A stretch of DNA of 64,000 nt from Caryophanales bacterium (GCA_947459205.1 CANHCR010000002.1:50321-114320); one strand, 5' to 3'. Shown: positions 1 to 64,000, counted from the first letter of the stretch. Made by a program: numbers and translations. Notes: generated by a model not told the origin, from the sequence alone.

Positions 1-358
1 AATCACCTAGTAAACGAATATCATAGGTTTGCCGTAGTTCCCTTATCCGCCAATTTGCTTCTGAATGACTTAACATTGGTGCGCATTTCATAAAAAGCGA
101 TACACTACGTTCATCTGCATCATCATGTTCCAGAATATAAAATAAGTCGACAAGCCCTTTGTGAACGGATTCATCATTCGCTCCAAAAACTTCTCTGACT
201 CTTTCATATAAATCATCTTTATAATCAAGACTAAATAATTTATGTAGCGATTCACTAAGGCAAGTTGTGGTTCGCATACCTAGATTTCTTGTTGCACCAG
301 CACCCCAAAAGATAACTGTTTTCGGCCAAGTCGGATTGTAACTAGTAAACTCTGTCAT
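1..358 (-). CDS. Partial CDS (C-terminus outside window); Rossmann-like/SIR2-like candidate, translation begins MTEFTSYNPTWPKTVIFWGAGATRNLGMRTTT...
   Basis: Manual reverse-strand translation from ATG at 358 is open to base 1 (about 119 codons); N-terminal VIFWGAGATRNLG glycine-rich strand-loop motif. Not in the supplied ORF track because it runs off the edge. Confidence 0.6.
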   Translation of the reverse strand, partial: MTEFTSYNPTWPKTVIFWGAGATRNLGMRTTTCLSESLHKLFSLDYKDDLYERVREVFGANDESVHKGLVDLFYILEHDDADERSVSLFMKCAPMLSHSEANWRIRELRQTYDIRLLGD

Positions 359-363
359 CTCAT

Positions 364-795
364 TCAAGCCTTCATTTGAATTTTAGCAATTCGAATCGAG
401 TGCACTCTGGAATTATGTAGGATTGAAAAGATCGTCCCAATCTCCACTACAAAGCAAGCTTTTAGCTTTCTGAAAAAGATTTCTTGCATAATCCCTACAA
501 ACTGCTGCGGAATTTGAATCTTCGTCTCTTTATTCACCAGTCTACCAAGGTATGAATCTTGCATACTTACATTTTGACTAAATTGATTCTGATCACACCA
601 TTTTACAAACAAATTATAATTATCTTTTACATTGCAAAAAGGACTAGATGTGAATCCAGCTACTCCGACAATCGTGCACTCCATCGGGTAATTGTTAGTG
701 TCATTGTAGATTAGTTCTTTCACCGTAGCCTCTATGAAATATTTTCTCGTTCTTATTCTATCTTTGACTCGGGTAATTCGTTTTTTCGTTGACAT
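364..795 (-). CDS. Hypothetical protein, first gene of a two-gene operon with the partial CDS at 1..358
   Basis: 143-aa ORF; stop is 5 nt from the downstream ATG. Confidence 0.6.
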   Translation of the reverse strand: MSTKKRITRVKDRIRTRKYFIEATVKELIYNDTNNYPMECTIVGVAGFTSSPFCNVKDNYNLFVKWCDQNQFSQNVSMQDSYLGRLVNKETKIQIPQQFVGIMQEIFFRKLKACFVVEIGTIFSILHNSRVHSIRIAKIQMKA

Positions 796-1296
796 TAATT
801 TATCTCCTCAAGCAAAAATTCCAATCACTAATTCGCCAACAATAACATTCTAAACTACTAGGATATACAAATAATGTCCATATAGTAAAGAAATCTAAGA
901 AGAATTCTTTAGTTGTTGATTATAGTAACGTGTCGACAATAAGATGTATTTCCAGCAGTGTTTTACTGGTTCAAATTACCTGTGAACAGTTTCTTAACTC
1001 CATGTTATGAAGAGTATCATATGTGTTTGAAATCCATTCCAGAAAAGATTCCATTGTTTTTCCCTTCACACAAAGCATCCAACCAACCTTCAATGTCAGT
1101 TGTCGTTTTCTCCAGTTGATTTGCATAAAATCACGAGATAATTACTATTTAAGTTCCGAAAATTATAATTCTCCATAATTGAGGATAAATCCTGCTAATT
1201 GCCGATAATATGTAAAATAATTAGCATCACCCATAAAACTCAATCACCAACGCCTCAAATTTTCGAGTCTTCTGTTCACTGATCTCGAAGTCCATA

Positions 1297-1599
1297 CTAA
1301 AAATCGAGCATCACCTTCGCAAGTTCGTAAGTCTCCGGACTCTTCTTACCGGCTCTCTCTAAGCAGATGGTCCACATCTTTTTGACTACACGCTCGACTT
1401 TCACTTCGTCATACTCTTCAAGCACCGCCAGCAAATAATTGTATAACGCATAAAACGGCAAATTCGGCGAAACCTCAAATAAACTTCTCATGTTGTATCG
1501 GGCTAAATATTTGACGATTAATATTTTCATGTCTTCTTCACAACCATCGAGCACCTCGATCATCACGCGGAATGAAAGATGAAGTCCATTGACGCTCAA
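1297..1599 (-). CDS. Hypothetical small protein (about 100 aa)
   Basis: Intact ORF with a decayed paralog next door (about 1850..2160), which supports a real ancestral coding sequence. Confidence 0.5.
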   Translation of the reverse strand: MSVNGLHLSFRVMIEVLDGCEEDMKILIVKYLARYNMRSLFEVSPNLPFYALYNYLLAVLEEYDEVKVERVVKKMWTICLERAGKKSPETYELAKVMLDF

Positions 1600-1849
1600 T
1601 TTTCATAGCACAATGAAACTAAAACATCGACTAACTCATCGAACCTACCAGGAAGTCTTTTCTGTTTTGAGTTGTCGATTTACTGCAGTAATATCGACAA
1701 ATTCTTTGATTTTATTTTTCATTTCACGATTACTTGAATAGAGTTGACCTTGTCCCAAATTGTAAGAGAGAGAACACAGTCTTGGTGCCAAATGTGCCAA
1801 CGACACATTGCGCCTGTCGAATGAAATCATGGGTTCACTGCTTCATTTA

Positions 1850-2160
1850 ATAATCCAACAAAATCCGCTCAAACTTACGAGTCTTTTCAACATCCAATTC
1901 AGTATTCATGTAAAAATCTCGCATCACAACGGCCATTTCATACGTGGCCCGGCCCTTCGCACCGACTTGCTCGAGGCAAAATTCCTAGTACTTAAGTGCA
2001 AAACGCTCAACTATGACCAGATTAAAATATTACTACTGTTTATTAGGAAAATCTGTAGAGACGAAAAACATCTCGCACACGTCATACTCGACTAAATAAT
2101 AGACAATTAATATTGAACATCCTCACAAGGCGAATCAAACGCCTCTAGCATGATTTGTTG
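1850..2160 (-). pseudogene. Decayed paralog of the 1297..1599 gene
   Basis: Reverse-strand translation gives ...KY*EFCLEQVGAKGRATYEMAVVMRDF, matching KKMWTICLERAGKKSPETYELAKVMLDF of the intact gene, with an in-frame stop. Nucleotide similarity extends through taaatatttgacgattaatatt / taaataatagacaattaatatt. Ends approximate. Confidence 0.65.
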
Positions 2161-2187
2161 CTCTCCCAAACTGAGCCAATCCCCCTT
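2159..2187 (-). repeat. Partial tRNA 5'-half-like sequence (copy A)
   Basis: Reverse complement AAGGGGGATTGGCTCAGTTTGGGAGAGCA resembles a tRNA acceptor 5' strand plus D-arm; no anticodon or T-arm follows. Confidence 0.5.
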
Positions 2188-2231
2188 GGTTATTGCCAAT
2201 ATTCACTTTTTCGTGCATTCCTGAGACGATT

Positions 2232-2342
2232 CTATAGCAGTTAAAGTAGTTAGTTCGTCCTGCCAGCTGAGTTACTGTACATAAAAACTGGAGACAACTT
2301 GCGAACGTGTCCAGACGCGATAAACGACTTTAACTGCTATGG
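2232..2342. mobile_element. MITE-like element, 111 bp with about 16-bp terminal inverted repeats, no ORF
   Basis: ctATAGCAGTTAAAGT at 2232..2247 and actttaactgctatgg at 2327..2342 are inverted repeats (15/16); the internal segment recurs at about 5371..5443. Confidence 0.5.
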
Positions 2343-2385
2343 AGTAAGATGTCGATGCTTGCGGATCGACCTCAAAAATGAATAA

Positions 2386-2814
2386 TCATCCAAGTGCAGT
2401 GATAAACTTATTCGAAGATAGCGACTTTTTCCATCCGGCTTTCAAGATGAAGCTCAATAGATACCCGCGCAATCCTTCAAAGCCTGTATGTTCTAGTGTT
2501 AAAGTCGTTCCACCATCTTCAGCACTCAACTTCCAAGTTACGGTTGTAGGTTGCTTCATCCAGTTCCCTGCAAAAGAATACACAAGAAGTTCCTGCTTAC
2601 TTACTTGCAAAAGTTCACAATGCATACGTCCATCCCAAGAACCTTGAGGTTTCGATACAAACGAGAACTTGAAACCAATCGGCATTTCATCCAAATTTCC
2701 TGGAAGGTCATTTTCCGTGAACCAAGTCGCCAAAGCATGTTTATTTGTCAATGCAAACCAAACTTTATCAATGGTATGGGGATAAAATCGAGTGATAGAA
2801 ATCTTTTTTGCCAT
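2386..2814 (-). CDS. SRPBCC/AHSA1-type protein (START-like fold)
   Basis: ISITRFYPHTIDKVWFALTN...W.TENDL...L...G.F.F...WDG..HCE....; ends LTLEHTGFEGLRGYLLSFILKAGWKKSL, typical of AHSA1 proteins. Confidence 0.75.
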   Translation of the reverse strand: MAKKISITRFYPHTIDKVWFALTNKHALATWFTENDLPGNLDEMPIGFKFSFVSKPQGSWDGRMHCELLQVSKQELLVYSFAGNWMKQPTTVTWKLSAEDGGTTLTLEHTGFEGLRGYLLSFILKAGWKKSLSSNKFITALG

Positions 2815-2817
2815 TTA

Positions 2818-3156
2818 TTATTCATCCTCTGAAAATTTGTCTAAGAATCGACCCAGTTCATCTAACTTGTCTGTCCACAACGGCTCAAACATTTGAATCC
2901 ACTGATTGACGCCCTGCAAAGCATGTCCTTGTAATTTGCAACGTGTTTCTCTACCTAACTTACTCATCGAAATTAAACCGGCATCTTTCAAAACTTGTAA
3001 ATGCTTCACAACTGCATTTCGACTTAGGGGAAAATGGTTGCAAAGTGATGCAATCGAATGTTCCCCAATCATTAACACTTCCAGTAGTTTTCTTCTTGTA
3101 CGATCACCGATTGCAAAAAACACATCCGTCTCACTCTCTATCTGCATGGTTGTCAC
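2818..3156 (-). CDS. ArsR-family winged-helix transcriptional regulator
   Basis: ALxDxTRRxLLEVL-like FFAIGDRTRRKLLEVLMIGEHSIASLCNHFPLSRNAVVKHLQVLKDAGLI. Confidence 0.85.
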   Translation of the reverse strand: MTTMQIESETDVFFAIGDRTRRKLLEVLMIGEHSIASLCNHFPLSRNAVVKHLQVLKDAGLISMSKLGRETRCKLQGHALQGVNQWIQMFEPLWTDKLDELGRFLDKFSEDE

Positions 3157-3167
3157 ACCTCAATTAT

Positions 3168-3183
3168 AACACCATTAAGTGTT
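3168..3183. promoter_or_regulatory. Candidate ArsR operator
   Basis: AACAC-CATTAA-GTGTT inverted repeat immediately upstream of the ArsR gene; another aacact half-site at about 3201. Confidence 0.5.
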
Positions 3184-3238
3184 AATTTTTATCATAATAT
3201 AACACTCATGATGGTTATGTCAATGAAAGCACAAAAAA

Positions 3239-3262
3239 AACGTGACCGCGTTCGTCACGTTT
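3239..3262 (-). terminator. Rho-independent terminator of fic gene
   Basis: AAACGTGAC cgcgttc GTCACGTTT hairpin followed on the minus strand by a T run. Confidence 0.7.
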
Positions 3263-3296
3263 ATAAATCAACTCATATTATTAAGAGTATCTACAA

Positions 3297-4034
3297 TTAC
3301 TTTATCATACATAGATATCGAACGAGTTGCTCATCCTCAAGAACAGCAATCATATCGGTAAACAAATGAAGATCTTGATGAACAGCATATTCTTCCAGTG
3401 CATTAAAATACTCAAGCCTTGATTCTTTTTTGATTGAAATTGGCAAAAAACCATTTACCATCAACTGATAATTCATAATCAACCGAGATGTTCTACCGTT
3501 CCCGTCCGCAAACGGATGAATTCGCACAAATTCAGCATGTGTCCAAGCAGCAAGTTCAATGACATTTTCAAACGTTTTTTGTTCTAAATCAAAATAAAAA
3601 CCTTTGATTTGACGGTACATTTCATTTGGTGAAGGCGGAGTATGTGCAGCTCCAGATATGTATACATCAACATTCCGGTAAACTCCACCGATCATTATGT
3701 TTTCCATTAAAATAGCATGAATATCTTTGATAATATCTTCATTTAAAGGACGTTGTTCATTGATACACTTTTTCACATATTGAAAAGCTTTATTATGGTT
3801 CACAACCTCATACAGCTCACGTAATTGTTTTCCACCAACGGAAATCCCTTCTTCAAGAACAACTTTTGTCTCAAGTAGCGTAAGAGTATTGCCCTCAATT
3901 GCCGTAGAATGATGGGTGTATTCGACATCAAAAGCCTGAGAATAACTATTGACTGTATAATCCGAAAGCAAATATTTCATCTTATCATATTTACGTTTTT
4001 TGCTTAATAACTCTTGATAATTCAACGATTTCAC
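3297..4034 (-). CDS. Fic-domain protein (putative AMPylase), class II-type
   Basis: HPFADGNGRTSR active-site motif; N-terminal STAIEGN fits [S/T]xxxE[G/N] inhibitory motif. Confidence 0.9.
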   Translation of the reverse strand: MKSLNYQELLSKKRKYDKMKYLLSDYTVNSYSQAFDVEYTHHSTAIEGNTLTLLETKVVLEEGISVGGKQLRELYEVVNHNKAFQYVKKCINEQRPLNEDIIKDIHAILMENIMIGGVYRNVDVYISGAAHTPPSPNEMYRQIKGFYFDLEQKTFENVIELAAWTHAEFVRIHPFADGNGRTSRLIMNYQLMVNGFLPISIKKESRLEYFNALEEYAVHQDLHLFTDMIAVLEDEQLVRYLCMIK

Positions 4035-4097
4035 CTCGGAATCATTTAACTATTTTTAAATTCATTCACATTATAGACCATTTGGAGTCAAATGTGC

Positions 4098-4232
4098 ACA
4101 AAAAAGACGCCCAGACTGCAATATGTAGACCGAACGCCGATTTCACAATTCCAATTATGCAACCACTGTGGTTTGCACTAATGCTATAAAGCAATACGCT
4201 CTGCCGTGTTAACTACTTTAACTGCTATAAAA
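4098..4232. repeat. Dispersed intergenic repeat, copy 1
   Basis: Shares aaaaa.gacgcccag.ctgc...gaacgcc.attt..aattccaatta, tttgcacta/tttgcatta and gcaatacg.(c)ctgcc with 7302..7431; ends actttaactgctat, the same end as the 2232..2342 element. Confidence 0.55.
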
Positions 4233-4238
4233 TTAGTA

Positions 4239-4610
4239 TTATACCCGTGACAAACAATTTTCAGACGAAAAAACATTCCGCATTTTAAACTCCGCCGGAC
4301 TTTCCGCAAGATACACTAATCTCAATAAATCCGGTGGATTCCCCACAAAATACGGATCCTTCAAATAGTATTTCGAGTCGAACACCCATACAGGAATTTG
4401 CAAACCTGACTCACGCGCGAGTTTGTGGACTGCTGATGCAATAAGAGCAAGAGTACAATCATCTAAAGAAAGTCGGTCTGCCGACTCATTTATCATCTCA
4501 ATTTTTTCCACTTTTTCCGCAACATAAAAAGCGTCTAAAAACATCGACCACGCGAATGTAAAATCTCTTCCAACGCTCAGATACTGATTGATAATCGATA
4601 CCATATTCAT
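4239..4610 (-). CDS. Hypothetical protein, partner of upstream nucleotidyltransferase
   Basis: ATGA overlap with 4607..5143. Confidence 0.6.
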   Translation of the reverse strand: MNMVSIINQYLSVGRDFTFAWSMFLDAFYVAEKVEKIEMINESADRLSLDDCTLALIASAVHKLARESGLQIPVWVFDSKYYLKDPYFVGNPPDLLRLVYLAESPAEFKMRNVFSSENCLSRV

Positions 4611-5143
4611 GCAAACAATCCCTCCGCAAACGCGACTGTCCTCACACTGAGAAACTTTCGCGGAACATACTTTTCAACAATATCCAGTACGTCAATGTAA
4701 GAATTAAGTTTCAGATGATTTTTAAGAAAAATCGCATCCTCGCGGTCCTTGCTTCCCTCTCTTGCAGCATAGCATTTCATCGCCAAAATATATTCTGCAG
4801 TCGCTGACTGAATTTTTAGATTCGAGTATATTTTCACTTCAACATGTGGTGGATTTGTGTAAATAAACCCCTTGACCCCATCGTTCAACCAATCCTCTTG
4901 TATATTCATTTCCTTGGCAACTTCTTTGGCCATTTGATACAAATCTGTTTTCGGTTGAAAAATCGCATCAACATCGCGCGTGTATCCTCGACTTCCGAAC
5001 ACTAGACACATGGATGCGCCACCGAAAATGATAATTTCACCGTGCTCGTCGGCTTGAGCTAATCTTTGATTTAATTTTTCGAAACAAGCCAGCATCAGTT
5101 GTTTATCTAAATTCACATCTTTGTTCATCATATCCCCAACCAC
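4607..5143 (-). CDS. Nucleotidyltransferase-like protein (DUF6036-like)
   Basis: IIIFGGASMCLVFGSRGYTRDVDAIFQP pattern (GG...G.R.T.D.D). Confidence 0.65.
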   Translation of the reverse strand: MVGDMMNKDVNLDKQLMLACFEKLNQRLAQADEHGEIIIFGGASMCLVFGSRGYTRDVDAIFQPKTDLYQMAKEVAKEMNIQEDWLNDGVKGFIYTNPPHVEVKIYSNLKIQSATAEYILAMKCYAAREGSKDREDAIFLKNHLKLNSYIDVLDIVEKYVPRKFLSVRTVAFAEGLFA

Positions 5144-5370
5144 TCGAAATTTATATTCCTAGTTCAATTATACCCTAAATTGAAAAAGAGGTCGACGCAT
5201 TCGCATCAACCTCTGAATTACGATACTGAAACAATCCCATAAATAGTTACCCAACGGTCTTTTAATTCACTAAATCAACGGACCGCCATTCACCTTATTA
5301 AATCCTAGATTTAATTCTATATATTCTAATCTAGTCATTGCAAAAAACTAGATTTTCTAGTCTGCCGTTT

Positions 5371-5443
5371 GAGCTACTGTACATAAAAACTGGAGACAAC
5401 TTGCGAACGTATACAGCTGCGTTAAACGACTTTAACTGCCATG
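5371..5443. repeat. Copy of the internal segment and right end of the MITE-like element
   Basis: gagctactgtacataaaaactggagacaacttgcgaacgt matches 2269..2308 with one difference; followed by taaacgactttaactgccatg. Confidence 0.65.
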
Positions 5444-5531
5444 AAATATTTTCAATAGATGAAATGGACAAAGTTATCGACAGAAAAACAGATCCAAAAC
5501 AGGGGGAGCGTATCGACAGTCCCCATACCTT

Positions 5532-5987
5532 CTAATTACATAATTTGACTGCTTCCCTAAATGCTTGGGCCAGATTCCCATTGCGTATGGATTTACCGAT
5601 ACAAATCGCGTCTTCTTCGGGATGTTCAAATCCATTTTTCACATTTTTTGACGGCTCAATTTTGTACCCTTCATCAGAATACCATTCTACGCTTATGAAC
5701 CTCATGTTCTGAATTGCTTTTGCATATCCTCTAATCTTAAGAAGTTTCTCAATAACTGATGGCCTTAATTTCCCATTAGGTTCTATGACATTCCACTCAT
5801 CCAATGCGCGAAGTAAATATGATTCTATTTTTTCATCGGAGTACCCTCGATCCAAAACATGATGCATGTCAAGGTCGCAAGTTACTCCTCCCCATTTTTT
5901 TGAAATCCCTCTTGGAATAATAATGATATCTTCATTTGATGTAATGTAAACACTAACCAATTTATATTTATAACCCACAACAAACAC
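5532..5987 (-). CDS. Hypothetical protein (151 aa)
   Basis: ORF only. Confidence 0.55.
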   Translation of the reverse strand: MFVVGYKYKLVSVYITSNEDIIIIPRGISKKWGGVTCDLDMHHVLDRGYSDEKIESYLLRALDEWNVIEPNGKLRPSVIEKLLKIRGYAKAIQNMRFISVEWYSDEGYKIEPSKNVKNGFEHPEEDAICIGKSIRNGNLAQAFREAVKLCN

Positions 5988-6023
5988 CCTTTCCGCAAGC
6001 TTAACTTTAATGAGGATTAAGTC

Positions 6024-7238
6024 CTAAATCAACCACACGGGGACCATCAGATTTTGTCGGTCAATAGGTAACAACTCGCGAGAGACACATATCAAATTGC
6101 CTGTACCCATTCGTTTCCCTGTCTTCTCAAGTGCCTTGAAATGTCGAATCGCATCTGCTTTTGGCGTCCCAGACTTCTTCACCTCTATCGGATATAACAC
6201 ATCGTTCTTCTCGATCATTAAATCGATTTCCTTGCCATCTGTATCACGGTAGTAAAACAACGGAGGCCGCTTGCCAGCATTCAAAAAACTTTTGTAAATC
6301 TCGCTAACGACATACGTCTCAAAAAACGCTCCCGACATCGCCGAAACCTCAAGTGACTCAGGATTCGTCCACCTTGTCAACCACGCACAAAGTCCAGTGT
6401 CCATAAAATATAGCCGTGGCGATTTCACGATCCGTTTCAACGCATTATTGAAATACGGTTCAATCAAAATCACAATTCCAGACGACAATAGCATCGATAG
6501 CCATTGTTTCGCGGTCGGTGAACTGATGCCCACATCTTTTGCTAGTTCCGAGTAGTTTAATAGTTGTCCCGTTCGTGCAGCACAGGCAGTCATAAACCGC
6601 AAAAATGCCAATTCATCTCCAACCTGCGTCAATTCGCGAATATCACGCTGTAAATACGTATTGACGTACGAAGAGTAGAAAAGTTCGATGTCCTGTTCCG
6701 TTTCATAAAGTGCCGGCATCGAACCTTTGTGGATTCGTTTGAAAATCTCTTGAACATTCATTTCTTTGGCGGTTTTTAATTTATCTGATAATGAATCAAA
6801 ATCAGGCTGATATGCGCCTGTGCTACCTTCTGAAATTTCTGCTTGAGACAGCCCTTGTATGGGAATCACCGCGACTCGACCAGCTAAACTCTCGCTTACA
6901 TTTTTCATCAAATGAAACATCTGCGAACCAGTCAGCCAAAAATCACCTTTTCGCCTATGTTCATCTACATACATTTTTATATATGGCAGTAACTGCGGTG
7001 CATATTGAATTTCATCGATAATAAGTGGTGGTTGATATCGTTGCAAAAAAAGTTCGGGATCGGTCACTGCCAACTCACGAATCACAGGGTTATCTAAAGT
7101 AACATAGGTTCGATCAGATTCAGCCATCGTTCGTAAAAGCGTAGTCTTACCCACTTGTCGCGGTCCAGTTAGTAATAACACTGCATAAGCATGATTTGCA
7201 TTTTGAATCACTTGTTCTAAATGGCGATTGATGAACAT
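6024..7238 (-). CDS. AAA_14 ATPase with DUF4143
   Basis: LLLTGPRQVGKTTLLRTM Walker A, PLIIDEIQYAP Walker B, DUF4143-like C-terminus (PLFYYRDTDGKEIDLMIE). Confidence 0.85.
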   Translation of the reverse strand: MFINRHLEQVIQNANHAYAVLLLTGPRQVGKTTLLRTMAESDRTYVTLDNPVIRELAVTDPELFLQRYQPPLIIDEIQYAPQLLPYIKMYVDEHRRKGDFWLTGSQMFHLMKNVSESLAGRVAVIPIQGLSQAEISEGSTGAYQPDFDSLSDKLKTAKEMNVQEIFKRIHKGSMPALYETEQDIELFYSSYVNTYLQRDIRELTQVGDELAFLRFMTACAARTGQLLNYSELAKDVGISSPTAKQWLSMLLSSGIVILIEPYFNNALKRIVKSPRLYFMDTGLCAWLTRWTNPESLEVSAMSGAFFETYVVSEIYKSFLNAGKRPPLFYYRDTDGKEIDLMIEKNDVLYPIEVKKSGTPKADAIRHFKALEKTGKRMGTGNLICVSRELLPIDRQNLMVPVWLI

Positions 7239-7301
7239 AGCACACCTCGGTTATTTTAAAGTGCAGATTTATTATAAACGATTTTCTGAAGTTATTCCAC
7301 A

Positions 7302-7431
7302 ACAAAAAAACGACGCCCAGTCTGCTTTACTGCAGACGGAACGCCAATTTCCAAAATTCCAATTAATAAGATTTGCATTAGTGTTTCATGGCAATACGTC
7401 CTGCCAGCTGAGTTACTGTAACTCAGATTAA
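7302..7431. repeat. Dispersed intergenic repeat, copy 2
   Basis: Similar to 4098..4232; contains GTCTGC-tttact-GCAGAC hairpin with flanking A run (terminator-like on minus strand) and cgtcctgccagctgagttactgta as in the 2232..2342 element. Confidence 0.55.
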
Positions 7432-7559
7432 TACTTTATTGATTTCTATATCGATAAATCATCAACAAAAATTATTTTCATACTTTAAAGTAAAAAAGTT
7501 TATTATTCTTTAAAAATTGTGTATAATAAAACTAAAAGTTTATTGTGGGAGGAACTCAA

Positions 7560-8798
7560 ATGTCCGAACTCATCGCAAGATCAGAGTACATGCGCCAACT
7601 TATCGATCACAAAGACATCGATTTGGTCAAAATCGTAACCGGCATTCGTAGATGTGGAAAGTCTTCATTACTCGAATTATTCCACACACATCTCATTTCT
7701 TCCGGCATACCCGAGAACTGCATTATTCATATGAACTTAGAGTCGCTGAAGTACAGAGATCTGACCGACTACCTCATATTTTATGATTTTGTCAGCACGC
7801 GAATTTCTCAAAGCGGAAAAACGTATTTGATTTTCGACGAGTTGCAGTCAGTACAAGGTTGGGAAAAAGCAATCGAGTCATTTCGGCTCGATTTTGATGT
7901 CGATATTTACATCACCGGCTCGAACGCATACTTGCTGTCCACTGAGTTTTCAACCTTACTCTCAGGTCGCTACATCGAAATTCGCGTGCTTCCCCTGTCA
8001 TTTAAGGAATTTTTAACTTTCTATGATTTTGGCTCCGAGGTCACCGTGGAGGATCAATTTCAAAAGTACTTACAGTTTGGTGGTATGCCCGTGCTCCGCC
8101 AATATATGTTCAATGAAATTCGAAGCAATGAGGCTTTGGAGGCTATCTATGCAACGGTGGTTTTACGTGACATATTGCAAAGAAACAATACTTCCGATCA
8201 ACACATTTTGAACAAAGTCGTTCGATTTCTCTGTTCAAATATCGGCAGTATCACATCCCCGAACAATATCGGCAACATCCTTTCCAGAGAAGGAGATATT
8301 GAATCAGCAAAAAGTGGTAAAAGCCAAAATGTCGCTGGCAAGACGGTCAGCAAGTATATCTCGATGCTACACAACGCCTTCGTGTTCTATGCAATTGGTC
8401 GCTACGACGTTAAAGGTAAGCAATTGCTAAAAACATTAGAAAAAAACTACATTATCGATTTAGGGTTCCGCAACATGTTGCTCGGTTACCGCGATGCAGA
8501 CCGCGGACACATTCTGGAAAACGTGGTGTTTCTTGAACTGCTTCGTCGCGATTTCAGAGTATACATCGGAAAAGTGGGCGAAACGGAAGTCGATTTTGTT
8601 TGTGAGAAACCGAATGACAAAATGTATATCCAAGTAACTGAGAGCATGTCAAACGAAGATGTACGACAACGTGAACTTCGCCCATTGCAACGAATTCAGG
8701 ATAACTATGAGAAAATCATTTTGACGATGGACAAAAGCTACATTCGTTCTTATGACGGAATTAAAGTAATGAATATTATGGAATGGTTACTTTCGTAA
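7560..8798 (+). CDS. AAA_14 ATPase with DUF4143
   Basis: KIVTGIRRCGKSSLLELF Walker A, TYLIFDELQSVQGWEKA Walker B, VYIGKVGETEVDFVC; GGGAGGAACTCAAATG ribosome site. Confidence 0.85.
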   Translation: MSELIARSEYMRQLIDHKDIDLVKIVTGIRRCGKSSLLELFHTHLISSGIPENCIIHMNLESLKYRDLTDYLIFYDFVSTRISQSGKTYLIFDELQSVQGWEKAIESFRLDFDVDIYITGSNAYLLSTEFSTLLSGRYIEIRVLPLSFKEFLTFYDFGSEVTVEDQFQKYLQFGGMPVLRQYMFNEIRSNEALEAIYATVVLRDILQRNNTSDQHILNKVVRFLCSNIGSITSPNNIGNILSREGDIESAKSGKSQNVAGKTVSKYISMLHNAFVFYAIGRYDVKGKQLLKTLEKNYIIDLGFRNMLLGYRDADRGHILENVVFLELLRRDFRVYIGKVGETEVDFVCEKPNDKMYIQVTESMSNEDVRQRELRPLQRIQDNYEKIILTMDKSYIRSYDGIKVMNIMEWLLS

Positions 8799-8819
8799 AG
8801 AATCAAATACTTTTCAAAA

Positions 8820-8856
8820 TAAAAAAGCAACACATCATTGAATGTTGCTGCTTTTT
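8820..8856 (+). terminator. Rho-independent terminator
   Basis: AGCAACA...TGTTGCT hairpin followed by gcttttt. Confidence 0.6.
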
Positions 8857-8860
8857 ACTA

Positions 8861-8931
8861 TGGAGCCATGCGGAATCGAACCGCAGACTGGTCGCTGCCA
8901 GCGACCTGTTTTCCCCCTAAACTATGGCCCC
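8861..8931 (-). tRNA. tRNA-Ala (anticodon GGC)
   Basis: GGGGCCA TA GTTTAGGGGGAAAAC A GGTCG-CTGGCAG-CGACC AGTC TGCGG-TTCGATT-CCGCA TGGCTCC A. All stems pair, the G3:U70 alanine identity pair is present, CCA not encoded. Confidence 0.88.
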
Positions 8932-8966
8932 TTGAACTATTCTGTTGCGAATTTACACTCATTTTC

Positions 8967-9014
8967 GGGTAGTGCAACCGACTTAGTCGTCCTCCCAAAC
9001 TGAGCTAATCCCCC
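8967..9014 (-). repeat. Partial tRNA 5'-half-like sequence (copy B)
   Basis: Reverse complement GGGGGATTAGCTCAGTTTGGGAGGACGACTAAGTCGGTTGCACTACCC; no T-arm. Confidence 0.6.
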
Positions 9015-9048
9015 TCGGTATTTCCATTATGCACTTTTCAATCTTTTT

Positions 9049-9094
9049 GGGGCAGTGAAACCGACTTGCTCGCCTTCCCCTAAACTATGGCCCC
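9049..9094 (-). repeat. Partial tRNA 5'-half-like sequence (copy C)
   Basis: Reverse complement GGGGCCATAGTTTAGGGGAAGGCGAGCAAGTCGGTTTCACTGCCCC; first 18 nt identical to the intact tRNA-Ala. Confidence 0.65.
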
Positions 9095-9130
9095 TTGTAT
9101 CTATTTTGTTACGCCTTGCAGCTCATTTCA

Positions 9131-9177
9131 GGGTAGTGCAACCGACTTAGTCGTCCTCCCAACTGAGCTATGGCCCC
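9131..9177 (-). repeat. Partial tRNA 5'-half-like sequence (copy D)
   Basis: Reverse complement GGGGCCATAGCTCAGTTGGGAGGACGACTAAGTCGGTTGCACTACCC; 3' portion identical to copy B. Confidence 0.65.
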
Positions 9178-9245
9178 GTTTTTATGAACACGAAACGTAT
9201 TATACAATCTTCGAACGCTATTTACAAGCCAATCACCAACAAAAC

Positions 9246-9728
9246 TCAGTCGTTTTTTCCGCGGGGCATGCCCGGCGTTTTGCGCAAAAGTCCGTTCAGT
9301 TCATCAATGAATACGTTGATGTCTTTGAATTGGCGATAAACCGATGCGAAGCGCACGTAGCTGACTTCATCTACTTCGAATAGTTGTTTCATCACAAGTT
9401 CGCCGATTTTGGTGCTCTCGACTTCGGAGCGAGCCTCGGAGCGCAAGTCGTTTTCGACGCGTGTGACGACGGCCTCTAATTGCTCGGCTGTGACTTGGCG
9501 TTTTTCGCATGCTCGAAGCAAGCCACGCAGCACTTTGTCGCGGCTGAATTCTTCGCGGCTGCCATCTTTTTTGATGACCATGAGCGGAATTTCTTCGACC
9601 ATTTCGAATGTGGTGAAACGACGTCCGCAGTTTTCGCATTCACGGCGCCGGCGGATGGAACGGTTTTCGTTGGCTGAGCGGGAGTCGAGTACTTTCGTAT
9701 GGATATGATTGCAGTATGGACACATCAT
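9246..9728 (-). CDS. nrdR: Transcriptional repressor NrdR
   Basis: [17 protein letters not shown]...[20 protein letters not shown]-cone domain. Confidence 0.97.
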
Positions 9729-9831
9729 GATTGATCACGACCTTTAGTCAATATCATCCTACATTTACCATAAATATTTTGTGAAACGCTTTCGCATACT
9801 ACTGTCACCAAAGTCAAAGGAGGTGAATCAG

Positions 9832-10059
9832 ATGGCACAAGGAAGTTCCCGTTCCAGCAACACTCCGATCGTCCCTCAAGCAATGGCGGCATTGGATCAG
9901 TTGAAGTACGAGGTCGCTCAAGAGTTGGGCATTCAATTGCCTCACGACGGCTACTATGGTCATATGGCAACTCGCGACACAGGTACGATTGGTGGTAACA
10001 TCACTCGCAAACTGGTACAAATCGCTGAGCAACAATTGGCTGGTCAATTCAGACACTAA
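9832..10059 (+). CDS. Alpha/beta-type small acid-soluble spore protein
   Basis: LDQLKYEVAQELGIQL...GHMATRDTGTIGGNITRKLVQIAEQQLAG; strong AAAGGAGGTG ribosome site. Confidence 0.96.
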   Translation: MAQGSSRSSNTPIVPQAMAALDQLKYEVAQELGIQLPHDGYYGHMATRDTGTIGGNITRKLVQIAEQQLAGQFRH

Positions 10060-10080
10060 TTGTCTCGACAGATGCGTAGG

Positions 10081-10118
10081 TCCGGATTGCCCGCCGATGC
10101 GGGTAGTCCGGATTTTTT
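10081..10118 (+). terminator. Rho-independent terminator of SASP gene
   Basis: TCCGGATTGCCCGC CGAT GCGGGTAGTCCGGATTTTTT. Confidence 0.85.
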
Positions 10119-10701
10119 AATCGCTCAAACTTAGCCCCGTACCATAAAGCGTTTCGTATTTCGTATAAAATTTTTGCACACGATTCATGTAATGTCTCGT
10201 TTCACCAAACGGAATGTCAAGGCTCGTATCGAACCGACCGTCCCACACACCTTCGTTTTGCCATTTGCGCACATTGGTTGGACCCGCGTTATAAGCGGCA
10301 ATCATCATCGCGTCATTGCCAGCGAATTGCTTGTGCAATGAATCGATATACCATGTTCCGATGGCAATGTTCGTTTCGACATCATGCAATTGCGCGGCTG
10401 TTGGCGGAACAATACCCATCTTATCAGCTGCCCAATTTGCCGTTTCTGGCATCAACTGCATCAGCCCAATCGCTCCTTTATCTGACACCAAGTGCGGTTT
10501 GTAATTGCTTTCGGAACGAATGATGGCTGCCACTAATAAAGGGTTTAAGTCGTATTTCGATGCGTAACGTTCAATTTCCTGCTTATATTGGATTGGATAT
10601 ATCCAGCGTTCGATGGCCGTCAAGTTTATGAAAATAACGGCACCAACCACGAGGATTAGCAAGAGCAGAAAAAACAGTCCTCTTTTAGTTTTTCGTTTCA
10701 T
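10117..10701 (-). CDS. Lytic transglycosylase (Slt family)
   Basis: LVAAIIRSESNYKPHLVSDKGAIGLMQLMPETA...AYNAGPTNV. Confidence 0.93.
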   Translation of the reverse strand: MKRKTKRGLFFLLLLILVVGAVIFINLTAIERWIYPIQYKQEIERYASKYDLNPLLVAAIIRSESNYKPHLVSDKGAIGLMQLMPETANWAADKMGIVPPTAAQLHDVETNIAIGTWYIDSLHKQFAGNDAMMIAAYNAGPTNVRKWQNEGVWDGRFDTSLDIPFGETRHYMNRVQKFYTKYETLYGTGLSLSD

Positions 10702-11305
10702 GGAGACCTCTGCTCCTCCAATATCGGTCAATTTGAGACTCTGTGTCAGCAAGTTCGCCACTGTTATCAATAATGAAAGATGCCAGTGCACGTTTTTCTT
10801 CGATGGGCATTTGAGCTGCGAGTCGACGTTCGGCCAATTCTAAGGTAATGCCATCTCGTTCCATCAATCGCTGCAATTGCAACTCACGTGATACATAAAC
10901 AAGCAGTATCTCGTCAAACATATAATCATATTTTGATTCAAAAAGCAACGGAATATCGGCAACGACGAGTTTTTGCGGATTAGACTCAGATAGTAAACGA
11001 ATCTGCTCAATGATGCGAGCCCGAATCGGCGGATGAATCATGGCATCAAGCGTTTGTTTCGCATTCGGGTTGGCGAATACGAGTTCGCCTAATGATTTCC
11101 GGGCTAATGTACCATCGGGATTCAAAACGTTCAATCCATAAGCCTGCATAAAGTGTTCGGCGATTTGCTTAAGCACCTCACTGCCCGACTGCACCACATC
11201 GCGCGCGATGAGATCAGCGTCCACAAGCAATGCACCGCGCTCGACCAACATCGCTGCAACCGTCGATTTACCTGTTGCAATGCCGCCGGTTAACCCGATA
11301 ATCAT
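10685..11305 (-). CDS. coaE: Dephospho-CoA kinase
   Basis: MIIGLTGGIATGKSTVAAML...DADLIARDVV; downstream of mutM. Confidence 0.96.
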   Translation of the reverse strand: MIIGLTGGIATGKSTVAAMLVERGALLVDADLIARDVVQSGSEVLKQIAEHFMQAYGLNVLNPDGTLARKSLGELVFANPNAKQTLDAMIHPPIRARIIEQIRLLSESNPQKLVVADIPLLFESKYDYMFDEILLVYVSRELQLQRLMERDGITLELAERRLAAQMPIEEKRALASFIIDNSGELADTESQIDRYWRSRGLHETKN

Positions 11306-12147
11306 TATTTGCCACCTGCCTTCTTTTTTTGGCACTTCGGGCAAAAGTGAGTGCCTCGACCGCCAAGCACCATTTTGCGAATCGGTGTCGCACAGCGTTC
11401 GCACGGTTGATTTTGTCGCCCGTATGCACGCAGTTGTTGCTGAAACATCCCCATCTCACCTTGTCCATTCACGTACGATTTCACTGATGATCCGCCAGCA
11501 TCTACAGCAGCTTGCAATGTCGTAACAACTGCTTCGTGCAGACGTTTCCATTCTGTATTTTTTAACGATTGCGGCGACCGCTCAGGGTGAATGACTGCGG
11601 AGTGCAACGCTTCATCCACGTAAATATTGCCGAGTCCAACGACATACTTTTGGTTCAACAACAACGGTTTGATCGGCGCGGAACGATGTTCTAGGGCGCT
11701 TTTTAGGAACTTCACAGTAAATTCGTCTGAAAGTGGTTCCACACCAAGTCCAGCAAGCGGTGCAACATGAAACTCTTGCCCAAGCGGAAACACATGCATC
11801 GTTCCGAACTGGCGGACGTCTTTATAGCGAAGTTCCGTGCCATCATCGAAATGAAACACCACATGCGTATGCTTTTCTAAAGGTTCGGACGCATCGAACT
11901 TGCCATAACGCCCTTCCATCCGAAGATGAGATATGAGCGCCACATCATCTAGCACGAACCGCAAAAATTTGGCGCGCCGTGTCACTTCACGAATCGTTTG
12001 ACCAGAAAGTTCAACAGCAAACCGATCAATATCGGAAGGATGCTGAATAATGCGCGGCAAATGAACAGACACGCGTTGGATCCGCTTGCCCGCCACCAAT
12101 TCATTCAGTGTCTGTTTGACCGTCTCAACTTCCGGCAACTCCGGCAT
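11305..12147 (-). CDS. mutM: Formamidopyrimidine-DNA glycosylase
   Basis: MPELPEVETVKQTL; C-terminal zinc finger C..C...C..C. Confidence 0.97.
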   Translation of the reverse strand: MPELPEVETVKQTLNELVAGKRIQRVSVHLPRIIQHPSDIDRFAVELSGQTIREVTRRAKFLRFVLDDVALISHLRMEGRYGKFDASEPLEKHTHVVFHFDDGTELRYKDVRQFGTMHVFPLGQEFHVAPLAGLGVEPLSDEFTVKFLKSALEHRSAPIKPLLLNQKYVVGLGNIYVDEALHSAVIHPERSPQSLKNTEWKRLHEAVVTTLQAAVDAGGSSVKSYVNGQGEMGMFQQQLRAYGRQNQPCERCATPIRKMVLGGRGTHFCPKCQKKKAGGK

Positions 12148-12162
12148 ATCTTTCACTCCGCT

Positions 12163-14829
12163 TCATTTTGCTTCGTACCAGTTTGCGCCCACATTTAAAT
12201 CTGCTTTCAGCGGCACAGATAAGGCAACCGCATGTTCCATTACCTGAGGGACAAGCACGCTCATCATTTCGATTTCATCTGCGGGCACTTCGAATACCAA
12301 CTCGTCATGAACTTGTAACAACATCCTGCTCCGCAGTCCTTGTTGCGCCATCCGTTGCGCGAGTTGAATCATCGCCAATTTAATAATATCTGCCGCCGTT
12401 CCTTGAATCGGTGTATTCATCGCTGTCCGTTCGGCGAAAGAGCGCGTGTTAAAATTCGAGGAGCGTATATCAGGCAGGTAGCGCCGACGTTGCAACAATG
12501 TCGTCACATAACCATCCTGCTTCGCTTGTTTCACAATCTCTTCCATATACCGTTTCACACCAGCAAACACCGCAAAGTATTGCTCGATAAAATGGGCTGC
12601 TTCCTTGCGAGTAATGCCTAGATTTTGCGACAATCCGTAGTCGCTGATGCCATACACGATTCCGAAGTTGACGGCTTTCGCTTGACGGCGCATGTTAGCA
12701 TCGACTTGGTCGGCTGCAACTCCAAATACGTCCATCGCTGTTTTTGTGTGAATGTCCATATTGTTTTGAAACGCTTCAATCAGTCGTTCGTCTGCGGAAA
12801 TATGGGCAAGCACACGCAACTCAATTTGCGAATAGTCTGCCGCTAAAATCGACCAACCCGTTTCTGAAGGCACAAACACTTTGCGAATCAAACGTCCCTC
12901 TTCGAGACGAATCGGGATATTTTGCAAATTCGGATATTGGCTGCTCAAACGACCCGTAGCTGTTGTCGTCTGATTGAAATACGTATGCACTTTGCTCGTT
13001 TTAGGATGGACTTCTTTCAAAAGTCCCTCTACGTAAGTCGAATTCAATTTCGTTAGTTGTCGGTAATGCAAAATATCTCGCACGATTTGCGAATGAAAAG
13101 CAAGTCGTTCCAACTCTTCAGCATCCGTTGAATATCCGCTTTTCGTCTTCTTACCAGGCGGCAACGCCATTTTTTCGAACAAAACGTCAGCCAATTGTTT
13201 CGTGGAGTTGATATTAAATTCCATCTCTGCCTGTTCATAAATACGTTGAACGAGTTGCTCGATTTGTACGGTCAAATGCTGACCGTACGTTCGCAGTTGT
13301 TCAGCATCAAGCGCAACCCCGCGCAGTTCAAGTTCTGCAAGCAAAGAAGCAAGCGGCAGTTCCATATCGTTCATCAACCGAGTCATGTCGGCCTCTGCTA
13401 AAGCATCCTCAAGTAATCGGCGAAGTTGCGCAATCGCATGCGCTTTTCGCACTGCGTGTTCTGCCAACAGTTCCATAGCAGGAACCGAAAATTTGACGCC
13501 TTTGCCGTACACTTCTTCATCTGTTTGAAGTTTGTCAGTCCGATATTGCACCGCTAGTTCATCCAAGGATTGTCTGGATTCACTTGGATTCAGCAAATAC
13601 GCAGCCAGCGAAATATCAAAAACAACGCCTTCCAGCGAAATACCAAGCCAACCGAGCACAACTGCTGTCCGGTTTAAATCAAATAAAACTTTTGGTTTCG
13701 CACAATCTCGAAGCCACGCATGCAGTAATTGCGCTAACTCCAAGTGCTCGATACGATTCATTGATTCAAACGGTACGAAAAACAATTGGTCGCTTGCTGC
13801 AAACGCAAAACCTAAACATTCGGCTTGGTGCGGATGGTCGCCAACACTTTCTATATGTATTGCTTCGGTTGACGGAAGCGCATCAAATAGCAACTGCCAA
13901 TTACCGGCGGAGTCGACCAACGTCCACTGCAAAGGAACAAGTTCGTCTGATGAACCAAGCGAAACAGAATCGATGTTAGCAACTTTATCAATTAACGATT
14001 TGAACTCCAAACGCTTGAACATTTCAACGGTCGTCTCTTGATGCAAACCGTCAAAACGCAAGTCATCTAACGTCAATTCGAGCGGCATGGCGCGCTCAAT
14101 CGTCGCAAGCTGTTTGCTGATCCGCGCATCTTCCGCATGCTGTTCGATTTTTTCTTTCATCTTTCCTTTTAGCTGATCAGTAGCAGACAACACACCTTCC
14201 ACTGTCGCGAAATCATGCAACAATTTGAGTGCCGTTTTCTCACCAACTCCAGGAACGCCCGGAATATTATCGGAAGCATCGCCCATCAAACCTTTCAGAT
14301 CAGGGATTTGAGCAGGCGTCAAACCGTACACTTCTTGCAGACGCGCAGGATTATATAAATCAACCTCGCTGATTCCTTTGCGAGTCAGCGCCATCGTCAC
14401 TCGCTGCGAAACGATTTGCAGCAAATCTTTATCGCCACTAACAACAACCGATTCAATCCCTTGTTCTTCTGCAAGTTTGCTGAAACTGCCGATAATGTCG
14501 TCCGCCTCATATTGCAAGGACTCCAATCGACAAATCCCGAACGCATCGATCATCTCTTTCAATAACGGAAACTGTTCGGATAATTCAGGCGGTGTTTTGC
14601 TTCGCCCTCCTTTATAATCCGCGTACCGCTGATGACGAAACGTCTGCTTGCCCGCATCAAACGCAATCAACAAATGCGTCGGCCGATGCTCTTCTAGCAT
14701 GCGCAGTAGCATCGTCGTAAAGCCAAAAACCGCATTCGTATGTATCCCTTGCTTGTTGCTTAAAAGCGGCAACGCATAGAATGCTCGAAAGGCGATGCTG
14801 TTTCCATCAATCAGGAGTAGTTTCTCCAT
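12163..14829 (-). CDS. polA: DNA polymerase I
   Basis: MEKLLLIDGNSIAFRAFYALPLL; 5'-3' exonuclease, DYSQIELRVLAH, QVHDELVFEV. Confidence 0.97.
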   Translation of the reverse strand: MEKLLLIDGNSIAFRAFYALPLLSNKQGIHTNAVFGFTTMLLRMLEEHRPTHLLIAFDAGKQTFRHQRYADYKGGRSKTPPELSEQFPLLKEMIDAFGICRLESLQYEADDIIGSFSKLAEEQGIESVVVSGDKDLLQIVSQRVTMALTRKGISEVDLYNPARLQEVYGLTPAQIPDLKGLMGDASDNIPGVPGVGEKTALKLLHDFATVEGVLSATDQLKGKMKEKIEQHAEDARISKQLATIERAMPLELTLDDLRFDGLHQETTVEMFKRLEFKSLIDKVANIDSVSLGSSDELVPLQWTLVDSAGNWQLLFDALPSTEAIHIESVGDHPHQAECLGFAFAASDQLFFVPFESMNRIEHLELAQLLHAWLRDCAKPKVLFDLNRTAVVLGWLGISLEGVVFDISLAAYLLNPSESRQSLDELAVQYRTDKLQTDEEVYGKGVKFSVPAMELLAEHAVRKAHAIAQLRRLLEDALAEADMTRLMNDMELPLASLLAELELRGVALDAEQLRTYGQHLTVQIEQLVQRIYEQAEMEFNINSTKQLADVLFEKMALPPGKKTKSGYSTDAEELERLAFHSQIVRDILHYRQLTKLNSTYVEGLLKEVHPKTSKVHTYFNQTTTATGRLSSQYPNLQNIPIRLEEGRLIRKVFVPSETGWSILAADYSQIELRVLAHISADERLIEAFQNNMDIHTKTAMDVFGVAADQVDANMRRQAKAVNFGIVYGISDYGLSQNLGITRKEAAHFIEQYFAVFAGVKRYMEEIVKQAKQDGYVTTLLQRRRYLPDIRSSNFNTRSFAERTAMNTPIQGTAADIIKLAMIQLAQRMAQQGLRSRMLLQVHDELVFEVPADEIEMMSVLVPQVMEHAVALSVPLKADLNVGANWYEAK

Positions 14830-14837
14830 GAGGCACC

Positions 14838-15788
14838 TCATTTGTCTTTGTTCATTTTTGCCATAAAGGTTTGAACCGTCGCCATATTGATCGAATATGC
14901 CCACTGATCGCCTTTTTCCAAAATCCACACTTCATCAGCGCCGATCATTCCGATATACTCGCGCTCGATTTGGCGCCCCTCCAATGATTCGGTCAGCGTC
15001 AAACGAAAATCAGGAACGCTCGTATCCATCTCACTGACTGACTTCGTCGCCACCGTCGTCGTCCATGACAACAATTCAGTCAACACTGCTTTCGCTTCAC
15101 TATACTTATAATCCTTCTTGCCATGCAACTTCCACTTTTTTTCTTCTTCCGTCGCTCCGTCAGCCGTCATTTGCAGGTCAAACGACAACTCTTGCCACGA
15201 GGCTTGAATCCGGCGCGTACCATCATAATTGACGACAATCGGATTTTTTTCAATGAAATCAACCTCGCCTTTATTGAGCGCGTCGATATCGGCAGCACTG
15301 ACTTTGTAAACTGCCTTCGAATCATTGACTTTTACATAATTCGAACCGCCCGTCGGCAATTCGTCACCGACTTCGACGACAATCGTATCCTTGCCTTTGC
15401 GCTTCACTTCAAAACGTTCAGCCGGATTATCCAATCCAAAATCACCAAGATTCGCTGGTTTTTCGTCAATGACCTCGCTATAAACCATCAGCATCAACGA
15501 GTTGATCCAACCATCAATGTTACTGCTGTTTATACGCAAGTCAGGTTTAGCTTGCAAATTCCATTTACCGTCAGCGTACGACAATTTAACATCATTTTCG
15601 GCGGATTGAATCGAAATACTCTCGATATTTTCATTGGTCAAAGCCACCAACTCATTGACACCTTTTTCTTCCTCTTCCGATTCAACAAAAAAATCATTCG
15701 CGGCCGCATACCATATGCCACCTGCACAAACCAGCACTAGCAACAACGTCGGTAGCCATTGCTTCACGCTTTTCTCCTCCTCCACCAA
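14838..15788 (-). CDS. DUF4340-domain protein
   Basis: Single N-terminal TM, operon with GldG-like gene. Confidence 0.7.
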   Translation of the reverse strand: MVEEEKSVKQWLPTLLLVLVCAGGIWYAAANDFFVESEEEEKGVNELVALTNENIESISIQSAENDVKLSYADGKWNLQAKPDLRINSSNIDGWINSLMLMVYSEVIDEKPANLGDFGLDNPAERFEVKRKGKDTIVVEVGDELPTGGSNYVKVNDSKAVYKVSAADIDALNKGEVDFIEKNPIVVNYDGTRRIQASWQELSFDLQMTADGATEEEKKWKLHGKKDYKYSEAKAVLTELLSWTTTVATKSVSEMDTSVPDFRLTLTESLEGRQIEREYIGMIGADEVWILEKGDQWAYSINMATVQTFMAKMNKDK

Positions 15789-17155
15789 ATCAGTGCTGCA
15801 GTCATCAATAATAGTAGTGGGATGCCAATCACCGTGCCATAGAAAATGAGTTGCGCTTGACCAGGTGTAATCACTGCCTGCTGTACAGACTCCAAGCGTG
15901 GTCGAATCGTCAATGCATTTTCATTTTCGGCGATCCAGCCAATGCTGTTCAAGGCAAAATCACGATTCCCTTGCTGACCAAAGAAATCATCACTCAAGAA
16001 AAGCGAGTTGCCGACAACAATTGCTTTCGGTTTTCCGTCCTTCGATTCGACGGCATACGCGACTTCGAGCGGACCTTTAATATCAGCATCGGAGCGTTCA
16101 ATATCCGTCATGGTAATATTCGAGCGTTGAAAAATCGTCAAATCCGTCTTCCCGTATGCGGAATCACTCGTTTTTAATATCGGTCGAGCGACCGGGTCTT
16201 GCGTCGTTTCATCGGTAGCGAGCGCCAAAACACCAGGCATGACGGTCGCAAAGTCACTCTCCAGTAACTTATCAGTAATCGGGTGCTCCACATAATAAGG
16301 TAATATCGCAAGAGGATCATTCGTCATACTTTGCTGCAATTCCATAACTACTGCTTTTTGTTTGCGCACGCCGAGCGATTTCAAGAGCTTATCCCAGTTT
16401 TTCCAAGTATCGAGTTGGTCGGAAAACCCGAGCCCCACAAACAATTTGCCATCAGCCTTTGCATAATCGCTAACTGCTTTCAGCTCAGCATCGGTCAAAT
16501 CCGTTATCGGACCAACAAATAACAAAGCATCTGCATCTGTTGGAACTTTACCCTCACGAACCAAATTGATGTCCTTCAAAGAATAACCTTCGTTACTCAA
16601 TTCATCGCGGAACTGTTTCATCGCATCCGCCGGCATTTCTTGGTGACCAGCCACAAAATAAAGCGTGCTTTTGTTATCATTCGTCAAATTAATAATTGCT
16701 TGAGTAAACTTCTGCTCACCGCGAAACTCATAGGACATTTGATCAGGACCTGGCGCAATAATTTCATCGCTCTCCACACGTTCCTGCTTTTCACCCACCT
16801 CAAAAATTACCGTACCATTACGACTCACTTGATAGCGGGAAGCAACCGTCGGTTTTTTGTCCGGATTAATGATTTCGAGTTCGACGAAATCCGAGCGCCG
16901 ATCATACTCTTGCAGTACACCTTTCACTTCCGCAGTAATGTTATCACTGCCAGAAGCAAATAGCGTAATCTTTATCTCGGTTTTCAAATTTTTCAACGTA
17001 TCCGTTGTCTGCTTCGCTAAGGTGAACTGTTTATTCTTCGTCCAATCGAACTTCAAGTGATCGACAGAACCGAGGAACAATGTCAGGACAATAAAGATCC
17101 CAATGACCGCAAGCGACAATATTATTGTATTCGTACCTTGCCAACCTTTTTTCAC
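15764..17155 (-). CDS. GldG-like ABC-type auxiliary protein
   Basis: FDWTKNKQFTLAKQTTDTLKNLKTEIKITLF..., C-terminal TM. Confidence 0.8.
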   Translation of the reverse strand: MKKGWQGTNTIILSLAVIGIFIVLTLFLGSVDHLKFDWTKNKQFTLAKQTTDTLKNLKTEIKITLFASGSDNITAEVKGVLQEYDRRSDFVELEIINPDKKPTVASRYQVSRNGTVIFEVGEKQERVESDEIIAPGPDQMSYEFRGEQKFTQAIINLTNDNKSTLYFVAGHQEMPADAMKQFRDELSNEGYSLKDINLVREGKVPTDADALLFVGPITDLTDAELKAVSDYAKADGKLFVGLGFSDQLDTWKNWDKLLKSLGVRKQKAVVMELQQSMTNDPLAILPYYVEHPITDKLLESDFATVMPGVLALATDETTQDPVARPILKTSDSAYGKTDLTIFQRSNITMTDIERSDADIKGPLEVAYAVESKDGKPKAIVVGNSLFLSDDFFGQQGNRDFALNSIGWIAENENALTIRPRLESVQQAVITPGQAQLIFYGTVIGIPLLLLMTAALIWWRRRKA

Positions 17156-17166
17156 TTGACAGCCTC

Positions 17167-17895
17167 CTATTTCCAGCGTTTACGCGTCAGCACTTGTACC
17201 GTCAAAAAGATGAACAGCGCGCTGAGCGAGATGTAGAATATCAAATCAGACAGATCAAACAATCCTCGTTGCAAATCACTAAGTCTTCCGATCAGTGAAA
17301 ACTGCTCAATCAGCGGTTGTGCGTCGACATAGACGCTCGTACCGATCCATTCAATAATCCATAGCAACAGTAATATGCCAAGGGCCGCAATCCCCGAAAC
17401 CATCTGATTACTCGACAATGAGGATGCGAATAAACCGACCGACATCATCGTCGCTCCCATCACGAAGTAACCGAGGTAGGATAGCCACATCACTGGCAAT
17501 TCTAAAGTGCCGTACTGAGCCAAAATGAGCGGATAAGCAAAGCTGAGAGTGACAATTAGCAACAGCACCGTCAACGATGCCAAATACTTGCCAAGCACGA
17601 TTTCCGTCAAATTCGCCGGTGAGGTAAAGAGCAATTCGTCCGTTCCTTGACGCAACTCTTCGGATAATAAACGCATCGTCAAAAATGGAATGACGAACAC
17701 CGAGATGATCGACATCGAGTCGAAAATGAGGCGCACATCAACGAGTTGCGAACCGATGAAATTCGCAGAGAAAAAGTAACTTACGATCACAAAAAAGAAC
17801 GCGAACGCAGCATAAGATACCGGCGACACGAAATACATATGTAGCTCTTTACGAGTAATCGCAATCAGTCTACTCAAGTGATTCGCCCTCCTCAC
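17167..17895 (-). CDS. ABC-2 type permease (GldF/NosY-like)
   Basis: ITRKELHMYFVSPVSYAAFAFF; multiple TMs; TDELLFTSPANLTEIVLGKYLA. Confidence 0.85.
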   Translation of the reverse strand: MRRANHLSRLIAITRKELHMYFVSPVSYAAFAFFFVIVSYFFSANFIGSQLVDVRLIFDSMSIISVFVIPFLTMRLLSEELRQGTDELLFTSPANLTEIVLGKYLASLTVLLLIVTLSFAYPLILAQYGTLELPVMWLSYLGYFVMGATMMSVGLFASSLSSNQMVSGIAALGILLLLWIIEWIGTSVYVDAQPLIEQFSLIGRLSDLQRGLFDLSDLIFYISLSALFIFLTVQVLTRKRWK

Positions 17896-18832
17896 TGCTC
17901 GACCCTGTCAATTTCATAAACACATCTTCCAAACTGACGGATGAACGCGACATCTCCAAAATCGGATAACCCGCTTCGGCTAACGCATAAAACAGCTGCT
18001 CACGCACGTCACGAAAGGCCTTTACTTTGATGCGCGCTAACGATGCTTCATCGCTTGCTTGACGTCCGGCCATTTGCACCGATTTCACAGATTCGATTGC
18101 GTTGACCGTTCTCAGCACCTCAGATTCAGGACCTTTCACCGCGAGCGTCACCTCAAATCCCTCGCTGTTCGAATGCATCAGTTCGTCAGTCTTGCCGTCC
18201 ATCACCAACTTACCATCGTTAATGATGAGCACGCGATTACAAATTGAACTTACTTCTTGCAAGATGTGCGTACTCAGCAGAATCGTACGCTCTTTGCTCA
18301 GTTCACTGATTAACGAGCGCACTTCAATTATCTGTTTCGGATCGAGACCGCTCGTCGGCTCATCGAGAATAAGCAATTCAGGATCGTGCACAATCGCTTG
18401 CGCTAATCCTAATCGTTGCCTGAATCCCTGGGACAATCCGCGAATCACTTGCTGTTCCCGCCCTTCAAAACCAAGGCGCGTCAACACTTGCTCGATTCGT
18501 TCTTTTTGCTGTTTACGTGGAATTTCACGCAAATCTGCGATGAATTTCATATATCCCCAAACGGACAATTCCGGATACACGGGCGGCGTTTGCGGCAAGT
18601 AACCGATTTTGCGGCGAGCAGCACGCGGTAAATTCGTCATCGAAATGCCATCGACTAAAATTTCACCCTTCGTCGGATACAAATAACCAGTAATCAAGCG
18701 CATCGTCGTCGTTTTCCCTGCCCCGTTCGGACCTAAGAAACCAACAATTTCACCGCGATTCATCGAGAAGTCAATCTGGTTCACGCCGCGCATGTTGTCA
18801 TACGTCTTACTTAACTGCTTTACTTCAAGCAC
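17870..18832 (-). CDS. ABC transporter ATP-binding protein
   Basis: GFLGPNGAGKTTTMRLITG, GLSQGFRQRLGLAQA, LLILDEPTSGLDP. Confidence 0.96.
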   Translation of the reverse strand: MLEVKQLSKTYDNMRGVNQIDFSMNRGEIVGFLGPNGAGKTTTMRLITGYLYPTKGEILVDGISMTNLPRAARRKIGYLPQTPPVYPELSVWGYMKFIADLREIPRKQQKERIEQVLTRLGFEGREQQVIRGLSQGFRQRLGLAQAIVHDPELLILDEPTSGLDPKQIIEVRSLISELSKERTILLSTHILQEVSSICNRVLIINDGKLVMDGKTDELMHSNSEGFEVTLAVKGPESEVLRTVNAIESVKSVQMAGRQASDEASLARIKVKAFRDVREQLFYALAEAGYPILEMSRSSVSLEDVFMKLTGSSSEEGESLE

Positions 18833-18984
18833 AAATCGTCCCTCCCTATTTTCAGAGTTCTATTTTCAGAGTACCTCATCTAGTTTACTTGATATTGCGT
18901 TTGCCAAACTTAAATAAAGATTAAACTTTGGACAAAGATTGTTCACATTATAAAGTGTTCACAATTCCGTCACATTTCAACGAT

Positions 18985-19944
18985 TTATGTCCGTCTACTG
19001 AACCACTTTTTTAACAGCCAATGATTGAGCGTCGCCATTGGCTGCTGAATCAAAATCGACAGCACCACCGGGACGGCTGCGAGCGGTCCAAAATATTGCA
19101 AACCAACAACAATCCCAAGCGAAATGTTGCGCATCCCCGCCAAATACGGCAATGTCGTGATTTGCGAACTTCTCCCTGGCAATAAGCAAGCGAGGAAGCC
19201 GAGCCCGTAACAAAGCACGACAACGAGCAACGTGACCGGAACGAGTTTCAACAAATCGCCTCGCAGTTCGCTCATAAAAGGTGTGATCGCGGCCACATTA
19301 ATCATCACAACGAGCATAAACGCGATTTTCGTTGACGGAGTCGCATAAGGATGTATCTTTTCGCGAAACGACCCCTTCGTCCAATGATTGACGAGTACAC
19401 CAATTGTCGTCGGCAAGACAATCATCAGCGACAAATCACGAAACAGTTCCCAATATTCAAAATCTAAGCGCGTTCCAAAAAATTGCGCCAACACAGCCGG
19501 CAAGATGAGCGGGCTGAGCAACGTGTCAATGACGACGAGCGCGAGTGTAAGTGCAACGTTGCCATTCGACAAACCAACCCAAATAATCGATGAAACGCCG
19601 AGCGGGATGGCAGCAAATAAAACCATACCAATGATGTACGGCGAACCTGCGCCGAACCAAAACACGCCGAGTTCATAGACAACCCACGGCGCCACCAAGT
19701 GCGCCAACAACAAAACGATCAACATCAACGCGGGTCTGCGAAACGTGGCCCGTAAATCTTCGACCTTACAACTAAGCGCCATGACAAACGTAATCCAGGC
19801 AAACAACCAAGCAATCCAACCGGTCAACGATGCCAAACGGTCAGCGAAAAAGAAGCCCGCCACCATCGATGACGGGATGATGACGAACATATATTTTTCG
19901 AAAAAACCATTAAACTTCAGGCCATAGTGACCGATCCGCGTCAC
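18985..19944 (-). CDS. Bile acid:sodium symporter (BASS) family transporter
   Basis: GTG start overlapping the fumarase stop (GTGA); multiple TMs; LAHLVAPWVVYELG, GVSSIIWVGLSNGNVALTLALVVIDTLLSPLILP. Confidence 0.8.
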   Translation of the reverse strand: MTRIGHYGLKFNGFFEKYMFVIIPSSMVAGFFFADRLASLTGWIAWLFAWITFVMALSCKVEDLRATFRRPALMLIVLLLAHLVAPWVVYELGVFWFGAGSPYIIGMVLFAAIPLGVSSIIWVGLSNGNVALTLALVVIDTLLSPLILPAVLAQFFGTRLDFEYWELFRDLSLMIVLPTTIGVLVNHWTKGSFREKIHPYATPSTKIAFMLVVMINVAAITPFMSELRGDLLKLVPVTLLVVVLCYGLGFLACLLPGRSSQITTLPYLAGMRNISLGIVVGLQYFGPLAAVPVVLSILIQQPMATLNHWLLKKWFSRRT

Positions 19945-21500
19945 TTGAACACCGGCTCTTTAAACGACGCCAGCTTGTCCAGTGAATGTTGCTCAACGTC
20001 GGCATGCAAACTGTTGCCGTGCGAGTCCATCGTCACGACAGCCGCAAAACCGCGCGTCTCCAAGTGCCACATCGCTTCAGGAATACCGAATTCCATAAAA
20101 TCAACGCCATTCACCTTTGGCAAACATTGCGCATAGTACTGCGCGGCGCCTCCTATCGCGTTCAAGTAGACGGCGCCATGTTCCTGCAATGCCTGCAACG
20201 TCTTCTTGCCCATTCCGCCCTTACCAATCACCGCACGAATTCCGAATTTCTTGATGATGTCACCTTGGTACGGTTCTTCGCGAATGCTAGTCGTCGGGCC
20301 CGCCGCCTTCACCTGCCACTCATCGTCATTTTTCAGCATCACCGGACCACAGTGATAGATCACCGCTCCGTTCAAATCGACAGGTGAATCGTGATCCATC
20401 AAATATTTATGGAGTGCATCACGACCGGTGTGCATCTCGCCGTTAATGATGACCACATCACCCACGCGCAGTTCGCGAATTTGCTCCTCGCCAATGGGCG
20501 TCTGTAACACAATCTCACGTGGACGCGCCCCATCAGACTGCGCCGCATTCTCTGTTGCCGAACCACCACTGCGAACCGCTGCTAGCGCCTCGTCCGCCGC
20601 TTCCGAACCTTTATAAATCCAATCGTTAATTTGTCCGTTCGTCACATCAATCAAAACACCCTGCCTGCGATATGCCCAGCAATTATAGGCCACTGAGACA
20701 AAGAAACTCGCCGGCAAACGATTTGCAACGCCGACTTTACAGCCAAGCAGCGTCACTTGACCGCCAAAACCCATCGTACCAATCCCCAATTTATTCGCAT
20801 GTTCCATCACATACTCTTCTAACTTCTGCAAATCAGCATGCGGATTGACATCGTCTACCGCGCGGAACAGTTGCTGTTTCGCAAGCTCGTAACCACTCGT
20901 GCGATCACCGCCAATGCCGACTCCGATAAATCCTGCCGAACAACCCTGCCCTTGAGCCTGATAGACCGCATGCATAATGCACTTGCGAATACCGTCCAAA
21001 TCGCGACCCGCTTTGCCTAGGCCCTCAAGTTCCATCGGCAAACTGTACTGGATATTCTTATTTTCGCAACCGCCGCCCTTCAAAATCAGGCGCACGTCAA
21101 TTTCTTCCTGCTCCCATTGTTCGAAATGCATGACCGGCATCCCTGGTCCCAAATTGTCGCCACTGTTGGCACCGCTCAGTGAATCGACCGAGTTCGGACG
21201 CAGTTTGCCATCCTTCGTCGCACGTTGCACCGCCGCCCGAATCGCTTTCTTGATTTCAATCTGATTCACGCCGACTGGCGTATGAACAATAAACGTCGGC
21301 ATCCCTGTATCCTGGCAAATCGGCGATACGTTCGTCTCAGCCATGGCTATGTTATCGGCAATCGTCGTCAGCGACATCGCCGCCCTTGTCCCTTGATCCT
21401 CAAGCTGCGCAGCACGTGCGACTGCACCGCGCACATCGCCTGGTAAATTGGTCGATGTTTCGACAATCAAGCGATACATACTTTCCTCAAAATGTTGCAT
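19941..21500 (-). CDS. Class I fumarate hydratase (fused alpha/beta)
   Basis: ISPICQDTGMPTF; FIGVGIGGDRTSGYELAKQQLF; GRDALHKY; GKGGMGKKTLQAL. Confidence 0.93.
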   Translation of the reverse strand: MQHFEESMYRLIVETSTNLPGDVRGAVARAAQLEDQGTRAAMSLTTIADNIAMAETNVSPICQDTGMPTFIVHTPVGVNQIEIKKAIRAAVQRATKDGKLRPNSVDSLSGANSGDNLGPGMPVMHFEQWEQEEIDVRLILKGGGCENKNIQYSLPMELEGLGKAGRDLDGIRKCIMHAVYQAQGQGCSAGFIGVGIGGDRTSGYELAKQQLFRAVDDVNPHADLQKLEEYVMEHANKLGIGTMGFGGQVTLLGCKVGVANRLPASFFVSVAYNCWAYRRQGVLIDVTNGQINDWIYKGSEAADEALAAVRSGGSATENAAQSDGARPREIVLQTPIGEEQIRELRVGDVVIINGEMHTGRDALHKYLMDHDSPVDLNGAVIYHCGPVMLKNDDEWQVKAAGPTTSIREEPYQGDIIKKFGIRAVIGKGGMGKKTLQALQEHGAVYLNAIGGAAQYYAQCLPKVNGVDFMEFGIPEAMWHLETRGFAAVVTMDSHGNSLHADVEQHSLDKLASFKEPVFK

Positions 21501-21558
21501 CTCCGATTCTCCTTTTGTGACTATTTCCATTGCTAATTATAGCATAAATAAGAACCAA

Positions 21559-22506
21559 TCAAAGTCCGTTCTGACGGAGCACATTTTGAATGACAGACGC
21601 TGATACGAACAGTTTTTCACGCTCATCCGCTGACAAATTCAACTCAATCAACTCACGCACGCCGTCGCGGTTGATAACCGCCGGTAAGCCAATGCAAATG
21701 TCGCACAGTCCGTACGCTCCCCCAGGATTCACAGACGCCGTCAAGATCGCTTTCTCATCATGCATGATTGCTTCGCTCACTCGCAGCAAGCCCATTCCAA
21801 TCGCGTAATACGTCGCTCGCTTACGCTGAATAATCTGATAGGCAGCCGTTACGACATCTTTAAATATCGCATCCATCGTCGCACGATCCTGCTCATCATT
21901 CGCATCTAAAATCTCAAGCACCTGCTTTGCGCCTACATAAGCGTGACTCCACACCGGCAACTCGCTATCTCCGTGTTCACCAATGATGTAAGCATGGACA
22001 TTGTGCGGATCGACGTGAAAATGATGTCCTAGCAAATATCGGAACCGCGCTGTATCGAGCACTGTCCCTGAACCAATCACACGTCCTTCAGGCAACCCGC
22101 TAAACTTCGCAACAGCTGCTGTCAATACATCGACCGGGTTGCTGGCCACCAAAAAGATGCCGTTAAAGCCAGCATTCATCACCTGTTCCGTTACCGTGCG
22201 CATGATGTTAATGTTTTTGGTCGCAAGATCGAGCCGCGTCTCACCCGGCGCTTGGTTCGCCCCCGCTGTTAAAACAACCATATCACAATCTTTGCAATCG
22301 GCATATGTACCCGCCCAAATGTTCATCGGCACAGCGAACGGCAACGCATGGTTCAAATCCATCGCTTCCCCTTCAGCCCTGCGCGCATCCAAATCAATCA
22401 AAACCATTTCATGAAAAAGTCCTTTCGGCAATAGGGAATAGGCATAACTCATGCCCACCATCCCCGTGCCGATTACAGCAACGCGACTACGTTTCGAATG
22501 TCTCAT
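21559..22506 (-). CDS. ldh: L-lactate dehydrogenase
   Basis: VAVIGTGMVGMSYAYSLL...LIDLDARRAEGEAMDLNHALPFA; IGEHGDSELPVWSHA. Confidence 0.92.
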   Translation of the reverse strand: MRHSKRSRVAVIGTGMVGMSYAYSLLPKGLFHEMVLIDLDARRAEGEAMDLNHALPFAVPMNIWAGTYADCKDCDMVVLTAGANQAPGETRLDLATKNINIMRTVTEQVMNAGFNGIFLVASNPVDVLTAAVAKFSGLPEGRVIGSGTVLDTARFRYLLGHHFHVDPHNVHAYIIGEHGDSELPVWSHAYVGAKQVLEILDANDEQDRATMDAIFKDVVTAAYQIIQRKRATYYAIGMGLLRVSEAIMHDEKAILTASVNPGGAYGLCDICIGLPAVINRDGVRELIELNLSADEREKLFVSASVIQNVLRQNGL

Positions 22507-22538
22507 CCTCTATTCCTTCTTTCTGAGTAATTGATCGT

Positions 22539-25061
22539 TTATGATTTCGACCGCGGTTTGGCACGTGCCGTCGGCACCGCCTCAAAAGGATCATCCGGCC
22601 ACACATGCTTCGGATAGCGACCGCGCAGCTCCTTGCGAACATCAGGGTATGTGTTGGACCAGAAACTTTGCAAATCGCGCGTCACTTGCACCGGTCGTCC
22701 TGCTGGCGACAACAATTGGAACGTCAGAGGCAACCGTCCACTCGCCAAGCGCGGTGTCGCTCGCAAGCCGAACATTTCCTGCAACCGCACTGCCAGCACC
22801 GGCGTCCCTGGCTCGCTATAATCAATCGCGATTCGCGAACCGCTCGGCACCTGCCAATGTGTCGGCAACCATGCATCGATCAGCCGCCATTGCTCATAAT
22901 CAAGCAGATTACGCAAAAAATCAGCCACTTCAAGTTTGCCGATATCAGCTAGCGTGCGACAAGCAGCGAGCGGTGCACCCACCCACTCCGTCACCGTCGC
23001 CGCGAGTGCGTCATCACTTAAATCCGGATAATCATCGTCCGCCGATCCAAGCACTGTCAGCGCACGCATCCTCTGCAATAATTGTACACTTTTTTTGTCC
23101 CATCGGAGCAATCCAAGCCCCTTTTGTCGAAAAGTATTGGCCCATACCGCCATCACATCATCAGCGAGCGGAGAACGGTTCACACGCCATTTCCATTCGA
23201 TCTGCATATACATGTCGAACTCCAACGAGCGAATCATCTGCTGTTCGTCGTCCCAAATCACACGTCGCTGTCTTTTGACGGATGCACCGCACGCGAATTG
23301 AAACGCCCGCTCACTAAGAGCGACCGCCCTCCGCACATTGGCATCAGCGCCATGATCGTCAGCGTCGACAACGACAATCCATTCCGAAGGATGCGTTAAC
23401 AGACCGCTAGGCAACTTACATCCGCGGCCGTTCGCGAGTCGATACGTCAACTCCTGAACTTTATGCAACTCCTGCAACTTGTGATTGGATGCTTGCCGGC
23501 GGAGCGCCACTCGCTCGGGAAACGCCCATGCGAGCATCACCGCCACCTGCTCGTCACGGTCAAAATTCGGCGGTTTGACGTTGCTCAATTGCACCTCAAT
23601 CTTCGCCAACCATTTCAGCAAGCGTTCGCATTCCTCTTGAACTAGCAACTCATTTCCGCTGCCATCCTCACTCATGCCAGCAGCCAATTCACAGGCCAAT
23701 CGATGCCAGCCAAACGCAGCGGCACGCATCAACATCGAGGCAATTCGTACATCTGTGCCTGCCCGCGCAATCATTCGCCCATGCTCATTCGGAACGTCGC
23801 GCTCATCCAATGCTCCGAGCATCCGCAGCACTTCGAGCGCTTGCTGCCAATTATGTAGTGGCCACGGCTCCAACCATTGCAACTCTGAAGGGTCGTGAAC
23901 GCCCCAAAGCAACAGTTCCAGTGCCGGACGGAGCAAATCAGATGCTTGCAGTTCCCCTTTTTGTTGATCGACGAGCGTGCGTTCCTCATCCGCATGCCAC
24001 AATCGCATACAAACACCAGGACCCAGCCGAGCGGCGCGACCTGCACGTTGCACTGCCGATGCCTTCGACACACGTACAGTCTCAAGCCTGCTTAACCCCG
24101 TGCGCGCAGAGAAGCGATTCACTCGGCTCCAACCGCCATCGATGACAATTCGAACGCCGTCGACCGTCACGCTCGACTCCGCAAGCGAGGTGGAGAGCAC
24201 GATGCGCCGAACCTGCACGCCCTCATTCACTTGTTCTTTGGTGACATTCAACGCGGCAAGCTGTTGTTCAAGCGGCATTCGACCATGCAGCGGAAACAGT
24301 CGCCATTCTACGTTCTCACTACGCAGCCAAGGTTGTTGCTGCAACGCACGCTGCACACGTTCGATTTCACCGACACCCGGCAAAAACACCAACACGTCAC
24401 CAGCAGGCTCAAACTCGCCTGAACCACAATGGCATGCCACAAACGCAAGCGCCCGTACGACATGCTCGGTCAGCAATTCATCAGCGCTAACCCTAGGAAA
24501 ATAGCGTATGTCGAGCGGGTAGTTGCGGCCGTTCGCGACTACCAATGGCGCATTGCCAAGCCACTCTGCCAGCCTCGGTCCGTCAATCGTCGCCGACATC
24601 AACATCAGCCGCAAATCAGGGCGAAACAACGACTGCGTTTGCAGAGCGAGCGCCAAGCCGAGTTCAATCTGTGCACCGCGTTCATGAAACTCATCGAAAA
24701 TGACAAGCGCCACATCTTCAAGCGACGGATCATCCTGGATCATCCGCGTGAACACACCATCCGTCACAATTTCCAGTCTCGTCGCAGGGCTCACTCTGCT
24801 CTCCCGGCGTATCCGATAGCCGACCGTATCGCCCACCTTTTCACCAAGTTGCTGCGACATATAATGGGCCGCCATCCGCGTCGCCACTCGCCGCGGTTCC
24901 AGCATAATCACCTTGCGTCCGCCAAGCCACGGCTCATTCAACAAAGCGAGCGGAACGCGCGTCGTTTTCCCCATGCCGGGTGTCGCCTGCAACACCAGTT
25001 TCGTAGCCGTCTGAAAATGTGATCTCACTGCTTCCGTCGCTTCTTCAATGGTCGTGTACAT
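22539..25061 (-). CDS. hrpB: ATP-dependent helicase HrpB
   Basis: LQATPGMGKTTRVPLALL; DEFHERG; QRAGRAARLGPGVCMRLW; C-terminal HrpB domain. Confidence 0.95.
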   Translation of the reverse strand: MYTTIEEATEAVRSHFQTATKLVLQATPGMGKTTRVPLALLNEPWLGGRKVIMLEPRRVATRMAAHYMSQQLGEKVGDTVGYRIRRESRVSPATRLEIVTDGVFTRMIQDDPSLEDVALVIFDEFHERGAQIELGLALALQTQSLFRPDLRLMLMSATIDGPRLAEWLGNAPLVVANGRNYPLDIRYFPRVSADELLTEHVVRALAFVACHCGSGEFEPAGDVLVFLPGVGEIERVQRALQQQPWLRSENVEWRLFPLHGRMPLEQQLAALNVTKEQVNEGVQVRRIVLSTSLAESSVTVDGVRIVIDGGWSRVNRFSARTGLSRLETVRVSKASAVQRAGRAARLGPGVCMRLWHADEERTLVDQQKGELQASDLLRPALELLLWGVHDPSELQWLEPWPLHNWQQALEVLRMLGALDERDVPNEHGRMIARAGTDVRIASMLMRAAAFGWHRLACELAAGMSEDGSGNELLVQEECERLLKWLAKIEVQLSNVKPPNFDRDEQVAVMLAWAFPERVALRRQASNHKLQELHKVQELTYRLANGRGCKLPSGLLTHPSEWIVVVDADDHGADANVRRAVALSERAFQFACGASVKRQRRVIWDDEQQMIRSLEFDMYMQIEWKWRVNRSPLADDVMAVWANTFRQKGLGLLRWDKKSVQLLQRMRALTVLGSADDDYPDLSDDALAATVTEWVGAPLAACRTLADIGKLEVADFLRNLLDYEQWRLIDAWLPTHWQVPSGSRIAIDYSEPGTPVLAVRLQEMFGLRATPRLASGRLPLTFQLLSPAGRPVQVTRDLQSFWSNTYPDVRKELRGRYPKHVWPDDPFEAVPTARAKPRSKS

Positions 25062-25094
25062 TTGCACCCTCCTCGCGGCATCATCGAAGAACAT

Positions 25095-25132
25095 CAAAAA
25101 AGGTTGCCCGCAAACATGCCCGGACAACCTTT
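25095..25132 (-). terminator. Rho-independent terminator downstream of mdh
   Basis: AAAGGTTGTCCGGGCATGTTTGCGGGCAACCTTTTTT on minus strand. Confidence 0.75.
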
Positions 25133-25143
25133 GGTTTTACATA

Positions 25144-26097
25144 TTACGCATTCGCACCCGCAGCCACGATGGCAATCACATTGCGCACCGATTGTGCCGA
25201 TTTCTCAAGTGCTTCCTTCTCAGCGTCCGTCAATTCAAGCTCGATGACTTTCTCAATCCCGTCACCGCCAAGAATCGTCGGCACGCCCATAAACAGCGAG
25301 TCATAGCCGTACTCACCTTCAAGCAAAGCAATCGACGCGATAATCCGCTTCTTATCTTTCAAAATCGCCTCTGTCATTTGCACAAGCGATGCAGCCGGCG
25401 CATAGTATGCGGAGCCATTGCCGAGCAAGTTGACGATTTCGCCGCCACCTGTACGCGTGCGCTTCACGATTGCTTCGATTTCCGCTTCCGATAAAAATTT
25501 CTCGAGTGGAATACCGCCGATACTAGAGTAGCGAACGAGCGGAACCATATCATCACCGTGGCCACCAAGTACGAAACCGCGCACGTCTTCGACGGAAACG
25601 TTACAAGCCTGCGCGACGAACGTGCAGAAACGCGCCGTATCAAGTACGCCCGATTGGCCGATGACACGGTTTTTCGGGAATCCGAGCGTGTTGTATGCAA
25701 CGTAAGTCATCGCATCAACCGGATTGCTCAAAATAATCACATACGCGTCAGGCGAAGTCGTTTTTACTTGCTCACAAACCGACTTCACGATACCAGCGTT
25801 GATATTAACCAAATCATCGCGGCTCATTCCCGGCTTTCGCGCCATCCCTGCTGTGATGATGACGACATCGGAGCCAGCTGTATCTTCATAACTCGACGTA
25901 CCGATGATGTTCGAATCAAAACCTTGTACAGGGCTCGCCTCAAGCATATCAAGCGCTTTGCCCTTCGTTGGATTCTCAAGTTGCGGAATGTCAACCAGTA
26001 CGACATCTCCAAGTTCTTTTTGCGCAAGCATCAGCGCTGTCGTCGCACCGGTAAATCCTGCACCAACGACTGTAATTTTATTGCGTCGAATCGCCAT
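25144..26097 (-). CDS. mdh: Malate dehydrogenase
   Basis: [61 protein letters not shown]. Confidence 0.96.
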
Positions 26098-26124
26098 TTT
26101 ATACAAACTCCTTTGCAAATTAAA

Positions 26125-27426
26125 TTAAGCCTTCATATTCGCGATAATCTCATCGGCGAATTGCGAGCATTTCACTTCCGTCGCATCTTCCATCAAGCGG
26201 GCAAAATCATAGGTGACCGTCTTGTTATTGATTGCCGTTTCCATCCCTTTGTAAATGAGGTCAGCCGCTTCTTGCCAGCCGAGGTGCTCAAGCATCATCA
26301 CGCCAGACAAAATGACCGAACCAGGATTCACCACATCAAGTCCCGCATATTTCGGCGCCGTTCCATGTGTCGCTTCAAAAATCGCATGACCGGTCACATA
26401 GTTGATGTTCGCCCCTGGTGCGATGCCGATGCCGCCAACTTGAGCAGCCAGCGCGTCACTCAGGTAGTCTCCGTTCAAATTGAGCGTCGCGATTACGTCA
26501 AAATCAGTTGGACGAGTCAACACTTGCTGCAAGGCAATATCAGCAATCGCGTCCTTGATGATGATTTTGCCGGCTTCTTGCGCCTCTTTTTGCGCCAAAT
26601 TCGCTGCATCCACACCTTCTGCTTCTTTGATGCGGTCGTACTGCCCCCACGTAAACGTTTGCTCGGCGAATTCTTCTTCCGCCACTTCGTATCCCCAATT
26701 TTTGAAGGCACCCTCGGTAAACTTCATGATGTTGCCTTTGTGGACGATGGTCACACTCTTACGCTGATGCTTGATTGCATACTCAATCGCTGCACGCACG
26801 AGACGCTTCGAACCTTCCGCCGAAACTGGCTTAATGCCGATTCCCGACGTTTCCGGAAAACGGATCTTCTTGACGCCCATTTCCTTTTGCAAGAATTCAA
26901 GCACTTTCTTCACTTCGTCGCTGCCTTCTTTGTACTCGATACCGGCATAAATATCTTCTGTGTTTTCACGGAAAATGACCATGTCAACGAGTTCCGGACG
27001 CTTGACCGGCGACGGCACACCATCGAAGTAACGCACTGGACGCAAGCAAACGTAGAGATCGAGTTCTTGACGCAATGCGACATTGAGCGAACGAATGCCG
27101 CCACCAATCGGCGTCGTCAACGGACCTTTAATGGCTACGATATACTCGCGAATTGCCGTCAATGTGTCTTCCGGCAACCATTCTTTGTGCAAATAATATG
27201 CTTTCTCGCCGGCAAACACTTCGTACCATGCGATTTGCTTTTCACCGCCGTACGCTTGCTCAACAGCCGCGTCGAGTACACGTTTGGCAGCGCGCCAAAT
27301 GTCCGGACCCGTCCCGTCTCCTTCGATAAAAGGAATCACCGGGTGGTTCGGCACGTTCAGTTTGCCGTCAACCAACGTTATTTGCTCACCGCTCGTCGGC
27401 GGGCTGAATTTTGTTAATGATGTCAT
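26125..27426 (-). CDS. icd: NADP-dependent isocitrate dehydrogenase
   Basis: [52 protein letters not shown]. Confidence 0.97.
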
Positions 27427-27451
27427 GATGCTTGCCTCCTATAGTTGGACC

Positions 27452-28570
27452 CTATGCTCTCGTTTCGATTGGAGCGTATTTCATGTTGACCGGCCCTGTA
27501 TAATCGGCACGCGGACGAATCAAACGGTTATTCGCAAATTGTTCCAAAATGTGTGCCGTCCAACCAGACACGCGGCTGATCGCGAAGATTGGCGTGAACA
27601 AGTCACGAGTGATGCCGAGCGAAGTGTAGACAGAAGCCGAATAAAAATCGACATTCGGTTTCAAGCCTTTTTGACCTGTGACCAAATCTTCAATTTTCAC
27701 GGACATATCGTACCATTCCATATTGCCTGTCAATTTGCCGAGTTCAGCCGACATTTTTTGCAAATGCTTAGCACGCGGATCGCCGTTTTTGTATACGCGA
27801 TGACCGAAGCCCATAATTTTCTTTTTGTTTGCGAGCGCATCAGCGATATAGGAATCGACATTATCGAGCGAACCGATGTCTTCAAGCATCGCCATCACTG
27901 CCTCGTTTGCACCGCCATGTAATGGTCCCTTAAGTGCACCAATCGCAGATGTCACGCCAGAATAAATATCAGAGAGCGTAGCCACAGTCACGCGGCCTGC
28001 GAATGTCGATGCATTCAATTCATGATCGGCATGCAATACGAGCGCTTGGTCCATCGCTTGCACTGCCACTTGGTCCGGTTCTTGACCGCTCAACATGTAC
28101 AAGAAATTTTGCGCAATCGATGTCGCATCTGCTTTCGGTGCGATCGGCTCAAGACCGTTGCGGATTCGATCGAATGCAGCGACAACCGTCGGCAATTGCG
28201 CTTGTAACTTGATCGCTTTCAACAAATTCGCGTCAGCATTCATGTCGTCCGCCAGCGGATCGTACAAAGCAAGCGTCGAAATCGCACTGCGTAAAGCTGC
28301 CATCGAGTTCGTGCCTTGCGGATACAGTTTCATTGCCGCAATCAATTCGGCAGGAATCGCGCTGTGGCTATTCAACTGTGCAACCAACTGCTCCAATTCC
28401 TGCTTCGTCGGCAATTTGCCGTACCAAAGCAAATAAATCACTTCTTCGAATGAAGCGTTTACAGCGAGGTCGTCAATGTCATACCCGCGGTACGTGAGGA
28501 CACCGTCAATAATCGAACTGATCGAAGATGTCGTTGCGACAATACCTTCCAAACCTTGAGTTGCCGTCAT
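27452..28570 (-). CDS. citZ: Citrate synthase
   Basis: GLEGIVATTSSISSIIDGVLTYRGYDIDDLA; GPLHGGANEAVM; MGFGHRVYKNGDPRA. Confidence 0.95.
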   Translation of the reverse strand: MTATQGLEGIVATTSSISSIIDGVLTYRGYDIDDLAVNASFEEVIYLLWYGKLPTKQELEQLVAQLNSHSAIPAELIAAMKLYPQGTNSMAALRSAISTLALYDPLADDMNADANLLKAIKLQAQLPTVVAAFDRIRNGLEPIAPKADATSIAQNFLYMLSGQEPDQVAVQAMDQALVLHADHELNASTFAGRVTVATLSDIYSGVTSAIGALKGPLHGGANEAVMAMLEDIGSLDNVDSYIADALANKKKIMGFGHRVYKNGDPRAKHLQKMSAELGKLTGNMEWYDMSVKIEDLVTGQKGLKPNVDFYSASVYTSLGITRDLFTPIFAISRVSGWTAHILEQFANNRLIRPRADYTGPVNMKYAPIETRA

Positions 28571-28598
28571 TTCAATCTCTCCTTTAAAACTGTAATTT

Positions 28599-28613
28599 TA
28601 CACGGTACGTGTA
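28599..28613. promoter_or_regulatory. Candidate operator upstream of citZ-icd-mdh
   Basis: Inverted repeat TACACG-GTA-CGTGTA about 30 nt upstream of citZ start. Confidence 0.35.
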
Positions 28614-28759
28614 CAATAACTCTATCATACCGAAATTCGCGGTGATTGTGAAGAAATGTTACATATAAAAAATCTTTTTCGATTGATAAAAGATTTTTAC
28701 AATCCTTTTGCCGACCGTTTCTGACTCGTGATAAAATATGATGGGAAGGAGAATCGTAC

Positions 28760-30316
28760 ATGGCTGACACTACACTTAGAAAAATTGGTTTCATCGATAT
28801 TGGTTCAAACACTGTGCGTCTCGTGATTTTAGAAGTCGATCAATCCCATCGTCTAATCGATGAGAGCAAAGAAACGATTCGCCTCGCCGAACGGATCCAA
28901 ACGGACGGTTCGATTTCATTGACTGATCTGCGCGAACTTGTGCAAATTCTCCATCACTTCCGCCTGCTTTGTGAAGCCCAACACACGTCTGAAATTCGCG
29001 CGGTCGCAACAGCAGCCATCCGCAACGCCTCCAATCGTTCTGAAATCATCGATCACCTCCAATCCGAGTCCGGACTGAAGATCGAAATTTTGAGCGGTGA
29101 AGATGAAGCGCGCACCGGGTTTCTCGGAGTCGTCAATACGATTGATGTTGAACGAGGTTTTATTATCGACATCGGCGGCGGAAGCACGGAAATCACTTAT
29201 TTTGAACATCGCCAAATGGTTCACGGCATATCAATCCCGATCGGAGCGGTCAACGCCGGTAAACGCTATGCTGACGAGGGTATGATGAGTGCGCGGCAAG
29301 TGACGCAATTGCGCAGCCTTATATTTAAGGAGTTGAGAAAACATCCTTGGATGCGTGGTCAGAGCAATCTACCGCTCATCGGACTTGGCGGAACGTGCCG
29401 CACGGCCGGCAAAATCGATCAGGCACAACGCAAATATTCATTCCCGGTTATCCATCATTATGAAATGAGCGACTGTTCGATCGCACAACTGATCGAGCAA
29501 CTGCAAGTTTTAACCATCGAACAACGCAAAAAACTGCCGAACCTCGGCAAAGACCGTGCCGACATCATTTTGCCAGGGTTACTCATTTTGCAAACCGTGA
29601 TCGATGAAATCAGACCGTCGCGGTTAATTATCAGCGGCTCGGGGTTGCGTGACGGACTATATTTTGACACTGTGATGGCAAATCAACCGATCTTGCCGAA
29701 CCTCATTGACTACAGCGTGCAAAATTTGCTGGCCCATTATCCGCCTAACAATAATCGCCATCAACACTTGGTTCAGTCCGCTGCCCTCATATTGTTCGAT
29801 GCAACAAGTACAATCATTGAGCCATTATCGCCAGACATTCCACGAGCGCGCTTGCGCACGATTTTGGCGAGTGCAGCGATGCTCTACGAAATCGGTGTCA
29901 GCATCAACTACTATCAGTTTCATAAGCACACCTTCTATTTGCTGACCAATTCACGGATTGACGGCTTGTCGCACCGAGAAATTTTACTGACCGCACTCAT
30001 CGCCTCGTACCGTTCGAAAAATCGCGCGCGTGAGTTGTTTGCGAAACACAAAGATATACTTAGTGAAAATGATTTAGAATGCGCTGTCCGACTGGGCACT
30101 TTGCTCGAACTAGCAATCGCTCTAGACCGCAGCAAAACGCAAACGCTCGCGCAATTCACTGCTCATCTTGACCAAACTGCCGAGCAAATCCAGAGCAAAT
30201 TGACTCTCTTTCTGCGTTTTTCTGGCGACGACTCCATCGAACAACGCGAGTTGCTCAATATCAAAAAGGAAATGAAAAAAGTGTGGGGATTTCCCTTGTT
30301 CACGCAGTGCGAATAG
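28760..30316 (+). CDS. ppx: Ppx/GppA exopolyphosphatase
   Basis: GFIDIGSNTVRLVILE...GFIIDIGGGSTEIT; C-terminal HD-like region. Confidence 0.93.
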   Translation: MADTTLRKIGFIDIGSNTVRLVILEVDQSHRLIDESKETIRLAERIQTDGSISLTDLRELVQILHHFRLLCEAQHTSEIRAVATAAIRNASNRSEIIDHLQSESGLKIEILSGEDEARTGFLGVVNTIDVERGFIIDIGGGSTEITYFEHRQMVHGISIPIGAVNAGKRYADEGMMSARQVTQLRSLIFKELRKHPWMRGQSNLPLIGLGGTCRTAGKIDQAQRKYSFPVIHHYEMSDCSIAQLIEQLQVLTIEQRKKLPNLGKDRADIILPGLLILQTVIDEIRPSRLIISGSGLRDGLYFDTVMANQPILPNLIDYSVQNLLAHYPPNNNRHQHLVQSAALILFDATSTIIEPLSPDIPRARLRTILASAAMLYEIGVSINYYQFHKHTFYLLTNSRIDGLSHREILLTALIASYRSKNRARELFAKHKDILSENDLECAVRLGTLLELAIALDRSKTQTLAQFTAHLDQTAEQIQSKLTLFLRFSGDDSIEQRELLNIKKEMKKVWGFPLFTQCE

Positions 30317-30425
30317 TTTTTATATTTTTTTATAAAAATTTCGCGAAATGCATACGAATTTTCATGCATAACTTGATCATTTCGTTTTATAATATTGACA
30401 TAGTATTACGAAAGAGGGCTTAGTT

Positions 30426-30791
30426 ATGCTCGGTAATCAGATTCGCAATCTACGTGTTTCCTATTTTTGGACTCAGGAGTACTTAGCGAAGCAATTGAAC
30501 GTTGCTGTCTCCACCGTATCCGGCTATGAAAACGGTTCGCGTAAACCGGACATCGAAACATTGACACGGATTGCCGAACTGTTCGAAGTATCGATTGATT
30601 ATCTCGTCGGACGACCGAATAGCAAACGTTCGCTCGATCTTGCTGAACCAGATTTATGGGACGACATCGAACTCGAACTGGACAATGAACCGCTCAGCCG
30701 CGAGGACAAGCAATACCTGCTCGCAATCATCAGAGAAAAACGCAACTTGAACCGCCTGAACCAAAACAAAACCGGCAACCATCAGAAATGA
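30426..30791 (+). CDS. XRE-family HTH regulator
   Basis: LGNQIRNLRVSYFWTQEYLAKQLNVAVSTVSGYENGSRKPDIETLTRIAELFEVSIDYLVG. Confidence 0.93.
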   Translation: MLGNQIRNLRVSYFWTQEYLAKQLNVAVSTVSGYENGSRKPDIETLTRIAELFEVSIDYLVGRPNSKRSLDLAEPDLWDDIELELDNEPLSREDKQYLLAIIREKRNLNRLNQNKTGNHQK

Positions 30792-30806
30792 TGATGCCGG
30801 TTTTTT
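30769..30806 (+). terminator. Rho-independent terminator (usable in both directions)
   Basis: AAACCGGCAACCATCAGAAATGATGATGCCGGTTTTTT. Confidence 0.8.
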
Positions 30807-30817
30807 GTTATAGTTGG

Positions 30818-32908
30818 CTATTCCTTTTTCCACGTACTGATCTGCGAGGCGACGAATTGACTACGCAGCGAGATCAGTTTGTTGTTCGCCCGCGCATAGC
30901 TGCCATCAGCCTGCAAACTGCGCGATTTCACATTATCATTCAAATTGAGTCGCAGGATTTCAATAATCATGCTTTGCAAACGCTGGTCGAGCACAGGACA
31001 GAGCAATTCGATGCGTCGCGTCAAATTACGCGTCATCCAGTCGGCACTGGCGATAAACACTTCCGACTGCCCGCCGTTATCGAAATAATAGAGCCGAGCA
31101 TGCTCCAAGTAGCGGTCGACGATGCTTCTGACGCGAATGTTTTCACTCAATCCAGCCACTTGCGGTCGCAGGGAACATATACCGCGCACAATCAAATCAA
31201 TTTTCACGCCCGCCTGCGACGCTTCGTACAATTCGTCTATCATCCGTTTGTTCGAGAGTGAGTTCATCTTGGCAATGATATAGGCGCTTCGCCCGTTTCG
31301 TGCATGTTCCTTTTCGCGGCGAATCATCGCGATGAATGTATCCATCAAACCGTCGGGTGCGACCGACACCGTTTTCCACGCGCGCGGCGCCGAATAACCA
31401 GTCACCTCGTTGAACAGTGCCGAGGCGTCCTCACCGATTCCTGGGTGTGCGGTGAACAGTCCGACGTCCGTGTAAAAGCGCGCTGTACTGTCATTGTAAT
31501 TGCCCGTACTGACATGCACATATCGGCGCACAGTCTTGCCTTCCTGACGCACGACCAACACGACTTTGGCATGTATTTTCAAACCGACCAATCCATATAC
31601 GACGTGACAACCGGAACGCTCCAACTGGCGCGCCCACGCGATGTTACGTTCTTCATCGAACCGCGCCTTCAATTCGACGACGACGGTCACCTGCTTGCCC
31701 GCCTCCGCTGCCTCCGCGAGAGCCCGCACAATTTTCGAGTCGCCGCTGACCCGATACAACATCATTTTGATCGCAAGCACTTTCGGATCTTTGGCTGCAT
31801 CACAAATGAAATCATTGACCGCCTCAAACGACTCATACGGATGATAGACAAGCACATCACGCTCACGGATGACTTCCAACAAATCATCACAGTGTTCAAA
31901 TTCATGCGGATAGACGGTATCAAGCCGCGGATAACGCAAATGATCGGCGCCCGCACAACTGAGCGCAAATTTCATTAAATAACTTAGATCGAGCGGACCG
32001 TCGACCGAAAAAATGTGATCTTCAATCTCAAACTCTTCCTTTAGCCAGTCGAGCGCGTACGGGTGCATGCCCTTCGCCACTTCAAGACGAATCGGCGTTC
32101 CCCAGCGACGCAACTTCAGCTGATTCTCGATCTCTTCGAGCAAATCTTCGGCGCCCTCTTCATTGAGCGTCAAGTCAGCGTTACGCGTGATGCGAAAACC
32201 GTGCACGGCCTCCAAGCGATATTCGGCAAACATGCTGGCAATGTGACGCATCATCAAATGTTCAAGGAGCATGTACTCCTTCTTCGCGCTATTCACCCGT
32301 TGCGGTACCGGTACGACACGCGGCAAAATCGCTGGTACTTGCATAAGCGCAAAAAACGGCTCTTCCTCCGCATCCTCCGCATCTTCAACGGCTTTGCGCA
32401 GCACAATCGCTAAATATAAGCCTAAACTTTGTACAAGCGGAAAAGGTCTGCTTTGATCGACTGCCATCGGCGTCAGCACGGGATAAACGGTCGTATGAAA
32501 GTAGTCGTCCATTTGTTTGGTTTGCGTCGCATTCAAATCATCGTACTCGACAAAATAAATATTTTCGTCCGTAAGCAAGCGACGCAGTTCGCGGTACGTC
32601 TGATACTGCTCGCGCACCACCTTCTGCGCTTCTCGGAGCACCTTGTCATACAGGATTTTCGGCGTATGGCCAGTAAAGTCAGGTTTCGTCACTTCCGCCT
32701 TGATGAGGTCGCGAATACCGGCCACGCGCACGCTCATGAACTCATCAAAATTCGAGGAAACGATCGATAAAAACTTGATACGCTCGAGCAAAGGCGAAGA
32801 ATCATCCTGCGCCTCCTCCAGCACACGTTTGTTGAACTCGAGCCAACTCAAGTCGCGATTGATGTAATTGGAGTGCACCGTCTGATTGTGTTCCGTTTGG
32901 TTCGTCAT
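30818..32908 (-). CDS. ppk: Polyphosphate kinase 1
   Basis: NRDLSWLEFNKRVLEEAQD; VYGLVGLKIHAKVVLVVRQEG; HVSTGNYNDSTARFYTDVGLFT. Confidence 0.97.
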   Translation of the reverse strand: MTNQTEHNQTVHSNYINRDLSWLEFNKRVLEEAQDDSSPLLERIKFLSIVSSNFDEFMSVRVAGIRDLIKAEVTKPDFTGHTPKILYDKVLREAQKVVREQYQTYRELRRLLTDENIYFVEYDDLNATQTKQMDDYFHTTVYPVLTPMAVDQSRPFPLVQSLGLYLAIVLRKAVEDAEDAEEEPFFALMQVPAILPRVVPVPQRVNSAKKEYMLLEHLMMRHIASMFAEYRLEAVHGFRITRNADLTLNEEGAEDLLEEIENQLKLRRWGTPIRLEVAKGMHPYALDWLKEEFEIEDHIFSVDGPLDLSYLMKFALSCAGADHLRYPRLDTVYPHEFEHCDDLLEVIRERDVLVYHPYESFEAVNDFICDAAKDPKVLAIKMMLYRVSGDSKIVRALAEAAEAGKQVTVVVELKARFDEERNIAWARQLERSGCHVVYGLVGLKIHAKVVLVVRQEGKTVRRYVHVSTGNYNDSTARFYTDVGLFTAHPGIGEDASALFNEVTGYSAPRAWKTVSVAPDGLMDTFIAMIRREKEHARNGRSAYIIAKMNSLSNKRMIDELYEASQAGVKIDLIVRGICSLRPQVAGLSENIRVRSIVDRYLEHARLYYFDNGGQSEVFIASADWMTRNLTRRIELLCPVLDQRLQSMIIEILRLNLNDNVKSRSLQADGSYARANNKLISLRSQFVASQISTWKKE

Positions 32909-32977
32909 CTGCGACCCTCCATTTCTATTACATTCAATGATACAAAAAAACGCTGAAAGATGCATCAAAATCGGATA

Positions 32978-32994
32978 AATACTTGTCAAGTATT
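32978..32994. promoter_or_regulatory. Perfect 8-1-8 palindrome AATACTTG-T-CAAGTATT between ppk and the GGDEF/EAL gene
   Basis: Direct inspection of intergenic sequence. Confidence 0.5.
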
Positions 32995-33065
32995 GTGTAA
33001 ACATATATCATAGAGTATGCCATCGTAAACGCTTTCAAATAACCAACAAGGAGGCTCCGAACATA

Positions 33066-34871
33066 ATGAATAGCGCAATTTCATCGATATTTGCATACAC
33101 CCATTTTGTCATCGGCGCCTGGTTGAGTGTATATTCATTTGTTATCGGCAAACAACTCATTTTATTACTCAGCGCCTTACTATTCTTCATCATGGGTGGC
33201 CTATTGTTGCGTGGCGGCGAACGCTTTTCCGCTTTACAGCTACAACACGAAAAAAAATGGTTACCCCTCTTTGGGCTTGTCGACAGTTTGTTGCTCGGCT
33301 CGCTCATCTGGTTCAGTGGTTTCCAACATAGCGAATGGATTGCCGCTTTGCTCGTCTTGGCGTATGCCTCGGAATATGGCAAGAAAGCAGCGCTCAGTGC
33401 AGTCGTTGCCTTTTCCCTTATTGGTATCGTCCATTTACTCATTAGCGACGACAAACTTTATTCCATGTATCATTTAGACCTCGTTTTCATGATGATTGCC
33501 TTGTTCGTGATTGCACTGATGCTCGCCAACAAAACAGATGTGCAACGCAAAGAAATGTACATCGACACATTAACCGCTTTGCCGAACCATGCTTATTTCA
33601 TGAAACGCTTCTCGCGCATATTGGCTATCGAAAAAAATCGCCAAACAATGTACGCCGTATTACTGCTCGACATTCAACGTTTCCAGCGCATCAATGAGCA
33701 CCTAGGACACGGGTTCGGCGATCAACTCATTCATGCCATCGGCGAGCGACTTCGACTGCAGGCCATGCAAATTTGCGGCGACCGCGCATGGTTGGCAAGG
33801 CACGAAGGAGATCAATTTCTACTGCTGATCAGCGGCTTCAACGACGTTGAAGCGTTTGAACTAGCGGGCAAACGTATCATTTCAGAATTCGAGCACCCTT
33901 GGAAACTGTACGAACACGAAATCGAACTGCGCGTCCACGGCGGTATGGCCGTCTATCCGCTGCAAAGTCAGCATGCGAATGCTTTACTAGAACAGACGAA
34001 AATCGCCTTGCAACGTGCCAAACTGCGCAGAACTTCGATATTGGTATATACGCCGGAAAACAACAGCAGTTTCACTGAGCGCTACGTCATCGAGGCCGGT
34101 ATGCGAAAAGCGCTCGAGCGAAGCGAATTTGTCATCTACTATCAACCAAAAGTGAACATACAGAGCGGCGCCGTAATGGGCGTAGAAGCACTCGTACGCT
34201 GGAACCACCCCGAACTCGGTCTGATTCCGCCGAACAAGTTTATTCATATCGCCGAAGAAAACGGGATGATCATTGAACTGGGCGATTGGGTGCTACGTTC
34301 TGCTTGTGAGCAGCATGCTGTATGGTTAAGCAAAGGACTTCCGCCGATTCGCATATGTGTCAACGTCTCGCTCAAACAACTCGAAAACCCAGATTATTTC
34401 GAGCAGTTGAACCGTACGCTCATCACGAGTGGCTTACAACCGCGCCATCTAGAACTCGAAATTACCGAAACATTAGCGCTGAAGAACATCGACAAAATTC
34501 AAGGCGTGCTGGCAAAATTAGCGGGCATGGGCATCAAACTGACAATCGATGACTTCGGCACCGGCTATGCATCCTATAAACATCTCAGCCACTTGCCGAT
34601 CCACGCATTGAAAATCGACAAATCGTTCATGCGCGGTATCAATCATAACCCCGACGCAGAGGCGATTGTCGCCTCAATCATTCAACTCGCCAAAAGTTTG
34701 CAATTGACGGTCACTGCGGAAGGTGTAGAAACGTTCGAGCAATTGCAGTTTCTCAAGCGCAACAGTTGCGATGAAGTGCAAGGATTTTTATACATGCAAC
34801 CAGAACCAGCAAACATTTTCGAACCGTACTTAAAGCGCGGATTCGCCCATATCTCGCAGGCTTTTCAATAA
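33066..34871 (+). CDS. Membrane GGDEF-EAL protein (degenerate GGDEF, intact EAL)
   Basis: N-terminal TMs; RHEGDQFLLL in place of GGDEF; VEALVRWNHPELGLIPP, DDFGTGYASYKHL, TAEGVET. Confidence 0.93.
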   Translation: MNSAISSIFAYTHFVIGAWLSVYSFVIGKQLILLLSALLFFIMGGLLLRGGERFSALQLQHEKKWLPLFGLVDSLLLGSLIWFSGFQHSEWIAALLVLAYASEYGKKAALSAVVAFSLIGIVHLLISDDKLYSMYHLDLVFMMIALFVIALMLANKTDVQRKEMYIDTLTALPNHAYFMKRFSRILAIEKNRQTMYAVLLLDIQRFQRINEHLGHGFGDQLIHAIGERLRLQAMQICGDRAWLARHEGDQFLLLISGFNDVEAFELAGKRIISEFEHPWKLYEHEIELRVHGGMAVYPLQSQHANALLEQTKIALQRAKLRRTSILVYTPENNSSFTERYVIEAGMRKALERSEFVIYYQPKVNIQSGAVMGVEALVRWNHPELGLIPPNKFIHIAEENGMIIELGDWVLRSACEQHAVWLSKGLPPIRICVNVSLKQLENPDYFEQLNRTLITSGLQPRHLELEITETLALKNIDKIQGVLAKLAGMGIKLTIDDFGTGYASYKHLSHLPIHALKIDKSFMRGINHNPDAEAIVASIIQLAKSLQLTVTAEGVETFEQLQFLKRNSCDEVQGFLYMQPEPANIFEPYLKRGFAHISQAFQ

Positions 34872-35345
34872 TGCGTACAATCCCGGATGTGCGTGGTCCA
34901 ATCGCGTTGGTTGCCAGTCGCGATTGAGCCAGACGTGTCTTGTATTCCCCGAGACGAGTAACTCACCCTGTGGTTCAGCGAACCACGGGGCATTTTTTTG
35001 CCCTTGCGCCGAACACAACGACTGCCAAAACGACAATTCCACTTTTCTCGCCTCGGACTCAAAGCGAATACGAAGCGCTCCAAATTCAGCAACCCTCGTA
35101 AAGACAACGACCTCATCGTCATACCGTGCGGCACGTTTAAAGGCCATTTGTGCGTCAGTCAGCGGTAAAAATAAACCTTCCGCTTCCAAATCACGATATG
35201 CGACGCCGAGCGCTCGAATCGCTTCCGTCCGACCTATTTCTAACCAATTCAAATAATTCATATGATAGACGACGCCCATCTGATCCGTTTCCTGATAACG
35301 TACACGAAGCGGCCAAGCGTGCCACGTAACATTCTCATCTTGCAT
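34830..35345 (-). CDS. Acyl-CoA thioesterase (4HBT/YbgC-like)
   Basis: VRYQETDQMGVVYHMNYLNWLEIGRTEAIRALG. Confidence 0.92.
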   Translation of the reverse strand: MQDENVTWHAWPLRVRYQETDQMGVVYHMNYLNWLEIGRTEAIRALGVAYRDLEAEGLFLPLTDAQMAFKRAARYDDEVVVFTRVAEFGALRIRFESEARKVELSFWQSLCSAQGQKNAPWFAEPQGELLVSGNTRHVWLNRDWQPTRLDHAHPGLYALLKSLRDMGESAL

Positions 35346-35363
35346 TTTCATTCCTCCAGTTGT

Positions 35364-35413
35364 TATAAAAAAGAACATGCCAACCGACACCGAGGCATCG
35401 ATCGAACATGTTC
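35364..35413 (-). terminator. Terminator of pyk operon
   Basis: GAACATG...CATGTTC hairpin followed on minus strand by TTTTTT. Confidence 0.6.
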
Positions 35414-35431
35414 ATCTATTTTATTCTGCTA

Positions 35432-37186
35432 TTACAATACTCTTCCGCGACCGGAGTAAATGATGCCGATTTCAGCATATACAGACACTTCAGAGCCGTC
35501 AGCGATACTCTCCGTAGCCTTTTCAACACCAACTACAACCGGAATCCCAAGGCTAAGGCCAACAACTGCAGCGTGCGACGTGATACCGCCATTTTCGGTA
35601 ATGACAGCCGCTGCTTTTTTGAATGCCTCGATAAAATCTTTGTCCGTCGAATTGGCAACGAGAATCGCACCCTCTTCGACACGCGCTAATGCATCTTCAG
35701 CAGACTTAGCAACGACAACTTTACCGGTTGCATTTTGCGATCCGATCCCTTGTCCACTTGCAATAACTTCGCCGACATGATGAACTTTCATCAAATTGGT
35801 AGCACCTGAACGACCAACCGGTACGCCTGCGGTAATGATGACCGTATCACCCAAACCGATTAGACCAGCATTGTGTGCGGAATCGACGACAACTTCAAAA
35901 AGGGCATCCGTCGTATTTGCTTTCTCGCCGTAGACTGGGACGACTCCCCAAGAGAGACACATTCTACGCAACACTTGCTCATTCGGTGTGCAGGCAATAA
36001 TCGGTGCTTTCGGACGATATTTTGACACCATACGCGCCGTATAGCCGCTCTCCGTCGAAGTCAAAATCGCTTTTGCATTCAAATCTAAAGCTGCGTTCGC
36101 AACCGCTTGACTGATCGCTTCGGTAATGCCTGTTTGCTGTGCAAGACTTTGTTTGACGAAAATTTCACGGTGTTCTAAAGCCGACTCCGCTTTCACGGCG
36201 ATACGCGCCATTGTCTCCACCGATTCAATCGGATATTTACCAGCAGCGGTCTCACCCGAAAGCATGATCGCATCCGTACCGTCAAAAATCGCGTTCGCTA
36301 CGTCACTCGCTTCCGCGCGCGTCGGACGAGGATTGCGTTGCATCGAATCAAGCATCTGCGTTGCGGTAATGACCGGTTTGCCCGCACGGTTCGCTTTGCG
36401 GATCATATCTTTCTGTGCGAGCGGTACTTCTTCAGCTGGAATTTCGACGCCGAGGTCACCGCGTGCAACCATCAAACCATCCGATACTTCAAGAATTTCG
36501 TCGAGATTATCGACACCTTCTTGATTCTCGATTTTCGAGATGATTTGAATGTGTGTCGCATTGTTGCGCTCGAGCAATGCGCGAATTTCAAGCACATCGG
36601 ACGCCTTGCGCACGAACGAAGCAGCGATAAAATCGATGCCTTGCTCGATACCGAACAAAATGTCATTCGTATCTTTTTCGGTAATGCCCGGCAACGTGAT
36701 TTTCACTCCTGGTACATTAACCCCTTTTTTGCTTTTGATCGTCCCACCATTGACGATGCGACACTTGATTTCTGTACCTTGAATGTCAACGACAGTCAAA
36801 CCGATGAGTCCGTCATCGATCAAAATCGTAGATCCGATATGTACGTCATTCGGTAAATTTTTGTATGTGATGGATAGACGATTTGCGTCGCCTTCGATTT
36901 CTTCTGTCGTCAGCACGATGAACTCATCTTGCACCAAATCGACAGAATCAACAGAGAGTTTGCCTGTGCGAATTTCTGGACCTTTGGTGTCCAACAAAAT
37001 CGCAACATGACGATTTAGTTCCGTACGCGCCTGCTTAATATTTTTGATGCGATTCCCATGTTCTTCAAAATCACCATGAGAAAAATTGAGACGTGCAACA
37101 TTCATTCCTGCCTTGATCAGTTGATGAATCATCGGTAATGATTCACTGGACGGTCCAATCGTACAAACAATTTTCGTTTTGCGCAT
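35432..37186 (-). CDS. pyk: Pyruvate kinase with C-terminal PEP-utilizer-like domain
   Basis: [29 protein letters not shown]-terminal [26 protein letters not shown]. Confidence 0.97.
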
Positions 37187-37202
37187 GTAGTAAAAATCCT
37201 CC

Positions 37203-38165
37203 TTATATCTTGAAAGCACCCAGTTTTCTGAACTTGTCGAAACGATCTTCGATTCGTTCTGCAGGTGTCAACTCCAACAGTGGTTGCAAATGCTTAAGTA
37301 TTGCTTGCTTGATCGAATCAGCGGTTTGCTGCAAGTCATGATGCGCGCCGCCAAGTGGTTCTGTAATGATATCGTCAATGACACCAAGTGCCATCATATC
37401 TTGCGCAGTGATTTTCATCGCTTCTGCAGCACGCTGACTTTCCCCAGCGTTTTTCCACAAAATCGAGGCCGCCGCTTCCGGTGAACTGACGGAGTAAATC
37501 GCGTGCTCGAGCATCAATACACGGTTCCCGACACCGAGTGCGAGTGCGCCGCCGCTCCCGCCTTCACCGACCACGATACAAATAATTGGCACTCCATAAG
37601 ATGCCATCGCCTTCAAATTGCGAGCAATGGCTTCCCCTTGCCCGCGCTCTTCCGCGGCGTTGCCCGGATAAGCACCCGGCGTATCAATAAACGTAATGAT
37701 CGGACGTTTGAATTTGTTCGCCTGATCCATTAAACGCAGTGCTTTGCGAAACCCTTCTGGATGTGGCATTCCAAAAAAACGAGCGACGTTATCCTTCGTG
37801 TCTTTCCCTTTTTGATGTCCAATGAGTGTGACGGGGATGCCGTCCAACTTGCCGATCCCACCAAAAATCGCCAAATCGTCACGATACAAACGATCGCCGT
37901 GCAATTCGACAAAATCCGTACACATCGCATCGATCAAATCCGATGTTGTCGGACGCAACGCATGTCTGGCGATTTGCATCTTCTCATGCGGCTTCAGCTG
38001 TGCATAAGTGTTTTCCATCATTGTTTTGATTTCATCTTCGAGTTTTGCAATGATCGCAGGTAAATCAACACTACTAAGGCCAAGAATCGACATTTTCCGT
38101 TTCATTTCTTCTATTTCCTTGCGCTTTAACGCAAGTTCTTTCTCAAACGGCAATTCTCCTGACAT
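37203..38165 (-). CDS. accA: Acetyl-CoA carboxylase carboxyltransferase subunit alpha
   Basis: [50 protein letters not shown]. Confidence 0.97.
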
Positions 38166-38168
38166 CGG

Positions 38169-39032
38169 TCAATACCCTCCCGATCCATGCAACTCTAAGA
38201 TGGTTTTTAGCTTCTCACGCATCTCGAGACGGCTGACGATCAAGTCGATTTGCCCATAACCCAAGTTGGTCTCTGCTTTTTGAAAATTTTCAGGCAAAAT
38301 TTGACGAATCGTCTGCTCAATTACGCGTCGACCCGTGAAGCCGATAATCGTACCTGGCTCAGCCATAATGATATCGCCAAGCATCGCGAAACTTGCTGTC
38401 ACCCCGCCAAGTGTCGGATCGGTGAACACAGAAATGTATAGCAGTCCGGCTTCTTCAAGTTTATGTAAGATCGCGCTTGTTTTCGCCATCTGCATTAAGC
38501 TCAAGATACTTTCTTCCATACGTGCTCCACCCGAAGTGGAGAACATAATGAACGGCAATTTCTGTTCGAGCGCATGCTCCATTGCGCGGGCAATTTTTTC
38601 GCCCACAACCGACCCCATACTACCGCCGAAAAACTCAAAACTCATCGCCGCAGCCACCACTTCAATCCCGTGAATGCGACCTTTGCCTGTGATGACTGCA
38701 TCTTTCGACCCTGTAGCATCTTGGTGCTTGCGATACTTCTCGCGATATCCCGGGAATTCTAAAGGATCAATCGAAATCATGTCAGCGTCGAACTCTTCAA
38801 ACAAACCATCATCAAACGTGAATTCCAATCGTTTGCGTCCGTTGATGCGGAAATGATGTCTGCACTTAGGATTCGTGCAAACGTATAGATTGGCAACCAA
38901 TTCATCGATCAGCATCTTCTCATAGCATTTCGGACATTTGTCAAATACGTTCTCTTGGGTCTGCAATGGTTCTGGAATCGCAGCCATAGAGACTGTTGCA
39001 TATTTCTTCTTTCTAAATTGTAAATCAATCAT
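38169..39032 (-). CDS. accD: Acetyl-CoA carboxylase carboxyltransferase subunit beta
   Basis: Zinc finger CPKC...CTNPKC; FSTSGGARMEESILSLMQMAKTSA. Confidence 0.97.
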   Translation of the reverse strand: MIDLQFRKKKYATVSMAAIPEPLQTQENVFDKCPKCYEKMLIDELVANLYVCTNPKCRHHFRINGRKRLEFTFDDGLFEEFDADMISIDPLEFPGYREKYRKHQDATGSKDAVITGKGRIHGIEVVAAAMSFEFFGGSMGSVVGEKIARAMEHALEQKLPFIMFSTSGGARMEESILSLMQMAKTSAILHKLEEAGLLYISVFTDPTLGGVTASFAMLGDIIMAEPGTIIGFTGRRVIEQTIRQILPENFQKAETNLGYGQIDLIVSRLEMREKLKTILELHGSGGY

Positions 39033-39101
39033 TGGCGCGAATTCACCTCTCCTCTTACCTACCTTGATGCGATCTAAAGGAAGTACTGGATGGATTCCAG
39101 G

Positions 39102-39296
39102 TTATTGCTCATTCAGTATATCCAAAAGCAACTGCTGGACTTCGTGCACTTCCGTCTCTCGTACGGAAATTTCGAATTGCTGTTGTTTGCCCATGATCAT
39201 CGGTTTGACACGTACTTCATAACCCTCTTCTGCCAAACGATCTTGAATTTTGTCAGCGATTGCCGATGTGGGCGCAATATACATGACGGTCCACAT
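39102..39296 (-). CDS. Conserved small protein between dnaE and accD
   Basis: MWTVMYIAPTSAIADKIQDRLAEEGYEVRVKPM...; conserved position. Confidence 0.7.
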   Translation of the reverse strand: MWTVMYIAPTSAIADKIQDRLAEEGYEVRVKPMIMGKQQQFEISVRETEVHEVQQLLLDILNEQ

Positions 39297-39388
39297 GACA
39301 CATACCTCCCTCATTTGAACGAAAAATATGTCCAGGCAATAAAAATATGATACCATACCCTTTCTGAAATTCGCAACAAATCGAGCAT

Positions 39389-42300
39389 TTATGTCATTTT
39401 GACGTTACCTTCTCCTAGCACGCTCTCTAAGCTAGAAATTAAGCGAGCATTGGCTCGAATCGAAAATCGGCGATCTAACATGAGTAGTTTTTTATTCGTA
39501 TCATCGTATAAAACGACGGGCGTCGGACCTCGGTGTTGCGACAAAATTTGCTCTAAATTGGCTAGCATCTGTTCCGTCATTTGTGCAGCAGTCAGTTTGA
39601 GCATAAGTTTCGTGCGCTCGTTGAGGTTGACGCTTGCTTTGTTCGCCGCAGGCTGCTGCCTCTGATTGCGTGTGACTGCCTCCTCAAGCGTAAGCACGGA
39701 GTCGACGATGATTTTCGAACGTTCTTCGTCGTGTTCAATGGTTCCGGAGACAACAGCGACTTCCCCTTCTTTGATTCGCTCGCGCGCTCTTGACCACACC
39801 TTGGGAAACAACACGATTTCTAAGATTGCGACCTTGTTTTCTAACTCCGCAAACGCCATCTGTTCCCCTTTTTTTGTCTTAATCAGCCGCACAGAAAGCA
39901 CCATGCCGATTACTGTCGCCTTGCTTTTTTCCTGTAGATCTTTCAATGTTTCAATCGCTACATGTGGCACTTGCTCCATTTGTGCCTGGTATTTATCGAA
40001 AGGATGTCCAGAAAAATAGACGCCTGTCAACGCTTTTTCCTGCTCCAATCTGATTCGCTCATCGATTTTTGCGAGGTTAGGATAGTCGTAATCCGTCGCT
40101 GTGTCCAAACTGAATCCGAACAAATCGAGTTCGAAATCTAACGTTTGCTTTTTCCACTTAACAGCCTCTTCGACCACATCATCGAGCACAGCAATCAACT
40201 GCGCACGGTGCTCGCGAAACCCATCCATCGCCCCAGCCATAATCAGCGATTCGATAACACGTTTGTTACATACGCTCAAATCAACACGGCGACAAAAATC
40301 AACCAAATTCTCAAATTTTTGCTCGCCCCTCACTTTGATGATCTCTTCAACCGCTTTGTATCCAACATTTTTGATGGCGGCAAGTCCGAATCGAATCGAA
40401 CCTTCTGCTGAGATCGTGAACAGTGCTCCACTTTGATTGACATCTGGCGCAAACACGGCAATATTCATTGCTTTACAACTCTCAACATACTCGGCGATCT
40501 TGTCTTGTGAAGAAAAGATGGCTGTCATAAAGGATGCCATGTAAGCAACCGGGTAATGAGCTTTCAAATAAGCCGTTTGAAAGGTGAGCACACCATATGC
40601 AGCGGCATGTGCGCGCGGAAACCCGTAGTCTGCAAATCGCACAATCAGGTCGTATACTTTATTCGCATCTTCAGGAGAATATCCTTTTACGACGCTACCT
40701 TCGACAAAAAATTGTCGTTGCTCGTCGAGAATTTCGCGCTTTTTCTTTGATACCGCGCGGCGCAGCATGTCGGCTTGACCAAGACTAAACCCTGCCATCA
40801 AGCTGGCAATTTGGATGATTTGTTCTTGGTAAACGATGATGCCGTACGTGTCGCTTAATATCGGCTCGAGATCTGGGTGTGGATATTCAACTTTTGCCTG
40901 CCCATGCTTAGCCCGAATGAACTGCGGCACGAACTCCATCGGACCCGGCCGATAGAGCGCCAACACGGAGATCAAGTCGTCGAATTGTGACGGTTTTAGA
41001 TCGCGCAGTACTTTGCGCATCCCGCCTGACTCGAGCTGAAACACTCCTAAGGTATCACCGCGCGACAACATTTGATAGGTGAGCGGATCGCGGTCATCTA
41101 CCTTCGACAAGTCAAGTTCTATGCCAAAATCGTTGCGAATGAACGCGAGCGCGCGATCGATGATCGACAGTGTGCGAAGTCCGAGCAAGTCGATTTTCAC
41201 CAACCCCACCGCTTCGATGTGCTCCATCGAATACTGGGTAAGTGACGTGTCTAAGCCATCGCCTTGAAGCGGCACGTGTCGAACCATCTCGTCAGGAGAT
41301 ATCACAATCCCGCCAGCATGGGTCGAAACGTTGCGCGGGAAGCCTTCAATTTTTTGTGCTGCGTCCAGCAACCTCACAATATTCGGCGACTGTCCGGCAA
41401 GCGCCTGCAGTGCTTTGGAATCTGCCACTGCTTCGGCAATCGACATGCCCGAATAGCCTCTTAACTCTTTCGCCACTTTATCAACTTCGTAGATTGGAAT
41501 GTCAAGCGCCCGTCCCGCATCACGCACGGCTGCCCGAGAAGCGAGCGTCCCGAAAGTGATGATTTGTGCGACTTTGTCGGCTCCATATTTTTGCGTTGCA
41601 TAAGCAAACACTTCCGAGCGCCGTTCATCATTGATATCGATATCGATATCTGGCATCGAAATCCGTTCTGGATTCAGAAATCGCTCAAATAGGAGTTTAT
41701 ATCGAAGCGGGTCAATATTCGTAATCTTCAACAAATAAGCGACGACACTGCTCGCCGAGGAACCCCGTCCAGGTCCAATCGAAATGCCTCGTTCATGCGC
41801 AAATCGCAATAAATCCCAGACAATTAAGAAATAGTCGGCGAACCCCATTTTGATGATGACCGACAGTTCGTAGTCCAACCGCTCGCGAAGTTTATGTCGA
41901 AAAGAGTCATCTTGCATCCGCTCATCATCACTATATCGACGGACGACGCCTTGCTCACAAAGATCGCGCAACATCGCCTCAGAATCGGCGTAGCCTTCGG
42001 CTTGATAAGCCGGCAGCAAGGTTCGCCCGAGGGGAATTTGCAAATCGCACTTCGCAGCAATTTCGAGCGTATTCGCAATCGCCTGCGGGACGTGCGGAAA
42101 CATCGCCGCCATTTCCTCAGTCGTCTTAAAATACATCTGGTCGCTATCCATTTTCATGCGATTCGGATCGCTCATCGACTTGCCGGTAGCGATGCATAGC
42201 AACATATCTTGGACTTCTGAGTCTTCGCGTGACATGTAATGCACATCATTCGTCACAACCAACGGTATCCCTGTTTGTTCAGACAATGTGAGCAATTTAT

Positions 42301-42859
42301 GATTGACGCGACGCTGGTCGAGCAGTTGATGATCCTGCATTTCGAGATAGTAATCTTCGCCGAACAACGCTTTGTAGCGCAAAGCAACCGCGCGCGCCTC
42401 TTCATCTTTACCTTTAAGAAGCAACTGCGGGATCTCACCAATCAGGCAGGCGCTCAAACAAATCAAGCCTTCAGCATGTTTTTCGAGCAAAGCGAAATCG
42501 ATGCGCGGCTTGTAGTGAAACCCTTGCAGGTGCGCCATGCTCGTTAGTTTCATTAGGTTACGATAGCCCGTTTCATTTTTCGCCAGCAACACCAGATGAT
42601 ACGTCGGATGTTCCTGCCGCGAACCTTTTTCGTGCATACTATGCGAAGCGACGTACACTTCACAGCCGATAATCGGTTTGACGCCCACTTCCTTGCACGC
42701 CATGAAAAAAGCAATCGCGCCGTACATGACGCCATGGTCGGTGAGCGCCAAAGCAGACATGCCAAGTTCTGCCGCACGTTTTGCGAGCGCCGAAATACGC
42801 GCCGCGCCGTCCAGCAAACTATATTCGCTATGTACATGTAAATGCACGAAACCGCTCAT
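39389..42859 (-). CDS. dnaE: DNA polymerase III subunit alpha
   Basis: FVHLHVHSEYSLLDGAARI; SIGPGRGSSASSVVAYLL; PDIDIDINDERR. Confidence 0.97.
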   Translation of the reverse strand: MSGFVHLHVHSEYSLLDGAARISALAKRAAELGMSALALTDHGVMYGAIAFFMACKEVGVKPIIGCEVYVASHSMHEKGSRQEHPTYHLVLLAKNETGYRNLMKLTSMAHLQGFHYKPRIDFALLEKHAEGLICLSACLIGEIPQLLLKGKDEEARAVALRYKALFGEDYYLEMQDHQLLDQRRVNHKLLTLSEQTGIPLVVTNDVHYMSREDSEVQDMLLCIATGKSMSDPNRMKMDSDQMYFKTTEEMAAMFPHVPQAIANTLEIAAKCDLQIPLGRTLLPAYQAEGYADSEAMLRDLCEQGVVRRYSDDERMQDDSFRHKLRERLDYELSVIIKMGFADYFLIVWDLLRFAHERGISIGPGRGSSASSVVAYLLKITNIDPLRYKLLFERFLNPERISMPDIDIDINDERRSEVFAYATQKYGADKVAQIITFGTLASRAAVRDAGRALDIPIYEVDKVAKELRGYSGMSIAEAVADSKALQALAGQSPNIVRLLDAAQKIEGFPRNVSTHAGGIVISPDEMVRHVPLQGDGLDTSLTQYSMEHIEAVGLVKIDLLGLRTLSIIDRALAFIRNDFGIELDLSKVDDRDPLTYQMLSRGDTLGVFQLESGGMRKVLRDLKPSQFDDLISVLALYRPGPMEFVPQFIRAKHGQAKVEYPHPDLEPILSDTYGIIVYQEQIIQIASLMAGFSLGQADMLRRAVSKKKREILDEQRQFFVEGSVVKGYSPEDANKVYDLIVRFADYGFPRAHAAAYGVLTFQTAYLKAHYPVAYMASFMTAIFSSQDKIAEYVESCKAMNIAVFAPDVNQSGALFTISAEGSIRFGLAAIKNVGYKAVEEIIKVRGEQKFENLVDFCRRVDLSVCNKRVIESLIMAGAMDGFREHRAQLIAVLDDVVEEAVKWKKQTLDFELDLFGFSLDTATDYDYPNLAKIDERIRLEQEKALTGVYFSGHPFDKYQAQMEQVPHVAIETLKDLQEKSKATVIGMVLSVRLIKTKKGEQMAFAELENKVAILEIVLFPKVWSRARERIKEGEVAVVSGTIEHDEERSKIIVDSVLTLEEAVTRNQRQQPAANKASVNLNERTKLMLKLTAAQMTEQMLANLEQILSQHRGPTPVVLYDDTNKKLLMLDRRFSIRANARLISSLESVLGEGNVKMT

Positions 42860-42955
42860 CAATCGGTCACCGAACCTCGTCATTTTGATACCTTCATTTT
42901 ACCACAATTGAAGCGATATGTTATGATGAACAAAACCGTTCAGGAGGCTTTTCAC

Positions 42956-43261
42956 ATGAACATTGCCATCTATGTCCTCATGATTATCCAACTTGGATTG
43001 ACCGCCTATTTCAGTCTACGTGCACGTCGGCATCGCGATCCGCTGAAGCGTGGGCTTAACTTCGCACGCATGAACATCATGATCGGCGTACTTTTCTTGA
43101 CGCTCTCGCTCGCCCAACTGTTTACCGCACCGTTCCGCAATCTGTTTGTTGCCTTCGCGATTTTGGTGCTGCTCATCGGGCTCTACAATCTGTTTGTCGG
43201 CATCCGCAATCATATCACCTTTTCACAAATGATCGATGCAGAATCGCAGCAAGTCGGATAA
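42956..43261 (+). CDS. ytpI: YtpI-like membrane protein
   Basis: Small TM protein next to dnaE; RHRDPLKRGLNFARMNIMIGVLFLTLSLAQLF. Confidence 0.7.
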   Translation: MNIAIYVLMIIQLGLTAYFSLRARRHRDPLKRGLNFARMNIMIGVLFLTLSLAQLFTAPFRNLFVAFAILVLLIGLYNLFVGIRNHITFSQMIDAESQQVG

Positions 43262-43274
43262 TAGATTGTGGTAA

Positions 43275-44444
43275 TTACTGCATCCAAGAGATGAACAGAT
43301 ACTGAATCAGACCGATCACGGCGCCCAAACCCGCACCGAGCCATGTAATTGCGCGGAATTCACGCCCTGAGACGTCCAAAATCATGCGCTCAATTTGCTC
43401 AATCGGAAATTGCGCCACTTGCTCTTCTACAAGTTTGGCGAGATTGAGGCTCGAGAGAATCGATTCTAATTGCCCGTCAAGCAAATCGATCAGCAAATCG
43501 GCGATTACCTTGCCTGACACTACCGCTTGTCCATCCAGCAAATCTGCAATTTTTAATGAGAATATATTCGTTGCCTGTGCCCGCAGGTCGAGCCTAGTCA
43601 GTACCTGCTCCTCCATCCACTTGCGTCCGTCCGCACCTGTCAGCAGGCGAAACACATCATCGGCCGACAACTGCTCCCACTGCTCGATTTTTGCCGCTAA
43701 CCATTGCTCTGCGAGGGCGCGCGTAGCGGGTTCATCGAGTTTGTCCAGCAACGCCCCCCTAAGTTGTACACTCACTGTCTCTGGCTTAAGAAATCCCTTG
43801 ACCATTCCGCCAAAAAAACCGTCGCCCGCAAAATGCTCGATCAGTTGTTCGACCATCTGCCGCAGAAACACATCGCCTCGACTCGACTTCAACCCGCTTC
43901 CCAGTTCCGCAAAGGCAAACGAGACCGCTTTACCGCTCCATTCCCTGCGTTTCTCCTCATTCCAACCTTGAAACAACTGTTGCAAAGGTCGTGTGCCAAT
44001 CCCTTTCTCCTGCCACACATGATGCAATAGCGAACGCGCCTTGTTATGCGCCCAATCACCAGTAGCTACCTTCCATCGCTCTACTTGTGTGCGGTCAACA
44101 AAACGCAGCAAAAACGACTCGATCGTATCCTCGCTTTGCACCAGTTTTCGCAACAAATCATCGATTGCGACCGTCATTTTTAACGCCAAAGAAGGCTCAC
44201 GCAGCCACTTTTTGATCGCATCTGATGTAATCAAATGCGTCCCGACAATACGCCCGAATGAACCAGCGATTTCGTTGCGTCGCTTCGGGATAATCCCAGG
44301 GGTAAACGGAAGACGCACACCGAACAAGCGTTTTTCCGTATGTGGAAAAAACAGCATTTTAATCGCCAAATGATTGGTCACGCCTCCGATAAACGCAGCA
44401 ACCACGACACTAACTAGCAACATCATCCAAAACATTTTCTCCAT
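43275..44444 (-). CDS. DUF445 membrane protein (YheB-like)
   Basis: VVAAFIGGVTNHLAIKMLFFPHTEKRLFGVRLPFTPGIIPKRRNEIAGSFGRIVG. Confidence 0.88.
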   Translation of the reverse strand: MEKMFWMMLLVSVVVAAFIGGVTNHLAIKMLFFPHTEKRLFGVRLPFTPGIIPKRRNEIAGSFGRIVGTHLITSDAIKKWLREPSLALKMTVAIDDLLRKLVQSEDTIESFLLRFVDRTQVERWKVATGDWAHNKARSLLHHVWQEKGIGTRPLQQLFQGWNEEKRREWSGKAVSFAFAELGSGLKSSRGDVFLRQMVEQLIEHFAGDGFFGGMVKGFLKPETVSVQLRGALLDKLDEPATRALAEQWLAAKIEQWEQLSADDVFRLLTGADGRKWMEEQVLTRLDLRAQATNIFSLKIADLLDGQAVVSGKVIADLLIDLLDGQLESILSSLNLAKLVEEQVAQFPIEQIERMILDVSGREFRAITWLGAGLGAVIGLIQYLFISWMQ

Positions 44445-44540
44445 TCCTTTCCTCAATCGAATCACAAGTTGCGTCAACCTCACATACGATACTGTACTGT
44501 GTCTCGCCGTATGCGAGTCAGCCGAAAGGGGTTGACGTTG

Positions 44541-45911
44541 ATGCCAAGCAAAAAAGTGAACGTCCTGTTGAACCGCGCGGCAAATGACGGCGAATCGGGC
44601 GCAGTACTGCTCGATGAACAGTTGATGCGGGCAATGCGCATCCCGGAAGGTCGCCCCGTTTGGCTGACTGCCGGCACGTTTCGTCAAAAAGTGTTCCTTA
44701 AACCTACGCAACGTAAACGTGCGCTTCTGCTCAGCAAAATACTGTTGCAACGGTTTGGCATGCACGATGGATTGCGTCTGCATATCCGGTATGACGCGAC
44801 CTCACAAACGTTGCGCTGCGGACCGCTGTTAGCCGTCTTGTTGCAACGTTCAGCCGTCATGCCTGCAGCGCGCCCATTCGGCGAAATGAGTGATTTTTGC
44901 CGGGAGTTGGCACTCGTTGCCGGCCGTGAACATGTATGGCTGGCTGCCGTCACTCCGAACAGTTTTCAACTGACCAATCAATCGATGCAAGGCTGGACGT
45001 TTCGCCGCGGCTGGCGCCGGGCAAAGCTGCCGATAGCCGATGTCATCTATAACCGTCTGCAAACGCGCAAACTCGAAAAAAGCCGCAACGTCCAGCGCTT
45101 GATGAAAAACATCAAAAGTCATTTTAGCACAGTCATTTTTAACGAACAATTTTTGGATAAAGTGAGCGTGTTTACGGCACTTTCAAAAGATTCTTCGATG
45201 CATAAACACTTGCCGCGCTCACTCCCTTGCCGCAATCTCCAAGTGATACGGCAAATGTTAGAACAGTACCCGACTTTGTTTCTGAAACCAGCTACGGGCA
45301 GCATGGGACGCGGCATCGTGCGTATCGCTCGCAATCCTGATGGTGGCTATACGACGCATTCGACACATATTAAGTATACCAGCAAACGGCACTATGCGGA
45401 CCGCGATCGTCTATTACGCAGTCTCGCTGCACAAATCAAGCGTGCTCCGCATCTCATTCAGCAAGGATTGTCGTTACTCACAGTATACCGACATAATTTG
45501 GACTTTCGCGCACTTGTGCAAAAAGACGGTAGCGGCAAATGGACGGTGACCTCGATTGTTGCACGCATCGCAGCACCGCGTCATTTCGTCTCCAACTTGG
45601 CGCGAGGCGGACGCATCACGACCGTGATGGATGCCCTGCGCAAGGCTGGTGTAAGTCGCGACAAAGCGCAAAAACTGCACGCTTCGATGCGAGCCACGGC
45701 AGTAGCGATCGCTGGTTCACTCGAAAAGCAGTTGAACGGTTCGTTCGGCGAACTCGGCGTCGATTTGGCTGTCGATCGTGATTTGCACGTTTGGTTGCTT
45801 GAGGTCAATTCGAAGCCGTCAAAAACCGACCCTTTACCACCTGGTACTGGGAAAATTAGACCATCCGCACGTAAAGTGGTGCAATATGCGAAACATGCCG
45901 GCAAGTTTTGA
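44541..45911 (+). CDS. YheC/YheD-family ATP-grasp protein, paralog 1 (with extra N-terminal domain)
   Basis: DVIYNRLQTRKLEKS; LFLKPATGSMGRGIVRI; DFRALVQKDGSGKWTVTSIVARI; GELGVDLAVDRDLHVWLLEVNSKPSKTD. Confidence 0.85.
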   Translation: MPSKKVNVLLNRAANDGESGAVLLDEQLMRAMRIPEGRPVWLTAGTFRQKVFLKPTQRKRALLLSKILLQRFGMHDGLRLHIRYDATSQTLRCGPLLAVLLQRSAVMPAARPFGEMSDFCRELALVAGREHVWLAAVTPNSFQLTNQSMQGWTFRRGWRRAKLPIADVIYNRLQTRKLEKSRNVQRLMKNIKSHFSTVIFNEQFLDKVSVFTALSKDSSMHKHLPRSLPCRNLQVIRQMLEQYPTLFLKPATGSMGRGIVRIARNPDGGYTTHSTHIKYTSKRHYADRDRLLRSLAAQIKRAPHLIQQGLSLLTVYRHNLDFRALVQKDGSGKWTVTSIVARIAAPRHFVSNLARGGRITTVMDALRKAGVSRDKAQKLHASMRATAVAIAGSLEKQLNGSFGELGVDLAVDRDLHVWLLEVNSKPSKTDPLPPGTGKIRPSARKVVQYAKHAGKF

Positions 45912-47145
45912 ACGGCAGCAAAATCGAGTGATCAACTTGGGCGTGTATGTGGGGATGATGGACGAACGCGAACGGCAGTTTTTGCAAGATTTGAGTGATC
46001 AAGCCGGGAAACGAGGCATTCGTATCGGAGTGTTTAGTCGGCGCGATATCGATTTCAGCGGAACGACGATTCGCATGCAGGTGTGGGATCACCAAGCGCA
46101 GCGCTGGCTCGTGCGAGACAGCGGGTTCCCGAAGCGAATCTACAACCGCTGTCTCGATCCCGCGCGCCCCGCCCGGGCGGCGCTCACCCGCCTACTCCGC
46201 GCCTCCCGGGCGCAGCTGTTGCAGCGCCCCATCGCCGGCAAATGGCGCATGCAACAGCTGTTGCGCCGGCACCCGCTGCTCCGCAGCGCGGTGCCGCGCG
46301 GCGCGCGCCTGCGCGGCCGGGCGCAGCTCACGGCGTGGCTGCGCCGCGCCGGAGCCCACGTTGCTGCGGGCGCCCCCCTCAGCACCCAGCGCGCTAGCAC
46401 TAGCGACAGTGGCGCTCGCACCGGCGGGGTCAGCGGATCTGTGGTACTGAAGCCGCTGACCGGCTCCGGCGGACGCGGCGTGTTGCGCCTGAGCATGGCG
46501 GCGGATGGCGCAATCACGGCGCGCGGCCGCGACCGCGAGAACCGCATCGTCAACCGCAAGTTCGAGCAAACGCCGAAGCGTTTGCGCCAAGCGCCACAAT
46601 CAGCAGTGGCCGCCTGTCTCCGTTGGATTCGCCAAACACTCGGTCCCGTGCCACTGCTCATGCAACCTTTTTACAAACTGGAAACGCGAGACGGTCGGCC
46701 ATTCGATATGCGCGCATTCGTACGTAAACAATTCGTTAATAAATCAAACAACAAGGCATGGCAGACAATCGGGTACGCCGTACGCGTCGGAGAAAGCGGT
46801 GGCCTGACATCAAACCTCGCTGGTGGCGGAGTAGCGCTCACCCTACAAGAATTCATGAAGCATCACTACACTAACACGAATCGGCTGCAAACGAAGCGAC
46901 TCATTGAGCGGATGAACGCCATCAGCAGACGCATCGCTCAAATCGCCGAAAGACGCTTCGGAACTCTGTTCGAACTCGGCATCGATTTCGCGCTCACCGA
47001 GAGCGGCCAACTCTATGTGCTCGAAGTGAACGGCAAACCTGGACGAAGCGCATTTTTGCAATCGCAACAAGCAGACGTATATACCGCCACTATCCATGGC
47101 GTCATTCATGCATATTTAAATTTGACAGGAGGTTCCCGTCATTGA
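45886..47145 (+). CDS. YheC/YheD-family ATP-grasp protein, paralog 2 (contains GC-rich segment)
   Basis: RIYNRC; VVLKPLTGSGGRGVLRLS; FDMRAFVRK; LTSNLAGGG; FELGIDFALTESGQLYVLEVNGKPGRS. Confidence 0.85.
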   Translation: MRNMPASFERQQNRVINLGVYVGMMDERERQFLQDLSDQAGKRGIRIGVFSRRDIDFSGTTIRMQVWDHQAQRWLVRDSGFPKRIYNRCLDPARPARAALTRLLRASRAQLLQRPIAGKWRMQQLLRRHPLLRSAVPRGARLRGRAQLTAWLRRAGAHVAAGAPLSTQRASTSDSGARTGGVSGSVVLKPLTGSGGRGVLRLSMAADGAITARGRDRENRIVNRKFEQTPKRLRQAPQSAVAACLRWIRQTLGPVPLLMQPFYKLETRDGRPFDMRAFVRKQFVNKSNNKAWQTIGYAVRVGESGGLTSNLAGGGVALTLQEFMKHHYTNTNRLQTKRLIERMNAISRRIAQIAERRFGTLFELGIDFALTESGQLYVLEVNGKPGRSAFLQSQQADVYTATIHGVIHAYLNLTGGSRH

Positions 47146-48238
47146 ACGAAATCAACGTCCGCCGATAATCGGCGTGTTGTGCAAACGCGGTCAGCATCAT
47201 CTCATGCGCAGTCTCCATCTTGTCGCTCGCACGAAGGCTGTCATCTACAGTTTCTCGCCGGAGGATGTAGATTGGAACGGCAAAACAGTGCACGCGCTAA
47301 CATTAAACAGCCAAAGGCAATGGGTGCGCCGGCGCATGCCACTTCCGCACGTCGTCTATAATCGTCTGCTTGTCGGACGAAAGCGGGAAATGAACGATGC
47401 ACACTCACTGTTCCGCAAACGTCTCGACGAGCACCGCATCCCGATGTTTAATCGCACTTATTTTAATAAGCAACATATTTTCCAGTTGCTACACCGCGGC
47501 AAAGAAAGCGAAGCGATTCGCCACCTGCCGGAAACGCTCGATAAACCGTCTGTTGACAATCTTCAGCAATTTTTCAACCGCCATCCGACCGTCTTTCTCA
47601 AACCGACCGGCGGCTTTGCAGGCATCGGCATTTACCGAATGGTTTCGGCGAGCGAAAAAGACGGCACGCTTCATTTTCACAGTGGCCGACATGCGCGATT
47701 CTTACGCTTCCCTTCTAGGCGCGCGATGATACAATTTGTCCGCCACAAAACGAACGGATTTCGCCGCCACGTGGCTCAGCAAGGGATTTCGTTGCTCCGC
47801 TACCGCGACTGCCCGCTCGACTTCCGCGTGCATGCCAACCGCGGGCGTGATAACCGCTGGCACATTTCCGGCATCGGCGCCAAAAAAGCCGGCAAAGGTA
47901 GCGTCACGACGCATCTACGGACTGGCGGTTCGGTCTATCCGCCACTCATCTTGCTGAAACATTTTTTCAAGCACCAAGCGCAATCCGTGTTGAAACGTCT
48001 GCATACGACCAGTTTGGCATTAGCCGACGCCATCGCCCGCCGTTCCGCTCATCCTGTGGGCGAACTTGGGTTCGACATCGGCATCGACGAGCGCGGTCAC
48101 ATTTGGATGTTCGAGGCGAATTCTAAGCCAGGTCGCTCGATTTTCAAACATCATGCACTCCGCTCGGCGTTACTCCGCTGCGACCAGCATATTATTGAGT
48201 ATTGCCGCTATTTGGCGAAACAAGGGAAAGGAGGCTGA
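47141..48238 (+). CDS. YheC/YheD-family ATP-grasp protein, paralog 3 (probable ATT start)
   Basis: HVVYNRLLVGRKRE; VFLKPTGGFAGIGIYRM; VGELGFDIGIDERGHIWMFEANSKPGRS; AGGAGG at 47128..47133, 7 nt before in-frame ATT. Confidence 0.8.
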   Translation: MERNQRPPIIGVLCKRGQHHLMRSLHLVARTKAVIYSFSPEDVDWNGKTVHALTLNSQRQWVRRRMPLPHVVYNRLLVGRKREMNDAHSLFRKRLDEHRIPMFNRTYFNKQHIFQLLHRGKESEAIRHLPETLDKPSVDNLQQFFNRHPTVFLKPTGGFAGIGIYRMVSASEKDGTLHFHSGRHARFLRFPSRRAMIQFVRHKTNGFRRHVAQQGISLLRYRDCPLDFRVHANRGRDNRWHISGIGAKKAGKGSVTTHLRTGGSVYPPLILLKHFFKHQAQSVLKRLHTTSLALADAIARRSAHPVGELGFDIGIDERGHIWMFEANSKPGRSIFKHHALRSALLRCDQHIIEYCRYLAKQGKGG

Positions 48239-48242
48239 ACCG

Positions 48243-49355
48243 ATGAGCCGCACGCGATATCACCGTTCCCCGCTCGTCATCGCCATTTTAACCGGCACCG
48301 CTCGTACGGTCTCGTTCGGTGGCAATCGCGCCAACTTCCGCGACTTGCTCGTCACCGCCAAACGCAATCGCGCCATCGCCTATGTCGTCACTGTTCCGCA
48401 ATTGCAGCAAGGACTAAGCAATCAACGGGTGCAAGGGTTTGCCTATGACCTGCGGCGAAAGTCGTGGTACGAGGGCAATTTTCCGTTGCCGCACGTCGTC
48501 TACAACCGCATCCCGACGCGAGCTCAGGAGAAATCGATCGGCGCTAAAGATCTCATCGAGCGTCTGTTGAAACGGAGCGATATGCGCCTATTCAACCCGG
48601 AATTTTTCAATAAATGGCAGTTGTCAAAATGGTTGTCGTCATCAGCAGAACTCAAAGAACACGTGCCGCAAACTGTACCGCTCCGCAACCTGCTTTCTGT
48701 CAAAGAGATGCTGGCGACAGGGTACCCGCTGTTTCTGAAACCAGTGCATGGTAAGGCAGGTGCTGGCATGATGCGCCTCGAACATCAGCATAAGCAAACA
48801 TGGACGCTAAGTCGGCAGCATACACAAGGGACGCTGAACCGCCACTACCGCACGCTACGCATGTTGTGGCGTGACATCAAGCGTCATGTCGCCGGCAAAA
48901 CCTATGTCATCCAGCAATATATTGAGCTCGAACGTTCTCCTGCAGGTACACCATTTGATTTGCGTGTTCTGTTGCAAAAAAACAGCGACGGACAATGGAC
49001 GGTCACGGGTATCGGCGCACGTGTAGCGGGACGCAACAGACTGACCACACATGTGCCACGCGGCGGGAAAATCGCTTCGCCGCTTCGTCTGCTGCGCGTC
49101 AAATATGGCGACAATCAAGCGAAACATTTGCTGCGCGAAACAGGTAAACTTGCCGTTCGCATCGCCGCACATCTAGAAAAACAATCAGGGCAGCGACTTG
49201 GCGAACTATCGATGGACATTGGCCTCGACCGCCATGCGAAGTTGTGGTTTTTCGAGGCAAACTCGCATCCGATGAAATTTGACGAACCCGCCATTCGCCG
49301 GCGCTCATTGCGAAAGTGGGTGCGCTATTGCCGCCATCTCGCGAACCGCAACTGA
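48243..49355 (+). CDS. YheC/YheD-family ATP-grasp protein, paralog 4
   Basis: HVVYNRIPTRAQEKS; LFLKPVHGKAGAGMMRL; FDLRVLLQKNSDGQWTVTGIGARVAG; LGELSMDIGLDRHAKLWFFEANSHP. Confidence 0.87.
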   Translation: MSRTRYHRSPLVIAILTGTARTVSFGGNRANFRDLLVTAKRNRAIAYVVTVPQLQQGLSNQRVQGFAYDLRRKSWYEGNFPLPHVVYNRIPTRAQEKSIGAKDLIERLLKRSDMRLFNPEFFNKWQLSKWLSSSAELKEHVPQTVPLRNLLSVKEMLATGYPLFLKPVHGKAGAGMMRLEHQHKQTWTLSRQHTQGTLNRHYRTLRMLWRDIKRHVAGKTYVIQQYIELERSPAGTPFDLRVLLQKNSDGQWTVTGIGARVAGRNRLTTHVPRGGKIASPLRLLRVKYGDNQAKHLLRETGKLAVRIAAHLEKQSGQRLGELSMDIGLDRHAKLWFFEANSHPMKFDEPAIRRRSLRKWVRYCRHLANRN

Positions 49356-49804
49356 CGCTGCGCACGCTTGATGCGATTCATCTCGAAAAAGCTCGCGGTC
49401 CGTTGCTGAAGTTCATTTCCCGCCACGGCGGCGGGCGCATTACCGGACGTGCACGCAAATGGTTGCGGACGGTGGATCGTGCAGATTTGAGGCGTGCTGG
49501 GACTTGCATTGTCACTGCATCGGTTGGCACGCACCTAATGGGCGTATTGATCATCGCGAAACATGGCGAACAAGTGATGGCGATTGTTGTTCATGGCAGT
49601 GCGCGCCGCAAAAAATTGGGACAGACGCTCATCCGCCATGCGCTCCGCCATATGCGTTTTCTTGAAGCGCGGGTGGCGACCGATAATGCGGCAAGCATCG
49701 GCATGTGCTTCGCTGCTGGGATGGTCGCTATCGCATTGGAACGTGGAGTGACCGGCAAACCAACGTTGCTGTTCGTTGCCGGAGAACGAGGAGGATCACA
49801 TTGA
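49316..49804 (+). CDS. GNAT-like acetyltransferase embedded in ATP-grasp cluster
   Basis: MAIVVHGSARRKKLGQTLIRHALRHMRFLEARVATDNAASIGMCFAAGMVAIALERGV; overlaps both neighbours. Confidence 0.65.
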   Translation: MGALLPPSREPQLTLRTLDAIHLEKARGPLLKFISRHGGGRITGRARKWLRTVDRADLRRAGTCIVTASVGTHLMGVLIIAKHGEQVMAIVVHGSARRKKLGQTLIRHALRHMRFLEARVATDNAASIGMCFAAGMVAIALERGVTGKPTLLFVAGERGGSH

Positions 49805-50880
49805 CCATCACTGTGGGGATTTTAACGCTGTACGTCGGCAGGCGCAGAACCATTGAAGAACGTCCGTTTCTCGCTGCTTGTGCAAACGAAGGTGTAAAAC
49901 TAGGCATCGAAGTCATCGTCTTCACACCGGAAGATGTCGAGCACCGTAGCCGCCGTGTGCGCGCTCATCTCTATGACGTGCGGCGCAAACGCTGGCTTCG
50001 TGCTTGGCGCCCCTTGCCGAGCGTCATTTTCGACCGATGCCGTTACCAAAGTACGCCGCGCTTTGCACAGATGCGTGCGTTTCGTCGTCGCTATCCGCAT
50101 TTGCAATACTTGAACCACCCGCTCGCCAACAAATGGCTTGTCCACGAAGTGCTCGCACGTCATGCACACGTTGCCCGTCATTTGCCAGACACTGGATTGC
50201 TTCGCGGAATGAGTGACGCCTTGCGATTTGGCGCACGCCACAGCACCATCTATATCAAACCGGTCAACGGAACAGGCGGTCGCGGTATTCTCCGTTTGCA
50301 ATGTTCGCCGAGCGCCTCCTGCCGTCTTGAGGGGCGCAATGCACAACGCACCATCATTGCCAGCAAAACAGGATCGCGCAGCGAATTGCTACGCCACACG
50401 TTGCGACTGTGCCGTGGCGGCAGTTATCTGCTGCAACAAGCGATCGATAATCGCCTGAGCAACGGGCAAGTATTTGATTTCCGGCTCGTCGTACAAAAAG
50501 ATGGCAGCGGCAAATGGACATTGACCGGCGGTGCGGCAAGAGTTGGCGGACCGCGCAGCATTACATCCAATCTCCATGGCGGCGGGCGGGCGGTTGGCTG
50601 GCAAACGATGCTTACTCAACAATTCACCGCCAAACGCAGCGAATCCATCGTCGATGACATGAAGACGCTCGCCATCCGCGTCGCCGAGGCACTCGAACAA
50701 CGCTATGGCAGATTGTGCGAACTGGGACTGGACATCGCCGTCGACCGCAGCGGCAAACCGTGGTTGCTCGAAGTCAATCCGAAACCAGCGCGCGAAATTT
50801 TTCGCAAAACTGGTCAGCACGCAACGTACCGTACCGCCATCCGCAAACCGCTCGAGTTCGCCATCTTCTTGAGCCGTTAA
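49801..50880 (+). CDS. YheC/YheD-family ATP-grasp protein, paralog 5 (TTG start)
   Basis: GAGGAGG then TTG at 49801; SVIFDRC; IYIKPVNGTGGRGILRL; FDFRLVVQKDGSGKWTLTGGAARVGG; CELGLDIAVDRSGKPWLLEVNPKPARE. Confidence 0.87.
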   Translation: MTITVGILTLYVGRRRTIEERPFLAACANEGVKLGIEVIVFTPEDVEHRSRRVRAHLYDVRRKRWLRAWRPLPSVIFDRCRYQSTPRFAQMRAFRRRYPHLQYLNHPLANKWLVHEVLARHAHVARHLPDTGLLRGMSDALRFGARHSTIYIKPVNGTGGRGILRLQCSPSASCRLEGRNAQRTIIASKTGSRSELLRHTLRLCRGGSYLLQQAIDNRLSNGQVFDFRLVVQKDGSGKWTLTGGAARVGGPRSITSNLHGGGRAVGWQTMLTQQFTAKRSESIVDDMKTLAIRVAEALEQRYGRLCELGLDIAVDRSGKPWLLEVNPKPAREIFRKTGQHATYRTAIRKPLEFAIFLSR

Positions 50881-50894
50881 AAACGTCCACAACA

Positions 50895-50931
50895 AAAACG
50901 GCACCCGCCATACAACGGATGCCGCTTTTTG
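50895..50931. terminator. Bidirectional terminator between the ATP-grasp and cotJ clusters
   Basis: aaaaacGGCACCCGccatacaaCGGATGCCgcttttt. Confidence 0.65.
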
Positions 50932-50938
50932 CTATCTG

Positions 50939-51508
50939 CTAAAATATTTTTTGCGTCTCACGATCATCTTTGATCATCTCGAGTGCCTCACGAAAACGTA
51001 AGGCGTGCACAATCTCCCGCTCGCGCAAAAACTTCAAACTGTCCTGAATATCCACATCATCCGTCATATCGATTAGCCACTGGTAGGTTGCACGTGCCTT
51101 CTCTTCGGCAGCGATGTCTTCCATCAAATCGGCCACTGGATCTCCCTTGGCCTGAATATACGCCGCCGTAAACGGCACCCCCGCCGCATTTTCATAAAAC
51201 AGTGCATGGTCGTGTGCTGCAAAATGTGGGCCCATGCCCGCTTCAATCATTTGTTGCGGCGTGGCGTCCTTCGTCAACTTGTAAATCATTGTGGCAATCA
51301 TTTCGAGATGCGCAAACTCTTCGGTACCGATGTCGGTCAACAGTCCGATCACCTTTTCTGGAATCGTATAGCGCTGGTTCAAGTAACGTAGCGCCGCCGC
51401 CAACTCGCCGTCTGCTCCGCCATATTGCTCCGACAGAAATTTTGCCATCCGCAAGTCACATTTGCCGACACGCACCGGATATTGCAACTTCTTTTCATAC
51501 ACCCACAT
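50939..51508 (-). CDS. cotJC: Spore coat protein CotJC (manganese-catalase family)
   Basis: MWVYEKKLQYPVRVGKCDLRMAKFLSEQYGGADGELAAALRYLNQRYTIPEKVIGLLTDIGTEEFAHLEMIATMIYKL. Confidence 0.96.
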   Translation of the reverse strand: MWVYEKKLQYPVRVGKCDLRMAKFLSEQYGGADGELAAALRYLNQRYTIPEKVIGLLTDIGTEEFAHLEMIATMIYKLTKDATPQQMIEAGMGPHFAAHDHALFYENAAGVPFTAAYIQAKGDPVADLMEDIAAEEKARATYQWLIDMTDDVDIQDSLKFLREREIVHALRFREALEMIKDDRETQKIF

Positions 51509-51520
51509 CGTTTTTCACCT

Positions 51521-51781
51521 CTACATTTGCCAGGGCCAAGGCCCGTTGTTCCATGCCCACGGTTGCGGCGACAGGCTATGGCCGAAATTCATCAGTGGTC
51601 CGAACTGTTTTTCATATTGCGCCACTAAATGCTTGCGCCGCTCCGCAAACTCGTTGAATTGGCGCACGGCTTGCGCATCGTTCGGATGAGTGTCCAAATA
51701 CAAATTTAACTCCAGCAATACGAAATCGACCGCCATCAAATCGTGCAGCAGATGGTCAGATGATTCATGCATCTCGTTCAT
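51521..51781 (-). CDS. cotJB: Spore coat protein CotJB
   Basis: LMAVDFVLLELNLYLDTHPNDAQAVRQFNEFAERRKHLVAQYEKQFGPL; ends WAWNNGPWPWQM. Confidence 0.92.
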   Translation of the reverse strand: MNEMHESSDHLLHDLMAVDFVLLELNLYLDTHPNDAQAVRQFNEFAERRKHLVAQYEKQFGPLMNFGHSLSPQPWAWNNGPWPWQM

Positions 51782-51908
51782 GCTCAGTCCCCCTATAAGG
51801 AAAATATAGCGCCGGCCAAAGCGTTCCTTTGCGCAGCGCTTCGCGCGGACTGTACTGCGGCAAATGCGGTGGTTGCACAACAAAGTCAAGCACGATGATC
51901 AATGCCAT
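51765..51908 (-). CDS. cotJA: Spore coat-associated protein CotJA (47 aa, absent from ORF track)
   Basis: Manual translation MALIIVLDFVVQPPHLPQYSPREALRKGTLWPALYFPYRGTEHERDA; Y.P.EAL..GTLWP.LY.PY motif; GGGAGGG ribosome site. Confidence 0.85.
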   Translation of the reverse strand: MALIIVLDFVVQPPHLPQYSPREALRKGTLWPALYFPYRGTEHERDA

Positions 51909-51923
51909 CCCTCCCTCACTTTC

Positions 51924-51952
51924 ACTTTATGTACGAGTCAACTGCTTTATGA
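51924..51952 (-). promoter_or_regulatory. Candidate SigE-type promoter of cotJABC
   Basis: Minus strand TCATAAA - 14 nt - CATAAAGT, close to SigE -35/-10 spacing and consensus, just upstream of cotJA. Confidence 0.5.
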
Positions 51953-51966
51953 ACAACCAATGCAAT

Positions 51967-51992
51967 AAAAAAACCCGCTCGGCGGCGGGTTT
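51967..51992 (-). terminator. Terminator of thiF/moeB-like gene
   Basis: AAACCCGC cgccgag/ctcggcg GCGGGTTT followed by T run on minus strand. Confidence 0.75.
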
Positions 51993-53022
51993 ACAATCCG
52001 ATATAGCGGCTGTAGCACGTTTTGGCGAATACGGGGTCATCCGTCCCCTGCACCAGCAAACGTCCATCGGGAAACAGCACCATCGTCTGCCCCGAAGGCA
52101 GTTTGCATTTTAATAAAAATGGGTTCGCGGTCAGTTCACCGAGCGGACGCCAGCGTTCCGCCCATTCGCGCAAATCGAGCGTGTGCGCCTGCAGCGGTTG
52201 GATCTGCACGGAGTCACGGCCACACAACGTTTGCACGGTATCTTCCGCCGCGTGATAGTCGAGAAAATCAAACTGGCGCTGCGCACAGGCTGGGCAGTCG
52301 GCTTTTTTCATACGGCTCACGTCGACTGCTGAATATTGTAGCTCCCACGGATCAAATTGTAGCATGCGCGCCGGCAGTTGGCTCGCTTGTCCTGTTAAAA
52401 GTTTCAGTGCAAACGTCGCTTGGTAAGAGGCCACGATATCGATGATTGGCGCAATCACGCCAGCGGTATCGCATGTCTCAATCGTCCCCGCTTCTGGCAC
52501 ATTGCCGAATAGACACCGTAAGCAAGGCGTCTCCCCGGGCCTGATCGCGAGCACCGTGCCGCGCGAACGCACAGCGCCGCCGTAAATCCACGGTATACTA
52601 TGTTTGACCGCCACATCATTTAGCAAAAAGCGGACAGCGAAGTTGTCGCTCCCGTCAAGTATGAGATCAACATCGGCAAGCAGCGATTCGGCGTTCGTTG
52701 CATTCACGTCGACGACGTGCGGGTCCATCACAATTTGCGAATTCACGGCACGAAGTTTATTTGCAGCAGCTTGCGCCTTGGCCGTCGATTGGGCGGCGTC
52801 TTGTTCATCGTACAGCATTTGCCGTTGCAAGTTGCTCGCTTCGACAAAGTCGCGGTCGATCAGGCGCAAATATCCGACGCCGGCGCGCGCCATATGATTG
52901 GCAAGCACGGTGCCGAGTGCCCCCATGCCGACGATCGCAACACGTGAACTCGCTAACTTGCTCTGCCCTTCGCGACCGATGCCAGCAAACAAAATTTGTC
53001 GTGAGTAGCGCAATTCATCCAT
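51991..53022 (-). CDS. ThiF/MoeB/HesA-family adenylyltransferase
   Basis: RYSRQILFAGIGREGQSKLASSRVAIVGMGALGTVLANHMARAGVGYLRLIDRDFVEASNLQRQ; CLRCLF...CPAC. Confidence 0.93.
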   Translation of the reverse strand: MDELRYSRQILFAGIGREGQSKLASSRVAIVGMGALGTVLANHMARAGVGYLRLIDRDFVEASNLQRQMLYDEQDAAQSTAKAQAAANKLRAVNSQIVMDPHVVDVNATNAESLLADVDLILDGSDNFAVRFLLNDVAVKHSIPWIYGGAVRSRGTVLAIRPGETPCLRCLFGNVPEAGTIETCDTAGVIAPIIDIVASYQATFALKLLTGQASQLPARMLQFDPWELQYSAVDVSRMKKADCPACAQRQFDFLDYHAAEDTVQTLCGRDSVQIQPLQAHTLDLREWAERWRPLGELTANPFLLKCKLPSGQTMVLFPDGRLLVQGTDDPVFAKTCYSRYIGL

Positions 53023-53116
53023 CGTTATCCTTGCTCCCATCGCTTCATTCGTGCAGGTAGTATCTATCTTTGATTATTTTATCATAATCTAGAAATACAC
53101 AAAAACCTACAAGCAC

Positions 53117-53148
53117 ACAAAAACCGAGCAGAGTAAACTCTGCCCGGC
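53117..53148 (-). terminator. Rho-independent terminator
   Basis: CCGGGCAGAGTTTACTCTGCTCGGTTTTTG on minus strand. Confidence 0.75.
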
Positions 53149-53164
53149 CTACAGAAATGACCGA

Positions 53165-53425
53165 TTAGTTGCGCGCCATGTACGTGTTCGGCGTCGTAAT
53201 GACCGGCGTCGGATACGTTTGACCATAGCCGTATTGCGGGGATGTAGTGTGAATGTTGCCGCTAATGTTTCCTTGGAACGCAGACGGAACGGTGCCGATG
53301 TTGCTCACTTGCAACTGGTTCAACATCGATTGAAGTTCGCTCGTCAAGGACTGGATTTGCTGCGCAATTTGGTTGAATTGCTGCAAGCGGTTGGAAATCA
53401 TTTGCGTGTTGGAAAATGCCATCAT
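53165..53425 (-). CDS. Small Gln/Asn-rich hypothetical protein
   Basis: MMAFSNTQMISNRLQQFNQIAQQIQSLTSELQSMLNQLQVSN...; SD-like aaggaggcgc. Confidence 0.6.
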   Translation of the reverse strand: MMAFSNTQMISNRLQQFNQIAQQIQSLTSELQSMLNQLQVSNIGTVPSAFQGNISGNIHTTSPQYGYGQTYPTPVITTPNTYMARN

Positions 53426-53544
53426 AGTGCGCCTCCTTGTTGGATGTTCGGATTTGACTGACCGCGCAGTCGCATACAGTTTGTGCACCGTTGTCGAATG
53501 TTATGCATCGAATATATAATGGAATGGAGAAAGGTGGCGATCGC

Positions 53545-55002
53545 GTGAACGGCCGCACGAATCCCGCAACAGAGAAATTGCTCATATTACATACAAACGA
53601 TTTGCACAGCGCTTTTGAGCAGATGCCAAAAATTGCGAGTGCTTTTCGTGAACGAGGCGAAATTCATAGCGACGCGCATATACTGAAGTTGGATATCGGC
53701 GATCATATGGACCGCGTGCGCACCGAGACCGAGGGAAGCGTCGGCGCCGTCAATGTCGATATCATGAATGCCACTGGCTACGAGTACGTTGTGCTCGGGA
53801 ACAATGAGGGTTTGACGTTTACGCCGCAGTTGCTTCAGCAAATGTACGCCGGGCGCGCTCACTTTCAAATTATCGGCAGCAATATTGAGGAATGCGCGAC
53901 TGGTTTGATTCCAAATTGGCTAGTTCCGCATGCGATTGTGCAAAAAGGCCCGCTGCGCATCGGCTTAATTGGCGTGACGGCGCGCTACAACGATTTTTAC
54001 GAGTTGCTCGGTTGGCACGTCACAGACCCTGTGGAAGTCGTCGCTACGCTCGCCGAAACGTTGCGACCTGAAGTCGATCTACTTATTGTCATGTCGCATC
54101 TCGGTCTCGGCAAAGATCAACAAATGGCACAAACGATTGCCGGCATCGACTGCATTCTCGGCGGCCATACGCACCATTTGCTCGAACAGCCTCTCGTCAT
54201 CAACGGCACCTACATTTGTGCGGCAGGTAAACTTGGGTATCAGATTGGCGAGTTGGAATTTCAGTTTGCCCGCCATGAGGACGGTACATACAGTTTGTGC
54301 GAAGTGAGCGGTCGGACGATTCCTGTCGCCCCATTTGCCGACGACGAACATGTGCGTTCGCTTTGGCAAGACGGATTGCGTGCCAGCCGCGTGCAGTTGA
54401 GTGAAATGGTAACGGTGCTTGAAAAACCGTTAAAAAATGATTGGTACCGCGAATCGGATCTCGGCAATTTGCTTGTGCGTGCGATACGTCACTGGACGAA
54501 CAGCGAGATAGGCATCGTCAACGCTGGGCAATTGCTGCGCTCACTAGATGCGGGCGCTGTCTCGCGGCTCAATCTGCTCGAAATGTGTCCTTCGCCGATT
54601 AATCCGTGTCGCATGCAGATGCGCGGCCGTGAGATTCGCACTGCACTGGAGCAATCGCTGCGCAAAGAATTTCAGCGCAAAGAATTTGTCGGCTTCGGCT
54701 TCCGCGGCAAAGTGCTTGGCTCCCTATGTGTGGATGGATTGCAAATCGAGTATGACCGTCGTCGTCCACCCCAGCAACAGATTACGAGTATCATCTGCAA
54801 TGGCGAGCCGTTCGATGATGAGCGCGAATACATCGTCGGCACGATTGACATGTTCACCTTTGGCATCGGCTACCTGTCTCTTAAAGAAGGCGTCAACCGC
54901 CGTTATTTTCTGCCCGAATTCATCCGCGATTTGCTCGCCGATGCTCTCACAGACAGCGAGGCGATAGCGATCGCTCGTCAGCGCCGTTGGAAACGAATGT
55001 AA
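53545..55002 (+). CDS. Metallophosphatase/5'-nucleotidase family protein (YunD-like)
   Basis: LLILHTNDLHSAFEQMPKIAS; VLGNNEGLTF; CILGGHTHHLLEQPL. Confidence 0.9.
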   Translation: MNGRTNPATEKLLILHTNDLHSAFEQMPKIASAFRERGEIHSDAHILKLDIGDHMDRVRTETEGSVGAVNVDIMNATGYEYVVLGNNEGLTFTPQLLQQMYAGRAHFQIIGSNIEECATGLIPNWLVPHAIVQKGPLRIGLIGVTARYNDFYELLGWHVTDPVEVVATLAETLRPEVDLLIVMSHLGLGKDQQMAQTIAGIDCILGGHTHHLLEQPLVINGTYICAAGKLGYQIGELEFQFARHEDGTYSLCEVSGRTIPVAPFADDEHVRSLWQDGLRASRVQLSEMVTVLEKPLKNDWYRESDLGNLLVRAIRHWTNSEIGIVNAGQLLRSLDAGAVSRLNLLEMCPSPINPCRMQMRGREIRTALEQSLRKEFQRKEFVGFGFRGKVLGSLCVDGLQIEYDRRRPPQQQITSIICNGEPFDDEREYIVGTIDMFTFGIGYLSLKEGVNRRYFLPEFIRDLLADALTDSEAIAIARQRRWKRM

Positions 55003-55077
55003 TGCCTATTTGAAACAAACGACACTTAAAGTTACAATGGAACGTATAACAATTTTGTTCAACTATAGGGGGAACTC

Positions 55078-55917
55078 ATGGACTTCTGGATTGCCGTGAT
55101 CAACGGTATCATCGAAGGATTGACTGAATTTTTGCCGGTTTCTTCAACGGGTCATCTACTACTTGCGGGCTCCATACTGAACCCGTTATCCGATATTAGC
55201 AAAGAAAAATTGGATTCATTCAAGGTTTTCATTCAGCTTGGGGCAATCTTGGCGGTCACGCTAATCTACTGGCGGCGTATTTTTCAGTTGCTCGGCATAC
55301 GGATGCCGCAGTCGAACGATGCTGATGGTAAGGCGCGAACGACAACAGGCGGTTCGATTAACTTGTTGCACGTCATCATTGCCATCACGCCTGCTTTAGG
55401 TCTCGCCTACATATTCCGCGATTTCATCAAAGATGTATTTTTCGGCAACAATACACTGGTGTTAATCAGCTTGGTACTTGGCGGAATTTTGATGATTGTT
55501 GCGGAAAAATTTCAGCCACGTGTCAAAAGTGAGACGATCGACCAAATTACATACAGTCAGGCGCTGCGCATTGGTCTCTTTCAATGTCTATCGCTTTGGC
55601 CAGGTTTTTCGCGAGCTGGGGCAAGTATTTCGGGCGGCATGCTATCCGGCGTCAGTTACCGCGCCGCTGCTGATTTTTCCTTTTTAATCGCGATACCGAT
55701 CATGTTCGCTGCTGGCGGTTATGAATTGCTGTCGATGTATGACAAACTTTCGATGGAAGACTTCGGATTTTTTGCGACCGGCTTCATCTCTGCGTTTATT
55801 GTGGCGCTCATTGTGGTGACGACGGCCCTGAAACATTTGACCAAGATTAAACTGACTTACTTCGCCTACTACCGATTCGCACTTGCCGGCTTGTTTTGGC
55901 TATTCATCATTAACTAA
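55078..55917 (+). CDS. uppP: Undecaprenyl-diphosphatase
   Basis: IIEGLTEFLPVSSTGHLLL; LWPGFSRAGASISGGMLSG. Confidence 0.96.
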   Translation: MDFWIAVINGIIEGLTEFLPVSSTGHLLLAGSILNPLSDISKEKLDSFKVFIQLGAILAVTLIYWRRIFQLLGIRMPQSNDADGKARTTTGGSINLLHVIIAITPALGLAYIFRDFIKDVFFGNNTLVLISLVLGGILMIVAEKFQPRVKSETIDQITYSQALRIGLFQCLSLWPGFSRAGASISGGMLSGVSYRAAADFSFLIAIPIMFAAGGYELLSMYDKLSMEDFGFFATGFISAFIVALIVVTTALKHLTKIKLTYFAYYRFALAGLFWLFIIN

Positions 55918-55934
55918 CGTACAAGGAGCGGAAC

Positions 55935-57065
55935 ATGGGGATTTCGTGGCCAACAATCTATGCAAACCAACCGGTAAGCCCGCACAATGACCCGTGGGAT
56001 CCGTTGCTCTCTTTGCGTCAATATGGTCGTCATGTACTGACGAGCGTTGAGTTTACGGTGACTAATCTGTGCAACATGCGGTGTGAGCATTGCGCCGTCG
56101 GTGACAGTTTATCGTTTGTCGAACCGGATAAATGGCCACTCGCCGAGGTGCTCAAACGGCTCGATGAAGTCGAACATTTGCAAACGATTAGCATTACGGG
56201 CGGCGAGCCGAGTTTTCAGCGGCAAACCGTCAATGAATATATCATTCCGCTGTTGAAGTATGCGCGAGAGCGCGGGGTCAAATCGCAGATCAACTCCAAC
56301 TTGACTCTCGATTATGAGCGCTATGAGCTAATCGCGCCGTGGCTCGACGTGATGCATATTTCCTTCAACTATACGGATGTCGACGACTTCTTGGCAGTTG
56401 GTTTTTCGCGAGCGAACCACGATGTGCCGCGTGCGAGTGCCGTTCGGATGTATGAGCAGATGATGGAAAACACGCGCCGTTTGGCGAATGGTGGACTGTT
56501 CGTTTCCGCCGAATCGATGATTAATTATCGTACGCATTTGAAATTGCCACGTATTCACCAACTGATTGCCGAAATGGGGTGCCTTCGCCATGAAGTTCAC
56601 CCGATGTATCCTAGTTCATTTGCGCGTGATTTGCCGGTGCTGACACTCGAAGAAACACGTGCCGCCATCGAGCGTCTGCTTGATGCTCGCAATCCTGATA
56701 TTTGGATGTTGTTCGGCACATTGCCGTTTTTTCAGTGCAGTCCTGATGCTGTTGAGCGCGCTTTGCTCCAGCGACTACGTGAGGCACCAAGCGTCACCGT
56801 CCGCAATGATCCCGACGGTCGCAACCGCTTGAACGTCAACTTGTTCGACGGCAACGTTTATGTTACCGATTTCAGCGATCTGTCTGCGGTCGGTCATATA
56901 GCCAGTGAGTCATTGAATGACATTTTCACCCGTTGGACAAGCCATCCGTATAACGAACGCGTCAATTGTTACTGTCCCGCCGCTGCTTGTTGCGGTCCGA
57001 ATTTGCTTGTTGTCGACACTTATTACCGCGATGTCAACTTTCAATCGCGCCATGCCATATTCTAA
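55935..57065 (+). CDS. yfkAB: Radical SAM/CxCxxxxC motif protein YfkAB
   Basis: VTNLCNMRCEHCAVG CxxxCxxC; C-terminal CYCPAAACCGPN. Confidence 0.92.
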   Translation: MGISWPTIYANQPVSPHNDPWDPLLSLRQYGRHVLTSVEFTVTNLCNMRCEHCAVGDSLSFVEPDKWPLAEVLKRLDEVEHLQTISITGGEPSFQRQTVNEYIIPLLKYARERGVKSQINSNLTLDYERYELIAPWLDVMHISFNYTDVDDFLAVGFSRANHDVPRASAVRMYEQMMENTRRLANGGLFVSAESMINYRTHLKLPRIHQLIAEMGCLRHEVHPMYPSSFARDLPVLTLEETRAAIERLLDARNPDIWMLFGTLPFFQCSPDAVERALLQRLREAPSVTVRNDPDGRNRLNVNLFDGNVYVTDFSDLSAVGHIASESLNDIFTRWTSHPYNERVNCYCPAAACCGPNLLVVDTYYRDVNFQSRHAIF

Positions 57066-57085
57066 TCTTTGGAGGAATGAATCCG

Positions 57086-57799
57086 ATGTTTGAAGTAAAA
57101 TTAGTTCGCTATTCTGATCCTGACCGCAAGTATCTCGCCCATTCTGCTGCTGTCTACCTCGGCAAACCTGATGTGGATAATGTGAAACGCCCAATCAGCA
57201 TCGTCCGCAAAGGCGATACGCTCGCCATTTTCCGCGGTGAACATGCGCGCTTTGAGTTCAAAACGACAAAAGTCGTCTATGATCACCTGATTACCTATAC
57301 GACGCAAAACATGCGTGCCTGCGGCGGACTACGCGCCAATGAAGCGACCGTCTTCATCCCACCGGCCGAGGACGATGATCCGGTGTACCGTGAAATCGGT
57401 GAACGGCACTTGGCGAGTTATCAGTCGCTCGTGCACGGCATCGATCCTGAGACGAACGATCCCATCAAGAAAAAACGCCTGCAAGCCGCTCGTTCCGTCG
57501 CACCGATGAGTGTGCAACTTCACTATGTATTTGAGTTTAACCTTGGAACGCTGATCGAGGCGATCTTCCCGCAACGCATTTGGACGCCGGGAGCACAGCA
57601 AGATACGAAGCAAGTCGTACAAAAAATGTTCGATTTAGTGCATGCCCAGGATCCTGAACTTTGGGACGTCATCTACGATTATTACGGACCAGAAGCGCAG
57701 GCATGGAAGAAAATCCGACAAAAACTGCGCAAGGACGATCCGGAATTGTTCGCACAAATTATGAGCAAATATGGAATCATGAAATCGATGTGGGAATAG
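57086..57799 (+). CDS. Divergent ThyX-like (FAD-dependent thymidylate synthase fold) protein
   Basis: N-terminal VKLVRYSDPDRKYLAHSAAVYLG and C-terminal ARSVAPMSVQLHYVFEFNLGTLIEAI...TPGAQQDTKQV resemble ThyX; RHR motif not conserved. Confidence 0.45.
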   Translation: MFEVKLVRYSDPDRKYLAHSAAVYLGKPDVDNVKRPISIVRKGDTLAIFRGEHARFEFKTTKVVYDHLITYTTQNMRACGGLRANEATVFIPPAEDDDPVYREIGERHLASYQSLVHGIDPETNDPIKKKRLQAARSVAPMSVQLHYVFEFNLGTLIEAIFPQRIWTPGAQQDTKQVVQKMFDLVHAQDPELWDVIYDYYGPEAQAWKKIRQKLRKDDPELFAQIMSKYGIMKSMWE

Positions 57800-57809
57800 C
57801 GGAGGGCAT

Positions 57810-58856
57810 ATGTCGCGTGGCATGGTTCTAATTCTCGCCGTCGGCCTAATCGTGTTGTACGGCCTGTTCACCGTCGGTTCGCCGTTTTTGCTGGCGATCA
57901 TCTTCGCCATCTTTCTCGAACCGCTAAACCGTATATTGATTGAAAAACTGAAATGGTCGCGCTTTTGGACGGTCACGACCGTTTGTACCGTCTTCACGCT
58001 CGCTTTTCTCGGCATCTTTTACCTAATCGGCATCAACATCTATTCGCAGTTGGTGGCTTTCGGTAAAAATGCACCCGACTATTTCGCTCAGTTGGAAACG
58101 TACCTAGCGGATCCAAACTGGCGCGCCCATTTTCTCTATAACACCTTCTCTGCTGACGTCGCCGATCAAATGAATGCAGCGATTGAAAGTGCGCTTAGCA
58201 ACCTTACAGCGGCCATTAACAGTTTAATCAGCGGATTGTCCGGACTATTGCTTGGCCTGGCCAAAGCGATTCCGAACGTGTTCATCTTCTTTTTAGTCTT
58301 TTTCATCGCTCTCTACTTGGTATCGTTCCAACTTCCGCTAATGAAACGCGGTTTCATCCGTCAATTCGCTGAAGTATCGCAATCCAAAGTAGAGAACGTT
58401 CTGCACAGCCTACGTGAAGCGATTTTTGGTTTTCTGCGCGCGCAATTCATTCTCAGTGCGTTCACGTACATTGTCGTGCTCATCGGCTTACTGATTATCG
58501 GCATCGATTATCCGTTCGCCATCGCTTTGCTCATTGTAATCGTCGATATCTTGCCAGTGCTTGGAACGGGTTCTGTGCTGGTGCCATGGGCTACTTACCT
58601 ATTCTTAAACGGAAACATGAAGACGGGCATCGGACTGCTCATCCTCTTCCTCGTCATCACCACTTTCCGCCGCGTCGTCGAACCGAAAGTGCTTAGCGAT
58701 GCCATCGGCATCAACACACTGGCCGCCCTCGCCTCGCTCTACATCGGTTTCAAACTGTTCGGTGCGATTGGCCTATTGTTCGGTCCAGCGGTAATCATCA
58801 TCTTCACGGCGATGCGCAAAGCAGGCTTGCTCAACTTTAAGATCAAACTTGAATAA
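57810..58856 (+). CDS. AI-2E family transporter (PerM-like)
   Basis: Multiple TMs; DILPVLGTGSVLVPWATYLFLNGN; RRVVEPKVLSDAIGINTLAALASLYIGFKLFGAIGLLFGP. Confidence 0.9.
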   Translation: MSRGMVLILAVGLIVLYGLFTVGSPFLLAIIFAIFLEPLNRILIEKLKWSRFWTVTTVCTVFTLAFLGIFYLIGINIYSQLVAFGKNAPDYFAQLETYLADPNWRAHFLYNTFSADVADQMNAAIESALSNLTAAINSLISGLSGLLLGLAKAIPNVFIFFLVFFIALYLVSFQLPLMKRGFIRQFAEVSQSKVENVLHSLREAIFGFLRAQFILSAFTYIVVLIGLLIIGIDYPFAIALLIVIVDILPVLGTGSVLVPWATYLFLNGNMKTGIGLLILFLVITTFRRVVEPKVLSDAIGINTLAALASLYIGFKLFGAIGLLFGPAVIIIFTAMRKAGLLNFKIKLE

Positions 58857-58866
58857 TCACGTACAA

Positions 58867-58905
58867 AAAATGCCCCAAGCACAATAACTGTGCATGGGGC
58901 ATTTG
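58867..58905. terminator. Bidirectional terminator between the transporter gene and sufB
   Basis: aaaaaaTGCCCCAAGCACaataactGTGCATGGGGCAttt. Confidence 0.75.
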
Positions 58906-58925
58906 CTGTTTATACAAGCAGTTAA

Positions 58926-60338
58926 TTAACCGATACTGCCTTCCATTTCAAACTTGATGAGACGGTTCATCTCGACCGCATATTCCATCGGCAATTCTTT
59001 GGTGAACGGCTCGATGAAGCCCATGACGATCATTTGCGTCGCTTCCGCCTCCGACAAGCCGCGGCTCATCAGGTAGAACAATTGATCTTCCGAAACTTTG
59101 GAGACAGTCGCTTCATGCTCAAGCACCACATTGTCATTCAAAATCTCGTTATATGGAATTGTGTCAGACGTCGACTCTTTATCCATAATGAGCGTATCAC
59201 ACTTAATGTTCGCCTTCGAACCTTGCGAGTTGCGACCAAACGAAGCAAGACCGCGATACGTCACTTTTCCGCCGTGCTTACTGATTGATTTGGAAACAAT
59301 CGTCGACGATGTGTCTGGTGCAAGGTGAATCATTTTGGCACCGGCATCTTGGTGTTGACCCTTACCTGCAATCGCAATCGACAACACCATTCCTTTAGCG
59401 CCGCGTCCTTTAAGAACAACCGCAGGATACTTCATCGTCAATTTCGAACCGATGTTACCGTCGATCCATTCCATCGTCGCATTCTCTTCTGCAACCGCGC
59501 GCTTTGTTACAAGGTTGTAAATGTTTGGCGCCCAGTTTTGAATCGTCGTATAACGGCAACGCGCATCTTTCTTCACGATAATCTCAACGACCGCACTGTG
59601 CAGCGAGTTCGTGCTGTACACAGGAGCCGTACAACCTTCAACGTAGTGAACCATGCTGTCTTCGTCGCAAATGATGAGTGTGCGTTCAAATTGACCCATG
59701 TTTTCTTTGTTGATACGGAAGTAAGCTTGTAGCGGAATTTCACACTTCACGCCTTTTGGTACATAGATGAAACTACCGCCAGACCAAACCGCACTGTTCA
59801 GCGCCGCAAACTTGTTGTCATTCGGCGGAATGACTGTACCGAAGTACTCTTTGAAAATTTCCGGATGCTCACGAAGCGCTGTATCCGTATCCATGAAGAT
59901 CACGCCTTGCTTCTCAAGGTCTTCCTGCATGCTGTGGTATACAACCTCAGACTCGTACTGCGCCGAAACACCAGCGAGGAACTTTTGTTCCGCTTCAGGA
60001 ATGCCAAGTTTGTCGAACGTAGCCTTGATCTCTTCTGGCACTTCTTCCCACGTTTTCCCTTGTTTTTCCGATGGTTTTACGTAGTAAGTAATATCGTCAT
60101 AGTCGAGATCATCAAGGTTGCCACCCCAACGCGGAGTTGCCATTTTGAAAAATTGCTCCAACGATTTCAAACGGAAATCGAGCATCCACTCCGGCTCATT
60201 CTTCATGCGCGAAATCTCAATAACGATTTCACGGGTCAAACCTTTGTTCGCTGTGAAAATATTGACGTGCTCATCGCGGAAGCCATACTTGTATTCGCCG
60301 ATTTCCGGCATCTTTTTCGCCATTTCGTTTCCCTCCAA
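58926..60338 (-). CDS. sufB: Fe-S cluster assembly protein SufB
   Basis: [45 protein letters not shown]. Confidence 0.98.
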
Positions 60339-63281
<2,943 letters not shown>

Positions 63282-63307
63282 TGTATGTTCCTCCTGGTCT
63301 CCGAAAA

Positions 63308-63997
63308 TTAAGACAGTTGACCGACAGTTTCGTCAACAATGCCCAATTCCTCTTTGATCCAGTCGTAGCCTTCCGCCTCAAGACGTTCAGCCAATTCCGG
63401 TCCGCCAGACTTGACGATGCGACCTTGCATCATCACATGTACGAAATCTGGTTTGATATAATTCAGCAAACGCTGGTAGTGCGTAATAATCAAAAATCCG
63501 CGCTCTTCGTTGCGCAAGCTGTTTACGCCAGCTGCCACGATTTTCAACGCATCGATATCGAGACCGGAGTCGATTTCGTCCAAAATGACGAGTTTCGGCT
63601 CAAGCAACAACATTTGTAAAATCTCGTTGCGCTTCTTCTCACCGCCAGAGAAGCCCTCGTTCAAATAACGTTGCGCAAACGCTGGGTCGATGTCGAGTTC
63701 TTTCATCTTCGCTTCCATTTGGCGGATGAATTTGATCAATGAAATTTCATTGCCTTCACCGCGGCGTGCATTGATTGCACTGCGCAAAAAGTCTGCGTTC
63801 GTTACGCCAGCGATTTCGCTCGGATATTGCATTGCGAGGAACATGCCAGCCAACGCGCGCTCGTCAACACCCATCTCGAGCACATCTTCGCCGTTCAAAG
63901 AAACTTGCCCTTCCGTTACTTCGTATTTCGGGTGACCCATCAAAGCGGATGCAAGCGTACTTTTCCCCGTTCCGTTTGGTCCCATGATGGCATGCAC
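63308..63997 (-). CDS. sufC: Fe-S cluster assembly ATPase SufC (5' end beyond window)
   Basis: [47 protein letters not shown]; frame remains open at the window edge. Confidence 0.97.
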
Positions 63998-64000
63998 TTC

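Follow-up and report, generated by a model that had tools for sequence, protein, structure and literature searches.

A conserved array of five YheC/YheD-type ATP-grasp genes in Paenibacillales with a predicted role in the spore coat

The window analysed here, a DNA stretch of 64,000 nt, carries five adjacent genes (A to E) coding for ATP-grasp proteins of the family PF14398, with a GNAT-like gene between D and E. Judged from trees and gene order, this five-gene set is the old and ordinary state in Paenibacillales and not a local expansion. We propose, with a probability of roughly 0.6, that it forms a mother-cell operon of five distinct, non-redundant ATP-grasp amino-acid or peptide ligases which, together with the GNAT protein, would act on coat proteins or on a coat peptide. 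By comparison of loci, B. subtilis seems to be a reduced case that keeps two of the five, the B and C steps (YheC and YheD).

Table 1 The array of putative ligase genes and its upstream flank; positions are counted from the first letter of the window
Feature	Positions	Strand	Profile matches and remarks
DUF445 (PF04286), yheB-type gene	43275-44444	-	PF04286 153 bits; divergent from ligase operon; start at 44444 picked from AGGA-ATG context
Sigma-K/E-type promoter-like element	44464-44491	+	AC at 44464-44465, 17 nt, CATACGATA at 44483-44491
Putative ligase A, 456 aa	44541-45911	+	PF14398 243 bits; PF03133 (TTL) 29.5 bits; clade A
Putative ligase B, 419 aa, apparent YheC-position orthologue	45886-47145	+	PF14398 156 bits; clade B
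Putative ligase C, about 365 aa, apparent YheD-position orthologue	47141-48238	+	PF14398 233 bits; clade C
Putative ligase D, 370 aa	48243-49355	+	PF14398 247 bits; clade D
GNAT-like acetyltransferase	49316-49804	+	PF00583 30.7 bits (cut-off 20.7); overlaps D and E
Putative ligase E, 359 aa, TTG start	49801-50880	+	PF14398 256 bits; clade E

A sequence-only reading of this DNA had taken the five open reading frames for YheC/YheD-type ATP-grasp genes, and the profile search agreed with it: all of A to E matched PF14398 with 155.6 to 256.2 bits, compared to a curated Pfam cut-off of 26.8 bits. The hallmarks of the ATP-grasp superfamily were present, namely two nucleotide-binding lysines, a glycine-rich loop, the D/E-x-N metal ligands and, in models of A and E, the fold. 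The genes are located on one strand with overlapping or nearly abutting starts and stops, as had been described. B starts at about 45886, ahead of the stop of A at 45911, B and C overlap at 47141-47145, and a gap of 4 nt separates the stop of C from the start of D. The GNAT-like frame, correctly placed between the fourth and fifth paralogues by the same reading, starts at 49316 within D (stop at 49355), and its stop codon at 49802-49804 is overlapped by the TTG start of E at 49801. It matches PF00583, but its R-x-x-G-x-G/A acetyl-CoA loop reads RRKKLG; several relatives have RGRGIG-like loops.

Among the motifs said to be shared by the paralogues, the E-[VA]-N-x-[KH]-P metal motif was found in all five, whereas the others that we compared are not universal: E has VIFDR where VVYNR had been quoted, C has LDFRVHANR for FD[FLM]R..[VL][QR]K, and D has THVPRGG for [ST][NH]L..GG. 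The paralogues are divergent, as claimed, with A to D each only 23-31% identical to E. The neighbours that had been named, the DUF445 gene and downstream cotJA, cotJB and cotJC-type genes, were confirmed. The genome (2.52 Mb, 99% complete) carries two more PF14398 genes, each single, at other places (contigs C25 and C7, the window lying on C2). A search of the region for structured RNA gave no Rfam match, and sigma-70 promoters and intrinsic terminators occurred there no more than by chance.

We compared the window with 38 loci of relatives from the same order, which, with Paenibacillus, Gorillibacterium and Chengkuizengella, we took as Paenibacillales, and the same array was present in nearly all of them. 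A tree of 187 sequences grouped the copies by position and not by genome, with local support of 87-100, and clades A, B, C, D and E contained 34, 35, 39, 39 and 38 members, respectively. Every copy from the window sits in its own positional clade, with B at the end of a long branch. Positional profiles found the order A-B-C-D-[GNAT]-E exactly in 71 of 80 named Paenibacillales loci from public genomes, the remaining 9 having extra copies or being incomplete; these 80 loci include 34 with a GNAT homologue, which occupies the slot between D and E. On these data we regard the five positions as five separate ancient orthologous clades, and lineage-specific expansion was ruled out by the positional tree together with the locus survey.

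The arrangement extends beyond the order. Of 23 loci from other orders of Bacilli, 17 have A-B-C-D, with GNAT after D in 14 and E next in three, fractions that describe arrays and not all genomes, since these loci were picked for strong matches. A-B-C-D-GNAT is still present in two loci that belong to other classes of the phylum (L149 and L153), with A uncertain in L153, and a third elsewhere in the phylum (L148) has a much longer array of about ten copies. One locus (L166) codes for a natural fusion of two PF14398-type proteins (935 aa), which suggests that the paralogues act together. Two Bacillus-type loci, L053 and L066, have only B and C, beside a divergent DUF445 gene. Taken together, the 71 of 80 loci, the A-B-C-D order in other orders and classes and the Bacillus-type loci with B and C only indicate that the five-gene set is old and standard and that B. 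subtilis is apparently reduced. The "expanded system" of the sequence-only reading does not hold, the five-gene order being standard in Paenibacillales and A to D with GNAT being common to other Bacilli. In many of the related loci, gene A likewise has a divergent DUF445 homologue on its upstream side. YlbF, HAD and cotJC-type genes are conserved neighbours around the operon and name no pathway; the cotJC-type gene is within 8 kb of the array in 26 of the 80 relatives.

The correspondence with YheC and YheD was assessed in the Bacillus-type loci L053 and L066, where the two genes beside DUF445 were the best matches of the B and C profiles. The L066 counterparts have 363 and 452 aa, in agreement with YheC and YheD, whose lengths we take to be 363 and 453 aa. 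The window array resembles yheC/yheD in its Pfam family, in the adjoining divergent DUF445 gene, in its apparent sporulation control and, as judged from the Bacillus-type locus, in the order and length of B and C; it differs by having five paralogues and a GNAT gene, of which A, D, E and GNAT are without counterpart in L053 and L066. In B. subtilis, the locus tags of yheC and yheD are adjacent; both genes belong to the sigma-E regulon, and SpoIIID stimulates them (PMC517825). YheD first appears as two rings and later as a shell that encases the forespore, in a SpoIVA-dependent manner (PMC7911427, PMC7769602). It showed strong self-interaction, its sole interaction in a B. subtilis two-hybrid screen, and its function is still called unknown (PMC7911427).

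We then looked at the region upstream of gene A, whose starts were placed with the clade-A profile. An element AC-N16/17-CATANNNT was found there in 123 of 124 loci, compared to 4.3 expected from base shuffling (maximum 10 in 200 shuffles), many of these loci being closely related so that they cannot be counted as independent events. Of 357 other long ORFs in these loci, 9 had the element in their upstream region. A stricter form, ending in TA, was found in 30 of the 124, and the promoter-like element also occurs in loci of other orders. In the window it lies 49 nt ahead of the ATG of gene A. The sigma-K consensus is AC / CATANNNTA, which the element fits, and it is close to that of sigma-E. 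Judged by sequence, it fits both consensus sequences and is a promoter-like element of mother-cell type. Among 101 Bacilli, PF14398 and the SpoIVA ATPase were both present in 75 and both absent in 17, with SpoIVA only in 6 and PF14398 only in 3 (three of the genomes without PF14398 were inferred from the tally and not listed by name). The three PF14398-only genomes had best E-values of 1e-53 or weaker, below the strong matches of array-bearing genomes. The sporulation link suggested from the gene content is supported by the conserved element, the co-occurrence with SpoIVA, the coat-gene neighbours and the published sigma-E/SpoIIID control of yheC and yheD.

The catalytic columns were examined in an alignment of 374 sequences, numbered after ligase E of the window. 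K111, K153, Q212, D226, R228, E307, D311, E324 and N326 are 98-100% conserved in every clade, and the same nine residues, among them the ATP-binding residues whose disruption in most copies would have spoken against the first reading, are intact in all five window copies. This conservation makes pseudo-enzymes unlikely. Other columns differ between clades and are fixed within most of them: 158-159 in the glycine-rich loop, 245, 257 and 259 in the NL..GG loop, and 330 just after E-x-N. From the general ATP-grasp layout, we infer that these are substrate-side positions. The different specificities suggested for the paralogues appear probable, given five ancient clades whose glycine-rich and NL..GG loops contain residues particular to each clade.

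The AlphaFold models made for A and E had pLDDT values of 89 and 93, respectively, and the top PDB matches listed for them were all ATP-grasp enzymes. For A, Foldseek returned RimK (5zct, E 3e-13), ArgX (3vpb), the graspetide ligases 7mgv and 7dro, and TTLL11 (9hq4); for E, it returned 1gsa, LysX/ArgX (5k2m), RimK (7qys) and TTL (3tig). Both models are most like amino-acid or peptide ligases, namely RimK, ArgX/LysX, glutathione synthetase, Ddl, graspetide ligases and tubulin-tyrosine ligases. A search of the PDB by sequence found no PF14398 structure.

The window proteins share with RimK and LysX/ArgX, which couple amino acids to proteins or carrier proteins and are among the best structural matches of A and E, the common ATP-grasp catalytic layout; identity is however only about 12-17%, and none of the window frames reached the cut-offs of the RimK families in Pfam or NCBIfam (best 22.5 against 143.4 bits for TIGR00768 and 11.3 against 21 for PF08443). 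The tubulin-tyrosine ligases came up in the fold searches (TTL and TTLL11) and in a search of the PDB with the A profile, in which TTL and TTLL chains were the best though weak hits. The scores with PF03133 were mixed: A exceeds the cut-off of 20.1 bits, E reaches 18.0 bits and B, C and D give no match. Unlike the tubulin-tyrosine ligases, the window proteins are bacterial and sporulation-linked, and their PF14398 score is much stronger. The macrocyclases of graspetides (microviridin/plesiocin-type) are ATP-grasp peptide modifiers among the top folds, but here five putative ligases stand in one operon and no precursor peptide gene was found.

In the mechanism that we favour, each ligase would phosphorylate a carboxylate with ATP and join it to an amine, by analogy with RimK, LysX/ArgX and the tubulin-tyrosine ligases. 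Together, the five would build a short chain joined by amide bonds, or attach such a chain, with one or more proteins of the coat layer or a peptide deposited on the forespore as the acceptor, and the GNAT protein would add an acyl group to an amine on the same substrate or product. Every ligase would have its own substrate or step, which would explain why all five have been kept in order, and B. subtilis would keep the B and C steps only. The strict order, the five long-kept clades and the natural two-ligase fusion favour joint action. A more specific version, in which the ligases act in fixed sequence, one residue each, to make a non-ribosomal amide-linked tag capped by GNAT on spore-coat proteins, with two steps left in B. 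subtilis, is speculative and in our opinion quite improbable in that exact form. Against the proposal, no substrate gene or peptide linked to the operon came to light, and the literature searched yielded no biochemistry for any member of PF14398.

Other explanations of the array were considered. The products could serve chiefly as structural parts of the coat, in shells that assemble themselves, keeping the ATP-grasp fold and binding ATP for assembly and not for ligation, as the strong self-interaction of YheD and its passage from two rings to a full shell round the forespore would suggest (PMC7911427, PMC7769602). However, one would not expect E-x-N and both lysines to be required in a shell protein, so that the near-invariance of the catalytic lysines and metal ligands in all five clades (374 sequences) counts against a structural role, as does the maintenance of five separate clades in order, and we consider this explanation rather unlikely.

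Alternatively, the product of the operon might be a small soluble compound or non-ribosomal peptide of the mother cell, for example a spore pigment, an osmolyte or a metal chelator, and not a modification of coat proteins. The nearest folds include the small-molecule ligases glutathione synthetase, Ddl and DcsG, and several ligases with an acyltransferase in one operon are typical of small biosynthetic pathways; but the operon has no further genes for biosynthesis, carriers or transport that are consistently conserved, and YheD is located at the forespore surface (PMC7911427, PMC7769602). This alternative keeps some weight, although we judge it unlikely. A recent tandem duplication in the window genome, leaving partly redundant copies, is what five adjacent paralogues on one strand might bring to mind. 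It is refuted by the tree and the positional profiles and has next to no probability: each copy is more closely related to the gene at the same position in other genera than to the copies next to it, the copies fall in five clades, and the low identity of A to D with E also speaks against it.

PF14398 and its association with the coat are already known. An earlier survey of such amidoligases, by Iyer and colleagues, reportedly predicted that they act as peptide ligases and that the TTL family is of bacterial origin. That survey (Mol Biosyst 2009) is cited in PMC8939145. We found no paper describing the A-B-C-D-GNAT-E operon, its positional orthology, its promoter or the reduction in B. subtilis, which is weak evidence since the literature was covered in part. 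If YheC and YheD are what is left of an old ligase operon of six genes, one that is still complete in Paenibacillus and its relatives, their function is better sought in that group than in B. subtilis. The proposal, if true, would add covalent amide chemistry to spore-coat assembly, beyond the known transglutaminase cross-links.

Some copies in the window have features of their own. Ligase A has an extra N-terminal beta-rich domain, at about residues 1-100, which matched no Pfam family even at an E-value of 10; hhalign related the N-terminal versions of A and C with 97% probability, in an alignment that extends into the core. The C copy of the window is without the usual N-terminal domain, with 365 aa compared to a median of 457 aa for its orthologues, and has no standard start codon at the expected place. 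It may start at ATT 47141, after a good Shine-Dalgarno sequence, or at GTG 47174, which would cut the first strand of the protein, and a one-base sequencing error is possible. Ligase B is fast-evolving and has a GC-rich insert, the GC content being 0.76 at 46100-46549.

The first 106 residues of gene A form a beta-rich N-terminal domain, common to the A and C orthologues and possibly present also in D of other orders, which matched no Pfam family; the order of its strands suggests a beta-barrel. The GC content peaked at 0.76 in gene B, compared with about 0.5-0.58 around, in a region that has a poorly conserved, Arg/Ala-rich stretch and, when set against the other four copies, an insert.

No ATG, GTG or TTG stood where gene C would be expected to start, the nearby TTG belonging to another reading frame, and an ATT there was preceded by GGAGG. 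Gene C either starts at this ATT or carries a frameshift or a one-base error. The acetyl-CoA loop of the acetyltransferase-like gene (GNAT) reads RRKKLGQ and is RGRGIG-like in several relatives; the activity of the window protein may be altered.

Coordinates of the array features and of PF14398 genes elsewhere
Feature	Location
A, N-terminal domain	44541-44858
B, GC-rich region	46100-46550
C, surroundings of the start	47128-47176
C, ATT	47141
C, TTG	47142
GNAT, acetyl-CoA loop	49601-49640
Single genes, same genome (contigs C25 and C7)	L046:4728-5468; L047:5307-6419
Tandem genes, L148	G196:C3:94500-114400
Fused ligases	L166:1366-4173

Two single PF14398 genes were found outside the array in the same genome, one of them a bare ATP-grasp domain of 246 aa adjoining a short-chain dehydrogenase. 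A tandem run of about ten such genes occurs in one distantly related genome of the phylum (L148); most of them could not be assigned to any of the five clades. Elsewhere, one 935-aa ORF contains two complete YheC/D-type ligases, naturally fused.
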